Positions 1 through 38,041 of a DNA stretch of 38,041 nt are shown one piece after another. The stretch comes from a virus. Below the pieces are notes generated by a model. That model was not told the origin of the DNA. It ran no database searches and saw nothing but the letters and a program-made list of their open reading frames with translations. The stretch is taken from positions 1-38,041 of IMG/VR virus record IMGVR_UViG_3300020583_000024; one strand, given 5' to 3'. A program made the translations under genes and the position numbers. How positions within the stretch are numbered: the first letter of the stretch is position 1; each line of letters begins with the position of its first letter.

Positions 1-691
1 AGACGCGGAGCGTGAGCGCGAGCTGCGAGGCGCGCAGGCGCTGCTCGGCCGTCTCGATCTCGGTCAGGCTCATCTGCTGCACCTCGTCGAACACGAGGGC
101 ATCGAGGGGCAGCGACTCCGTGGTGACCTTGCCACCCATGTACGTGAAGTACGCGACCGACTCGCCGAGCACGCGAATCGAGCGCGAGCCCTCGTCGATC
201 ATGGTGCCCGCGCGGCGCGGCTTGTCGGCGGCGCCGAGCTGGTCGTACAGCACCTTGTTCGCGCGGGCGAAGTGGATGAAGCGTTGCTCGGAGAACGCCA
301 TCGCGTGGTCCCGGGTCGGCAGGTAGTACGCGAGCTGACAGCGCCGGGTCGCCATCAGCCAGAGCGTCACCAGCATCGCCCAGGTCGACGCGCCGGCCTG
401 CGACGCCTTCATGACGACGATGTCCATGCCCTTCGGCGGCAGCGCCGGCAGCACGTCGTAGAGCGGCCCCAAGTAGCGCCAGACCGCGAAGTCGATCGGC
501 TCGCGATCCGCGACGAACGGATGCGCATCGACCCAGGCGCGGAACGAGCGGCCGCCGCCCGTGGCGGCCTGCGCGTTACTATGCGCCTGCGCTCGGAACA
601 GAGACCACGCTTCCTCCTCCAGCCGGTCCCAGCTTCCGGGCTTCGGCGAGGAGGTTGGCGAACTCTGTTTCGCGTCGCTCGCTAGGGACAT
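1..691 (-). CDS. terL: Terminase large subunit, N-terminal part (cut by window edge)
   Basis: DNA-packaging motor ATPase that would cut concatemers and drive DNA into the prohead. The reading frame is open to the left edge, so only about 230 N-terminal residues are present. It starts at ATG 691-689 (MSLASDAKQ) with a GGAG upstream. Residues 93-104 (VMKASQAGASTW) form the degenerate Walker A loop of GpA-type large terminases. Residues 198-205 (ALVFDEVQ) are a clear Walker B with the catalytic D202/E203 pair. The intervening TRDHAMAFSEQR block is also typical. The start lies inside the terS gene, giving a 113-bp overlap in another frame. The family (GpA-like versus other TerL) is inferred from the Walker A form; the nuclease domain lies outside the window. 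Confidence 0.88.
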   Translation of the reverse strand, partial: MSLASDAKQSSPTSSPKPGSWDRLEEEAWSLFRAQAHSNAQAATGGGRSFRAWVDAHPFVADREPIDFAVWRYLGPLYDVLPALPPKGMDIVVMKASQAGASTWAMLVTLWLMATRRCQLAYYLPTRDHAMAFSEQRFIHFARANKVLYDQLGAADKPRRAGTMIDEGSRSIRVLGESVAYFTYMGGKVTTESLPLDALVFDEVQQMSLTEIETAEQRLRASQLALTLRV

Positions 692-1211
692 AGCGCTCCA
701 GCACTCCAAGCATGGCCACTAGTAATGCACGGACCTCCACCACCGTGATCGTGCCGGAGACATCGACGCGGTCGCGTCGGCCCCACGTGTCGGGTTCCAT
801 CCGTTCGAGCATCCACGCCGCCGACGTCCAGCACTCCGGCTTCGCGTGGCCCGCGGCCTCGATGATCTCGACGCGCGACGCGAGGAACTCGGCGCGCGCT
901 TTTTCGATGGCCCGCGCAAACCGCACCGTGGCCGGCGTCGGGGCAAGCCCGTTGCGATGCGTGCCGCGGCCGCGGGAGAGCCAGTGCTCGACGGTGTCGA
1001 TCGACAGCCCGCAGCAGCGCGCAGCCAGGCTGACGACGCCCACGCGCTTCACCTGCGCGACGAGGTCCGCTTCGAGCTGCGGCGTGAGCGTCGAGGGCCG
1101 GCCGTTCTGGTGCGTCGGCTTGGCGCGAGTGGGACACGGCGCCGACCCCCGCCGGCGCCGCGAGGGGCGACTCGGGGGGCCGGGTCGCTGTCCCACTCCG
1201 TCGTCACTCAT
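579..1211 (-). CDS. terS: Terminase small subunit
   Basis: DNA-recognition subunit of the packaging terminase, 210 residues. After a basic N-terminus comes GRPSTLTPQLEADLVAQVK, then a helix-turn-helix (about 48-80; AARCCGLSIDTVEHWLSRGR). This is followed by FARAIEKARAEF and WTSAAWMLERMEPDTWGRRD, an arrangement common in HTH-type small terminases. It directly precedes terL in transcription order. Its start overlaps the stop of the upstream gene (ATGA). The unusually long C-terminal tail overlaps the start of terL by 113 bp. Function is inferred from this motif pattern plus position; the fold itself was not tested. Confidence 0.78.
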   Translation of the reverse strand: MSDDGVGQRPGPPSRPSRRRRGSAPCPTRAKPTHQNGRPSTLTPQLEADLVAQVKRVGVVSLAARCCGLSIDTVEHWLSRGRGTHRNGLAPTPATVRFARAIEKARAEFLASRVEIIEAAGHAKPECWTSAAWMLERMEPDTWGRRDRVDVSGTITVVEVRALLVAMLGVLERYVPSERRETEFANLLAEARKLGPAGGGSVVSVPSAGA

Positions 1212-1678
1212 GCGGGCGCGCCAGCGTCCGGCGCATCAGGGTCGGGCGCCTGATCGCGGAAGTTGAAGCCTTGCTGCCGTTCGAGGTCGCTGAGCGGTCG
1301 ACTCTCGACGACGGCGGCCGTGTCGGTGCGGAGCCAGTCCGCCGTGCCGGCGGCGTAGTTGGCGACGAGTGCCACGGACACGAGGCGCGACTCGGTGCCC
1401 TGCTCGACGCCTTCGGCGGCCGCGTCGATCCGCTGGTCGAGGAGCTTCAAGGCGTCCTTGCCGTCGGCCGCCTGCGCCTTCAAGTCCGCGACCAGGTCGC
1501 GGCGCTGGTGAATCAGGAGCGCGAGTTTTTGGCCTGCGTCGGCGCGCTCGGCCTGCGTGAGGGCGACTGGCAGCAGCCGCTTGCCCATGTCCAGGACCGG
1601 CGCGTCACCCGTCGGTCCGGTGCCTCCGTTCTCCATGCCCGCCCCCTTCGGCTCCGAGCGACGCGACCGCGTCGGCAT
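1208..1678 (-). CDS. Conserved coiled-coil phage protein, function unknown
   Basis: 156 residues, first gene of the packaging group. Residues about 40-95 are charged and heptad-like (QAERADAGQKLALLIHQRRDLVADL...), predicting a coiled coil. The C-terminal part (DTAAVVESRPLSDLERQQ) resembles the R-x-DTGE-V-x-x-RPM-x-x-x-ERQ ending of a small phage protein I have seen near recombination and replication genes, so it is probably conserved. ATG 1678 is chosen because GAGAGGTG lies just upstream. An internal ATG (1636, MENGGTG) after a G-rich run is a possible alternative. The stop overlaps the terS start by 4 bp, so the two are likely co-translated. No enzymatic motif is seen. Confidence 0.75.
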   Translation of the reverse strand: MPTRSRRSEPKGAGMENGGTGPTGDAPVLDMGKRLLPVALTQAERADAGQKLALLIHQRRDLVADLKAQAADGKDALKLLDQRIDAAAEGVEQGTESRLVSVALVANYAAGTADWLRTDTAAVVESRPLSDLERQQGFNFRDQAPDPDAPDAGAPA

Positions 1679-1701
1679 CTGGCATCACCTCTCGGGCAAA
1701 T

Positions 1702-1731
1702 GCCATAGAACCGAACCCGGGGGCCTGTCAA
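1702..1731 (-). promoter_or_regulatory. Candidate promoter for the terminase group
   Basis: On the minus strand there is a perfect TTGACA (1726-1731), then an 18-bp spacer, then TATGGC (1702-1707), about 24 bp before the start codon at 1678. It lies in the 76-bp gap between the RuvC-like gene and the packaging genes. The -35 match is perfect and the -10 match is only moderate. The assignment assumes a sigma70-like host polymerase. Confidence 0.45.
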
Positions 1732-1754
1732 CCGCGGCAGAAAACTGGAACAGA

Positions 1755-2273
1755 TCACGCGAGCGCGAGCGCGTCGGCCACGGCGCGCGAATCGAGCGCG
1801 GCCGACACGGCCATCATGACGGCGTCGGCATGATCGAGGCGCACGGGGACGCCGGGGAAGCGGCGGCAGACCGTGAGGCGGATCGCGGCCTTGTCGGCGC
1901 CACTCAAGCCCGTGAGGCGGCGCCAGCGCTGCGGCTGCACCACCATGAACGGCACGCAGCGCGCGGTGAGGAGCCCGAGCCAGAGGCCGTAGCCGAGGCC
2001 CGTCGCGAAGCTCGACGTGGTGCCCTGCGCGCGGTTGTGGAGCTTCGCCGGCATGGCTTGCTGGCGTTCGAGGACGACGAGGGTCATCGGGTGCACGAGC
2101 AGTGCGTACATGGCGCCCACGTCGTAGACGCGGCGCTTGCGCTCGCCGACCTGTGACCAGACGACGGGGGTGGCGTGCACGGTGAGCGTCTCGGTGCCAT
2201 CGTCGGCGACTTGGAGGCGCGCGACGGCGCCGGAGAGGCCGGGGTCAATGCCAACGTAGATGCCTGCGCTCAT
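1755..2273 (-). CDS. RuvC-like Holliday junction resolvase / nuclease
   Basis: 172 residues with an RNase H-like fold expected. It would cleave branched DNA (Holliday or Y junctions) left by recombination or replication before packaging. Acidic residues are in the RuvC arrangement: D10 in YVGIDPGLSG, E69 in LVVLERQQAMP, and D147/D150 in LDHADAVMMA. The RQQAMP block after E69 is typical of RuvC-like phage and bacterial enzymes. The start at 2273 (MSAGIYVG) is preceded by GGAGGAG. The open frame extends further upstream, but that part reads through the neighbouring gene. It lies between replication and packaging genes. Confidence 0.87.
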   Translation of the reverse strand: MSAGIYVGIDPGLSGAVARLQVADDGTETLTVHATPVVWSQVGERKRRVYDVGAMYALLVHPMTLVVLERQQAMPAKLHNRAQGTTSSFATGLGYGLWLGLLTARCVPFMVVQPQRWRRLTGLSGADKAAIRLTVCRRFPGVPVRLDHADAVMMAVSAALDSRAVADALALA

Positions 2274-2274
2274 G

Positions 2275-2667
2275 TCACTCCTCCTTCCGGCGCCGCGCGT
2301 TGCGCCGTTCCCGATGCTCTCGGGTGGCGTACCAGCGTCGATTCGACGCGCGCATCTGGCAGCGTCGCCCGCAGTAGCGTTGTTTCTGGTTCGTCGCCGT
2401 GACGAGGAACAGGGCGCGACACTCGGCGCAGCGCCGTCCCTCTGGCCGTGGCGGGGGCCGGCGCGCCTGCACCGGCTGCCCGTCCGGCGTGTGCAGCGTG
2501 AAGGTCGCTCCGATGCCGGGCACCACGTCGGCATCGAGGGCGAGGCCGTTGACCGCGTCGAAGTCGCGCATATCGAAGGCGACGTGGCCTCCGAGGCGCA
2601 GGACCGCCATGGCGAGGTACATGCGGGTGATCTCGTACTGCACCACGGCGTTCGAGGAGCCCTGCAT
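2275..2667 (-). CDS. Zinc-finger protein of unknown function
   Basis: 130 residues. The N-terminal half (1-60) is mixed alpha/beta with no recognised motif. The C-terminal half carries C80-x2-C83 and C99-x3-C103 (CAEC ... YCGRRC), a treble-clef-like zinc-binding pattern found in small phage and HNH-associated proteins. It is followed by a basic tail (RERRNARRRKEE) suited to nucleic-acid binding. ATG 2667 comes 2 bp after the stop of the upstream gene, so translational coupling is likely; no strong ribosome site is visible. It ends 1 bp before the RuvC-like gene. A role as DNA- or RNA-binding accessory to replication is inference only. Confidence 0.68.
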   Translation of the reverse strand: MQGSSNAVVQYEITRMYLAMAVLRLGGHVAFDMRDFDAVNGLALDADVVPGIGATFTLHTPDGQPVQARRPPPRPEGRRCAECRALFLVTATNQKQRYCGRRCQMRASNRRWYATREHRERRNARRRKEE

Positions 2668-2669
2668 AG

Positions 2670-3518
2670 CTAGAACAGTGGGAAGAGTGGCGGCTCGGCT
2701 GGCGGTGTGCTCTCTCCGTCCGAAACCATAGGGTCCCCACCCTGAGGTTCCGGAGGGAGTGCGGGCTCGACGGCCGGCGGCGGCTCTGCTACGGCACCAG
2801 GCGCCACGGGGGCCGCCTGGCCAGGCGGTAGGGGAGTGAACCTCGCCGTCCGCTCCCCATCCCCCGTCGGCGCCTCTTCGACCAGCTCGGCATCGAGGAG
2901 CCGAGCGGCGGTTGCCACGAGTGCCGCAGAGAGCGGCTCGGTGGGCATGACGGGCCGCTCGCGCCGCGCGACTGTGTCGGCGACGGTGCGCATGGCGGTG
3001 GCCATCGCCGGCGCGGCGCGCGTGGCCGCGTCGCGCAGGATGGCGCTCATGCGTTCGCGGGGAATCGGGTTCGTGCCGCCCTTGCACCACGCCTTCCAGG
3101 TCGCCCCCCGGGCCTCGTCGAGCTTCGACCCCTTCGGGAGGTTCAGGGTCTGCACCGCGAGTGTCCAGGCGCGCTCGAAGGCCGGCCGGGCGGAGCCTCT
3201 GCCGTCTTCCTGCTCCCAGACGGCCATGCACTTGAACACGACCTGGTGAAGCGAATCGGCGTCGCGATCGCTGACGTTGCGGCTCGGTGTGTGCCAGGCG
3301 CCGCGGACGCGATCACGCAGCTCGCGCGGCAGTGGGAAGCGATCGCCGGGCTCGACCGACTTCCCGAGGCGGTGCAAGGCGTGGACGACGCGGTCGAGGG
3401 AGTCGTCGGCGAGCGCCTCGGCGTAGAAGCGCGCGGTGTCCTCGCCGATGCGGCGGCGGTAGAGCATGGCGACCGCGTTGAGGGCGGTGACGAAGGCCGG
3501 GAAGTCGTCGGCCGTCAT
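2670..3518 (-). CDS. Putative helicase-loader-like replication protein
   Basis: 282 residues. The N-terminal ~70 residues (MTADDFPAFVTALNAV...FYAEALAD...FPLPRELRDRVRG) follow the pattern of small phage helicase-loading or replication-accessory proteins, in which a helical domain ends with F-P-x-P-x-E-L-R. The middle (75-205) is helical. The last ~75 residues are Pro-rich and probably disordered. It sits directly after the initiator-like gene (ATGA overlap at 3515-3518), the same order as lambda O and P. No P-loop is present, so it is not a DnaC-type ATPase loader. Function is inferred from neighbourhood and a short motif only. Confidence 0.6.
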   Translation of the reverse strand: MTADDFPAFVTALNAVAMLYRRRIGEDTARFYAEALADDSLDRVVHALHRLGKSVEPGDRFPLPRELRDRVRGAWHTPSRNVSDRDADSLHQVVFKCMAVWEQEDGRGSARPAFERAWTLAVQTLNLPKGSKLDEARGATWKAWCKGGTNPIPRERMSAILRDAATRAAPAMATAMRTVADTVARRERPVMPTEPLSAALVATAARLLDAELVEEAPTGDGERTARFTPLPPGQAAPVAPGAVAEPPPAVEPALPPEPQGGDPMVSDGESTPPAEPPLFPLF

Positions 3519-4588
3519 GGGATGTGCTCCCCGGCCTTCAGGCGGCGTTCGACCTCGGCGAGGCGAGCCCGGGCGAGGTCGCTAGGAGTCTGCGCGGCGT
3601 CGTACTGGCCTTCGAGCACGCGGAGGCCGCGTTCGGGCTTGAGGGCCCAGTCGAAGTGCGCGCGCCAGCGCCAGGAGTTGTCGCCGCGTAGGAACGGCGA
3701 CTGGTTCATCTTCGTGAAGATGCGTTCCCAGTCGGCCAGCGCCGGGCGCTCGGCGAGCCGAGCCCGGGCGAGCACCCGGCGGCTCGGGGTCATGTCGTGG
3801 CAGGGCACCAGGCCGGTGGCGATGCGGTTCCAGGCGCGCATCAGCGCGGCCGGGTCGGCGACTGGCACGAGGGTGGCGACGGGGGTCAGCGCCGCGGCGG
3901 TCGCGGTGGCCGGTCCGGGTCCGGGTCCGGGTTCCCCCCCGGAGGGATTCGAGAGCGAGGGAGAGAGAGGGGTGTCGCGCGTTTCGCGCGGCACCCCCCC
4001 CTTCTTCTCTTCTTCTCTTTTATGGCTCCCGGCTACAGGCTCCAGGCTCCCGGCTGGGTCCGGTTTCTGTCCGGTTTTCAAGCCAGCGCCGGTGCTGCGC
4101 TTTTTCGTCGGTCGTCCAGGCGTTCCGCGCGCTGGTGAACCATCCCAAAACGTGTAGCCCGCTCGGGCGAGTCTTTTCCGCCATAATTCCTCCGCGTGGT
4201 CGGCGACGTCGTGGAGCACCAAATGTCGCCGTATAGGCGGCGCTTGGCGGCCATCGTCGGCCGTCGGCGAGATATCGGCCGCCACTGGCAGATCGAAATC
4301 GGGGTCATCCCCGGGCCCGTAGCGAGCCGTCCGCGCGATCGTCGTCGCGGGCACGGCGTCGATCCAGCGGGCGGTGATGAACGCCGCGAGAAACGCCTCG
4401 GGGTCCCCCTCCCAGTCGAGCACCCGGGCAATGTCCTCCGCGCCCCAACGCCCGAAGTAGCCGCTCAGCGCGTAGACCGAGCACCACTCGAACAGCCGGT
4501 CGAGCATCCCGCTCGCGTGGAGCAGCGGGATGCCGAGCAGCCGGGCCAGCATGTGGGTCTTCGGGTGATCCCAGGTGCCCCGCTTCAT
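3515..4588 (-). CDS. Phage replication initiator (O/DnaD-like)
   Basis: 357 residues. An N-terminal domain (1-140; MKRGTWDHPKTHMLARLLGI...) looks like a winged-helix replication module. A long low-complexity linker (about 180-250; KREEEKKGG, PGPGPGP) follows. The C-terminal module (250-330) carries RARLAERPALADWERIFTK, SPFLRGDNSWRW and FDWALKPE...VLEGQYD. This C-terminal block is the widespread phage DnaD/O C-terminal motif (S-x-FL-x-G ... F-D-W-x-L-KP ... K-I-LEG-x-Y), thought to contact the helicase machinery. ATG 4588 overlaps the stop of a 21-codon ORF. An in-frame TTG at 4654 has its Shine-Dalgarno too close to be preferred. The linker DNA is repeat-rich and may be the origin. Confidence 0.76.
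   Translation of the reverse strand: MKRGTWDHPKTHMLARLLGIPLLHASGMLDRLFEWCSVYALSGYFGRWGAEDIARVLDWEGDPEAFLAAFITARWIDAVPATTIARTARYGPGDDPDFDLPVAADISPTADDGRQAPPIRRHLVLHDVADHAEELWRKRLARAGYTFWDGSPARGTPGRPTKKRSTGAGLKTGQKPDPAGSLEPVAGSHKREEEKKGGVPRETRDTPLSPSLSNPSGGEPGPGPGPATATAAALTPVATLVPVADPAALMRAWNRIATGLVPCHDMTPSRRVLARARLAERPALADWERIFTKMNQSPFLRGDNSWRWRAHFDWALKPERGLRVLEGQYDAAQTPSDLARARLAEVERRLKAGEHIP
3913..4077. other. Candidate phage replication origin inside the initiator gene
   Basis: The segment encoding the initiator linker holds tandem GTCCGG x3 (3913-3930) and a purine-rich stretch (3950-3970). It then has an 11-bp GC hairpin with a TTT loop and one mismatch (arms 3971-3981 and 3985-3995). A pyrimidine tract ends in TTTTAT (3996-4023). 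Direct repeats GGCTCCCGGCT lie at 4024-4034 and 4045-4055, with GGCTCC between. TCCGGTTT repeats lie 11 bp apart (4059, 4070). Lambda-type phages place iterons and an easily melted strand-asymmetric tract in the same position of gene O. The repeats are seen directly; origin function is inference. Confidence 0.45.
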
Positions 4589-4650
4589 GACCGTCCCCCC
4601 GCCGCTGGGGCGAAGCGCCCCGGGCTCCCAGAGTTCTGCACGTAGGCCAT
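4585..4650 (-). CDS. 21-codon ORF coupled to the replication initiator
   Basis: ATG 4650 is preceded by GGGAGG with an ideal 7-nt gap, the best ribosome site in the area. It encodes MAYVQNSGSPGRFAPAAGGRS and stops in an ATGA overlap with the initiator start at 4588. The initiator itself has only a G-run (GGGGGGACGG) upstream. The simplest reading is a leader ORF that feeds ribosomes into the initiator gene. The peptide has no recognised function. It may instead be a chance ORF within an mRNA leader. Confidence 0.4.
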   Translation of the reverse strand: MAYVQNSGSPGRFAPAAGGRS

Positions 4651-4937
4651 CCAACCGCCTCCCGATATTCTGCGGACCCGTCGAGAAATCGCTTGCCAGG
4701 GGGGCGGCCCGTCGCTAGAAACCTGGCAGCCCGACCCCTCTCCTCTGCCACCTGCCCTGCACTTCGACTGGTCGCCGGGGGCGCCCGCGACCGACACAGC
4801 AGCCACGCACTAGATTCGCCTTCCGTCCCCACAAAGTGTCGCCCCAGGGAGGTGCGGGGAATGCATGTGGACCCGAGCCAGGTCGGGCAGTGGCGTCGCT
4901 TACCCACCACGTCCGCTCTGTCCGCCGAGACGCGGGC
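4651..4937. other. Intergenic region between divergent gene groups
   Basis: These 287 bp separate the minus-strand replication genes from plus-strand genes, so promoters for both directions are expected. I see a minus-strand GAATAT (possible -10) just before the leader ORF, but no convincing -35. The overlapping ORFs on both strands are short and lack coding signatures. Nothing else is identifiable. Confidence 0.4.
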
Positions 4938-5066
4938 ATGACGTTCGTCGAGATCGGCATCGCCCTCGGGCTCATGGCGGGGGCCCTCGTGCTGATCGAC
5001 GTCCTGATCTCGGTGGCCGAGCACGCCCGCCGTCGCCGTCGCACCCGTGGCCACGACAGCAGCTAA
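4938..5066 (+). CDS. Small single-pass membrane protein with prepilin-like N-terminus
   Basis: 42 residues from ATG 4938: MTFVEIGIALGLMAG, a hydrophobic segment (about 5-25), then a basic cytoplasmic-type tail (HARRRRRTRGH). The same frame is open upstream to ATG 4836, which would add a 34-residue leader ending RRDAG. The junction G/MTFVE matches the type IV prepilin pattern G/F-T-x-x-E, with glutamate at position 5. Neither start has a strong Shine-Dalgarno. Without the leader it is simply a small membrane protein, for example a holin- or superinfection-type peptide. Both its reality and the start are uncertain. Confidence 0.45.
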   Translation: MTFVEIGIALGLMAGALVLIDVLISVAEHARRRRRTRGHDSS

Positions 5067-5122
5067 GCGCTCACCGACCAGCACCGTAACCCTATAGTCC
5101 ATTTCTCTCGTCCGCAGCAGCC

Positions 5123-5140
5123 CTCAGGTGTCTGCCTGAG
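5123..5140 (+). promoter_or_regulatory. Operator-like inverted repeat before gene 5158
   Basis: CTCAGG-TGTCTG-CCTGAG is a perfect 6-bp inverted repeat. It lies 17 bp before the start codon at 5158 and downstream of a TATAGT (5093-5098) that could be a -10. A nearly identical sequence (14 of 15 bp, CAGGTGTATGCCTGA) occurs at 5508-5522 in front of the integrase, so a common repressor site is likely. It could also form a small RNA hairpin next to the ribosome site. Confidence 0.5.
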
Positions 5141-5157
5141 AAGGTGGAGGTGTCCCC

Positions 5158-5472
5158 ATGCGCGTCCGAACGCAAGCCCCCAGCACCGGAGTCGGCCTGG
5201 TCCGCTCGCACGTCGTGCACTCGTTCTGTGAGCCGGCGAGCTTGCCGCTCAGCGGCGAGCCCTTGCACATCGTGTTCGACCAGGAGCCGCCGGTCGTCCC
5301 GGGCGGCTGGAACTACCACCAGCGCGAGCGGGCGCTCTACCTGCGCGAGGCGCGGCTGCTCGCCGTGGTACTGGCGAATCGGGTGCCCTGGCTGCTCTTC
5401 ACGGCCTTGGCGGACGCGATCGTCACGCGCCGCGACGAGATCATGGAGGAGTGCAACCGGGTCAACACCTGA
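5158..5472 (+). CDS. Hypothetical protein upstream of the integrase
   Basis: 104 residues from ATG 5158, chosen for GGAGG 9 nt upstream. The protein is mixed alpha/beta: a beta-rich first half with a HIVFDQEPPVVPGGWNYHQRER stretch, then amphipathic helices with YLREARLLAVVLANRVPWLLFTALADAI. I do not recognise the family; there are no cysteine clusters or nucleotide motifs. It lies between two copies of a shared operator-like palindrome (5123-5140 and 5508-5522). It is therefore probably controlled together with the integrase as part of the lysogeny region. Confidence 0.65.
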   Translation: MRVRTQAPSTGVGLVRSHVVHSFCEPASLPLSGEPLHIVFDQEPPVVPGGWNYHQRERALYLREARLLAVVLANRVPWLLFTALADAIVTRRDEIMEECNRVNT

Positions 5473-5503
5473 AGTTCTAGAACAGAGCTTCAGTCTGATC
5501 CGA

Positions 5504-5534
5504 TTGACAGGTGTATGCCTGATAGGGGTATCCT
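5504..5534 (+). promoter_or_regulatory. Candidate integrase promoter overlapped by an operator
   Basis: TTGACA (5504-5509) and TATCCT (5529-5534) are separated by 19 bp, about 50 bp before the integrase start at 5584. The spacing is longer than ideal. The palindrome CAGGTGTATGCCTGA (5508-5522) overlaps the -35 and spacer, so bound protein would block polymerase. A palindromic GTTCTAGAAC lies just upstream at 5474-5483. Promoter activity is inferred from sequence only. Confidence 0.4.
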
Positions 5535-5583
5535 TGCGCCCAGAGCCACACCCAGCGTCTGTGTCATCCGCGTCTGTAGGAAC

Positions 5584-6519
5584 ATGAAGAAACCCACGAA
5601 CGAGCTGCTGCCCGAGTACCTCGACCACTGGCTCGATGCGCGCGCGAGCGATGCTCAGCGCGGCGTCATCACGCACCGCACGCTCATGCGCTATCAGAGC
5701 GTCGTGCGGTGCCACCTGCAGCCCCTGCTCATTGGCGTCCACGTTCGAGACTTCGACGAGGAGCAGGTCCGCGATCTCTTCCACCTCCTCGGCGCCCACC
5801 GCCTGGCCGTGAACACCCAGAAGGGCGTCAAGAACGTGCTGAGCGCCGTGTGCCGCACGGCGATCCAGGAGAAGCGCCGCACGACGAACCCCGTGGAGCT
5901 GGCGCACATCCGGTTCGGCCGCGCCGAGGTCGGCAAGCCGTTCACGGCGCTCGATCAGCAGGCGTTCTTCAACGCCGCCCCGAGCGCCTGCCGGTTCATG
6001 TCGCTCTACACGCTGAAGGTGCTGACCGGCGCGCGGATCGCCGAGCTGCTGGGCACCCAGTGGCCGCAGCTCGATCTCGTGCGGGCGGAGCTGCGGCTCG
6101 AATCCCAGTGGTGCCGGGACACGCACCGGCTGGAACCCCTCAAGAACAAAAAGGCCCGCCGGGTCGACCTGTGCCCCCGCGCGGTCGCCGCCTTTCAACG
6201 GATTCCGCACACCGGACCCTTCATCTGGGGCAGCCCCAAGATGGAGTACCTGCAGCCGCTCTCCTACGAAGTGCTGCGCCGTGACTTCCGTGGCGGGCTC
6301 CTCGCCGCTGGCTTGGCCCGGCGCGGCTACACCATGCACGCGCTCCGGCACACCTACGCGACCCGGCTCCTGGAGCTGCCGGGCGTCCAGTTGCACTACG
6401 TGTCCGAGCAGCTCGGCCACGGCTCCCTGGAGATCACCCGCAACCTCTACGGCCGCACCGCACGGGCGCCGCGGCCGGACGTGCTGGCGCAGATGACCGA
6501 GCGCGGGTTCGGCGGATGA
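5584..6519 (+). CDS. int: Tyrosine recombinase (phage integrase)
   Basis: Site-specific recombinase for integration and excision, 311 residues from ATG 5584, preceded by TAGGA. An upstream in-frame ATG (5515) falls inside the promoter/operator region and is disfavoured. An N-terminal SAM-like core-binding domain (about 5-105) precedes the catalytic domain. Catalytic residues are all visible: R151 (TGARIAELL), a lysine in LKNKK (187-190), H252/R255 (HALRHTYATRL), H279 (QLGHGSLEIT) and nucleophile Y289 (RNLYGR). There is no arm-binding domain of the lambda type. It converges with the HTH gene 6522-7298, with only 2 bp between the stops. No attachment site could be identified. Confidence 0.92.
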   Translation: MKKPTNELLPEYLDHWLDARASDAQRGVITHRTLMRYQSVVRCHLQPLLIGVHVRDFDEEQVRDLFHLLGAHRLAVNTQKGVKNVLSAVCRTAIQEKRRTTNPVELAHIRFGRAEVGKPFTALDQQAFFNAAPSACRFMSLYTLKVLTGARIAELLGTQWPQLDLVRAELRLESQWCRDTHRLEPLKNKKARRVDLCPRAVAAFQRIPHTGPFIWGSPKMEYLQPLSYEVLRRDFRGGLLAAGLARRGYTMHALRHTYATRLLELPGVQLHYVSEQLGHGSLEITRNLYGRTARAPRPDVLAQMTERGFGG

Positions 6520-6521
6520 CG

Positions 6522-7298
6522 TCACGCCGCTGCGAGGTAGCTAGGTGGTTGAACAAACCGCAGTTGGTGCGATGTACGAGATGTGACTGGCGCACAGGCC
6601 ATGCCTGCGCGATTTCGCTCAGCCTTTCGGCCGGCGCGCGTGCGACCTGCCTTGGCGCGCGCCTTCCCCCGCTTCTTCGCCTTCGCGAGCTTCGTGACCT
6701 TCTTCTTCGCCGCCCCGCGCTGAATCTGGCGCACCGTGGCGGCGCCCGGGCCGGGCAGCCGGCGCTCCTCGGGGGGCGCGTAGACGATGCGCTCCATGCC
6801 GCCCCCGACGCTGGTCGGGCGGAGCGGCGCCCCGTCGAGGTCGACGAGGTCCTGGGACTCCATCGGGAAGAAGCGATGGGGGGGCTGGTAGAGGCCGAGT
6901 CGGTCGGTCTCCTCGTCGTAGACGGTGGCGAAGCGCCCGGGCTCGCGCGTCGGGACCACGTGCACGGGGAGGCGACCCTGGGCGGTCGGCCGGACCATCC
7001 CGCCACGGGTCCGCAGCTCGGGCATCCAGTTGACCAGGCCCATCAGCTCGGCGGCGGGGATCGGGTGCCCGTTGCGGGCGGCCACCGCTGCCCAGCGGAG
7101 CGCCGCGTCGCGGCGCTTGATGAAGCCCCGGCTGATCGTCTCGTGGACTGAGGCCGGGGTGATGCCGAGGGCCTTCGCCGCCGGGGTCGGGCCGCCGAGC
7201 ACGGCATACACCAGCTCGTCGACCGCGTTGTTCAGGCGCCGTTCGAGGCGCCTCACCAGCTCGCGACCACCGGGCGGAACCTTGCGACTAAACGCCAT
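6522..7298 (-). CDS. HTH regulator-like protein with basic C-terminal tail
   Basis: 258 residues. A helix-turn-helix of Cro/YdaS style lies at about 36-62 (TPAAKALGITPASVHETISRGFIKRRDAALRWA). It is followed by a central domain of unknown type with GRFATVYDEETDRLGLY. Residues about 197-235 are extremely basic (AAKKKVTKLAKAKKRGKARAK), likely for nonspecific nucleic-acid binding. The gene is divergent from the recombination cassette (7468-13085) across a 169-bp control region and convergent with int. It is therefore a good candidate for the repressor or switch protein of the integration region. Regulatory function is inferred; the central domain is unassigned. Confidence 0.68.
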   Translation of the reverse strand: MAFSRKVPPGGRELVRRLERRLNNAVDELVYAVLGGPTPAAKALGITPASVHETISRGFIKRRDAALRWAAVAARNGHPIPAAELMGLVNWMPELRTRGGMVRPTAQGRLPVHVVPTREPGRFATVYDEETDRLGLYQPPHRFFPMESQDLVDLDGAPLRPTSVGGGMERIVYAPPEERRLPGPGAATVRQIQRGAAKKKVTKLAKAKKRGKARAKAGRTRAGRKAERNRAGMACAPVTSRTSHQLRFVQPPSYLAAA

Positions 7299-7467
7299 AG
7301 ACGTCCTCCTCCTGCCGCCCCTCCTAGCGCCGGCGCCGGCTGAAGGTCAAGCGGAGGTTATCAACAACTAGAACAGGGGCCTAGAGGGAGGCCATTGACC
7401 CGACGCGAACCTCTCAGGTAAACACCATAGGTACAGTGCGCGCCTGGTGCGCGCCGAAGGAGGTCCC
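7299..7467. promoter_or_regulatory. Divergent control region between HTH gene and recombination cassette
   Basis: On the plus strand TTGACC (7395-7400), 18 bp, then TAAACA (7419-7424) form a candidate promoter for 7468. ACCTCTCAGGT overlaps the spacer/-10 junction, and its TCAGGT matches half of the palindrome at 5123 and 5508. GTGCGCGCC occurs twice with an 11-bp period (7436-7444, 7447-7455), giving a GCGCGC-5-GCGCGC inverted repeat right before the GAAGGAGGTCCC ribosome site. CTAGAACAG lies at 7368-7376. On the minus strand no convincing promoter pair was found for 7298. Confidence 0.45.
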
Positions 7468-8379
7468 ATGAGCACGAATCCGAACCCCCCGACCACCACG
7501 ACCGCCACGCCGCCGGCGCCGATCAGCGGCATCTACCGCGACCTCGATCCTCTCTGGGCGCGGTTCCAGGAGCTGCAGCAGAAGTTCAATCTCGCCTTCC
7601 CCGTCGTCCGGCCCGACTTCATTCCGCCGCTGCACGCGGCCGCGGTGCGCGTGGTTGCGCTCGATGCCGTGCATCTCCCGAAGAGCGCGGTGCGCCAGCC
7701 CGGGGAGAGCAGCGACTTCTACTACGACGGCAAGGCGAAGGCGTACGCGCTGACGAAGGTCGGCCTGGAGAAGATCGCGGCCTGCATGGGCGTCTCGTGG
7801 CATCCGCTGCTCTCCGGGCGCGTCGACGACGGCAGCGAGAACCTCTTCCGCCGCTACCGCATGACAGGCGTCTACGACGCCTTCGACGGCCGCGAGATGG
7901 TGATTGCCCGTCACAAGACCTGCGACTTCCGCGACGGCTCGCCGCAGATCGCCGGCATGTCGCCCGACCAGCTCGCGCAGTCGCGGAAGTTCATCGACGA
8001 GCACTGCGAGTCGAAGGCGATGAATCGGGTCGTCCGCTCGATCGCGCATCTCAAGTCGAGCTACACCGCCGAGGAGCTGAAGCGACCCTTCGCCGTGCTC
8101 GCCACCGTGTTCACCGGCGAGACGGACGACCCCGTGCTGAAGGCCGAGGTGGCGCGCCTCATGGTCGACCGCGCGATGAAGCGGAGCAGCCAGCTCTTCG
8201 GGCCGGGGCAGTTACCGGGCGGCGTGCAGCCCGAGCCCTTGCAGCGGACCGCGCCGCCGCCGGTGGGCCTCGCGAGCGATCATCCGACAGAGCCCGAAGC
8301 GCATGATCGCGAGCCCGGGGCGGACCAGCCCGAGCCCGAGCCCGAGCCGAACGGCAACGGCGGCACGGCGCCGTACTGA
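7468..8379 (+). CDS. Putative recombination (ssDNA-annealing-like) phage protein
   Basis: 303 residues from ATG 7468, with a strong GGAGG site. After a Pro/Thr-rich start, the core (about 20-240) contains FYYDGKAKAYALTKVGLEKIAACMGVSWHP, then a beta-rich FRRYRMTGVYDAFDGREM. A helical SKAMNRVVRSIAHLKSSYTAEELKRPFAVL follows. The pattern (Y/A-LTK-x-GL-x-K-I-A ... MNRV-x-R ... YT-x-EEL-x-x-PF) recurs in a group of phage proteins encoded with exonuclease genes and resembles RecT/ERF-type layout. The C-terminal tail is disordered with EP repeats. It is the first gene of a cassette ending in an SbcD-SbcC fusion, which supports a role in recombination. The annealing activity itself is inference. Confidence 0.55.
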   Translation: MSTNPNPPTTTTATPPAPISGIYRDLDPLWARFQELQQKFNLAFPVVRPDFIPPLHAAAVRVVALDAVHLPKSAVRQPGESSDFYYDGKAKAYALTKVGLEKIAACMGVSWHPLLSGRVDDGSENLFRRYRMTGVYDAFDGREMVIARHKTCDFRDGSPQIAGMSPDQLAQSRKFIDEHCESKAMNRVVRSIAHLKSSYTAEELKRPFAVLATVFTGETDDPVLKAEVARLMVDRAMKRSSQLFGPGQLPGGVQPEPLQRTAPPPVGLASDHPTEPEAHDREPGADQPEPEPEPNGNGGTAPY

Positions 8380-8391
8380 AGAGGGCACCCC

Positions 8392-8586
8392 ATGGCATCC
8401 ACCTCCACGCAGTACGAGGTCCTCAAGGACGGCGCTCGCCTGTTCATCACCGTGACCGGCGAGACCGTCGAGCGTGTCGAGTCCCCGACGCACGGATGCT
8501 TCGCCCCCGACTTCCTCGGCGACCCCTGGACCCAGGTGCGCAAGCGCTTCGAGGCCCAGGGGTTCACCATCCACGGAGGCAACTGA
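8392..8586 (+). CDS. Small hypothetical protein in the recombination cassette
   Basis: 64 residues, beginning MASTSTQYEVLKDGARLFITVTG. It is a compact beta-then-alpha protein ending in VRKRFEAQGFTIHGGN. GAAGAGGG lies upstream, and it is spaced 12 bp from the previous gene and 1 bp from the next. No motif is recognised. Third codon positions are almost all G or C, like its neighbours, supporting a real gene co-transcribed with the cassette. Confidence 0.66.
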   Translation: MASTSTQYEVLKDGARLFITVTGETVERVESPTHGCFAPDFLGDPWTQVRKRFEAQGFTIHGGN

Positions 8587-8587
8587 G

Positions 8588-8926
8588 ATGACACGCCGCT
8601 TCGAGCCGACACAGCGCACGCCGCTCTGGCCGCCCGCGGGCGCCGCCATGTGGCCCGACCTGCCCTCGCTGCCCGCCCTGCCGCCGTGCCCCATCGTGCT
8701 CGGCGACTGCCGCGTCGGCGATCGCGTGCTCCTCGCCGACGGCACGGAAGCCGAGATTCTCGCCGTCGGCTCGCTCGGCGTGCGGCTGCGGCCGTTCGTC
8801 AGCACGACGCGCGTGGTCGAAGATTCCCGCGCCGGCGTGACGCGCACCTTCGAGGTGCGGCGCCCGGCCTACACGATCGCCTCCAGTGCGACGGCGCAGG
8901 CGGTCATCGGCCACACCGCGGCATGA
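8588..8926 (+). CDS. Hypothetical protein in the recombination cassette
   Basis: 112 residues from ATG 8588, preceded by GGAGGC. The frame is open further upstream but overlaps the preceding gene. A Pro/Trp-rich start is followed by a small beta-barrel-like stretch, GDCRVGDRVLLADGTEAEILAVGSLGVRLRPF, that resembles KOW/SH3-like folds, then FEVRRPAYTIAS. The fold is a guess from residue pattern. Its stop overlaps the next start (ATGA). Its role in the cassette is unknown. Confidence 0.64.
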   Translation: MTRRFEPTQRTPLWPPAGAAMWPDLPSLPALPPCPIVLGDCRVGDRVLLADGTEAEILAVGSLGVRLRPFVSTTRVVEDSRAGVTRTFEVRRPAYTIASSATAQAVIGHTAA

Positions 8927-9177
8927 ATACGCTCCACTCTTACAAGGCGCGCGACTTCGGCGGCACCGTGGTCGAAGACCTGCGCATTACCTTCGACCAG
9001 CCGCTGCCCGACAGCCAGCCGGACGTCGACCTGCTGGAGGAGTGGCAGCAGTGGTATCGCGCGGAAGCGCACCGGCTCGTCGACGCCATGCGCACCACGT
9101 TGCCCGGTGGCCTGATCGACGCGCTGCTCGTCGAGCTGCTGCGCGTGAAGGCGTGCGTCCTCGGGGTGACGCTGTGA
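8923..9177 (+). CDS. Small helical hypothetical protein before the SbcD-SbcC fusion
   Basis: 84 residues. ATG 8923 overlaps the upstream stop and its own stop overlaps the GTG of the fused nuclease gene, so the three are translationally coupled. The sequence is acidic in its first half (FDQPLPDSQPDVDLLEEWQQWY) with amphipathic helices after (EAHRLVDAMR, LIDALLVELLRVKACVLG). There is no known motif. Tight coupling suggests a partner or regulator of the nuclease, but this is position-based inference. Confidence 0.66.
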   Translation: MNTLHSYKARDFGGTVVEDLRITFDQPLPDSQPDVDLLEEWQQWYRAEAHRLVDAMRTTLPGGLIDALLVELLRVKACVLGVTL

Positions 9178-12100
9178 AGAAGAAGCCCGCGGGCACCATC
9201 CGCATCGCGCACACGGGCGACCTGCACGTCACCCGGGGCCCGCGCTTCGAGCTGGCGCGCACGTGCCTCGACTTCATCGTCGCCGACGGCACCAACCGCG
9301 GCGCCGACCTCTGGCTGGTCGGCGGCGATCTCACCGGCACCACGGTGCCGCACAAGAGCGAGCCCGAGGAGCGCCTGCTCATCGCGCACACGTTGCAGGC
9401 GATGGCGGAGTCGGCGCCGGTGATCGTCGCCGAAGGGAACCACGAGTTCCCCGGCGACATCCTGATCTACGAGAAGCTCCGCGGCCGCTTCCCGATCTAC
9501 GTCGAGACGCGCCCCGAGGCCCGCATCCTCGACCTCGCCACCGGGCCCGTCCTGGTGCTCACGCTGCCCTACCCGACGAAGCGCTGGGGGCAGGTGACCG
9601 AGAAGGGCGGCATCGAGGCCGCGCTGCGTGACCTGCTCGACTACTGGCGCGGCGTCGTCGCCGAGGAGCGCGCGAAGGGCGTGCCGACCATCCTGCTCGC
9701 GCACATCGCCATCGGCGGCTGCCTGGTCGGCGGCGGCGAGGTGCTGATCGGCCGCGAAGTCGAGCTAGCGCCGCACGACCTCGATGAGCTGGGCGTCGAC
9801 GTCGTGCTCCTCTCGCACATCCACAAGCAGCAGAAGATCGCGAAGGCCGCCTGGTACGCCGGGTCGCCGCTCGCGCAGAATTTCGGCGAGCCCGATCGCA
9901 AGGGCTACCTGATCGCCGACGTGGCCAGCGGCGTGGCGCCCGTCGTCACCGTGGTGCCGACGCCGGCCCGGCGCATGCTCACGATCGACGTGGCCTGGGT
10001 CCCGGGGGCGGCCGGCTTCCGCGGGCCGACGGGTGGTCCCCTCGTGCTCAGCGACGTGCGGGACGCCGAGCTACGGCTCCGCGTGACCGTCGACGAGGAG
10101 CACGCCAGCACGTGCCCGCTCGACGAGCTGGAAGCGATGGCGACCGCCGCCGGTGTCAACCGCGTGGTGGTGGAGCGCCACATCCGGCCCCGGGTGCGCT
10201 CGCGCCTGGAGGCCCTCCCGGCACCAGGGGGGGACACTGGGGACACTCTGGCAGATGCCTGGCAGGCGGCCACGTCGCTCGGCGAGAAGGTCAGCTTGTG
10301 GGCCACCACGCTCGGCCGCGAGGCGCCCCCCGCCGCGCTCATCGCGCGGGCCGTCACCCGCCTCGCAGAGCTGACAGCGGGGACGGTCGGCGGGGGCGGC
10401 CGCACAGCCCCGCAGCGGGCACGGGACATCTCCCTGGTGCGGGTCCGGCTGCGGCACGTCTCGGCTGCCTTCCAGGCGAGCGAGGCGGCCCTCGACGTGG
10501 CCCAGCTCGGCCCGGGACTGATCTGCCTGGTCGGCGAGAACGGCGCCGGCAAGTCGGTGCTCATGGAGGCGTCGGGCCCCGCGGCGCTCTACGGCACCTG
10601 GCCGACCTACGGGCTCACGGCGGTCAAGGACATGGTCATCCCCGGCGAGCGGGCCGCCGAGATCGAGGCGGTGTACCTGGTCGACGGCGTCGAGATCGTG
10701 TCCCGCTGGCGGATCGACTCGCAGTACGGCGGCGGCCGCGGGAAGGCCGAGGCGTGGCTCGGGGTCCGGAACCCCGACGGCAGCCTCGCGCCGCTGCCCG
10801 GCGCCGTGGCGCCAAGCGGGCCCGGGGTCGGCGAGCACCAGCAGGCCGTCGCCGAGTGGTTTCCGAGTGAGCCGCTCTTCCTCGCTGCCTGGTTCGCCGC
10901 CCAGGGCCGGCGTGGCGCCGCGGCCAACTTCTTCGGGCTCGCGAAGAAGGACCGGAAGGACCTCTTCCTCGCCATGCTCGGGCTCGGGCACCTCCAGGAG
11001 CTGGCGGAGGAGGCTGGCGACCGGGCGGAGTGCATCCTCGTTCCGCTCGATGCCGCGCGCCGCGACCTCGCGGCCGCCGAGGCGGCGCTGGTGCAGGCGA
11101 CCGTGCTCGACACCCAGCTCGCCACCTGCGAGCGCGCAGCCGCCGGGCTCGACGAGGCCGCCGCGGCGCTGCGCGCCGAGCGGACTGCTGCAGAGGATCG
11201 GCACCTCTTCGCGCGCACGGCGCTTGCCCGCGCCGAGGCGCAGGACGAGGCGGTGGTGGCGGAGATCGAACGTGTGACCCAGCAGCGCGTCGAGCTAGGC
11301 GCCGAGGTTGCGCAGCTCCGGCGCCGGATCGCCGAGCTAGACGACAGCCTCGTGGAGCGCCCGACCCTCGAAGCCGAGGCAGCGACTCGGGCGGACCACG
11401 AGGAGGCGGTGGCCGCCCTGCGTGCCCAGCTCGACGAGCTACTCGCACCCGATGCGCCGCTGGCTGAGGCCCGGGCTCAGGTGACGAGCTTGACGGCCGA
11501 ACGGGAGCGCGCGCTCACCGAGTGGACCCGACTCAGCGCTGATCTCACCGCCGCTCAGGCCGCCTACGCGCGCGTGCTGCGAGCCATCCCCGGGGGATGG
11601 GGGGCCTTCACCACGACGATCGAGCTGCACCAGGACGAGGTGCACCAACTCCGCGCGGTGGTGGATCGCCTGCAGGCGGACACCGAGGCGCTCGAAGCGG
11701 CCGCCGAGGCCGAGGCGCGTGCCGACGTGACGCACGCGCAGGAGGTGCGCGACCAGGCCGCGCACGCGCAGCGCGCCGAGCTGCTCGACCAGATTCCGGG
11801 CGTGCCCGAGTGTGACGCCTGCCCGTTGACCGCCGACGCGCGCCGGGCGCGTGGACGCGCCGCCAATCTGGCGACGATCCTGGCCAGCTCGCCGGTGCCG
11901 ACCTCCGCCGCGCGGCTCCGGCTGACCGAGCACCGCACTACCCTTGCCACCCAGCGCCAGGCGCTGCGCACGCGCGAGCAGCGCCTGGAAGCCCTGGAAC
12001 GCACGCGCCAGACCGTGCAGGCGGACATGCCGGTCGCCGGCCGGGTCGACGAGCTGACCGCGGCGAAGGAGGCCAACGTCGCTGCCGGTAAGGCGATCGC

Positions 12101-13085
12101 CGCGCAGCTCGCGACGGCGCAGGAGACCGTCACCGCGGAGGGGGCGAAGGTCGAGGTGACACGGGGCGCCCTCGCTGAGCAGGAGACCCTGCTCCGCGCC
12201 GCCACGGTGGCCACCACGGCGCTCGCCGAGCTGGCGACCGTGGCTGCTCGGCGGACCGACGCGGCGCAGCGGCTCGCCGTGCTGGCCGCGTCCCTGGAGA
12301 CCCCGCCCGTGCTCCCGGCCCGGCCGGACCTGAACGAGCCCCGGCAGACCGTCACCAGCGCCGAGCACATGCTCCGGCACGCCACCACCTGGGTCGCCGA
12401 GTGCACCACGTGGCAGCGCGCGGTCGACGCCGAGCGCGGCCGGGCCCAGGGCCAGCGTGAGGCGCTGGGCGATCCGGCGGCCGCACAGGCTGCCGCTGAG
12501 GCGGAGGTCGCGCAGCTCGACGCCGGGCATGCCGAGTGGGCACTGCTCGCCCGGGCCCTCGGCCGCGACGGCATCCAGGCGTGCGAGATCGACGCCGCGG
12601 GCCCGGCGGTGAGCACGCTCGCGAACGATCTCCTGCTCACGTGCTACGGGCCGCGCTTCACGCTCGCCCTCGACACCCAGGCGGCGAAGGTCGACGGCGG
12701 CGTCAAGGAAGTGTTCGACGTGCGCATCCTCGACGCGCAGACCGGCCGCGAGGCCCGCGAGGGCTCGGGCGGCGAGCAGACCATCCTGAACGAGGCGCTC
12801 GCGCTCGGGATCGCCATTTGGAACGCGCAGCGCTCGGGCTGGCACGTCCGCACCCTCTGGCGGGATGAGACGACGGCGGCGCTCACCGCGGCGCACGCGG
12901 CGCGCTACGTGACGATGCTCCGGCGGGCGGCCGAGGTGGGCGGCTTCACCCAGGTGCTCCTCGTGTCCCACCAGGAGTCGGTCTGGCAGTCGGCCGACGT
13001 GCGCGTGCGAGTCGAGGGCGGCGCGGTCACCGTCGAGTCCGAGCTACCGGCCACCGAGACGCCGGCTGCCGACGCGGCTGCGTGA
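9174..13085 (+). CDS. Single-chain SbcD-SbcC (Mre11-Rad50) fusion nuclease/ATPase
   Basis: 1303 residues from GTG 9174 (GTGA overlap). N-terminal SbcD/Mre11 phosphoesterase: D16/H18 (TGDLH), D52 (GGD), N89/H90 (GNHE), H177 (AHIAIGG), H215/H217 (SHIH), so all metal ligands are present. A capping-type region and linker (about 250-425) lead into SbcC/Rad50. That part has Walker A 454-461 (GENGAGKS, K460) and long coiled coils (about 640-1160) around a zinc hook C880-x2-C883 (CDAC). It also has signature 1198-1202 (SGGEQ), Walker B D1231/E1232 and switch H1266 (VSHQ). SbcCD is normally two proteins encoded by adjacent genes. No stop codon or frame change occurs between the halves. It should process DNA ends and hairpins for phage recombination and replication. 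Confidence 0.93.
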   Translation: MKKKPAGTIRIAHTGDLHVTRGPRFELARTCLDFIVADGTNRGADLWLVGGDLTGTTVPHKSEPEERLLIAHTLQAMAESAPVIVAEGNHEFPGDILIYEKLRGRFPIYVETRPEARILDLATGPVLVLTLPYPTKRWGQVTEKGGIEAALRDLLDYWRGVVAEERAKGVPTILLAHIAIGGCLVGGGEVLIGREVELAPHDLDELGVDVVLLSHIHKQQKIAKAAWYAGSPLAQNFGEPDRKGYLIADVASGVAPVVTVVPTPARRMLTIDVAWVPGAAGFRGPTGGPLVLSDVRDAELRLRVTVDEEHASTCPLDELEAMATAAGVNRVVVERHIRPRVRSRLEALPAPGGDTGDTLADAWQAATSLGEKVSLWATTLGREAPPAALIARAVTRLAELTAGTVGGGGRTAPQRARDISLVRVRLRHVSAAFQASEAALDVAQLGPGLICLVGENGAGKSVLMEASGPAALYGTWPTYGLTAVKDMVIPGERAAEIEAVYLVDGVEIVSRWRIDSQYGGGRGKAEAWLGVRNPDGSLAPLPGAVAPSGPGVGEHQQAVAEWFPSEPLFLAAWFAAQGRRGAAANFFGLAKKDRKDLFLAMLGLGHLQELAEEAGDRAECILVPLDAARRDLAAAEAALVQATVLDTQLATCERAAAGLDEAAAALRAERTAAEDRHLFARTALARAEAQDEAVVAEIERVTQQRVELGAEVAQLRRRIAELDDSLVERPTLEAEAATRADHEEAVAALRAQLDELLAPDAPLAEARAQVTSLTAERERALTEWTRLSADLTAAQAAYARVLRAIPGGWGAFTTTIELHQDEVHQLRAVVDRLQADTEALEAAAEAEARADVTHAQEVRDQAAHAQRAELLDQIPGVPECDACPLTADARRARGRAANLATILASSPVPTSAARLRLTEHRTTLATQRQALRTREQRLEALERTRQTVQADMPVAGRVDELTAAKEANVAAGKAIAAQLATAQETVTAEGAKVEVTRGALAEQETLLRAATVATTALAELATVAARRTDAAQRLAVLAASLETPPVLPARPDLNEPRQTVTSAEHMLRHATTWVAECTTWQRAVDAERGRAQGQREALGDPAAAQAAAEAEVAQLDAGHAEWALLARALGRDGIQACEIDAAGPAVSTLANDLLLTCYGPRFTLALDTQAAKVDGGVKEVFDVRILDAQTGREAREGSGGEQTILNEALALGIAIWNAQRSGWHVRTLWRDETTAALTAAHAARYVTMLRRAAEVGGFTQVLLVSHQESVWQSADVRVRVEGGAVTVESELPATETPAADAAA

Positions 13086-13095
13086 ACATCTTACC

Positions 13096-13117
13096 GCGGG
13101 GCACGATCCCGCCCCGC
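13096..13117 (+). terminator. Hairpin after the SbcD-SbcC fusion gene
   Basis: A 7-bp inverted repeat, GCGGGGC / GCCCCGC with an 8-nt loop, begins 10 bp after the stop at 13085. There is no following T-run, so it is a weak or factor-dependent terminator at best. It may instead protect the 3' end of the mRNA. Confidence 0.4.
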
Positions 13118-13291
13118 ATACCCCTTGCAACCGAACCGGGGACGATTTAGAGGCCCCCCAGTGTCAACTAGCGCATGGCGCATGTCGCGCTCTGACGTCG
13201 GGGGGAGATCGGCCGGGGGATCATGGGGACACTTGTCTCGTTCGCCGAAACGCGTCGCCGCCGTTACGCAGCACGGCGGACACAGCAGAGG

Positions 13292-13320
13292 TTGACGGAA
13301 CCAGAACGAAACCCTAGAGG
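13292..13320 (+). promoter_or_regulatory. Candidate promoter of the Xre-type regulator
   Basis: TTGACG (13292-13297) and TAGAGG (13315-13320) are spaced by exactly 17 bp. The predicted start of transcription (about 13327) lies after the ATG at 13223 and before the GTG at 13343, which supports the later start codon. GGAAGGGA upstream of the GTG serves as ribosome site. Confidence 0.45.
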
Positions 13321-13342
13321 CGGGCGCGGAAGGGACGACGAG

Positions 13343-13900
13343 GTGGCACCGCGCGCTACCGCTACCGCTACACTGGGCGACCTCCTGCGCGAGGCGCGCC
13401 AGCACCGAGAATGGAGCCTCCGGCGAGTCGCCGAGCTACTCGGCTGCACCGCGTCGTACCTTTCCGACGTCGAGCACAACCGCCGCGTGCCGGCGGAGGC
13501 GATGCTCGGGAAGCTCGCGAAGCTCTTCAGCCTCAACTTCGACGAGTTGATGGCGCGCGCCGGCCGCTTCGGCGAAAAGGGGAAACGCTTCCTCGAACGC
13601 AGTCCGAGCGTCGGACTCCTCGTGCGCCGACTCGCGGAGGTCAATGTCAGCGACGAAGAGCTATCCGCGCTCCTCGGATACCTCGAAACTCATCCCAGCG
13701 TCGGGCTGCTCGTGCGGCTCTTCGCCAAGTACGAGATCGAGGAACCCGAAGTGCGGAAGATGCTCGACATCTCCACCCTGGCCTACCGTCTGGTCGACGA
13801 GGGCGTGGTCTGCAAAGCGCAGCTCGCGACCATGCTCGATGGCATCGCGCACGACGTCACCATCCAGACGAAGCGATTGCAGCGGCGCGCGCGGCCGTAG
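13343..13900 (+). CDS. Xre-family HTH transcriptional regulator
   Basis: 185 residues from GTG 13343. An N-terminal Xre HTH (about 10-68) reads LGDLLREARQHREWSLRRVAELLGCTASYLSDVEHNRRVP, typical of Cro/CI-type domains. The C-terminal part contains a repeated motif, SPSVGLLVRRLAE (87-99) and HPSVGLLVRLFAK (117-129). GTG is preferred over in-frame ATG 13223: the extra 40 codons have much lower GC at third positions, and a promoter-like sequence lies between the two. There is no visible peptidase (LexA/CI) domain, so induction by RecA cleavage is unlikely. It probably controls phage genes; targets are unknown. It stops 1 bp before the tRNA on the opposite strand. Confidence 0.8.
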   Translation: MAPRATATATLGDLLREARQHREWSLRRVAELLGCTASYLSDVEHNRRVPAEAMLGKLAKLFSLNFDELMARAGRFGEKGKRFLERSPSVGLLVRRLAEVNVSDEELSALLGYLETHPSVGLLVRLFAKYEIEEPEVRKMLDISTLAYRLVDEGVVCKAQLATMLDGIAHDVTIQTKRLQRRARP

Positions 13901-13901
13901 G

Positions 13902-13974
13902 AGCCGCCCGCAGGACTCGAACCTGCATCGGCCGGCTTACGAGGCCGGGGCTCTTCCAGTTAAGCTAGAGCGGC
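13902..13974 (-). tRNA. tRNA-Thr (anticodon CGT)
   Basis: All arms can be paired by eye. The acceptor is GCCGCTC with GGGCGGC (one T-G pair). The D-arm is GCTT/GAGC with GG in the loop. The anticodon stem is CCGGC/GCCGG with loop CTCGTAA (anticodon CGT, reading ACG). The variable loop has 5 nt, and the T-arm is GCAGG-TTCGAGT-CCTGC. Position 8 is T, 14 is A and 21 is A. CCA is not encoded. ACG is a common Thr codon in this GC-rich genome, so the tRNA could help late translation. It could also be a remnant of an attachment site. Confidence 0.9.
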
Positions 13975-14173
13975 GGCGCTCCGGCGCCCGGATGCGAATC
14001 TCCAACACCGCGCTGCGATCGCGCAGCTTGCCCAGCGTGCGCAGCTCGTCGGCGATCCGCTGCGGCGTCGCTGGGAACCAGGCGTCACGGAGGTCGGTCA
14101 CGTGATGCGACTCCCGCGACGACACGCGGAACTCAAAGCTCCGGAGGGGGTAGTTCTTCTTCGGTCGCGGCAC
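13937..14173 (-). CDS. Small hypothetical ORF running into the tRNA gene
   Basis: 78 residues from GTG 14173 (MPRPKKNYPLRSFEFRVSS...). The part before the tRNA has GC-rich third positions and a plausible basic alpha/beta composition (PQRIADELRTLGKLRDRSAVLEIRIR), as real genes here do. The last ~13 codons lie inside the 5' half of the same-strand tRNA-Thr and change codon character sharply. There is no clear ribosome site. It may be a truncated gene whose 3' end was replaced by the tRNA, or a spurious ORF. Confidence 0.4.
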   Translation of the reverse strand: MPRPKKNYPLRSFEFRVSSRESHHVTDLRDAWFPATPQRIADELRTLGKLRDRSAVLEIRIRAPERRRSSLTGRAPAS

Positions 14174-14180
14174 GGTGGGG

Positions 14181-14207
14181 GCCCGGCGGCCACGCGGGCC
14201 GCCGGGC
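14181..14207 (-). terminator. Strong GC hairpin downstream of the secreted-protein gene
   Basis: A perfect 10-bp inverted repeat (GCCCGGCGGC / GCCGCCGGGC, 7-nt loop) lies about 25 bp beyond the stop of the gene at 14232-15494. No T-run follows on either strand, so the mechanism is uncertain. Its position between two same-strand genes fits a transcription end for the secreted-protein gene. Confidence 0.45.
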
Positions 14208-14231
14208 TGCTCGGGGGTGGTGGTGGTGGGG

Positions 14232-15494
14232 CTAGTGGATCGTCGCCGGCATGCAGAGATCGTCGTACTGCGTCCCGATCAGCTCGAAGTCGGTGCTGAA
14301 CTGCGTCGAGACGAAGACGTCGAACTGGCCGAAGGCCGGCGTCGTCGGCGTGTTGCAGAGCAGGTTGTCCGTCAGGTCCGACGGCGCACTCGGGTCCTCG
14401 CCGTTCTTGTCGACGGGGACGCAGAGGCGCCACGGGCCCGCCTTCACGAGCGAGAACGGGACGCCAGCGGCGGACGTGAACTGGTCGATCACGGTGCCGG
14501 ACCCGGTGCGATCGCCCTTCACGTTCGTCAGGCGGTAGCACTGCAGGTGGCGGAGCCCCGTCGGCGGTGCCGGGGGCGGCGAGGTCAGGCTCTTCGAGGC
14601 CGGCAGGAAGAGGAAGGTGGGGTTCGAGAGGTCGGCCGTCAAGGTGCCGAACTGATAGTCGATGTGCAGGCCCTTCGGCTGCGCGATCGAGCCCGAGGTC
14701 TTCGTGAGCGTGCCCGCCACGTAGTGCGCCGGGTTCGACGGGGCCGTCGGGTTGTCGCCGTTCTTGTCGGCCGGGGCGCAGAGCCGGTGGTAGTTGACGA
14801 CGGTCGACGTCGAGCTGCCGAAGCGATCGACGAGCGTGACCACCGGCGGCGGCTTCAGCGTGTTCTTCCGCGGCGTCTGGTAGCAGTCGTAGTCCGTCGG
14901 CGACGCGAGGCTCAGCGCCGTGGTCTGGAAGCCGCCGGTGTCGAGTCCGTTGTCACACGGCGCGCCGGCGAACGGCGGCAGGCCGTAGGACACGAGTTCC
15001 GGAATCTCGGTCCCCGACGACGGCAGCGTCGCGATCGTCACCTGGAAGTCGACGTGGCAGAAGCCGGGCGGGATGGCCTGGTCCGGCGGCACGTCGAGGG
15101 CCGGCGTCGGCGTGAACGTGAGCTGGTTCGGGCTCGTGCCCCCGGCCGGCAGGTTCGACGCCCAGGTGATGCCGGCACACGTGTTGTTCATGATGCTGCC
15201 GTCGCCGTTGTAGGAGATTACCGGCCCGTCGTCGGTGCACGGCGGGGAGAGCGGTACGGTCGGGTCGCAGTCAAGGTCGAACTGGAAGGACGGGAACGTG
15301 AGCATGGTGCCCCCGAAGATGTCCCCGGTGCCGAAGCTCACCTCGACCGTGACGACGTCGCCGACCTTGTAGCTCGCCTGCGGGTTCACGTACGTGATGC
15401 CGATATCGCCGTCGCAGGTGAGCGCCGCTCGGGCGCGGACGGGCCCGAGGAGCATCAGAGAACCCACAGCGAGAACACCAAGTAGCCGCTTCAT
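14232..15494 (-). CDS. Secreted protein with signal peptide and tandem Cys-containing (DUF7450-like) domains
   Basis: 420 residues from ATG 15494, with an AGGAGG site. A classical signal peptide, MKRLLGVLAVGSLMLLGPVRARA, has cleavage expected after ARA. An Ig/cohesin-like beta region (about 25-185) with several cysteines follows. The C-terminal half has two copies of one domain: CYQ...VDRFGSS...LCAPADKNG...PSNP, and CYR...VIDQFTS...LCVPVDKNG...PSDL. This C-Y ... DQFG ... LC-x-P-x-x-K-NG pattern is, from memory, the DUF7450-type repeat of secreted proteins in GC-rich uncultured bacteria. It is flanked by a hairpin terminator and its own leader, and surrounded by phage genes. That suggests a host-derived cargo gene expressed from the prophage. 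Its function is unknown. Confidence 0.8.
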   Translation of the reverse strand: MKRLLGVLAVGSLMLLGPVRARAALTCDGDIGITYVNPQASYKVGDVVTVEVSFGTGDIFGGTMLTFPSFQFDLDCDPTVPLSPPCTDDGPVISYNGDGSIMNNTCAGITWASNLPAGGTSPNQLTFTPTPALDVPPDQAIPPGFCHVDFQVTIATLPSSGTEIPELVSYGLPPFAGAPCDNGLDTGGFQTTALSLASPTDYDCYQTPRKNTLKPPPVVTLVDRFGSSTSTVVNYHRLCAPADKNGDNPTAPSNPAHYVAGTLTKTSGSIAQPKGLHIDYQFGTLTADLSNPTFLFLPASKSLTSPPPAPPTGLRHLQCYRLTNVKGDRTGSGTVIDQFTSAAGVPFSLVKAGPWRLCVPVDKNGEDPSAPSDLTDNLLCNTPTTPAFGQFDVFVSTQFSTDFELIGTQYDDLCMPATIH

Positions 15495-15652
15495 TGATTC
15501 CTCCTTCACGGGGTTAGGGTGACGGTTTCGGGTCCTCGATCTCGTCGTTCGCCTGCGAAAAAGAACCGCGACACCGGCTCGGCTCGACCGACCGATGCCG
15601 CGGTCCCAGTGGGAGGAAACCGCCGCGATGAACGTCGGTTCCTCGGGTGGGG

Positions 15653-15681
15653 GTGCTACCTTAGTCCCAGTACGCGGACAA
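15653..15681 (-). promoter_or_regulatory. Possible promoter of the secreted-protein gene
   Basis: On the minus strand TTGTCC (rc of 15676-15681), 17 bp, TAGCAC (rc of 15653-15658). It lies in the 257-bp gap between 15494 and 15752, which otherwise contains no supported gene. CGCTTGTC occurs twice in direct repeat upstream (around 15676-15700). A leader of about 150 nt would follow. The match to consensus is weak. Confidence 0.28.
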
Positions 15682-15751
15682 GCGGAAAACGCTGACAAGC
15701 GTAGCCCCAGGAAGATAAAATGCAAGGGGGCTCACTCGCCGCCGCGTGGCG

Positions 15752-16234
15752 CTACGGGGCGCCCGTGTAGTCGGGCAGGAGCGACGGCATCGGGTGGCCT
15801 TCGTAGGCGGCCGCGATCGCCGGCACGACGTGCTCGCCGACGGTGCGGCCGTCGGGCATGACGATGTGCGCGAGGAACTCGTGCTCGAAGCTCGTGATCT
15901 CCGTCTCGACGGCTTCGAGCTTCGCCTTGATGACGAGACAGAGGGCGCGCCAGCGCTGGCGGCACGCTTGCTCCCAGCGCTTGAGGGCCTCGGCGTCGGT
16001 GCGCTCGTACCGGAACGGGCTGCCCTTCCGCCGGTAGTGCGTGATCGCCTCGTCGCGCCGGCCGGGGAGCGGGAGTAGAAAACGCACGTAGCGCTCGCGC
16101 ATCTTGAACTGGACGACGGCCTGCAGCTCGCGCTGCCCCATCATGCTCTCACTGGCGCCGTACTTCGTCAGCAGCTTGTCGATCTCCGCCTTCGAGCGCT
16201 CGACGGGGACGCTGGTATCTTCCGCGTAGCGCAT
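15752..16234 (-). CDS. Conserved hypothetical phage protein
   Basis: 160 residues, MRYAEDTSVPVERSKAEIDKLLTKYGA... The order of motifs is one I recognise from a widespread uncharacterised family in prophages and GC-rich metagenomes: T-x-VPVERS-x-x-EI-x-x-LL-x-x-YGA, VRFLLPLP, WRAL-x-L-x-IKAKLEAVE, FEHEFLAHIVMPDGRTVGEHV. It has no catalytic signature and is probably cytoplasmic and alpha/beta. It follows the tail-fibre gene by 12 bp and is the last gene of the minus-strand operon running from 22198. Its function is unknown. Confidence 0.78.
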   Translation of the reverse strand: MRYAEDTSVPVERSKAEIDKLLTKYGASESMMGQRELQAVVQFKMRERYVRFLLPLPGRRDEAITHYRRKGSPFRYERTDAEALKRWEQACRQRWRALCLVIKAKLEAVETEITSFEHEFLAHIVMPDGRTVGEHVVPAIAAAYEGHPMPSLLPDYTGAP

Positions 16235-16246
16235 CGCGCGCTGGTT

Positions 16247-18496
16247 CTACTCGCTCACCTGCGGCGAAGTCACGAGCGCGCGGAGCGCAGCCAGCTCGGC
16301 GCCCTGGCGCTTCACCTCGCCGACGAGCAGCGCGATCACCTGCGCGACGTCCCAGCCTTTCATCGTGTCCTTGCCGTCGGGGTCCGTCGTCGTGTGAATG
16401 GCCTCGGGGCAGACCTGCTCGATATCGTCGACCAGGAGGCCGTACTGGAGCGGCCGCTCGGGCTGCGGCCGATACGACGTCATGTCCTCGTCGGGCGCCG
16501 GCTTGCGGCGGAAGCGGACGAGCCGCAAGCCATCGAACACCGGCGCCAGCTCCGTCTCGGGCACCGCGGTGATGTCCTCCTTGAAACGCGCCTCGCTCCG
16601 CGTCGTCCAGGAGGCCGCCGAGACGTCGCCCTCGAACCACACGCCGACGGGCGAGTTCATGATCGTATAGCACCACTGGTGCCAGCCCCAGCCGCCGCAA
16701 GACTGATAGAACCGGAAGACCGCCTCCGGCCCGTAGAGGTTCCACCCGGTCCGCTGGACCGCGATCGCCCCGGCGGAGCCGCGGGAACTCCACGTGACGC
16801 TCGGCAGGGTCAAGTTCGCGTCCGGCCCTTGGAGGTTGAGGCCCGTACCCCCGGACGCGCTCAGCGAGATACCGAGCGCGCCCGACATCGTGTCGCCGGT
16901 CTTATTCACGTAGCGCGCGTCGCCGTTGACGGTGTCGATGATGGCCCGGAGATTGGAGCCGTCGTTGTTCTCGATCTGCGGCTGGGTATTGCCGACGTTG
17001 CACCGGAGAACAGTCCCGGTGCCGGCGCGCTTGTAGAGGCCGCCGCCACCATAGAGCCAGAGGCCCTGGCCATCGTTCGGTAAGGTCAGGCCAGCGCTCG
17101 CCAGCGAGCTGAAGAGCGTCGTGCCCCCGTACCACTTGAAGACGTTTTGCGGGAGGTCGACGCCGAACCACATCGTCCCGGCGTCGATTCCGATGTTGAA
17201 GCCCGCACTCGTCGCCGTGACGTTGTCCCAGAGCGCGAGCCGCGCGCCGATGCTCCGCGTGCCGAACCTGGGCGGCGCGGTCCCCTGCGTGCCCCACGTG
17301 ATGACCTGACCGGGGAGGCTGAGGGGCCCGGTGAGCGTGCCGCCCGCGAGCGGGAGGTAGGCGACTGTCCCGATGGCGGTGTCGACGTACTGCTTCGTCG
17401 CGGCATCCAGGGCCCCGACCGGGTCACCCGCGAGCGTGAGCCGCGGCGAGGCGAGCGGCAGGCTGCTCGGCCCCGCGCGAAAGACCTCCTGCCAGCCGGA
17501 GACGCCACACATCACATAGGCGTACAACCAGCCTTGCGGATTGCCGCCGCCGTCGGTGCCGGGATAGGTGCCGACGAGCCCAGCGAGGCCACGGCCCGTC
17601 CCATCGAGAAACGCCAGAATCGGCGCGGTGCCAGGGCCGACTATCGGGGACCGGAGGAGTATCGGGCCCGTCATCGTCCCGCCCGTGAGTGGGAGGTATG
17701 CGCTGTCGATGTAGCCCTTCGTCGCGGCATCGAGGGGATTCACCGGGTCGGTCGCGAGCACGAGCCGTGGCGGGTTGCCCGGCACCGCGCGAAAGACCTC
17801 CAGGAATGCGGACCCGCCACACGCCACATAGGCGCGCAACTCGCCGGCGCCGGCCACGCCGCCGTCCCAGTAGCCCGAGAGCCCGGCGAGGGGGCGCCCC
17901 GCCCCATCGGCAAACGCCACCAGCGGCGAGTCGCCCGCGGCGGGCGACGGCAGCATCGGGTACATGAGGTACAGCGGGCCCGTCATCGTGTCGCCGAGCT
18001 GCTTCACGTAGGTGGCGTCGGCAACGACGCGCGAGAGCGACGAGCCCTCGACGCGCACGTAGGTCGCTGTCGACGCCTGCCAGATGATGACGTCCGAGTT
18101 GTTGATGGCGAGCCCGCCGATGCCGGGCAGGAAGGCCGGCGCGATCTCCTGCACCGTCGGGTCGACGGTGACCGCGGTCCACGAGTAGCCGTTCAGCGGG
18201 ACGGGCGGGACGGCAGGATCGAGGTCCGGCACGTTCGTCGCCACCTGCCAGACACCCTGCCAGAGGCTCGTGTTCGCGACGGTCTGGTCGACGTACGTCT
18301 TGTTGGCGGCATCGAGGTCACCCAGCGGCGACGGCCGCGGGTCGCCGAGGCTCTCGATGCGGAAGCCGTTGACGTTGCGCACGGCGCCGGCGGTGTTCGG
18401 GACGAAGCGCCAGCCGGGCAGCGTCACGTCGAACTGGTAGAGCACGCCGTCGAGCGCGAAGCGGTCCCCGTCCGCGGGCGCTAGCGGAAACGGCAT
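16247..18496 (-). CDS. Tail fibre/spike with S74 intramolecular chaperone
   Basis: 749 residues. A structural N-terminal part is followed by repeated modules of the form LDAATKxYVD ... YLPLTGGTMTGP, then a beta-rich shaft. The C-terminal ~116 residues are a Peptidase_S74 chaperone domain with the Ser-Lys dyad in S634-E-A-R-F-K639. It carries YGLLVDDIEQVCPEAI and ends in a helical VIALLVGEVKRQGAELAALRAL segment. Such domains trimerise the fibre and cut themselves off. Two modules of about 300-345 bp (around 17370-17714 and 17715-18010) look duplicated. It should be a receptor-binding protein. It ends 3 bp after the stop of gene 18500-19069. Confidence 0.88.
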   Translation of the reverse strand: MPFPLAPADGDRFALDGVLYQFDVTLPGWRFVPNTAGAVRNVNGFRIESLGDPRPSPLGDLDAANKTYVDQTVANTSLWQGVWQVATNVPDLDPAVPPVPLNGYSWTAVTVDPTVQEIAPAFLPGIGGLAINNSDVIIWQASTATYVRVEGSSLSRVVADATYVKQLGDTMTGPLYLMYPMLPSPAAGDSPLVAFADGAGRPLAGLSGYWDGGVAGAGELRAYVACGGSAFLEVFRAVPGNPPRLVLATDPVNPLDAATKGYIDSAYLPLTGGTMTGPILLRSPIVGPGTAPILAFLDGTGRGLAGLVGTYPGTDGGGNPQGWLYAYVMCGVSGWQEVFRAGPSSLPLASPRLTLAGDPVGALDAATKQYVDTAIGTVAYLPLAGGTLTGPLSLPGQVITWGTQGTAPPRFGTRSIGARLALWDNVTATSAGFNIGIDAGTMWFGVDLPQNVFKWYGGTTLFSSLASAGLTLPNDGQGLWLYGGGGLYKRAGTGTVLRCNVGNTQPQIENNDGSNLRAIIDTVNGDARYVNKTGDTMSGALGISLSASGGTGLNLQGPDANLTLPSVTWSSRGSAGAIAVQRTGWNLYGPEAVFRFYQSCGGWGWHQWCYTIMNSPVGVWFEGDVSAASWTTRSEARFKEDITAVPETELAPVFDGLRLVRFRRKPAPDEDMTSYRPQPERPLQYGLLVDDIEQVCPEAIHTTTDPDGKDTMKGWDVAQVIALLVGEVKRQGAELAALRALVTSPQVSE

Positions 18497-18499
18497 CCG

Positions 18500-19069
18500 T
18501 CACCAGGACATCGCGGCGAGCTGAATCCACACGGCCGCCGACGCATCGTAGACGAAGAGGTCGCCCTCCGGGTTCGCCCAGGCGGTGCCGTTCACCGGCG
18601 GCGACGGCGGCGTGGCCGAGTAGTAGAAGCCGCCCATGGCGCCGACGCCGGCGTTGATGATCTCGTAGATCAGGTCGAGATCGGCGTCGACTTCGTAGCC
18701 CCGCGGCGGGCGGGTCTCATAGGTCCGGAGCCCGCTCTCCTGCTTGACGGGCCGCAGGATCGTACCGCTGATCGGGATCGGGGGCGCCACGCGGGCGCGG
18801 CGCGCCATCGCCGCGCGCACCCCGGTCACTTCGCGTTGCGTGCGCGCGAGCGTGGCGCGCGTGGCGAGCAGCTCGGTGCGCACGGTCTCCAGCTCGTCGT
18901 GCCAGGGAGGCTGCCGCGGGGCCGGGTCCGGGCGGGGCACCGACGGGCCGCCGGGCTCGGCAAAGTAGGTGACGCCGGAGAGCCGCGCGAGGATGGTCCC
19001 GCCATGCCGCTCGCGCCACCACTGCAGCGAGCGGACCACAGGCCAGCGCCGCCGCTTCGCCTCGCTCAT
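18500..19069 (-). CDS. Tail-fibre-associated hypothetical protein
   Basis: 189 residues. A basic start (MSEAKRRRWPVV) and a Pro-rich stretch are followed by a helical, possibly coiled-coil region (about 58-95; ELETVRTELLATRATLARTQREV). The C-terminus, PPSPPVNGTAWANPEGDLFVYDASAAVWIQL, matches short beta modules seen at the ends of fibre-related proteins. Directly upstream of the S74 fibre, it may be a fibre connector or assembly protein. This is inference from position and composition. Confidence 0.65.
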   Translation of the reverse strand: MSEAKRRRWPVVRSLQWWRERHGGTILARLSGVTYFAEPGGPSVPRPDPAPRQPPWHDELETVRTELLATRATLARTQREVTGVRAAMARRARVAPPIPISGTILRPVKQESGLRTYETRPPRGYEVDADLDLIYEIINAGVGAMGGFYYSATPPSPPVNGTAWANPEGDLFVYDASAAVWIQLAAMSW

Positions 19070-19090
19070 CGGACGCCCTCCGCGGGCGTC

Positions 19091-19321
19091 TTATAGCGTA
19101 CCCGAGTCGCCCCCGGCTACCGGCCCGCGCGGCACGTTCCAGCGTTCCGGCAGCGGGGCGCCGGCGCACAGCCAGCCGTCGAGCCAGAGCAGCAGGTCGG
19201 CCATCTGGCGCGCGTCGCTGAAGGTCAGGCCGCCGAGGCGTTCGTGACGATCGTCGGCGAAGCGCTGGGCGAGCGCGAGAAGCCGGCGCGTGAGGTCGTC
19301 CGCGATGTTGACGGTGCTCAT
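19091..19321 (-). CDS. Small hypothetical protein
   Basis: 76 residues from ATG 19321, preceded by GGTGAG. It is mostly helical: ADDLTRRLLALAQRFADDRHERLGGLTFSDARQMADLLLWLDGWL, then a Pro/Gly tail. The frame is open far upstream, but that part reads through the preceding gene. Its start overlaps the stop of 19318-19686. I do not recognise the family. It is one of a run of small coupled accessory genes. Confidence 0.66.
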   Translation of the reverse strand: MSTVNIADDLTRRLLALAQRFADDRHERLGGLTFSDARQMADLLLWLDGWLCAGAPLPERWNVPRGPVAGGDSGTL

Positions 19322-19686
19322 GCGCTCACCGAGAACTGGGGCGCGCACTCGACCACGTGCGTGCTCGGCTCGCCGTACACCCAGTGCAGAAACGCCTCGG
19401 CGTCCGCGATCGCCTCGGCTTCCGTGAGGCGCGGCGGGCCGACCAGCACGGGCTGCCCCCTGCCGTCGCGGGGGCCCATCGCCGGAGGCAACTGCTTCAG
19501 CCCGAGCGCGTGATACCTGGGGCGGGAGCTGAGCCGGGGAATCATCACGTAGCTGGCGACATCGGCACCACTGAGGCGGGTGCCAGCACCGTAGCGCATG
19601 CAGATCGGTCGGTGTCGCGCCCACACGCTCGACCAGCCATCGTAGAACTCGTGCAGCCGGAGATGCTGCGGTCGTCGGGTGCTCAT
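19318..19686 (-). CDS. Hypothetical accessory protein
   Basis: 122 residues. The N-terminal half is rich in Arg, Trp and Tyr (HEFYDGWSSVWARHRPICMRYGAGTRLSG). The C-terminal half is helical, ending in LTEAEAIADAEAFLHWVYGEPSTHVVE. There are two cysteines only and no motif that allows a function. ATGA overlaps at both ends show tight coupling with 19091-19321 and 19683-19925. The codon usage is that of the surrounding genes. Confidence 0.66.
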   Translation of the reverse strand: MSTRRPQHLRLHEFYDGWSSVWARHRPICMRYGAGTRLSGADVASYVMIPRLSSRPRYHALGLKQLPPAMGPRDGRGQPVLVGPPRLTEAEAIADAEAFLHWVYGEPSTHVVECAPQFSVSA

Positions 19687-19925
19687 TGCCCGAGCGGGCC
19701 GCGCTTCGTTCCGGGCCCGATCAGCACCGACAAGTCGCGCTCCATGGTCGCCTCGTCCTTGCCGGCGAAGACGAGGACCTCGATATCGCCCGGCACGCCG
19801 AGGGCTCCCAGGTGCACCCGGATCGGCTGATCCCCCTGCAGCCGGCGGATGTTCTCGTCGCTCAGCCCGAGGCCAACGATCCAGCCGTGCTCAGCGCAGG
19901 GTTTCAACACGAAGCGCAGCATCAC
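19683..19925 (-). CDS. Small hypothetical protein
   Basis: 80 residues, alternating beta and alpha: MMLRFVLKPCAEHGWIVGLGLSDENIRRLQGDQPIRVHLGALG, then PGDIEVLVFAGKDEATMERDLSVLIGPG. The layout resembles a small ferredoxin-like or regulatory fold, but no family is recognised. It overlaps its neighbours by 4 bp on each side within the Mom-like operon. Confidence 0.66.
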   Translation of the reverse strand: MMLRFVLKPCAEHGWIVGLGLSDENIRRLQGDQPIRVHLGALGVPGDIEVLVFAGKDEATMERDLSVLIGPGTKRGPLGQ

Positions 19926-20341
19926 ACACCCGCCGGCGCGCGCAGCGCCGCGTCGATGTCCGCGAGCGTCAACGCCCAGGGCTCGTCTCGCTCCAGGTGC
20001 ACGATGACGGCGCTCTTGAAGAACTGGTGGTGCTTCACGGCGAGCTGGTCGGCCGTGCGGTCCGGCATGCCGCGGCGACGGTAGTAGTCGGCGAGCAGCG
20101 CGAGCGCGAGCTGCGCCGGGCCGGAGCCCGCGTAGCCCCAGGCGAAGCCGTTCGGCGAGTGGTTGAACAGGTCATTTCGCGGATCGAGTGGGTGGCCCTC
20201 GATCGAGACGGACCAGCCCATCTCGCCGGGCGTGACGAGCCCGCGGTAGACCGGAATCCCCAGGTCGGGCCGGTCGACGGCGAGCTTCCGCACCGCGAGG
20301 CGCGCCAAGAGCTTCTGGGCCTTCTCCATCGGGTCACGCAT
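19922..20341 (-). CDS. DUF6166-like protein
   Basis: 139 residues from ATG 20341 (MRDPMEKAQKLL). The core, PVYRGLVTPGEMGW-x-V-x-I-EG-x-PLDPRNDLFNHSP-NGFAWGYAGSGPAQLALALLADY, matches the pattern I know as DUF6166, a small domain frequent in phages and integrative elements. It is recognisable by hSPxGFxWGYxGSGPAQLALALL. Its biochemical role is not known. The frame continues upstream into the RHH gene, but the start is placed at the operon-style overlap (8 bp). Part of the small-gene run behind the Mom-like gene. Confidence 0.8.
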   Translation of the reverse strand: MRDPMEKAQKLLARLAVRKLAVDRPDLGIPVYRGLVTPGEMGWSVSIEGHPLDPRNDLFNHSPNGFAWGYAGSGPAQLALALLADYYRRRGMPDRTADQLAVKHHQFFKSAVIVHLERDEPWALTLADIDAALRAPAGV

Positions 20342-20765
20342 GGGCCTGCTCCGCCGGCGCCGGCGCGTCGAGCTGCTCCACGGCGCGGTGGAAGGCGGCG
20401 TTGTACGCCAGGTGCTCGCGCGCGCAGAGGACGAGGCTGTAGGCGTCCGTCTCGCTCGGCGCGGCGGTCCAGGTGCGCGGCAGCGAGGACGGGCGGAAGT
20501 ACGCGAGCGCGCGCTGCACGCGGAGCACGATCTGCTCGCCGGGCTCGACGAGGCCGGCGTCGACGAGCCGGGCGCAGGCCGCGAGAATCTGGCCACCGCT
20601 CCAGCCCGCCCGGGCGAGCTGCGTCACGGCGTCCGTCCAGGCCCGCCAGCGATCGTCGAGGATGCGGCTGATGTAGCGCGAGGCGTTGCCCGTCTCGCGC
20701 AGCCGCGCGATCACGTGCGTCGGGAGCGTGTAGTTGATTTTCTTCTTGCGATCCTGGGGCATCAT
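20334..20765 (-). CDS. Putative ribbon-helix-helix DNA-binding protein
   Basis: 144 residues from ATG 20765, with GGAAGGGAG 4-5 nt upstream. The start MMPQDRKKKINYTLPTHVIARLRETGNASRYISRILDDRWRAW has the ribbon-helix-helix pattern: a basic beta strand with INYTLP, then two helices with a turn before S-R-Y-I. Residues 45-144 are helical, with a GWSGGQILAACARL block. RHH proteins usually act as dimeric repressors, so this may control the operon read from 22198 or the palindromic promoter there. That link is inference. Confidence 0.68.
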   Translation of the reverse strand: MMPQDRKKKINYTLPTHVIARLRETGNASRYISRILDDRWRAWTDAVTQLARAGWSGGQILAACARLVDAGLVEPGEQIVLRVQRALAYFRPSSLPRTWTAAPSETDAYSLVLCAREHLAYNAAFHRAVEQLDAPAPAEQAHA

Positions 20766-20929
20766 CGGACTCCCTTCCGCTTGCGGGCCTCGACCCGCCG
20801 GTCGCACTCGTCGCCGCGCTCGTGGCTCGCGCGCGCGAGCGCATTCGTCGAGATCGTGAGCCCGCAGCGCCGGCAGGTCATGCGGCCGGGCCCGTTCGGG
20901 GCGTAGTGCAGCAGCAGGCGCGGCGTCAC
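20762..20929 (-). CDS. Small zinc-finger protein next to the Mom-like gene
   Basis: 55 residues from GTG 20929, overlapping the stop of the Mom-like gene (GTGA) and ending in an overlap with the RHH gene. It contains C19-x2-C22 (TCRRCGL), then H36 and C42 (SHERGDEC), a C2HC-type zinc site, followed by a basic tail (RRVEARKRKGVR). In phage Mu the zinc-finger protein Com is encoded next to mom and activates its translation. This protein is not obviously Com-like, and it lies downstream rather than upstream, so the analogy is only positional. Confidence 0.66.
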   Translation of the reverse strand: MTPRLLLHYAPNGPGRMTCRRCGLTISTNALARASHERGDECDRRVEARKRKGVR

Positions 20930-21732
20930 GCGGCCACCTGCAGGCGCGGATACGGGGCGGACGCCGGGAGCGTGCGCGCGTCGCTGCGCGCGAACGCCCA
21001 GGCGTACTTGAAGTTGCCAGGGTGCCGCAGCGGGCGCGTCACCCGCGGCAGCCAGGTCGCGAGCCAGGCGCGGCGCGCGGTCGTGTCCTCGGGAGCTGTC
21101 TCGGCACCGTGGCGTTCGAGGAGGGCGGCCGCGTAGCGCCAGCCGCGCTCGCCCTTGCGGAGCTTCTGCACGGCGCGGTCGGAGAACACGGTGGCGTCGG
21201 GCAGCAAGCGCAGCGTGCGCGCGGTGCCGCGGCCGAGGAAGCAGCCGTTCGACGCCTGGTAGATCACGCCGACGTGCCCGGGAAAGACGACGCGGCCGTC
21301 GGCGACGGTGCGCGCCACCGGGTCGGAGAACGACACGACGCCGCGGTAGCCGTCGCGGCGGAGCTGCGCGAACGCACGCGCGAGGAACCAGGTCTCGCCG
21401 TTCCCGGGCACCGAGTCGAGCAGCACGAAGCGCCCCAGCTCGACCGACTCGCGGGCGTCGCCGGGGAAGACCGAGGTGAGCGTGTGATCGTTCACCGGAT
21501 GCGAGAACACCGCGACGCCGACGAGGGCGCCGTGGCGGTAGAGCCCGTAGCGGGCGCGCGCGGCCGGGTAGCTCGCCGCGTAGTGATGCGTGACGACGAA
21601 GCCGCGCGCCGTGGCGTCATCGGCGATCGGGGCCACGTCGTACTCGCGCGGCTGGATCAGCTCGCCGGCGGGGCGGAAGCGGTGGCGGCGATGGCGCCAG
21701 CGTTGCGTGAAGTCGAGCCCGAGCTGGATCAT
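20926..21732 (-). CDS. Mom-like DNA modification protein (GNAT-type fold)
   Basis: 268 residues. The central domain (about 40-210) follows the Mom/GNAT-like pattern. It has THHYAASYPAARARYGLYRHGALVGVAVFSHPV, then ELGRFVLLDSVPGNGETWFLARAF, GYRGVVSFSDPVA, and GHVGVIYQASNGCFLG. The last block (VSFSDP ... GxVYQA-x-N) is characteristic of phage Mom-like proteins. In Mu, Mom modifies adenines so that virion DNA resists restriction. The protein is predicted to protect phage DNA in the same way; its exact substrate and modification are unknown. It is in an operon with membrane proteins upstream and a zinc-finger protein downstream. Confidence 0.76.
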   Translation of the reverse strand: MIQLGLDFTQRWRHRRHRFRPAGELIQPREYDVAPIADDATARGFVVTHHYAASYPAARARYGLYRHGALVGVAVFSHPVNDHTLTSVFPGDARESVELGRFVLLDSVPGNGETWFLARAFAQLRRDGYRGVVSFSDPVARTVADGRVVFPGHVGVIYQASNGCFLGRGTARTLRLLPDATVFSDRAVQKLRKGERGWRYAAALLERHGAETAPEDTTARRAWLATWLPRVTRPLRHPGNFKYAWAFARSDARTLPASAPYPRLQVAA

Positions 21733-21956
21733 CGCTTGCCCCAGAGGTCCTTCTCCCAGGGCGCCAACGGGTGGCCCGGGGCGACGTGCGCGGCGTAGTA
21801 GCGGTCGACCGCTCCCCGACCCGCCGACGAGTCGAGCCAGACGAGGCCGCCGACGACGAGCAGCACGAGCAGCAAGAGCGTGCGCAGGAAGCCGCGCGCG
21901 AGCCGCGGCGAGAGGGCCGCGAGGATGAGGAACAGCAGCACGACGACGAGGATCAT
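21729..21956 (-). CDS. Small membrane protein, holin-like
   Basis: 75 residues. Two hydrophobic segments, about 1-15 (MILVVVLLFLILAAL) and 24-42 (FLRTLLLLVLLVVGGLVWL), are separated by SPRLARG. A polar C-terminus (YYAAHVAPGHPLAPWEKDLWGKR) follows. Size and topology fit a class II holin or another small phage membrane protein. Adjacency to an XhlA-like gene supports lysis, but no endolysin or spanin is seen in this window. Overlaps both neighbours by 4 bp. Confidence 0.62.
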   Translation of the reverse strand: MILVVVLLFLILAALSPRLARGFLRTLLLLVLLVVGGLVWLDSSAGRGAVDRYYAAHVAPGHPLAPWEKDLWGKR

Positions 21957-22198
21957 GATCCCCTCCGCAGCAGGACGGCGACGAGCGTGGTCACAACGCC
22001 GCCGAGCACGAGGTAGAGCAGGCGATCGGTCCAGGCGAAGCGCGTGTCGACGTACGTCCTGAAGGCGTCGAGCTTTTCGTCGACGGCCGCGAAGCGCGCG
22101 TCGACGTACTTCACGAGATCATCGACTTTCTGCTCGATCCGGCCGAGCGCCTGGCTGAAGGGGTCGATCTGGGGAGGCTGGTTCATCGGGGTACTCAT
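21953..22198 (-). CDS. XhlA-like holin-associated membrane protein
   Basis: 81 residues. The N-terminus is soluble. Then a coiled-coil region (about 18-58; LGRIEQKVDDLVKYVDARFAAVDEKLDAFRTYVDTRF) precedes a C-terminal transmembrane segment (LLYLVLGGVVTTLVAVLL) with a short RRGS tail. This layout matches the XhlA family, which pairs with holins in cell lysis. The start codon (22198) lies about 1-2 nt after the predicted transcription start of the divergent promoter, with no Shine-Dalgarno. The mRNA may therefore be leaderless. A second ATG (22186) is an alternative start. Confidence 0.68.
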   Translation of the reverse strand: MSTPMNQPPQIDPFSQALGRIEQKVDDLVKYVDARFAAVDEKLDAFRTYVDTRFAWTDRLLYLVLGGVVTTLVAVLLRRGS

Positions 22199-22205
22199 AG
22201 CGAGA

Positions 22206-22241
22206 GCTATACTTGACCTCCCCGGGGGAGGTCAATACCTA
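22206..22241. promoter_or_regulatory. Palindromic divergent promoter/operator
   Basis: Positions 22213-22235 form a perfect inverted repeat with 11-bp arms (TTGACCTCCCC / GGGGAGGTCAA) and one central base. Each end of the palindrome is itself a -35 box. On the plus strand TTGACC-17-TACCTA (22236-22241). On the minus strand TTGACC-17/18-TATAGC (22206-22211, or GTATAG at 22207-22212). A dimeric protein on the palindrome would cover both -35 elements and control the Mom/tail-fibre operon and the early plus-strand genes together. Confidence 0.65.
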
Positions 22242-22283
22242 CCCCCTTGCGTACCCCCTCAGGGACCGGGTAGGTAGGGGGTA
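22240..22283. repeat. Repeated 8-mer TACCCCCT downstream of the divergent promoter
   Basis: TACCCCCT occurs at 22240-22247 and 22252-22259, and inverted (AGGGGGTA) at 22276-22283. A second inverted pair, TACCTACCC (22236-22244) and GGGTAGGTA (22268-22276), interleaves with the first. The last copy includes the ribosome site and first base of the start codon of gene 22283. These may be operator sites, or in RNA (22252/22276) a hairpin hiding the ribosome site. Confidence 0.5.
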
Positions 22284-22537
22284 TGCCTGACATGGCCCCC
22301 AACGAGACCCCCCACACCTACCAGGTCGACGAGCCCGTCGCCCTCCACGCCTTCGGCTCCTGGTACGCCGGCCGCGTCCTCCGCGTCCTGAAGCTCCGCA
22401 TCGAGGTCGAGTACACGACCGGCGCCGGCGCCACGCACATCAAGACGGTGCGCCCGGACAGCGGCCTCGTCGCCCCCCTCGGCACCGTCACCCTCGGCAG
22501 CACCCGCAACCGCCGTTCACCGCACGCGTGGCGCTGA
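22283..22537 (+). CDS. Small SH3/Tudor-like hypothetical protein
   Basis: 84 residues from ATG 22283 (MPDMAPNE), with AGGGGG immediately upstream. Internal ATG 22292 is an alternative. The middle, VDEPVALHAFGSWYAGRVLRVLKLRIEVEYTTGAGATHIKTVRP, has the short alternating strands and W-Y-x-G-x-V turn of small SH3-like barrels. Similar proteins are common in GC-rich phages, without known function. It is the first gene to the right of the divergent promoter, so probably expressed early. Confidence 0.68.
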   Translation: MPDMAPNETPHTYQVDEPVALHAFGSWYAGRVLRVLKLRIEVEYTTGAGATHIKTVRPDSGLVAPLGTVTLGSTRNRRSPHAWR

Positions 22538-22624
22538 ACACCACCGACTCATCGCCAGCCGCCGATATCCCGAGGTAGATTGCCACCTTCTAGACGCCGC
22601 ACCCGCGCGTGCGCTACAAGGGGC

Positions 22625-22660
22625 GCGCGGACCGTCCCGCGCTGAGGCTTTTGCTTTCTT
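22625..22660 (+). terminator. Candidate rho-independent terminator
   Basis: GCGCGG-ACCGTC-CCGCGC (22625-22642) is a 6-bp GC stem followed, after six bases, by a T-rich tract (TTTTGCTTTCTT). It lies in the 173-bp gap after gene 22283-22537 and is one of the few T-tracts in the window. The T-run is interrupted and displaced, so termination may be partial. Confidence 0.42.
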
Positions 22661-22710
22661 CGGCGTGTCCGCTGTATCCGCCTGGCCGCTGACGAGGGGT
22701 TTCGACGAAG

Positions 22711-23031
22711 ATGAAGACGCAGGTGCTCCGTGAGGGTCGCCTCGGCGACCTGCAGAGCTACGCCGTGCTCATCCCGGCCGCGCCGCATGAACTGCTGCAG
22801 CGCGCGGTCCCCGACAACGGCACCGACTTCACGCTCGCCGAGCTGCACGAGGCGGTCGGCGGCTACATCGAGACCGTGCCCGTCGCGGGCTTCCCGCCGT
22901 CGCTGCTCCTGCTGATCGTCAACGAGGACGGCCACCGCCTCGGCCTGCTCCGGAACGAGTACGCGAGCAAGCTCGCCGGGCAGCTCATCGTCGGCACCGC
23001 CGTCCTGACGCCGCGGAAGTTCCTCCGATGA
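22711..23031 (+). CDS. DUF3846-like protein
   Basis: 106 residues. The pattern VGGYIETVPV ... LLIVNEDGHRLGLLRNEYASKLAG-x-x-IVGTAVL matches DUF3846: G-x-Y-E-x-V, V-NE-x-G, N-x-x-AS, I-x-G-x-x-V. DUF3846 is a small domain of unknown function widespread on phages, plasmids and transposons. No good ribosome site is visible beyond a GA-rich stretch before the ATG. The stop overlaps the next start (ATGA). It belongs to the plus-strand early-type cluster. Confidence 0.78.
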   Translation: MKTQVLREGRLGDLQSYAVLIPAAPHELLQRAVPDNGTDFTLAELHEAVGGYIETVPVAGFPPSLLLLIVNEDGHRLGLLRNEYASKLAGQLIVGTAVLTPRKFLR

Positions 23032-23300
23032 CAGGGCGCCGGCGCTGGGCCCGCTTCGCGCGTTCGGAACCCGAGCGCATGGGCGACGCCCTCAACCGGC
23101 TCGTGAACGGTCTGCTGCAGGACGCGCCCCCGGGCGAGGGCTGGTTCGTGCAGGGCTGGCTCGTCACGGTGGTGTTCCAGCGCGGCCAGGACGCGACCAC
23201 GCGCGTGGCGAAGCTCGGCACGTGCCAGGCAACCAGCTCGGACGCGCAGGACATCGCCGAGGCGGCGCTGCCGTTGGTGCAGCAGCGCGCCCGGCGCTAA
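23028..23300 (+). CDS. Hypothetical protein
   Basis: 90 residues, coupled to the DUF3846-like gene by an ATGA overlap. A basic N-terminus (MTGRRRWARFARSEPERMGDALNRLVNGLL) is followed by beta strands (EGWFVQGWLVTVVFQRG) and a C-terminal helix (SDAQDIAEAALPLVQQRARR). There is no recognised motif. GC-rich third positions and coupling support it as a real gene. Confidence 0.66.
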   Translation: MTGRRRWARFARSEPERMGDALNRLVNGLLQDAPPGEGWFVQGWLVTVVFQRGQDATTRVAKLGTCQATSSDAQDIAEAALPLVQQRARR

Positions 23301-23306
23301 ACCGGA

Positions 23307-24293
23307 ATGATCGAGGAGACCGTCATGCAGCCCGCGGGCGTCGAGCACTCGCGGCAGCTCCTGGAGGATGGGCCGATGGGCAAACGAAACAGCGGGCGCT
23401 ATCCCGCGCACCTACTCTGCCACCACTGTGGGACTGGCGTCAGCGCGCACGCCCGCAGCGTGACCGTCATGGACGGGAACGTGAAGCGCATCTACCACGA
23501 CGTGTGCGCCCGGAAAGCCCGCAAGCTAGAACGCCAACGCGAGCGGCGCGCCGGCGCGGAGATACGGCGGGTGCCACCGCCGCCCCCCGTCGACGCGCCG
23601 CCCCCACCCGACCCCCCGCCGCTGCCGCCCCTGGTCGCTGAGATGGCGCTCATACCGCCCGCCCCCACCGCCCCAGGGGTGCGGCCCGTCGACCCGGAGC
23701 GCCCCCTCCAACGCATCCCGACGGCGTGCCCCGCGTGCCACCTCGGTCGCACGAAGGTGTGGGTCCACGCGACGGAGGGCCCCTGGTACATCCGCGCCTG
23801 CGTCAGGGGGCACTGGTTTCTCCATCGGGGCACGTTCGGCACGCAGCTCCGCGTCGACGACGCGAAGCGCCTCGTCGCCTGGATGCGCGCCACCCGCCAC
23901 ACGCACGGGCCGCGGCCGTGTCCCCTCTGCGGCGTGGCGGTCGATCGCCCCGCGGTCGCCGACCACATCGTCGGCATCCATGCCATGCCGAAGGCGCGAA
24001 CGAAGCTCGTGCGTGCCGCGGCGGCCCCAGCCATCGCCGTGACGGGGAACGGCGAGCTGCTGGCTGAGGCCGTCGCGGCCGTCTCACGCACCGGCTTCAG
24101 CGCCGACCACCTAGAGAAGTTCGTAGAGAACGGCCGCGCGGCGCAAGCCGCCGTCGACGCGCGCACGCCGCCACCGGACCTCGACGATGCGCTTCTCAAC
24201 GCAGACGTTGCGCTGAAGACCCTCTGGTCGGCCATGCTCGCTGAGTTCCGACGGGAGATGGCCACGCTGCTTGACGCCCGCCTCCCCCGATAA
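23307..24293 (+). CDS. Multi-zinc-finger hypothetical protein
   Basis: 328 residues. The N-terminus carries a C-x2-C pair and later His/Cys (CHHCG ... HDVCARK). A Pro-rich linker (about 92-125) follows. A second zinc site, CPAC ... CVRGHW (about 140-170), is of zinc-ribbon type. A third, CPLCGVAVDRPAVADHIVGIHAM (about 205-228), looks like a C2H2 finger. The C-terminus is helical. The protein therefore has several nucleic-acid-binding modules, but the family is not recognised. ATG 23307 is taken because the codons before the next ATG (23376, with GGAGG) have full coding character. The later start is possible. Confidence 0.68.
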   Translation: MIEETVMQPAGVEHSRQLLEDGPMGKRNSGRYPAHLLCHHCGTGVSAHARSVTVMDGNVKRIYHDVCARKARKLERQRERRAGAEIRRVPPPPPVDAPPPPDPPPLPPLVAEMALIPPAPTAPGVRPVDPERPLQRIPTACPACHLGRTKVWVHATEGPWYIRACVRGHWFLHRGTFGTQLRVDDAKRLVAWMRATRHTHGPRPCPLCGVAVDRPAVADHIVGIHAMPKARTKLVRAAAAPAIAVTGNGELLAEAVAAVSRTGFSADHLEKFVENGRAAQAAVDARTPPPDLDDALLNADVALKTLWSAMLAEFRREMATLLDARLPR

Positions 24294-24321
24294 GCGATGG
24301 CCGCCGACTAGGAGGCCCCCG

Positions 24322-24747
24322 ATGAAGCGCACCCGCGTCCGGCCGACGCGCACCATCCACGTCCCGCGTCCGTGCGACCAGTGCCCCTTCCGCCGCGTGG
24401 GCGGCGTGCGGTTGCGCGCGACGCGCATCACGGAAATCGCCCGCGCCGTGCTCGGGCCCGCCGGCGGGTCGTTCACCTGCCACAAGACGACGGGCTTCCT
24501 CGGGCCGGTGCGCCCGAAGTACAAGGATCAGCAGTGCGCCGGCGCGTTCATCTTCGCCGAGAAGCACGACGCGCCGACGCAGCTCATGCGAATCGCCGAG
24601 CGCCTCGGGCTCTACAACGCCGCGGCGCTCATGACGCCCACCAACGTCGCCGCCATCTTCGACACCGTGGACGAGATGCGCGCGACGGCGCTCGACCGAG
24701 GCGAGCGCCGCCCCAAGCGGGCGCGGCCGGCCGTCCCTGTACCATGA
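24322..24747 (+). CDS. DUF6283-like cysteine-rich protein
   Basis: 141 residues from ATG 24322, with an excellent GGAGG site. It contains CDQCPFRR near the start, then FTCHKTT, then QQCAGAFIFAEK. This C-x2-CP-[FW]-R ... F-x-CH-x-T ... C-AG pattern is one I associate with DUF6283, a presumed zinc- or cluster-binding family of phages and actinobacteria. It continues with LMRIAERLGLYN and a basic end. Function is unknown. The stop overlaps the next start (ATGA). Confidence 0.78.
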   Translation: MKRTRVRPTRTIHVPRPCDQCPFRRVGGVRLRATRITEIARAVLGPAGGSFTCHKTTGFLGPVRPKYKDQQCAGAFIFAEKHDAPTQLMRIAERLGLYNAAALMTPTNVAAIFDTVDEMRATALDRGERRPKRARPAVPVP

Positions 24748-25019
24748 TGCCCCGCCTCGTCCTCGTCCTGGCCGCCGTGCTGTCGTTCGAGCCCCGCTTC
24801 CCGACCGCGCCCGACCCGGGCTCGTGGGCGAATCCCTACGTCGCCGTCGACCGGCGCACCGGCCGCGAAGTCGAACTGAAGCCGCGCCTGCCGGATATCG
24901 GCGCCAGCTCGCCCGAGCCGGGCGAGCCCTTCGCGCCGGGCTCGATCGAGAACCCCTGGCAGGTCGGTCCTGACGACGCCCGCGAAGGGGATCAGCCGAG
25001 TTCGCAGACGATCAGATAG
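24744..25019 (+). CDS. Small protein with putative signal peptide
   Basis: 91 residues from ATG 24744. A short hydrophobic N-terminus (MMPRLVLVLAAVLSFEPRFP) could act as a signal peptide or membrane anchor. The rest is Pro- and charge-rich (DPGSWANPYVAVDRRTGREVELKPRLPDIG) and probably extended. There is no lipobox cysteine, so it is not an obvious spanin. It is the last gene of the plus-strand group and its final 28 bp overlap the convergent fibre gene 24992-26212. Confidence 0.6.
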   Translation: MMPRLVLVLAAVLSFEPRFPTAPDPGSWANPYVAVDRRTGREVELKPRLPDIGASSPEPGEPFAPGSIENPWQVGPDDAREGDQPSSQTIR

Positions 25020-26212
25020 CCAGATTGGATGGTGTTGTTCCCCAGCGGGGTGCCGGAGAGGGTGGCGGAGATCGCGGCCCGGTGGCTTGCTGCTGAGAGG
25101 GCGTTGACGTTGAAGGCGAAGGCGGTGCTGATGGTGATCGGGGACACCGCGAAGACGCTCACGCCCCCGCTCGCGCTTGCCGAGGCGCTGGAGATCGTAT
25201 TGACGCAGATGGGAAACCCATCGGCGTGGCCCGCCGTGCCGTCGAGCCGCATGGTGCTGGCGAGGCTAGGGCCGGGCGCGATGTCCGTGTAGCCCATGAT
25301 CCCGTGCAGCACGCCGAGGAGGAGGACACGGCCGCCCCGGGAGGTCCAGGTCGCCTCGATGCAGAGCAGTTCCACCCCGACCGAGAGCGAGACCTGGTTA
25401 GGGAGCGGGGTCACGCTGAGTGCCTGGACGGTGGCTCCGAGGGCGAGCTGGGCGAGGCCGACCGAGCGCGCGGCGAGCACCAAGGCGCCATTGAGACTCC
25501 CGGCCGCGATCTTGTCGCCCGTGATGGTCGCCGGCGCGATCAGGCTATCGACGAGGCTGCCGTCGGCAATCTGCGCGGCCGTGAGCGACTTCGGGACGTG
25601 GTGCGCCGCGGTGATCTGGCCCGCGGGGATCGCCGCCGAGAGTACCGAGCCGGCCGCGATCGCCGGCGTCGTCACGGCCCCCGGGGCGAGCTTCGACGCC
25701 GTCACGGCGGCGTCGAGAATGTCGGCCGTCGCGACCGCGACACTCGACTGGCGGACCAGCGAGTGGTCGAGCGCGTTCAGCGCCGGGCTGAGCGCCGGCG
25801 TCGTGAGCACGAGCGTGGTCGCCCCGGGCCCGGCGTTGTAGGTGACCGTACTGAGGGTGACGACCACCTGCGCGGCGCCCAGCGTCACGCGGAGCCGCGC
25901 GCCGGGGCGGTAGACGCCGGTCTGGTCGCCGGGCAGCGTGAAGCTCGACGCGTTCACGTACGTCGGCGTGGCCGCCTCGCGCACCCATTCCGCCGGCGGC
26001 GCGAGCGCGCCGCCGGGCAACGTGATGCCCCCGACGGTGGTTTCGAGCGCCGTCGCCCGGCCCTCGATCGACGTGAAGCCGGTGCCGATGCGCTGCAGGC
26101 TGTCGTAGAGCACCGTCGGGTTGACGTTCCACGCGAGCACATTCGGGATTTCCTGGTCGATGAAGGCGCGGACCTGCTGCGCCAGCACGTCGAGATCAGA
26201 CTCGGTGCTCAT
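24992..26212 (-). CDS. Tail fibre / virion structural protein
   Basis: 406 residues. A helical start (LAQQVRAFIDQEIPNVLAWNVNPTVLYDSLQRIG) could attach to the baseplate. Long repeats of short hydrophobic motifs follow (AAVTASKLAPGAVTTPAIAAGSV, ITAAHHVPKSLTAAQIADGS, ATITGDKIAAGSL). These form the beta-helical ladder seen in many fibre shafts. A Ser/Ala-rich beta C-terminal head (about 290-406) may bind receptor. It is the last gene of the baseplate operon and overlaps the upstream gene by ATGA. Its specific role is inferred. Confidence 0.72.
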   Translation of the reverse strand: MSTESDLDVLAQQVRAFIDQEIPNVLAWNVNPTVLYDSLQRIGTGFTSIEGRATALETTVGGITLPGGALAPPAEWVREAATPTYVNASSFTLPGDQTGVYRPGARLRVTLGAAQVVVTLSTVTYNAGPGATTLVLTTPALSPALNALDHSLVRQSSVAVATADILDAAVTASKLAPGAVTTPAIAAGSVLSAAIPAGQITAAHHVPKSLTAAQIADGSLVDSLIAPATITGDKIAAGSLNGALVLAARSVGLAQLALGATVQALSVTPLPNQVSLSVGVELLCIEATWTSRGGRVLLLGVLHGIMGYTDIAPGPSLASTMRLDGTAGHADGFPICVNTISSASASASGGVSVFAVSPITISTAFAFNVNALSAASHRAAISATLSGTPLGNNTIQSGYLIVCELG

Positions 26213-26445
26213 GGTGTCTCCTCGGGGGGCGCGGGCGCCCCGGACCCATTCATCGCCTCGGGCGCGGGCCCCGGCGTGGCCGCCGCGAGCAGCTCCTCGA
26301 CGAGCCCGAGCGCCCCGCGGAGCCGTTCGATCTGCGCCTTGGCGGCGGCGGCCGCCGCGCGGGCATCGTAGAGCCGCGCGATGGCGCGCGCCTCTTCGGT
26401 CTGCAGCGCCGCGCGCCGCCCGCTGAGTGCCTCGCGGAACGTCAT
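26209..26445 (-). CDS. Small coiled-coil protein between baseplate and fibre genes
   Basis: 78 residues from ATG 26445, overlapping the stop of the large DUF4815-like gene. It is almost wholly helical (FREALSGRRAALQTEEARAIARLYDARAAAAAAKAQIERLRGALGLVEELL), then a Pro-rich tail. The position between two structural genes suggests an assembly or connector role. There is no known family. Its frame extends upstream, but that stretch reads through the preceding gene. Confidence 0.64.
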   Translation of the reverse strand: MTFREALSGRRAALQTEEARAIARLYDARAAAAAAKAQIERLRGALGLVEELLAAATPGPAPEAMNGSGAPAPPEETP

Positions 26446-29400
26446 GGCATGGCGTAGCTGTAGAGGCGCTTCGCGACCGGAGGCGCCGCGAGATTCGTCG
26501 CTGCCAGGTCGACCCGGAGCCGGAGCTGCGCCGGCGTCAGGCTCGTCAGGCCGGTGACGAGCCACGAGTAGCTCGTGAGCCCGTCGGCGGCGACGCCGGC
26601 GGGGGTGAGCGTCGCTTGTCTCCATGTGCCTCCGTTGTTCGTCGACACCCACATGGTGGCCGTGGCGCCGACCGGCAGCGCCAGGTCGATCTGGCCGCCC
26701 ACTTCCGTCGCCGCGCCACTGGTCTGCTTCGCGAGCGACACGTAGTGGCCGCTCGGGAGATTCGATTGCACCAGGAGCGACGGGTTCATCTGCGCGATCG
26801 CCGGCGACGCGTACGGGTCGGTACTCCAAAGCACGGCGCGGATTTGCACACTGCCGGCGACCTGCGGCAGCGGCGTCAGCGTGAAGGCATCGAAGGCCGT
26901 CCACGTGGAGCCGTCGAGCGAATACTGCCAGGTGATGCCGCACGCGTCGGGCGCCACCTGGTCGACGGTGAGGAAGATTGCCGTGGCGTTCGGCGCCACG
27001 ACGGGCGCGTAGTACACGTAGGCCGTGAGCGCCGTCATGGCGGCGACGTAGAGCTGGCAGCGGAGGTCCCAGTCCTGGTGCAGCGTCCAGTCGTCGTTGT
27101 TGGAGCTGTCCATGAAGATGCCGCTGTCGATCTGCTGACTCGTGATGAAGCCGCCGGCGGAGCGGTCGGGGCCGCCGAGCTGCGAGACGTAGATGTGGTA
27201 GAGGTTCGAGGCGCTCCGCAGCACGACGGAGCGGAACGTGTTGGCGGGCGTGTAGACCGGGTCCGGAAAGACCACGGTCTGGTTCGCCTGCCACGTCCAC
27301 GGGTCGCGTGACACGGTGGCGAGCACGTCGCTCGTCGGCGACGACGCATCGCCCGACTCGTCCGTCGCGCGCAGCTCGCAGATGAGCGGAGGCGATGACG
27401 GGTCGAGCGGCGGCGTCGCCGCGATCGGGACGACGACCTGCGAGAACATGCGCCCGCTCGGGAAGATGAAGCTCTGCGCCACCGGGTCGTTCTGCACGAG
27501 TGAGACGACCGACTCGGTGGTCGTTTCGCGGATGATGCCGACCGACGTATAGAGCGCCGTCGCGCGCACCGTGTAGCCCGCCGGGTAGGGGGCACCGGGC
27601 ACGCCCTGGTCGCCCCAGAGGGCCACCGTGGTGGTGCCCGAGGGGACCTGCCCGGGGATCGTCACCGCGATGGTCGCGCTGCCCCCGAGCGTGCTCGGGC
27701 CGGCGAGCGTGGCCGTCACGGTGTAGGCGTCGACCTGCGTCATCGCGGGATCGTTCGCCGTGATCGGGCAGTCTTTACCGTCGATCTGCACGCGGAGGTG
27801 CTCGCCGGGGACCAGGTGGTCGGCAGCGAGCGTGATGGGAATCTGGCGCATGTAGAGCGCGGCCACGTTCACGACCTGCGTGTAGTTCGTGGTGAACGCC
27901 CCGACGATGCGCCACGACTTGTGCCGGCCGTTCTCGACGATCCGCGACGACGTGCTCGACTGGTTAGTGGTGTCGACCCAGAAGTCGCGATCGGGGGTGA
28001 GCTGCAGGAAGGGCGGCTCGGGGCGGAAGTCCGCGTAGGGATTCACCGGATAGTCGGTGCTCCACTTCGGCGCGTCGACGGCGAGTTCATGGACGTAGGG
28101 CAGCATCCAGAAGGCGGCGGTGGCCTGCGCCGGCGTCAAGCCGCCGGGGACCGCCGTGGGGAGCAGCGGCGCGATGATTTGCGTGTAGGGCAGCGTCAGG
28201 AGCTGCGCGTCGGTGTCGATCGTGGCGTTAAAGGTGATGCCGCCGGTGTTGAAGTTCTGGTCGGCGACGGTCAGGTCCGCGAACGCGTCGCTGAGCACGT
28301 CGAGGAGATTCGCGCTCGTCTTCGCCTGCGCCTGCGCGAACAGCTCGATCCGTGCCATGTCGATCAGGAGCTGCCGGACCGCATCGCGGAGCGCGCACAG
28401 CTCTTCCATGGGCATCGCGTCGTTGTTGTACGCGGTGACGGTCACCTGGCTCGTCCCCGGCGCCACGGCGACGGTGCAGTAGGGCAAGCAGTACATCGGG
28501 AGCACGGGGAGCACGGCGCTGAGCTGCGGGATGCCGCGGATGATGATGATCTCCCCCGTCGGCCGGATGGCGACGCCGTCGGTCCGCCAGAGGAAGTAGG
28601 AGTAGTTCACCTGGAACACGCTGCCGTTCACCGGCTGGTCGCCACTCGGCGCCGAGAAATCGACCGCGCCGCCGGTCAGCACGTAGTCGGTGCCGGGCAC
28701 CATCGTCTTGTTGTATTGATAGTCGACGGTATAGGTCTGGCCCGCGGCGGGGCCGTGGCCCGCGACCCACTGGATATCGTTCCCGCTGACCGTGTAGTCG
28801 GTGCCCTGCACGTACGTCGTGGCCCCCTGCTTCACGTCCTGCACCACCACGACGGGCGTCTTCGAGAGCGCGTCGAGCGCCGTGTTGCCGCGCGTGACCG
28901 ACTCGGCGCTCACCTGCACGTAGCCGTAGACGGCGAGAATGGTCGAGATCGGGTAGCCCTGCGGGGCCGACGCGCTCGGCAGCGCCTGGTTCAGCGTGTA
29001 GAGCATCGTCGGCGTCGTGAACGTGTGCGGCTCGGCGAGCACGGTGCCCGTGTCCGTTGCCTGGTCGATCTCGATGTCTTGCGGCACCGTCGACTGGAAC
29101 TCGACGCCCTGGATCGACGCGTAGACGGGCGGCAGGGTGAGCCGCACGAGCCCGGGGCCACTCGGCGGATTCGTCGACGGGTAGGCGCGCGGTGTCCCCG
29201 TCGGCGGCTCGGCCACGAAGCTCCCATGCGCGGCGTACGTCCGGCGCGCGAGCAGGCCCTGCAGGAGCGTCGACTGCGGCACGTTGACCAGCCGGGCGGC
29301 TTCCAGGGCGCCGGTCGTTTTCCCGATGTCGATCCGGAGCGGCAACGGGATGACCTGCGTCACCAGGTCGGTCGCGCGATCCCACTGGTAGAGCGCGATC

Positions 29401-30308
29401 ACCTTGCGTTCGAGCACGTTCGGCCCGAGCACCTGGCCACTCGTGTCGACCGTTTGCAGCGTCATCACCCAGCGCTCCCGGTACGCTTGCGCCTGGTTCG
29501 AGAGCGGGTCGGTGAGCGTCGGATCGTCGACTTCCGAGATGAGCGTCCGGGTCCATTCGCCGTAGACGATCGAGACGCCGGTCGAGAGCGGCGGGTACGT
29601 GAGCGTGCCGCCCTTCACCCGCTGCACGTTGCCGTTCACGAAGACGATCACATCGGACACGGTGATGGTGGTGCCGACGACGACAGGGGGCTGCGCGCCA
29701 TAGGTCGCCTGGACGACAAACGAGCTGGCGCCGTGCACGCTCCCGATCGGATTGACGAAGACGACCACCAGGCCCCCGGCACCGACCAGGCAGCCGTACG
29801 CGGCGAGGTTCGCCAGGCCCGTGGCAGCATCCGGCGCGACGGCGGGAATGGGGAACGGCTCGCTGGTGTACGTCGGGGTGTCGGGGCCGGTCGACGTCCA
29901 GGTGTACGTCGCGGTGCCGCCCGCACCGCTGGTCAGCACCGTGATGGTGTAGACCTGGCTCTGCGTCCCGATGTAGGCGCCGGCCGCGACGCACGCATCG
30001 CCTCCGACGATGATCCCGGGCTGCACCACGCCGAAGGTGCCCCCCGCTTCGAGGATGATGGCGCCTTCCTGGACGAGCAGGCCACCAAACTGCGCGAGGT
30101 CGTAGCGCAGGATCGCCTGCATGTCGTTGAAGTCGTAGTCGCCGACGGGGTTGTCGCCCCGCACGACGACGGCGGCGTAGTCCTCGCTCGGGTCGAAGTG
30201 ATTCGGCCGCGTGACGAGGCCCGCGAGCGGGTCGCCGGCGGCCGCCGTGGGCACAGGAGTCACTGCCCGGGGCGCCGGGCTCACAAGTCGCAGAGCGGAC
30301 TGTCTCAT
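26442..30308 (-). CDS. Large DUF4815-like baseplate/tail protein
   Basis: 1288 residues from ATG 30308 (MRQSALRL). The N-terminal region has NHFDPSEDYAAVVVRGDNPVGDYDFNDMQAILRYDLAQFGGLLVQEGAIILEAG. This is the DUF4815 pattern (F-D-x-x-x-x-Y ... L-N/D-x-x-Q ... G-x-x-x-x-x-G) of large tail proteins in contractile-tailed phages. The remainder is long beta-rich tandem domains, including FWVDTTNQSSTSSRIVENGRHKSWR and C-terminal sandwich modules with a SLDGSTW motif. It likely bridges baseplate and fibres. The frame extends to 30716, but the upstream part reads through the preceding gene. Confidence 0.8.
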   Translation of the reverse strand: MRQSALRLVSPAPRAVTPVPTAAAGDPLAGLVTRPNHFDPSEDYAAVVVRGDNPVGDYDFNDMQAILRYDLAQFGGLLVQEGAIILEAGGTFGVVQPGIIVGGDACVAAGAYIGTQSQVYTITVLTSGAGGTATYTWTSTGPDTPTYTSEPFPIPAVAPDAATGLANLAAYGCLVGAGGLVVVFVNPIGSVHGASSFVVQATYGAQPPVVVGTTITVSDVIVFVNGNVQRVKGGTLTYPPLSTGVSIVYGEWTRTLISEVDDPTLTDPLSNQAQAYRERWVMTLQTVDTSGQVLGPNVLERKVIALYQWDRATDLVTQVIPLPLRIDIGKTTGALEAARLVNVPQSTLLQGLLARRTYAAHGSFVAEPPTGTPRAYPSTNPPSGPGLVRLTLPPVYASIQGVEFQSTVPQDIEIDQATDTGTVLAEPHTFTTPTMLYTLNQALPSASAPQGYPISTILAVYGYVQVSAESVTRGNTALDALSKTPVVVVQDVKQGATTYVQGTDYTVSGNDIQWVAGHGPAAGQTYTVDYQYNKTMVPGTDYVLTGGAVDFSAPSGDQPVNGSVFQVNYSYFLWRTDGVAIRPTGEIIIIRGIPQLSAVLPVLPMYCLPYCTVAVAPGTSQVTVTAYNNDAMPMEELCALRDAVRQLLIDMARIELFAQAQAKTSANLLDVLSDAFADLTVADQNFNTGGITFNATIDTDAQLLTLPYTQIIAPLLPTAVPGGLTPAQATAAFWMLPYVHELAVDAPKWSTDYPVNPYADFRPEPPFLQLTPDRDFWVDTTNQSSTSSRIVENGRHKSWRIVGAFTTNYTQVVNVAALYMRQIPITLAADHLVPGEHLRVQIDGKDCPITANDPAMTQVDAYTVTATLAGPSTLGGSATIAVTIPGQVPSGTTTVALWGDQGVPGAPYPAGYTVRATALYTSVGIIRETTTESVVSLVQNDPVAQSFIFPSGRMFSQVVVPIAATPPLDPSSPPLICELRATDESGDASSPTSDVLATVSRDPWTWQANQTVVFPDPVYTPANTFRSVVLRSASNLYHIYVSQLGGPDRSAGGFITSQQIDSGIFMDSSNNDDWTLHQDWDLRCQLYVAAMTALTAYVYYAPVVAPNATAIFLTVDQVAPDACGITWQYSLDGSTWTAFDAFTLTPLPQVAGSVQIRAVLWSTDPYASPAIAQMNPSLLVQSNLPSGHYVSLAKQTSGAATEVGGQIDLALPVGATATMWVSTNNGGTWRQATLTPAGVAADGLTSYSWLVTGLTSLTPAQLRLRVDLAATNLAAPPVAKRLYSYAMP

Positions 30309-31138
30309 GGCCGAATGACCTCCACCACGGTCTGCACGTCGATCGTCACCGCGGGCTTCACGACGGCGGCGTCCGGATAGATGAGCTGCACCAGGAGCCC
30401 CGGCGTGAGCACCTGGCCCGCCGGGTTGCTGACGGGATCGTAGACCCCGCCGCTCGCAAACTCCGGCCGGTCGGGGCCGGGCGTACCGACAACGCGCCAG
30501 TGATCGCCCGCCGTGAGCACGCCGTCCGGGCCGCCGGTGAACGTGAGCGCTGCGCCGGACGGACCGAGCGCGATCGGCAGGCCGAAGGTCACGGGCACCG
30601 GGCCGCCGCCGCCAACACCGATGCCGCCGGGATCGGTCCAGACGAGGGCTGCGACCCCGGACGCCCCGCCGGTGACGATCTGCACATCGACCTCGCCGGC
30701 GACCGCCGGCAGCCACGTGCCCGTGAGCAGCACGTCGCGGCCGATCTGGTCATCGCCGGCGACGCCGGCGGCGACGAGGCTGGCGCCCTGGCCGACGAAG
30801 GTCACACCGGCGCCGAAGAGCCCGAGTTCATTCCAGTTCCCCTGCGCCTCGCCGGGCTCGAATGCGAAGACGAAGGAGATAAACCGCGTCGGCGTCGCGC
30901 TGGGGACGTACTGCACGCTGTCGAGCACGATGGTGCCGCCGCTCGCCACGGGCGTCACGAACTGCTGCGATTGCGCGAGCACGCGCCCGATCTCGTGCCC
31001 CAGCGCCGTCGCCGCCGGGTCGGGCAACGTGCCGTATGCGGGGGCGCCGTCACCGACCGCGAGGTGCGTCAGGTCCGGCGCGACGAGCGACGCGATCCGC
31101 GTGCGGTAGCCGTCGGTGAAGGTCTGCAACTGTGCCAT
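30305..31138 (-). CDS. Tail-fibre N-terminal/collar-like protein
   Basis: 277 residues. The N-terminal ~110 residues have LTHLAVGDGAPAYG, ALGHEIGRVLAQSQQF, IVLDSVQYVP, FISFVFAF and GNWNELGLFG. This is the layout (T-x-x-AVG-G ... L-x-x-E-x-x-R ... ELGLF) of the N-terminal baseplate-binding domain of Mu/P2-type tail fibres. The rest is a Gly-rich beta domain. It probably connects fibres to the baseplate. The stop overlaps the start of the large DUF4815-like gene (ATGA). Confidence 0.72.
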   Translation of the reverse strand: MAQLQTFTDGYRTRIASLVAPDLTHLAVGDGAPAYGTLPDPAATALGHEIGRVLAQSQQFVTPVASGGTIVLDSVQYVPSATPTRFISFVFAFEPGEAQGNWNELGLFGAGVTFVGQGASLVAAGVAGDDQIGRDVLLTGTWLPAVAGEVDVQIVTGGASGVAALVWTDPGGIGVGGGGPVPVTFGLPIALGPSGAALTFTGGPDGVLTAGDHWRVVGTPGPDRPEFASGGVYDPVSNPAGQVLTPGLLVQLIYPDAAVVKPAVTIDVQTVVEVIRP

Positions 31139-31145
31139 CGCGCCC

Positions 31146-32771
31146 TCAGTCGAAGAGAATCCGCGTGCCGTCGGCCACGAGCAGGTTGCCCGCGTTCGCG
31201 GTGTCGAATTGGCCGCCCAGCTCGAACCGAAGATTGTTGCTGTTGAACTGCGACGCCGTCCCGCGCGCCAGATAGGTCTGCGCCACCGCGGCCGCCGGGA
31301 AGGCGGCCGCGTCCTGGGTCGTGGTGAAGCAGGCGGTAAACATGAACGCCTGGTTCCGGTAGACGATCTGCACGTCGAGGTCCCACTGCAGGACCGCCCA
31401 CGTGACGGTGCCCGACGCCCAGGTGAAGAGCGGGATGAGCTGGTTGTTCCCGCCGAAGCTGAGGTACATCGTCACGCCGCCGGCGCCGCGCGCGATCCGG
31501 CCGGACGTGTGGACCTGGTAGGACCGCCCCTGGTCGTAGGTCCGCGCGCTTGTGGAGCAGTCGAGCGCGGCGAGCACGAAGCTCGCCGTCGAGTTGGCGC
31601 CCCCGCTCCGCTCGAAGTAGTCCGTCCAGACCACCGGGACGACGGCCAAGCCGACCGTATTGAGATCGGTCGGGCGCTGAAGCAGGCGCTGGCCGAGGGC
31701 GGTGCCCTGGCTAGTGAGCCCGCTCTCCAGGACGAGGAGTTCCAAGCCGCGACTGGTCGCCGTGCCCCCGACCGTGATCTCGAACAGTTGTTGCCAGTCG
31801 TAGATTCCGAGGGCCATGTCGGCGTGCGGCCCTTTGAAGCGGAGGCCCACGAGCTGGTTCGCCGAGGGATTGGTGGCCTCGACCTGCAGCATGCCGCCGA
31901 GCCCGTTCACGTTGACGGACTGCTTGATGTGGACGAAGGCGAGCGGGTCGAGCGGCGTCGCGACGCCCATCCCGATCGGCAGGGCGAGGTTGTTCGGATA
32001 GATCGCGCTGGCGTCCTCGATCCACGGCGATACCGGGCCTCCGCCCACCGCCGCGTCGACGTACTGCTTCGTCGCGGCGCCGAGGGCTACCGTCGGATTG
32101 GCCGCGAGCAGCAGCGGGCCCGTGAGCGTGCCGCCAGCGAGCGGCAGCACGCCGGTCCACGCCGGCGTCACGCCACCGCGGCCGTAGAGCGTCCCGTCGG
32201 TCGGCGCCTCGGGGATGCCGCCCGCGGCAGCCGCCACGTACGCCAGCGCCGGGCCGGCGATGACACCGAGCACCGCGCCGACATTCGCCGGGGCCGGCGG
32301 CGGCGGCAGCCAGAGATCGGCCGCCGTCTTCGCGCGCGTGATCGCCCCCGCGGCAACGACGGGGTTCGGATACGAGCTGCCCGCGAGGTCGCCGCCCGCA
32401 GCGCCCGAGGGCGGCAGCGTGGTCGGGAGCACGCCCGGCGCGAGCTTGCCGAGGGTCACCGAGCCGGTCGTGAGGACGGGGTTCGGATACGTGCTCCCGG
32501 CGAGGTCGCCGCCCGCCGGCCCGCTCGGGGGGAGCGTGGTGGGCAACACACCGGCGGCGAGCTTCGGCAACGTGACGGCGCCGTCCGCCAGTTGCGACGT
32601 GCCGACCGAGCCCGGCGGCATGGTGCCGACCGTGAGGGCATCGACGGCGGCGAAGATCGTATCGAGGTCGCCGTCGATATCGACGGCGTAGAAAATGTCA
32701 TTGCCGCTCGCGACGAGGTCCTGGAAGGTGATGCTCACGCCGTCCGACTTGAGGGGCCGCGTCACGCTCAT
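31146..32771 (-). CDS. Tail fibre protein with repeats
   Basis: 541 residues. The start (MSVTRPLKSDGVSITFQDLVASGNDIFYAVDIDGDLDTIF) is probably the attachment part. Residues 68-106 and 107-145 are a tandem 39-residue repeat (KLA-x-GVLPTTLPPSG-x-AGGDLAGS-x-YPNP), the PSGxAGGDLxGxYPNP motif common in phage fibres. Then comes LPLAGGTLTGPLLLAANPTVALGAATKQYVD, a module also present in the S74 fibre. The C-terminal half is beta-rich with GRIARGAGGVTMYLSFGG and a jelly-roll-like end, probably receptor binding. Confidence 0.8.
   Translation of the reverse strand: MSVTRPLKSDGVSITFQDLVASGNDIFYAVDIDGDLDTIFAAVDALTVGTMPPGSVGTSQLADGAVTLPKLAAGVLPTTLPPSGPAGGDLAGSTYPNPVLTTGSVTLGKLAPGVLPTTLPPSGAAGGDLAGSSYPNPVVAAGAITRAKTAADLWLPPPPAPANVGAVLGVIAGPALAYVAAAAGGIPEAPTDGTLYGRGGVTPAWTGVLPLAGGTLTGPLLLAANPTVALGAATKQYVDAAVGGGPVSPWIEDASAIYPNNLALPIGMGVATPLDPLAFVHIKQSVNVNGLGGMLQVEATNPSANQLVGLRFKGPHADMALGIYDWQQLFEITVGGTATSRGLELLVLESGLTSQGTALGQRLLQRPTDLNTVGLAVVPVVWTDYFERSGGANSTASFVLAALDCSTSARTYDQGRSYQVHTSGRIARGAGGVTMYLSFGGNNQLIPLFTWASGTVTWAVLQWDLDVQIVYRNQAFMFTACFTTTQDAAAFPAAAVAQTYLARGTASQFNSNNLRFELGGQFDTANAGNLLVADGTRILFD
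32337..32570 (-). repeat. Tandem 117-bp repeat in the fibre gene
   Basis: Two adjacent 117-bp units (32454-32570 and 32337-32453) encode the 39-residue fibre repeats. They share GTGGTCGGGAGCAC / GTGGTGGGCAACAC and GAGGTCGCCGCCCGC blocks on the plus strand. Such units can vary in copy number by recombination. Only two copies are present here. Confidence 0.75.
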
Positions 32772-33745
32772 GGCTTTGTCTCCAACCGCGTCTGGTCGAG
32801 CTGGCTGACGTTCAGCACGGTGGTATCCACCGGCTGCGCCGCCGGCGTGCCCGGGTCGCGCCCGATTTTGCCGATGCCGATCGGCGGCGGCGCGTTGATT
32901 TTCATGGGCAGCGGCTCACCGATGAGATAGGTCGAGCTAGTGAGGTCGTAGCCCGCCGGCGACGGCATCGGCGCCAGCGGCATGCCGCCGATCAGGAACA
33001 CGTGCACGCCGGCCGCGACGTTCGCCTCGGCCGTCGTGAGCACGGCGAGACTCGGGATGCCGCCCTCGGTCAGAATCTCGATGGTGGCGATGTTGTAGTA
33101 CCAGCCACGCAGCGGCCGACCGCGCAGCGGCTTCCCATCGGAGGGCTGGAAGCACGCGCGCACGGTATCCGTGACCCAGTGAACCTTCAGCGGCGGGAAC
33201 TCCGCTTCGAGGAGGTTCGCGAGCGCGTAGCCGTTCTCGCGTGGCCGGAGTAGCGTCGCGAGCTGGCGGGCGGTGTAGGGGCCGTCCGTCTCGCCCGGCC
33301 GGCGCGCGAGCCCCGTGTACGTCCCCCAGAGGTCGGCCCACACGCCGCCGGCGGTCAAGAGATCGAGCTGCGCGAGCCCGATGTCCATCGTCACCGCTTC
33401 GCGATCGAGTGCCGCGCCACACGCTTCCGGCACCCGCCAGTTGGGATTCGTCCAGCGCATCAGCGTCGTGGTGGCGACGTCGTCGAGCAGCACGCGCGCC
33501 CAGATCGCGCCCGCGTTCGGTGTCTGATCGACCACGGTCGCCGTGATCCCGAAGGTGGCGAGCCGGGTGCAGAACGCAGCGAGCGTGAGATGCGCCAGCG
33601 AGAACGACTCGCCGAGCACGGTGCACACGGTGCCCGCGATCGTGACCGCGCCGCCTTCGAGCGTGGCGTACGGCACCGCCTCGGCGTCCTTCCGCCAGGG
33701 CTGGTTCAGCTCGCGCAGGAGCGCGCTGCGGTCAGGTGGTGGCAT
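32768..33745 (-). CDS. Putative baseplate protein, P2 gpI-like position
   Basis: 325 residues from ATG 33745 (MPPPDRSALLRELNQPWRKDAEAVPYATL). It overlaps the baseplate J gene by 14 bp. Residues about 130-215 include RVPEACGAALDREAVTMDIGLAQLDLLTAGGVWADLWGTYTGLARRPGETDGPYTARQLATLLRPRENGYALANLLE. This resembles baseplate proteins encoded straight after J in contractile tails (the P2 gpI-like or Mu gp48 type). The family assignment rests on gene order plus a general pattern, so it is tentative. A Pro-rich end precedes the fibre gene. Confidence 0.65.
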   Translation of the reverse strand: MPPPDRSALLRELNQPWRKDAEAVPYATLEGGAVTIAGTVCTVLGESFSLAHLTLAAFCTRLATFGITATVVDQTPNAGAIWARVLLDDVATTTLMRWTNPNWRVPEACGAALDREAVTMDIGLAQLDLLTAGGVWADLWGTYTGLARRPGETDGPYTARQLATLLRPRENGYALANLLEAEFPPLKVHWVTDTVRACFQPSDGKPLRGRPLRGWYYNIATIEILTEGGIPSLAVLTTAEANVAAGVHVFLIGGMPLAPMPSPAGYDLTSSTYLIGEPLPMKINAPPPIGIGKIGRDPGTPAAQPVDTTVLNVSQLDQTRLETKP

Positions 33746-34901
33746 TCGTGAGCGTGATAGGCCCGGCGACGATGCGGCCGCCCTGGGGCGCGACGACGTT
33801 GTCCGCCGGGGTGACGAGCGTGTGATCGACCACGCCGGGGACGGTGGCGATGACGCCAATCAGCTCGGAGCGGATGAGCGAGTCGAACACGTGCAAGCCC
33901 GCGATGTAGGTATCGACGGCGGCTGTCACCGCCGCGGCCACGTCGGCGAACACGAGCGTCGGGCTTATCACCAGGCTGGCGGTCACCGGCACGATCACCG
34001 GGGTGACGGCCTGCACCGTCGCGACGATGCCCGCGGCGCGGTAGCCGGGCGTGCGCGTGCCGTCGCTGTTGAGGGTGCCGTCGATCACGGTCTGACAGGC
34101 CGTCACCAGCGCCGGCGTCGCCGTGGCGCCGCCGTCGTCGATCCAGAGATCGACGTAGCCCCGCGCGTTCGGCCGGTCGAGGGCCCGAGCCGCCAGCACG
34201 CGCTCGATGACCACGCCATTCTGCACGAGCTGCGTCATGCAGGCGCCGACTTCGAGCCCGGCGAGCTGGCAGCGGGCGAGATTCTGGATGTACTGCGCGA
34301 AGCGGAGCCGGTGCGCCTCGTCCGTCTCAGCGGCCACGCCCGTCAGGGCGGCCACGTTCGTCGCGCTCGCGATGCCCGCGATCTGGGTCTGCAGGACGAG
34401 CGTACCCGCCGCGCACGAGCCCACCGGGCCCGGCGTCGTGCACGCGATCGGCACGAGCACGCTCGGCGCCGTCGCCAGCACGGCGTCGACCAGCGTCGCG
34501 TACGTGAGCGGCGTCGCCGGCGTCGCCACGTTGACCGGCACCAGGAGCGTGCCCGCGGGGATCGCAATCGGCACTGGGAGCGTGTTGTCCATGGTGAAGA
34601 GCGCGACGCCCGTGGCCGGTAGCGCGGGCAGCGCCGGGAAGCCGACCTGGGTCGTCACGCCGTCGCCGGGGCCGAAGAACTCGTAGAGAATGTCCGGGAT
34701 CGCCCGAGTGAGCGCGGCGTAGACCTTCAGGTCGAGGTGTTCGAGCTGGAGCCCGACGCTTTCGAGCAGGGTGCGGACGTTGGAGCCCGGGTTGAAGTCG
34801 GTGAGCCGGCCCGCGGTATCGGCGCTCAGGCCGAGGAACCAGGCAATCATCGCCTGCGCGTGGTCGGCGGCGTGCTCGCGGACGTACTCGACGTTCGGCA
34901 T
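33732..34901 (-). CDS. Baseplate J-like wedge protein
   Basis: 389 residues. It carries hallmarks of baseplate J/gp6-like wedge subunits. These are FNPGSNVRTLLESVGLQLEHLDLKVY near the N-terminus (20-65), a central barrel with IPAGTLLVPVNVA, then GIASATNVAALTGVAAETDEAHRLRFAQYIQNLARCQLAGLEVG. The last matches the E-T-D-E-x-x-R-x-R-F-x-x-Y motif. A C-terminal TVQAVTPVIVPVTASL part follows. The protein forms the ring around the tail hub in contractile phages. It follows the gp25-like gene by 3 bp. Confidence 0.9.
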   Translation of the reverse strand: MPNVEYVREHAADHAQAMIAWFLGLSADTAGRLTDFNPGSNVRTLLESVGLQLEHLDLKVYAALTRAIPDILYEFFGPGDGVTTQVGFPALPALPATGVALFTMDNTLPVPIAIPAGTLLVPVNVATPATPLTYATLVDAVLATAPSVLVPIACTTPGPVGSCAAGTLVLQTQIAGIASATNVAALTGVAAETDEAHRLRFAQYIQNLARCQLAGLEVGACMTQLVQNGVVIERVLAARALDRPNARGYVDLWIDDGGATATPALVTACQTVIDGTLNSDGTRTPGYRAAGIVATVQAVTPVIVPVTASLVISPTLVFADVAAAVTAAVDTYIAGLHVFDSLIRSELIGVIATVPGVVDHTLVTPADNVVAPQGGRIVAGPITLTNATT

Positions 34902-34904
34902 GGC

Positions 34905-35519
34905 TTACCCCGTCCCCGCGGTGGCGCCTTCGGGAATGACCAGGTTCAGCGGCAGGTCGCGCTGCGCGGGCCCGATGAGCACGACGTTCAGCGTGATGGT
35001 GTTGGCGGTGTTGACGAACTGCATGATGACTTGCCGGATCGACGCCACGCGCGGGTCCTCGCGCACCGTCCGCGCGACTTCCATGCCACTCATCTGGATG
35101 TAGGAGGGTGTCCCCTCGACGCCCACCACGAGCGGCTGGCGCATCCCGTAGTCGGGATGGAGGACCAGCTCGCCTTCCTTGGTGGCGATCCGCTGCTGCA
35201 GCGCCTGGATGATGTTCGCCTTCCCCGCCACGACGGCCGCCTCGGCGTCGCCACCGTAGACCAGGTGACCGAGCGGGAGGGCGAAGTCGCGGCCGTACAG
35301 CTCGACGTCGGCGTCGCTGAAGTCCGCATCACTATCCGGCACGCTGGCATCGGGCGGCAGCCAGAGGAGATCACCCACACCGAGCACGCCCGTGGGCAGC
35401 GGCGCCACCAGGCCGATGTCCGTCGGCCGGCCCCGGCCCGCGGCCGTGGCCCCGCCCGCCGCAAGCCCCTGCGCGGCGGCGATACGCGCGGTCCCGATCG
35501 CGTTTTGCCCGATCCACAT
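34905..35519 (-). CDS. gp25-like baseplate wedge protein
   Basis: 204 residues. The C-terminal ~110 residues show the T4 gp25 / P2 gpW-like (GPW_gp25) pattern: KANIIQALQQRIATKEGELVLHPDYGMRQPLVVG, then MEVARTVREDPRVASIRQVIMQF and a strand pair. The N-terminal ~85 residues are extra and Ala/Gly-rich. gp25-like proteins cap the sheath-baseplate interface. It lies between the LysM protein and baseplate J, the usual wedge order. Confidence 0.86.
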   Translation of the reverse strand: MWIGQNAIGTARIAAAQGLAAGGATAAGRGRPTDIGLVAPLPTGVLGVGDLLWLPPDASVPDSDADFSDADVELYGRDFALPLGHLVYGGDAEAAVVAGKANIIQALQQRIATKEGELVLHPDYGMRQPLVVGVEGTPSYIQMSGMEVARTVREDPRVASIRQVIMQFVNTANTITLNVVLIGPAQRDLPLNLVIPEGATAGTG

Positions 35520-35522
35520 GGG

Positions 35523-36038
35523 TCACTCGGTCTGCAGGAACGGGTACTGGAGCCCGTTCAGGTCGACGATCTCCCAGGAGCGCGTCACGTCGCCGAGATA
35601 GGTGAGTGCGAGCCGTTCGAGCGTGTCGCCCTGGCGCACGTAGTAGGGAATGCACGGCCGGGTATCGACGGTCGGGGCGATCGCGAGCGGCGTCGCGCCG
35701 GCGGTCAGGCCCTCGGCGTCGGCGAAGCCGCGGCGGTAGATCAGGAGCTGATAGCAGCCCTGCGCGGCTGCGCGCGCGGTCAAGAACAGCTCCGCCGGGT
35801 AGCGCGTGTCGGCGAAGTAGGTGTCGACGAAGGTGCCGAGGTCGCTTGCCAGCGCGAGCACCGTGGTCCGCGACGCGGCGATGGTCGCCGTGCGGCCGCG
35901 CTCCGCATCGGCGAGCGCCGCGGCCAGCGCGAGCCCGCGCGCAATCAGGTCGGTCAACGTCGCGAGCGCCGTCGCCGCCGTCGGGACGCCATCGGCCATC
36001 AGCTCCGCAATGCCGGCCGTGTAGTCGCTGAGCGCCAT
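35523..36038 (-). CDS. LysM-containing baseplate/tail protein
   Basis: 171 residues. The N-terminal helical part (ADGVPTAATALATLTDLIARGLALAAAL) leads to a C-terminal LysM domain (about 128-168; IPYYVRQGDTLERLALTYLGDVTRSWEIVDLNGL). This is the form found in gp53-like baseplate proteins, where it holds the wedge rather than binding the cell wall. The start overlaps the upstream stop by 1 bp (TGATG). It sits between the tail protein 36038-36640 and gp25-like gene. Confidence 0.84.
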   Translation of the reverse strand: MALSDYTAGIAELMADGVPTAATALATLTDLIARGLALAAALADAERGRTATIAASRTTVLALASDLGTFVDTYFADTRYPAELFLTARAAAQGCYQLLIYRRGFADAEGLTAGATPLAIAPTVDTRPCIPYYVRQGDTLERLALTYLGDVTRSWEIVDLNGLQYPFLQTE

Positions 36039-36640
36039 CAGAAGAGCCCACTCACGGCCGACGTCGCCGACGAGAACAGGCCGCCGAGCGTCGACGACAC
36101 GATCGGGGGCACCAGGCCCGGCGGCATCGACGGGCCGCCCGGAGAGAGATAGTCCTGCAGCCGCTGCATCGAGACGTCGTAGAAGTAGAGCAGCGGGTCA
36201 CGCGACTCGGTGCGGTAGTCGAGCCGGTCGATCCAGACGCGCCAGTAGATCAGGCGCGACGGCATGATGAACTCCTGCACGGCGCCGGCGCGCGTCTTGA
36301 GGGCCCGACTAAGCGCGTTGAAGGTCTCGAAGATGGTCTCGAAGGCTTTCAGATGGAGGCTCCCGGTGAGCGGCGGCCCGATGCCGCCCCAGCGCGGGTT
36401 GAAGCCGAAGGTGCCCCGCAGGACGACGCGCGAGAGCACCGCCCGCGGCCCCGAGAAGTCGTCGAGGAAGTTGGCGTCCACGGTCTGGTGCACCTGGCCG
36501 CGGGCGGGATGCGAGACGACGAACGACTGCGGGTTCAGCGGGAACAGGAACAGGATCGGAATGCCAAAGCCGCGATGCATGATCGCGAAGGGCCCCTCGA
36601 TGCTGTAGTCGTTGCTGATCCAGGACGACGGCGCGCCCAT
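36038..36640 (-). CDS. Baseplate/tail hub-associated protein
   Basis: 200 residues. FLFPLNPQSFVVSHPARGQVHQTVDANFLDDF, then LSRVVLRGTFGFNPRW, then LKAFETIFETFNALSR and LLYFYDVSMQRLQDYLSP. The pattern (FPLNP ... L-x-G-T-F-G ... L-x-F-YD) is shared with baseplate proteins that precede the LysM or spike genes in contractile-tailed phages. The family name is uncertain. Overlaps by 1 bp on both sides indicate tight coupling in the baseplate operon. Confidence 0.66.
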   Translation of the reverse strand: MGAPSSWISNDYSIEGPFAIMHRGFGIPILFLFPLNPQSFVVSHPARGQVHQTVDANFLDDFSGPRAVLSRVVLRGTFGFNPRWGGIGPPLTGSLHLKAFETIFETFNALSRALKTRAGAVQEFIMPSRLIYWRVWIDRLDYRTESRDPLLYFYDVSMQRLQDYLSPGGPSMPPGLVPPIVSSTLGGLFSSATSAVSGLF

Positions 36641-37935
36641 CAGCTCTTGCCCTTCGCGTCGGGATCGTCCTGCGTGTTCGCCTGTGGACTCGCCGACTGA
36701 CCGGCCAGCACATCGGCCGCCTTGAAGCTGTCCTTCCCACCGTCGAACGTCGGGGACTGCGGTGTCTGCGTCGGATCGGTGAAGCTCCCCCCGGACTGCA
36801 CGCCGCCATGCACGTGCGCGTCGAAGATCGCGCAGAGCGCCGAGAGCACGTCGCAGAGCTGTGGCCAGAGCACCACCTCGTCGCTCATGCCGGGCCCGCC
36901 GAGCTTCACGGTGCCGGTGTTCATGATGCCGGTGCCGCCGTAGATGTCCGCGTCGCCGTCGAGCTTCGTGTACGCGCCGCCGGCCGCCTCGTGGTAGACG
37001 ACGCCGTCCTTCCCGTCGCGGGCCGACACGTAGTAGCGGCCCCCCGAGCGGATACGCGCGATGATGTTCCCCACCGTCGACGCCGTCTCGTCGCGGATGG
37101 TGCCGTCGTCGGCGCCGACGGTCTGGCGAAACTGCCGCCCGGCGGACGCTGCCGCCGCACGCACGGCCGGGCTCGCGTCGTCAGGCGTCGGCGCGGCGCC
37201 GGTGGTGAAGCCGATGTGGCCCGCGACCGCGCCGCGCGTCGACACGCCGTAGCTGCCCTCGGGGGTCGGCGCCGCCGGCACGCCGGCGTAACCCGGGAAA
37301 CACGGCTTCCGATCGGTCGATGTCTGGATGAAGCGGTTGCCGGCGTTGTCGATTTCGTCGCGACAGCCGTTGTAGCTCGACACGCGCCGCGGATAGCTCG
37401 ACACGGGTGGCTTGCCTTCGGGCGTTTCGAGGTGCGCATCGAGCGGCCGCGTCGGCGTCGGCGCGATCGTCCCATCCGGCTGGATGCGATCGACAACCTG
37501 CACGTAGGGCGCCTGGTCGCCGGGGAGCTGGTTGAACTTGAGGGCGGCGGTGATGATGGGTTCCCAGATCGACCCGCGATGGAAGTCGACCCAGACGAAC
37601 GAGCCGGGCCGTACGTCCGCGGCGCTGCCCGACATGCGGTTCTTCGGTTTCGGCGCGTAGGGCTGGCGAAACGGCGAGTTGGGTTGCTGCTCGGGCGTGT
37701 CCTCGTGCGCGTCGTCGGCGGCGAGGGGCACGTGGAAGAGGAGGGGCACGTCCATGTGCGGCTGCACGTCGCACAGGGTCTGCCCGCTCGGGTTCTCCGG
37801 ATGCCCGACTGGGAGCACGCGGAGCACGGTCGCCTTGCACCCAGGCAGCACCCGCTCCGACAGCGGCAGCTCGCGCCGCGGCGGTCCGAGGCCACTCTGC
37901 CGCACACTCCGCGCGTCGATCAGCGGGTAGATCAT
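36640..37935 (-). CDS. Baseplate spike (gp5/gpV-like OB-fold) protein
   Basis: 431 residues from ATG 37935, preceded by AAGGGACC. The N-terminal part has GCKATVLRVLPVGHPENPSGQTLCDVQPH...LLFHVPLA and DVRPGSFVWVDFHRGSIWEPIITAAL. This is the OB-fold signature of phage spike proteins (a V-x-V-x-F-x-x-G-x-x-x-x-P-x-I block). Later DGKDGVVYHEAAGGAYTKLDGDADIYGGTGIMN forms repeated strands, and IFDAHVHGGVQSGGSFTDPTQTP is the H-x-H-x-G ... metal- and tip-like element of gp5/gp45-type spikes. It is predicted to pierce the outer membrane. Start overlaps the upstream stop (ATGA). Confidence 0.82.
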   Translation of the reverse strand: MIYPLIDARSVRQSGLGPPRRELPLSERVLPGCKATVLRVLPVGHPENPSGQTLCDVQPHMDVPLLFHVPLAADDAHEDTPEQQPNSPFRQPYAPKPKNRMSGSAADVRPGSFVWVDFHRGSIWEPIITAALKFNQLPGDQAPYVQVVDRIQPDGTIAPTPTRPLDAHLETPEGKPPVSSYPRRVSSYNGCRDEIDNAGNRFIQTSTDRKPCFPGYAGVPAAPTPEGSYGVSTRGAVAGHIGFTTGAAPTPDDASPAVRAAAASAGRQFRQTVGADDGTIRDETASTVGNIIARIRSGGRYYVSARDGKDGVVYHEAAGGAYTKLDGDADIYGGTGIMNTGTVKLGGPGMSDEVVLWPQLCDVLSALCAIFDAHVHGGVQSGGSFTDPTQTPQSPTFDGGKDSFKAADVLAGQSASPQANTQDDPDAKGKS

Positions 37936-38041
37936 CCGGTCCCTTTCGGCGGCGGTACGCCGGGCACGGTGGGCGGGGACGGCTGCATCCACTGGCTCGG
38001 GGCAGCATCGCCGGCCGGGATCGTCTCGGGCAGGCTGGCCG
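37932..38041 (-). CDS. C-terminal end of an upstream tail gene (cut by window edge)
   Basis: The minus-strand frame entering from the right edge encodes 35 residues, ASLPETIPAGDAAPSQWM, then a Pro-rich PSPPTVPGVPPPKGTG and stop. The stop overlaps the spike start (ATGA), as in the rest of the operon. In related tail operons the gene before the spike encodes a hub protein, but too little is visible here to assign it. Confidence 0.6.
   Translation of the reverse strand, partial: ASLPETIPAGDAAPSQWMQPSPPTVPGVPPPKGTG

Follow-up and report, generated by a model that had tools for sequence, protein, structure and literature searches.

The window, which is the whole 38,041-base virus record IMGVR_UViG_3300020583_000024, carries one gene in which an SbcD (Mre11) nuclease is joined in frame to an SbcC (Rad50) ATPase. 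On the sequence evidence this fusion is real and intact, and it is of a kind known since 2011. The reading that we favor, at a probability of about 0.72, is that the gene encodes a single-chain Mre11-Rad50 nuclease, which would work as a homodimeric M2R2 enzyme resecting DNA ends for the product of an upstream gene, here called X, and that the fusion arose by local loss of a stop codon. The coordinates of the features are given in Table 1.

Table 1. Features of the window, in order of position; residue numbers refer to the fused protein.
Feature	Coordinates	Strand	Basis or remark
Virus record	whole record, 38,041 bases		IMGVR_UViG_3300020583_000024
Integrase	5515-6519		one flank of the fused gene
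Gene X, phrog_13782, predicted Rad52-like annealing protein	7468..8379	+	conserved upstream of SbcD
Small ORF, 84 aa	8923..9177	+	4-base overlap (GTGA) with the fusion start
Fused SbcD-SbcC (Mre11-Rad50) gene, 1303 aa, GTG start	9174..13085	+	frame, Pfam, PHROG, alignment
Mre11 nuclease and cap domain, residues 8-340	9195..10193	+	alignment, model, Foldseek
Insertion of about 15 residues (347-362), before the helix-loop-helix	10212..10259	+	in no aligned relative
Helix-loop-helix region, residues 359-405	10248..10388	+	Rad50-binding by homology
Linker of about 16 residues (about 402-418), GTVGGGGRTAPQRARD	10377..10427	+	between last SbcD and first SbcC homology
In-frame GTG (V422)	10437..10439	+	at the SbcC start-codon place of split relatives
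Walker A GENGAGKS, residues 454-461	10533..10556	+	
CxxC hook CDAC, residues 880-883	11811..11822	+	alignment of fusion and L011
ABC signature SGGEQ, residues 1198-1202	12765..12779	+	
Walker B D1231-E1232	12864..12869	+	
H-loop H1266	12969..12971	+	
Repressor-like gene	13223-13900		other flank of the fused gene

The gene forms a single open frame of 1303 sense codons followed by a stop. The original prediction, made from the sequence, had placed an SbcD nuclease and then a complete Rad50/SbcC ATPase in this one frame, and our recheck of frame and motifs recovered the same domain order, with every claimed motif at its residue. The metal ligands of Mre11/SbcD (D16, H18, D52, N89/H90, H177 and H215/H217) sit in a calcineurin-like fold with a cap domain, as judged by alignment and by the predicted model. 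The Rad50 set is also complete, with Walker A, CxxC hook, SGGE signature, Walker B DE and H-loop all in place. Pfam matched Metallophos at residues 9-218 (E 1.8e-12) and, under the curated cut-off, SMC_N at 1165-1280; the PHROG matches were SbcC-like (3e-25) and SbcD-like (4e-11). In these comparisons the homology of the fusion to the SbcD and SbcC families was far beyond chance. Shine-Dalgarno pairing at the GTG start is strong, at -9.3 kcal/mol. The frame is open upstream as far as 8886, and this extra stretch falls inside the preceding ORF.

The alignment of the N-terminal half of the protein with split SbcD proteins covers the cap and also the C-terminal helix-loop-helix. AlphaFold modeled the nuclease part with high confidence to about residue 340, and a Foldseek search with this model returned 3tho (E 1.4e-16), with T. 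maritima Mre11 at the head of the list and E. coli SbcD among the matches. The helix region at 359-405 aligned to split relatives and was predicted to be helical with moderate model confidence. The SbcC half aligned over its full length with a split SbcC, and its hook pairs with CSAC in the split locus L011. The model of the ATPase N-lobe was poor (pLDDT about 30-50), as expected, because the C-lobe had been left out of the model and the alignment was shallow, with few sequences. E. coli SbcCD, T. maritima Mre11-Rad50 and T4 gp47-gp46 have the same folds and catalytic motifs as the fusion, but they are encoded by two genes and are distant in sequence, the best PDB match being at E ~1e-8.

Fusions of this architecture have been described before. 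Yoshida, Claverie and Ogata (2011; PMC3175470) reported thirteen Mre11/Rad50 fusions, carried by Mimivirus (R555), Bacillus phage 0305phi8-36, Clostridium kluyveri plasmids and a Deferribacter megaplasmid, and also by slime moulds, a moss, a diatom and Micromonas, with eukaryotes and bacteria both represented. The same authors found R555 homologues to be plentiful in viral metagenomes, and they suggested a multiple origin of the viral fusions, with operons as the starting point (PMC3175470). Together with at least 24 further fused viral ORFs found here, this contradicts the original statement that no well-characterised example is known. If the statement is read as meaning biochemically characterised, it may be right, as we found no report in the literature on the biochemistry of an Mre11/Rad50 fusion. 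The expectation that a fusion changes the usual assembly did not hold up either. The C-terminus of Mre11 lies about 28 Å from the N-terminus of Rad50, a linker of 9-12 residues is enough to span this gap, and the Mre11-first order was argued to be compatible with the known complex (PMC3175470). In the window protein the helix region that would bind Rad50, by homology, is retained and the linker is longer than this, and a homodimer could give the usual M2R2 head. With the fusions of 2011 (PMC3175470) it shares an N-terminal nuclease and a C-terminal ATPase in one chain, with a short linker after the putative Rad50-binding helices; it differs from them in that its closest relatives are split phage pairs and it seems to stem from an event of its own. 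Cap, helix-loop-helix and both ATPase lobes are all present in the window protein, unlike in the 0305phi8-36 fusion as that study describes it.

Relatives were collected by several scans. A scan of viral contigs with the single sequence did not find relatives, and a scan with a nuclease alignment recovered 51 loci. Among these, 22 contigs of an R555-like clade carried nuclease and Walker A together in a single ORF about 1000-1160 residues long, where R555-like is a label given by length and architecture and Mimivirus R555 itself is not among the rows of the tree. Two more viral ORFs, L006 and L018, were fused and not R555-like. An alignment of the ATPase C-lobe recovered 46 viral loci, none of them fused (0/46). 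When genome contigs were scanned, an alignment of the window and L011 gave no locus, and the C-lobe alignment gave three, all from metagenome-assembled genomes; two of these have a separate nuclease ORF, and the third (L063) has no nuclease in its 5.6-kb contig. An end-to-end homologue search, which had been proposed along with the original prediction, succeeded: the SbcD and SbcC pair of L011 aligned with the fusion over its whole length at 37% identity, and the alignment with L104 spans residues 7-1287 with a single TGA inside.

In the tree built from nuclease and ATPase together the window was sister to the split L011 (SH-aLRT 95), within a five-row clade (support 100) formed by the window, L011, L104, L012 and L088, in which all kin of the window are split. 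The window did not group with the R555-like fused viral proteins. The supported branches force three changes between fused and split states. In the first tree, where some R555-like rows had been labelled split, the count fell from seven to three once L033 and L061 were rescored as full fusions and the truncated or interrupted L043, L038, L039, L047 and L049 were left unscored, a step made after the tree had been seen and based on ORF length and Walker motifs. On nuclease and ATPase together, placing all five fused rows in one clade was rejected (p 1.5e-5), as was a clade of the window, L006 and L018 (AU p 0.0017); the latter clade was not rejected by the nuclease alone (AU p 0.154). These were quick trees of divergent rows. 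A further alignment (A7), which mixed nuclease-only and ATPase-only rows, was left out since it misplaced the ATPase rows. That the window fusion represents an event separate from the other fusions appears well supported, if not proven. Its most likely source is an sbcD-sbcC operon with tight linkage, in which a stop codon was lost locally, independently of the R555-type fusions and of L006/L018.

The split pairs of L011, L104, L012 and L088, and more distantly gp75/gp74 of Leptospira phage LE1, have the same domains in the same order as the fusion but encode two polypeptides. The SbcD and SbcC genes of L011 meet in an ATGA overlap, and those of L104 lie in the same frame, with two residues between the stop and the SbcC start. 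Since the L104 pair aligns nearly end to end with the fusion and is interrupted by one TGA, loss of a stop codon would suffice to give the fusion from a layout of this type; in principle, a wrong base would do so equally. Same-frame relatives have different stops (TGA, TAA, TAA, TGA and TAG), and inspection by eye found no common context that would mark a programmed readthrough signal.

The other genes of the window include a replication initiator, a RuvC-like resolvase, a baseplate wedge protein and tail proteins. Together with the integrase and the repressor-like protein, this gene set points to a temperate contractile-tailed phage, of which the window is probably a genome fragment. A search with the integrase gave weak plasmid matches only. 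Homologues of X lie upstream of SbcD on the same strand in 53 of 111 loci, duplicate contigs counted, and these loci include the fused L006 and L018 as well as Leptospira phage LE1. X is often common to the split pairs, too; in L011, the closest kin, a profile search did not find an X homologue, and a protein of another PHROG stands in its place.

PHROGs assign X to a family of unknown function only, and none of the curated annealing-protein families (Rad52/22, RecT, Erf, Sak3) was among the Pfam matches of 34 X members, an absence that need not mean that X lies outside them. The LE1 record annotates its X homologue as a peptidase. The structural model of X reached a pLDDT of 82.5. Foldseek ranked human RAD52 first at a weak E of about 0.01, and VIA-align also placed human RAD52 first, with Z-scores of 5.6-6.8, a range that the tool calls common; Mgm101 was among the matches (Z 5.0). 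Because these modest fold scores go together with a fixed position beside a resecting nuclease, our best guess is that X is a Rad52-like annealing protein. In lambda Exo-Beta and in RecE-RecT, a resecting nuclease is likewise paired with an annealing protein encoded beside it, which here is a predicted one; the window differs from these systems in that the nuclease is Mre11-Rad50 and X matches no annotated annealing family in Pfam or PHROGs. A survey of streptococcal phages found sbcC adjoining sak4 annealing genes in some of them (PMC8093625), a precedent for SbcC being paired with annealing proteins. We put at even odds the idea that X, SbcD and SbcC form an unrecognised phage annealing-plus-resection system, in which Mre11-Rad50 would replace a lambda-type exonuclease, X would be a divergent Rad52-like protein, and fusion would have happened separately in at least two X-keeping lineages (the window and L006/L018).

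In the mechanism that we propose, two fusion chains would dimerise through their Mre11 and Rad50 heads and thus give the equivalent of M2R2 as a homodimer. This homodimer would grip DNA ends under ATP control and resect or clip them. The single strands might then be handed to X, as lambda exonuclease does to Beta, a step suggested by the conserved gene order and the weak fold match. The outcome would serve phage replication and recombination; T4 gp47-gp46 has a role in recombination-dependent replication (literature). The enzyme might instead act in conflict, either by breaking down host DNA or as a defence expressed in the lysogen against other phages. Its site on the + strand between the integrase and the repressor-like gene, away from the tail genes, would fit a cargo gene. 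We nevertheless regard such a role as improbable, given that the enzyme with X upstream recurs across a wide range of divergent phages, a pattern that suggests core metabolism, and that the window also encodes the resolvase and the replication initiator.

Even if the favored role in recombination is correct, the single frame could yield two products. An internal start at the in-frame GTG would release free SbcC, and the 1:1 ratio would not be fixed. The position of V422 fits this idea, as it lies 32 residues before Walker A and the starts of split relatives lie 33-34 before it. The Shine-Dalgarno energy at this codon is, however, -4.0 kcal/mol, the mean of in-frame ATG/GTG codons being -4.1, so that the internal start is left without Shine-Dalgarno support and we consider it unlikely.

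The fusion is the sole fused gene of its close family, and the junction was seen in one contig. A rival reading is a sequencing or assembly error: the two genes would be separate in the actual genome, and the stop at the junction would have been erased by a wrong base or an indel. Homology in frame 0 reaches the end of the helix-loop-helix and restarts at the SbcC start, which narrows the place for an unnoticed error to about 50 nt, and the linker in between has little similarity to split relatives and holds a GGGGG run at 10392. All 46 related viral loci are unfused, and in a pair of the L104 type one wrong base would join the halves. A substitution error would nonetheless have to hit one particular codon and carry through to the consensus, and the fusion linker exceeds the two residues that L104 has between stop and SbcC start. 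Codon-position G+C shows no break at the junction. Comparable fusions occur in other phages, and nothing forbids a fusion here. A single indel is disfavoured by the positions of the out-of-frame stops, since SbcD would run on to 10519 or 10868, within the ATPase coding region, and such a long SbcD tail would be at odds with the tight junctions seen in many relatives. Altogether, we judge an artefact to be very unlikely and retain the reading as a genuine single-chain enzyme.

The window fusion offers a clean case: its closest kin keep two separate genes, and a lone stop codon is what distinguishes the layout of one of them. It thereby supports the proposal that fusions arose repeatedly from operons (PMC3175470). 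Structural and single-molecule studies of Mre11-Rad50 may also become simpler with an enzyme whose 1:1 ratio comes from one gene. Gene X is maybe the more useful outcome, as it represents an unannotated family found next to the Mre11-Rad50 genes of dozens of divergent phages. If X is a Rad52-type annealing protein, X and the nuclease would make up a testable recombination system.

The viral Mre11-Rad50 fusions of the R555-like clade that are interrupted (see table) share a single common break site within the nuclease domain (GDIHKQQYLGYREYEE / break / MKKLVPWIGYAGS). An insert of about 830-1060 nt is located at this site in L038, L039 and L049, and it encodes a protein with a zinc ribbon and a Vsr-like part (Vsr match at E 9e-5, below the cut-off), which is likely a homing endonuclease. 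A remnant of 170 nt was found at the break site of L047, and L042 is broken at the same position without an insert. A search for an intron with Rfam in three contigs revealed none.

An interrupted SbcC made up of two ORFs was observed in another phage (L013, 3392-5977; L013 and L105 are one contig), where SbcD is intact. The split may mark a pseudogene, or it may be an error.

Coordinates of interrupted fusions and of further window features
Feature	Location	Strand	Remarks
Broken R555-like fusion	L038 1137-5360		nuclease domain interrupted
Broken R555-like fusion	L039 8001-12224		nuclease domain interrupted
Broken R555-like fusion	L049 7944-12021		nuclease domain interrupted
Broken R555-like fusion	L047 7977-11388		nuclease domain interrupted
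Broken R555-like fusion	L042 2507-5700		nuclease domain interrupted
Mom-like DNA modification protein	window 20926-21732	-	phrog_1384, E 3e-26
tRNA-Arg	window 10724-10807	-	ARAGORN; antisense within ATPase coding region
tRNA-Thr	window 13900-13974	-	ARAGORN; end of repressor-like gene directly adjoins

The tRNA-Arg call is probably false. A homologue of the Mom-like protein, 49% identical, is present in locus L107.

In L011, the closest relative, the position of gene X (predicted Rad52-like annealing protein) is occupied by a protein (L011 6821-7981) of phrog_10048, not of gene X's PHROG. Its match to gene X is short and weak (hhalign probability 10.7), and it is perhaps a different annealing protein. 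Gp76 of Leptospira phage LE1 (L002 2048-3001) is noted in its record as a peptidase M20/M25/M40. The profile of gene X hits gp76 at E 7e-9, so this annotation may be wrong.
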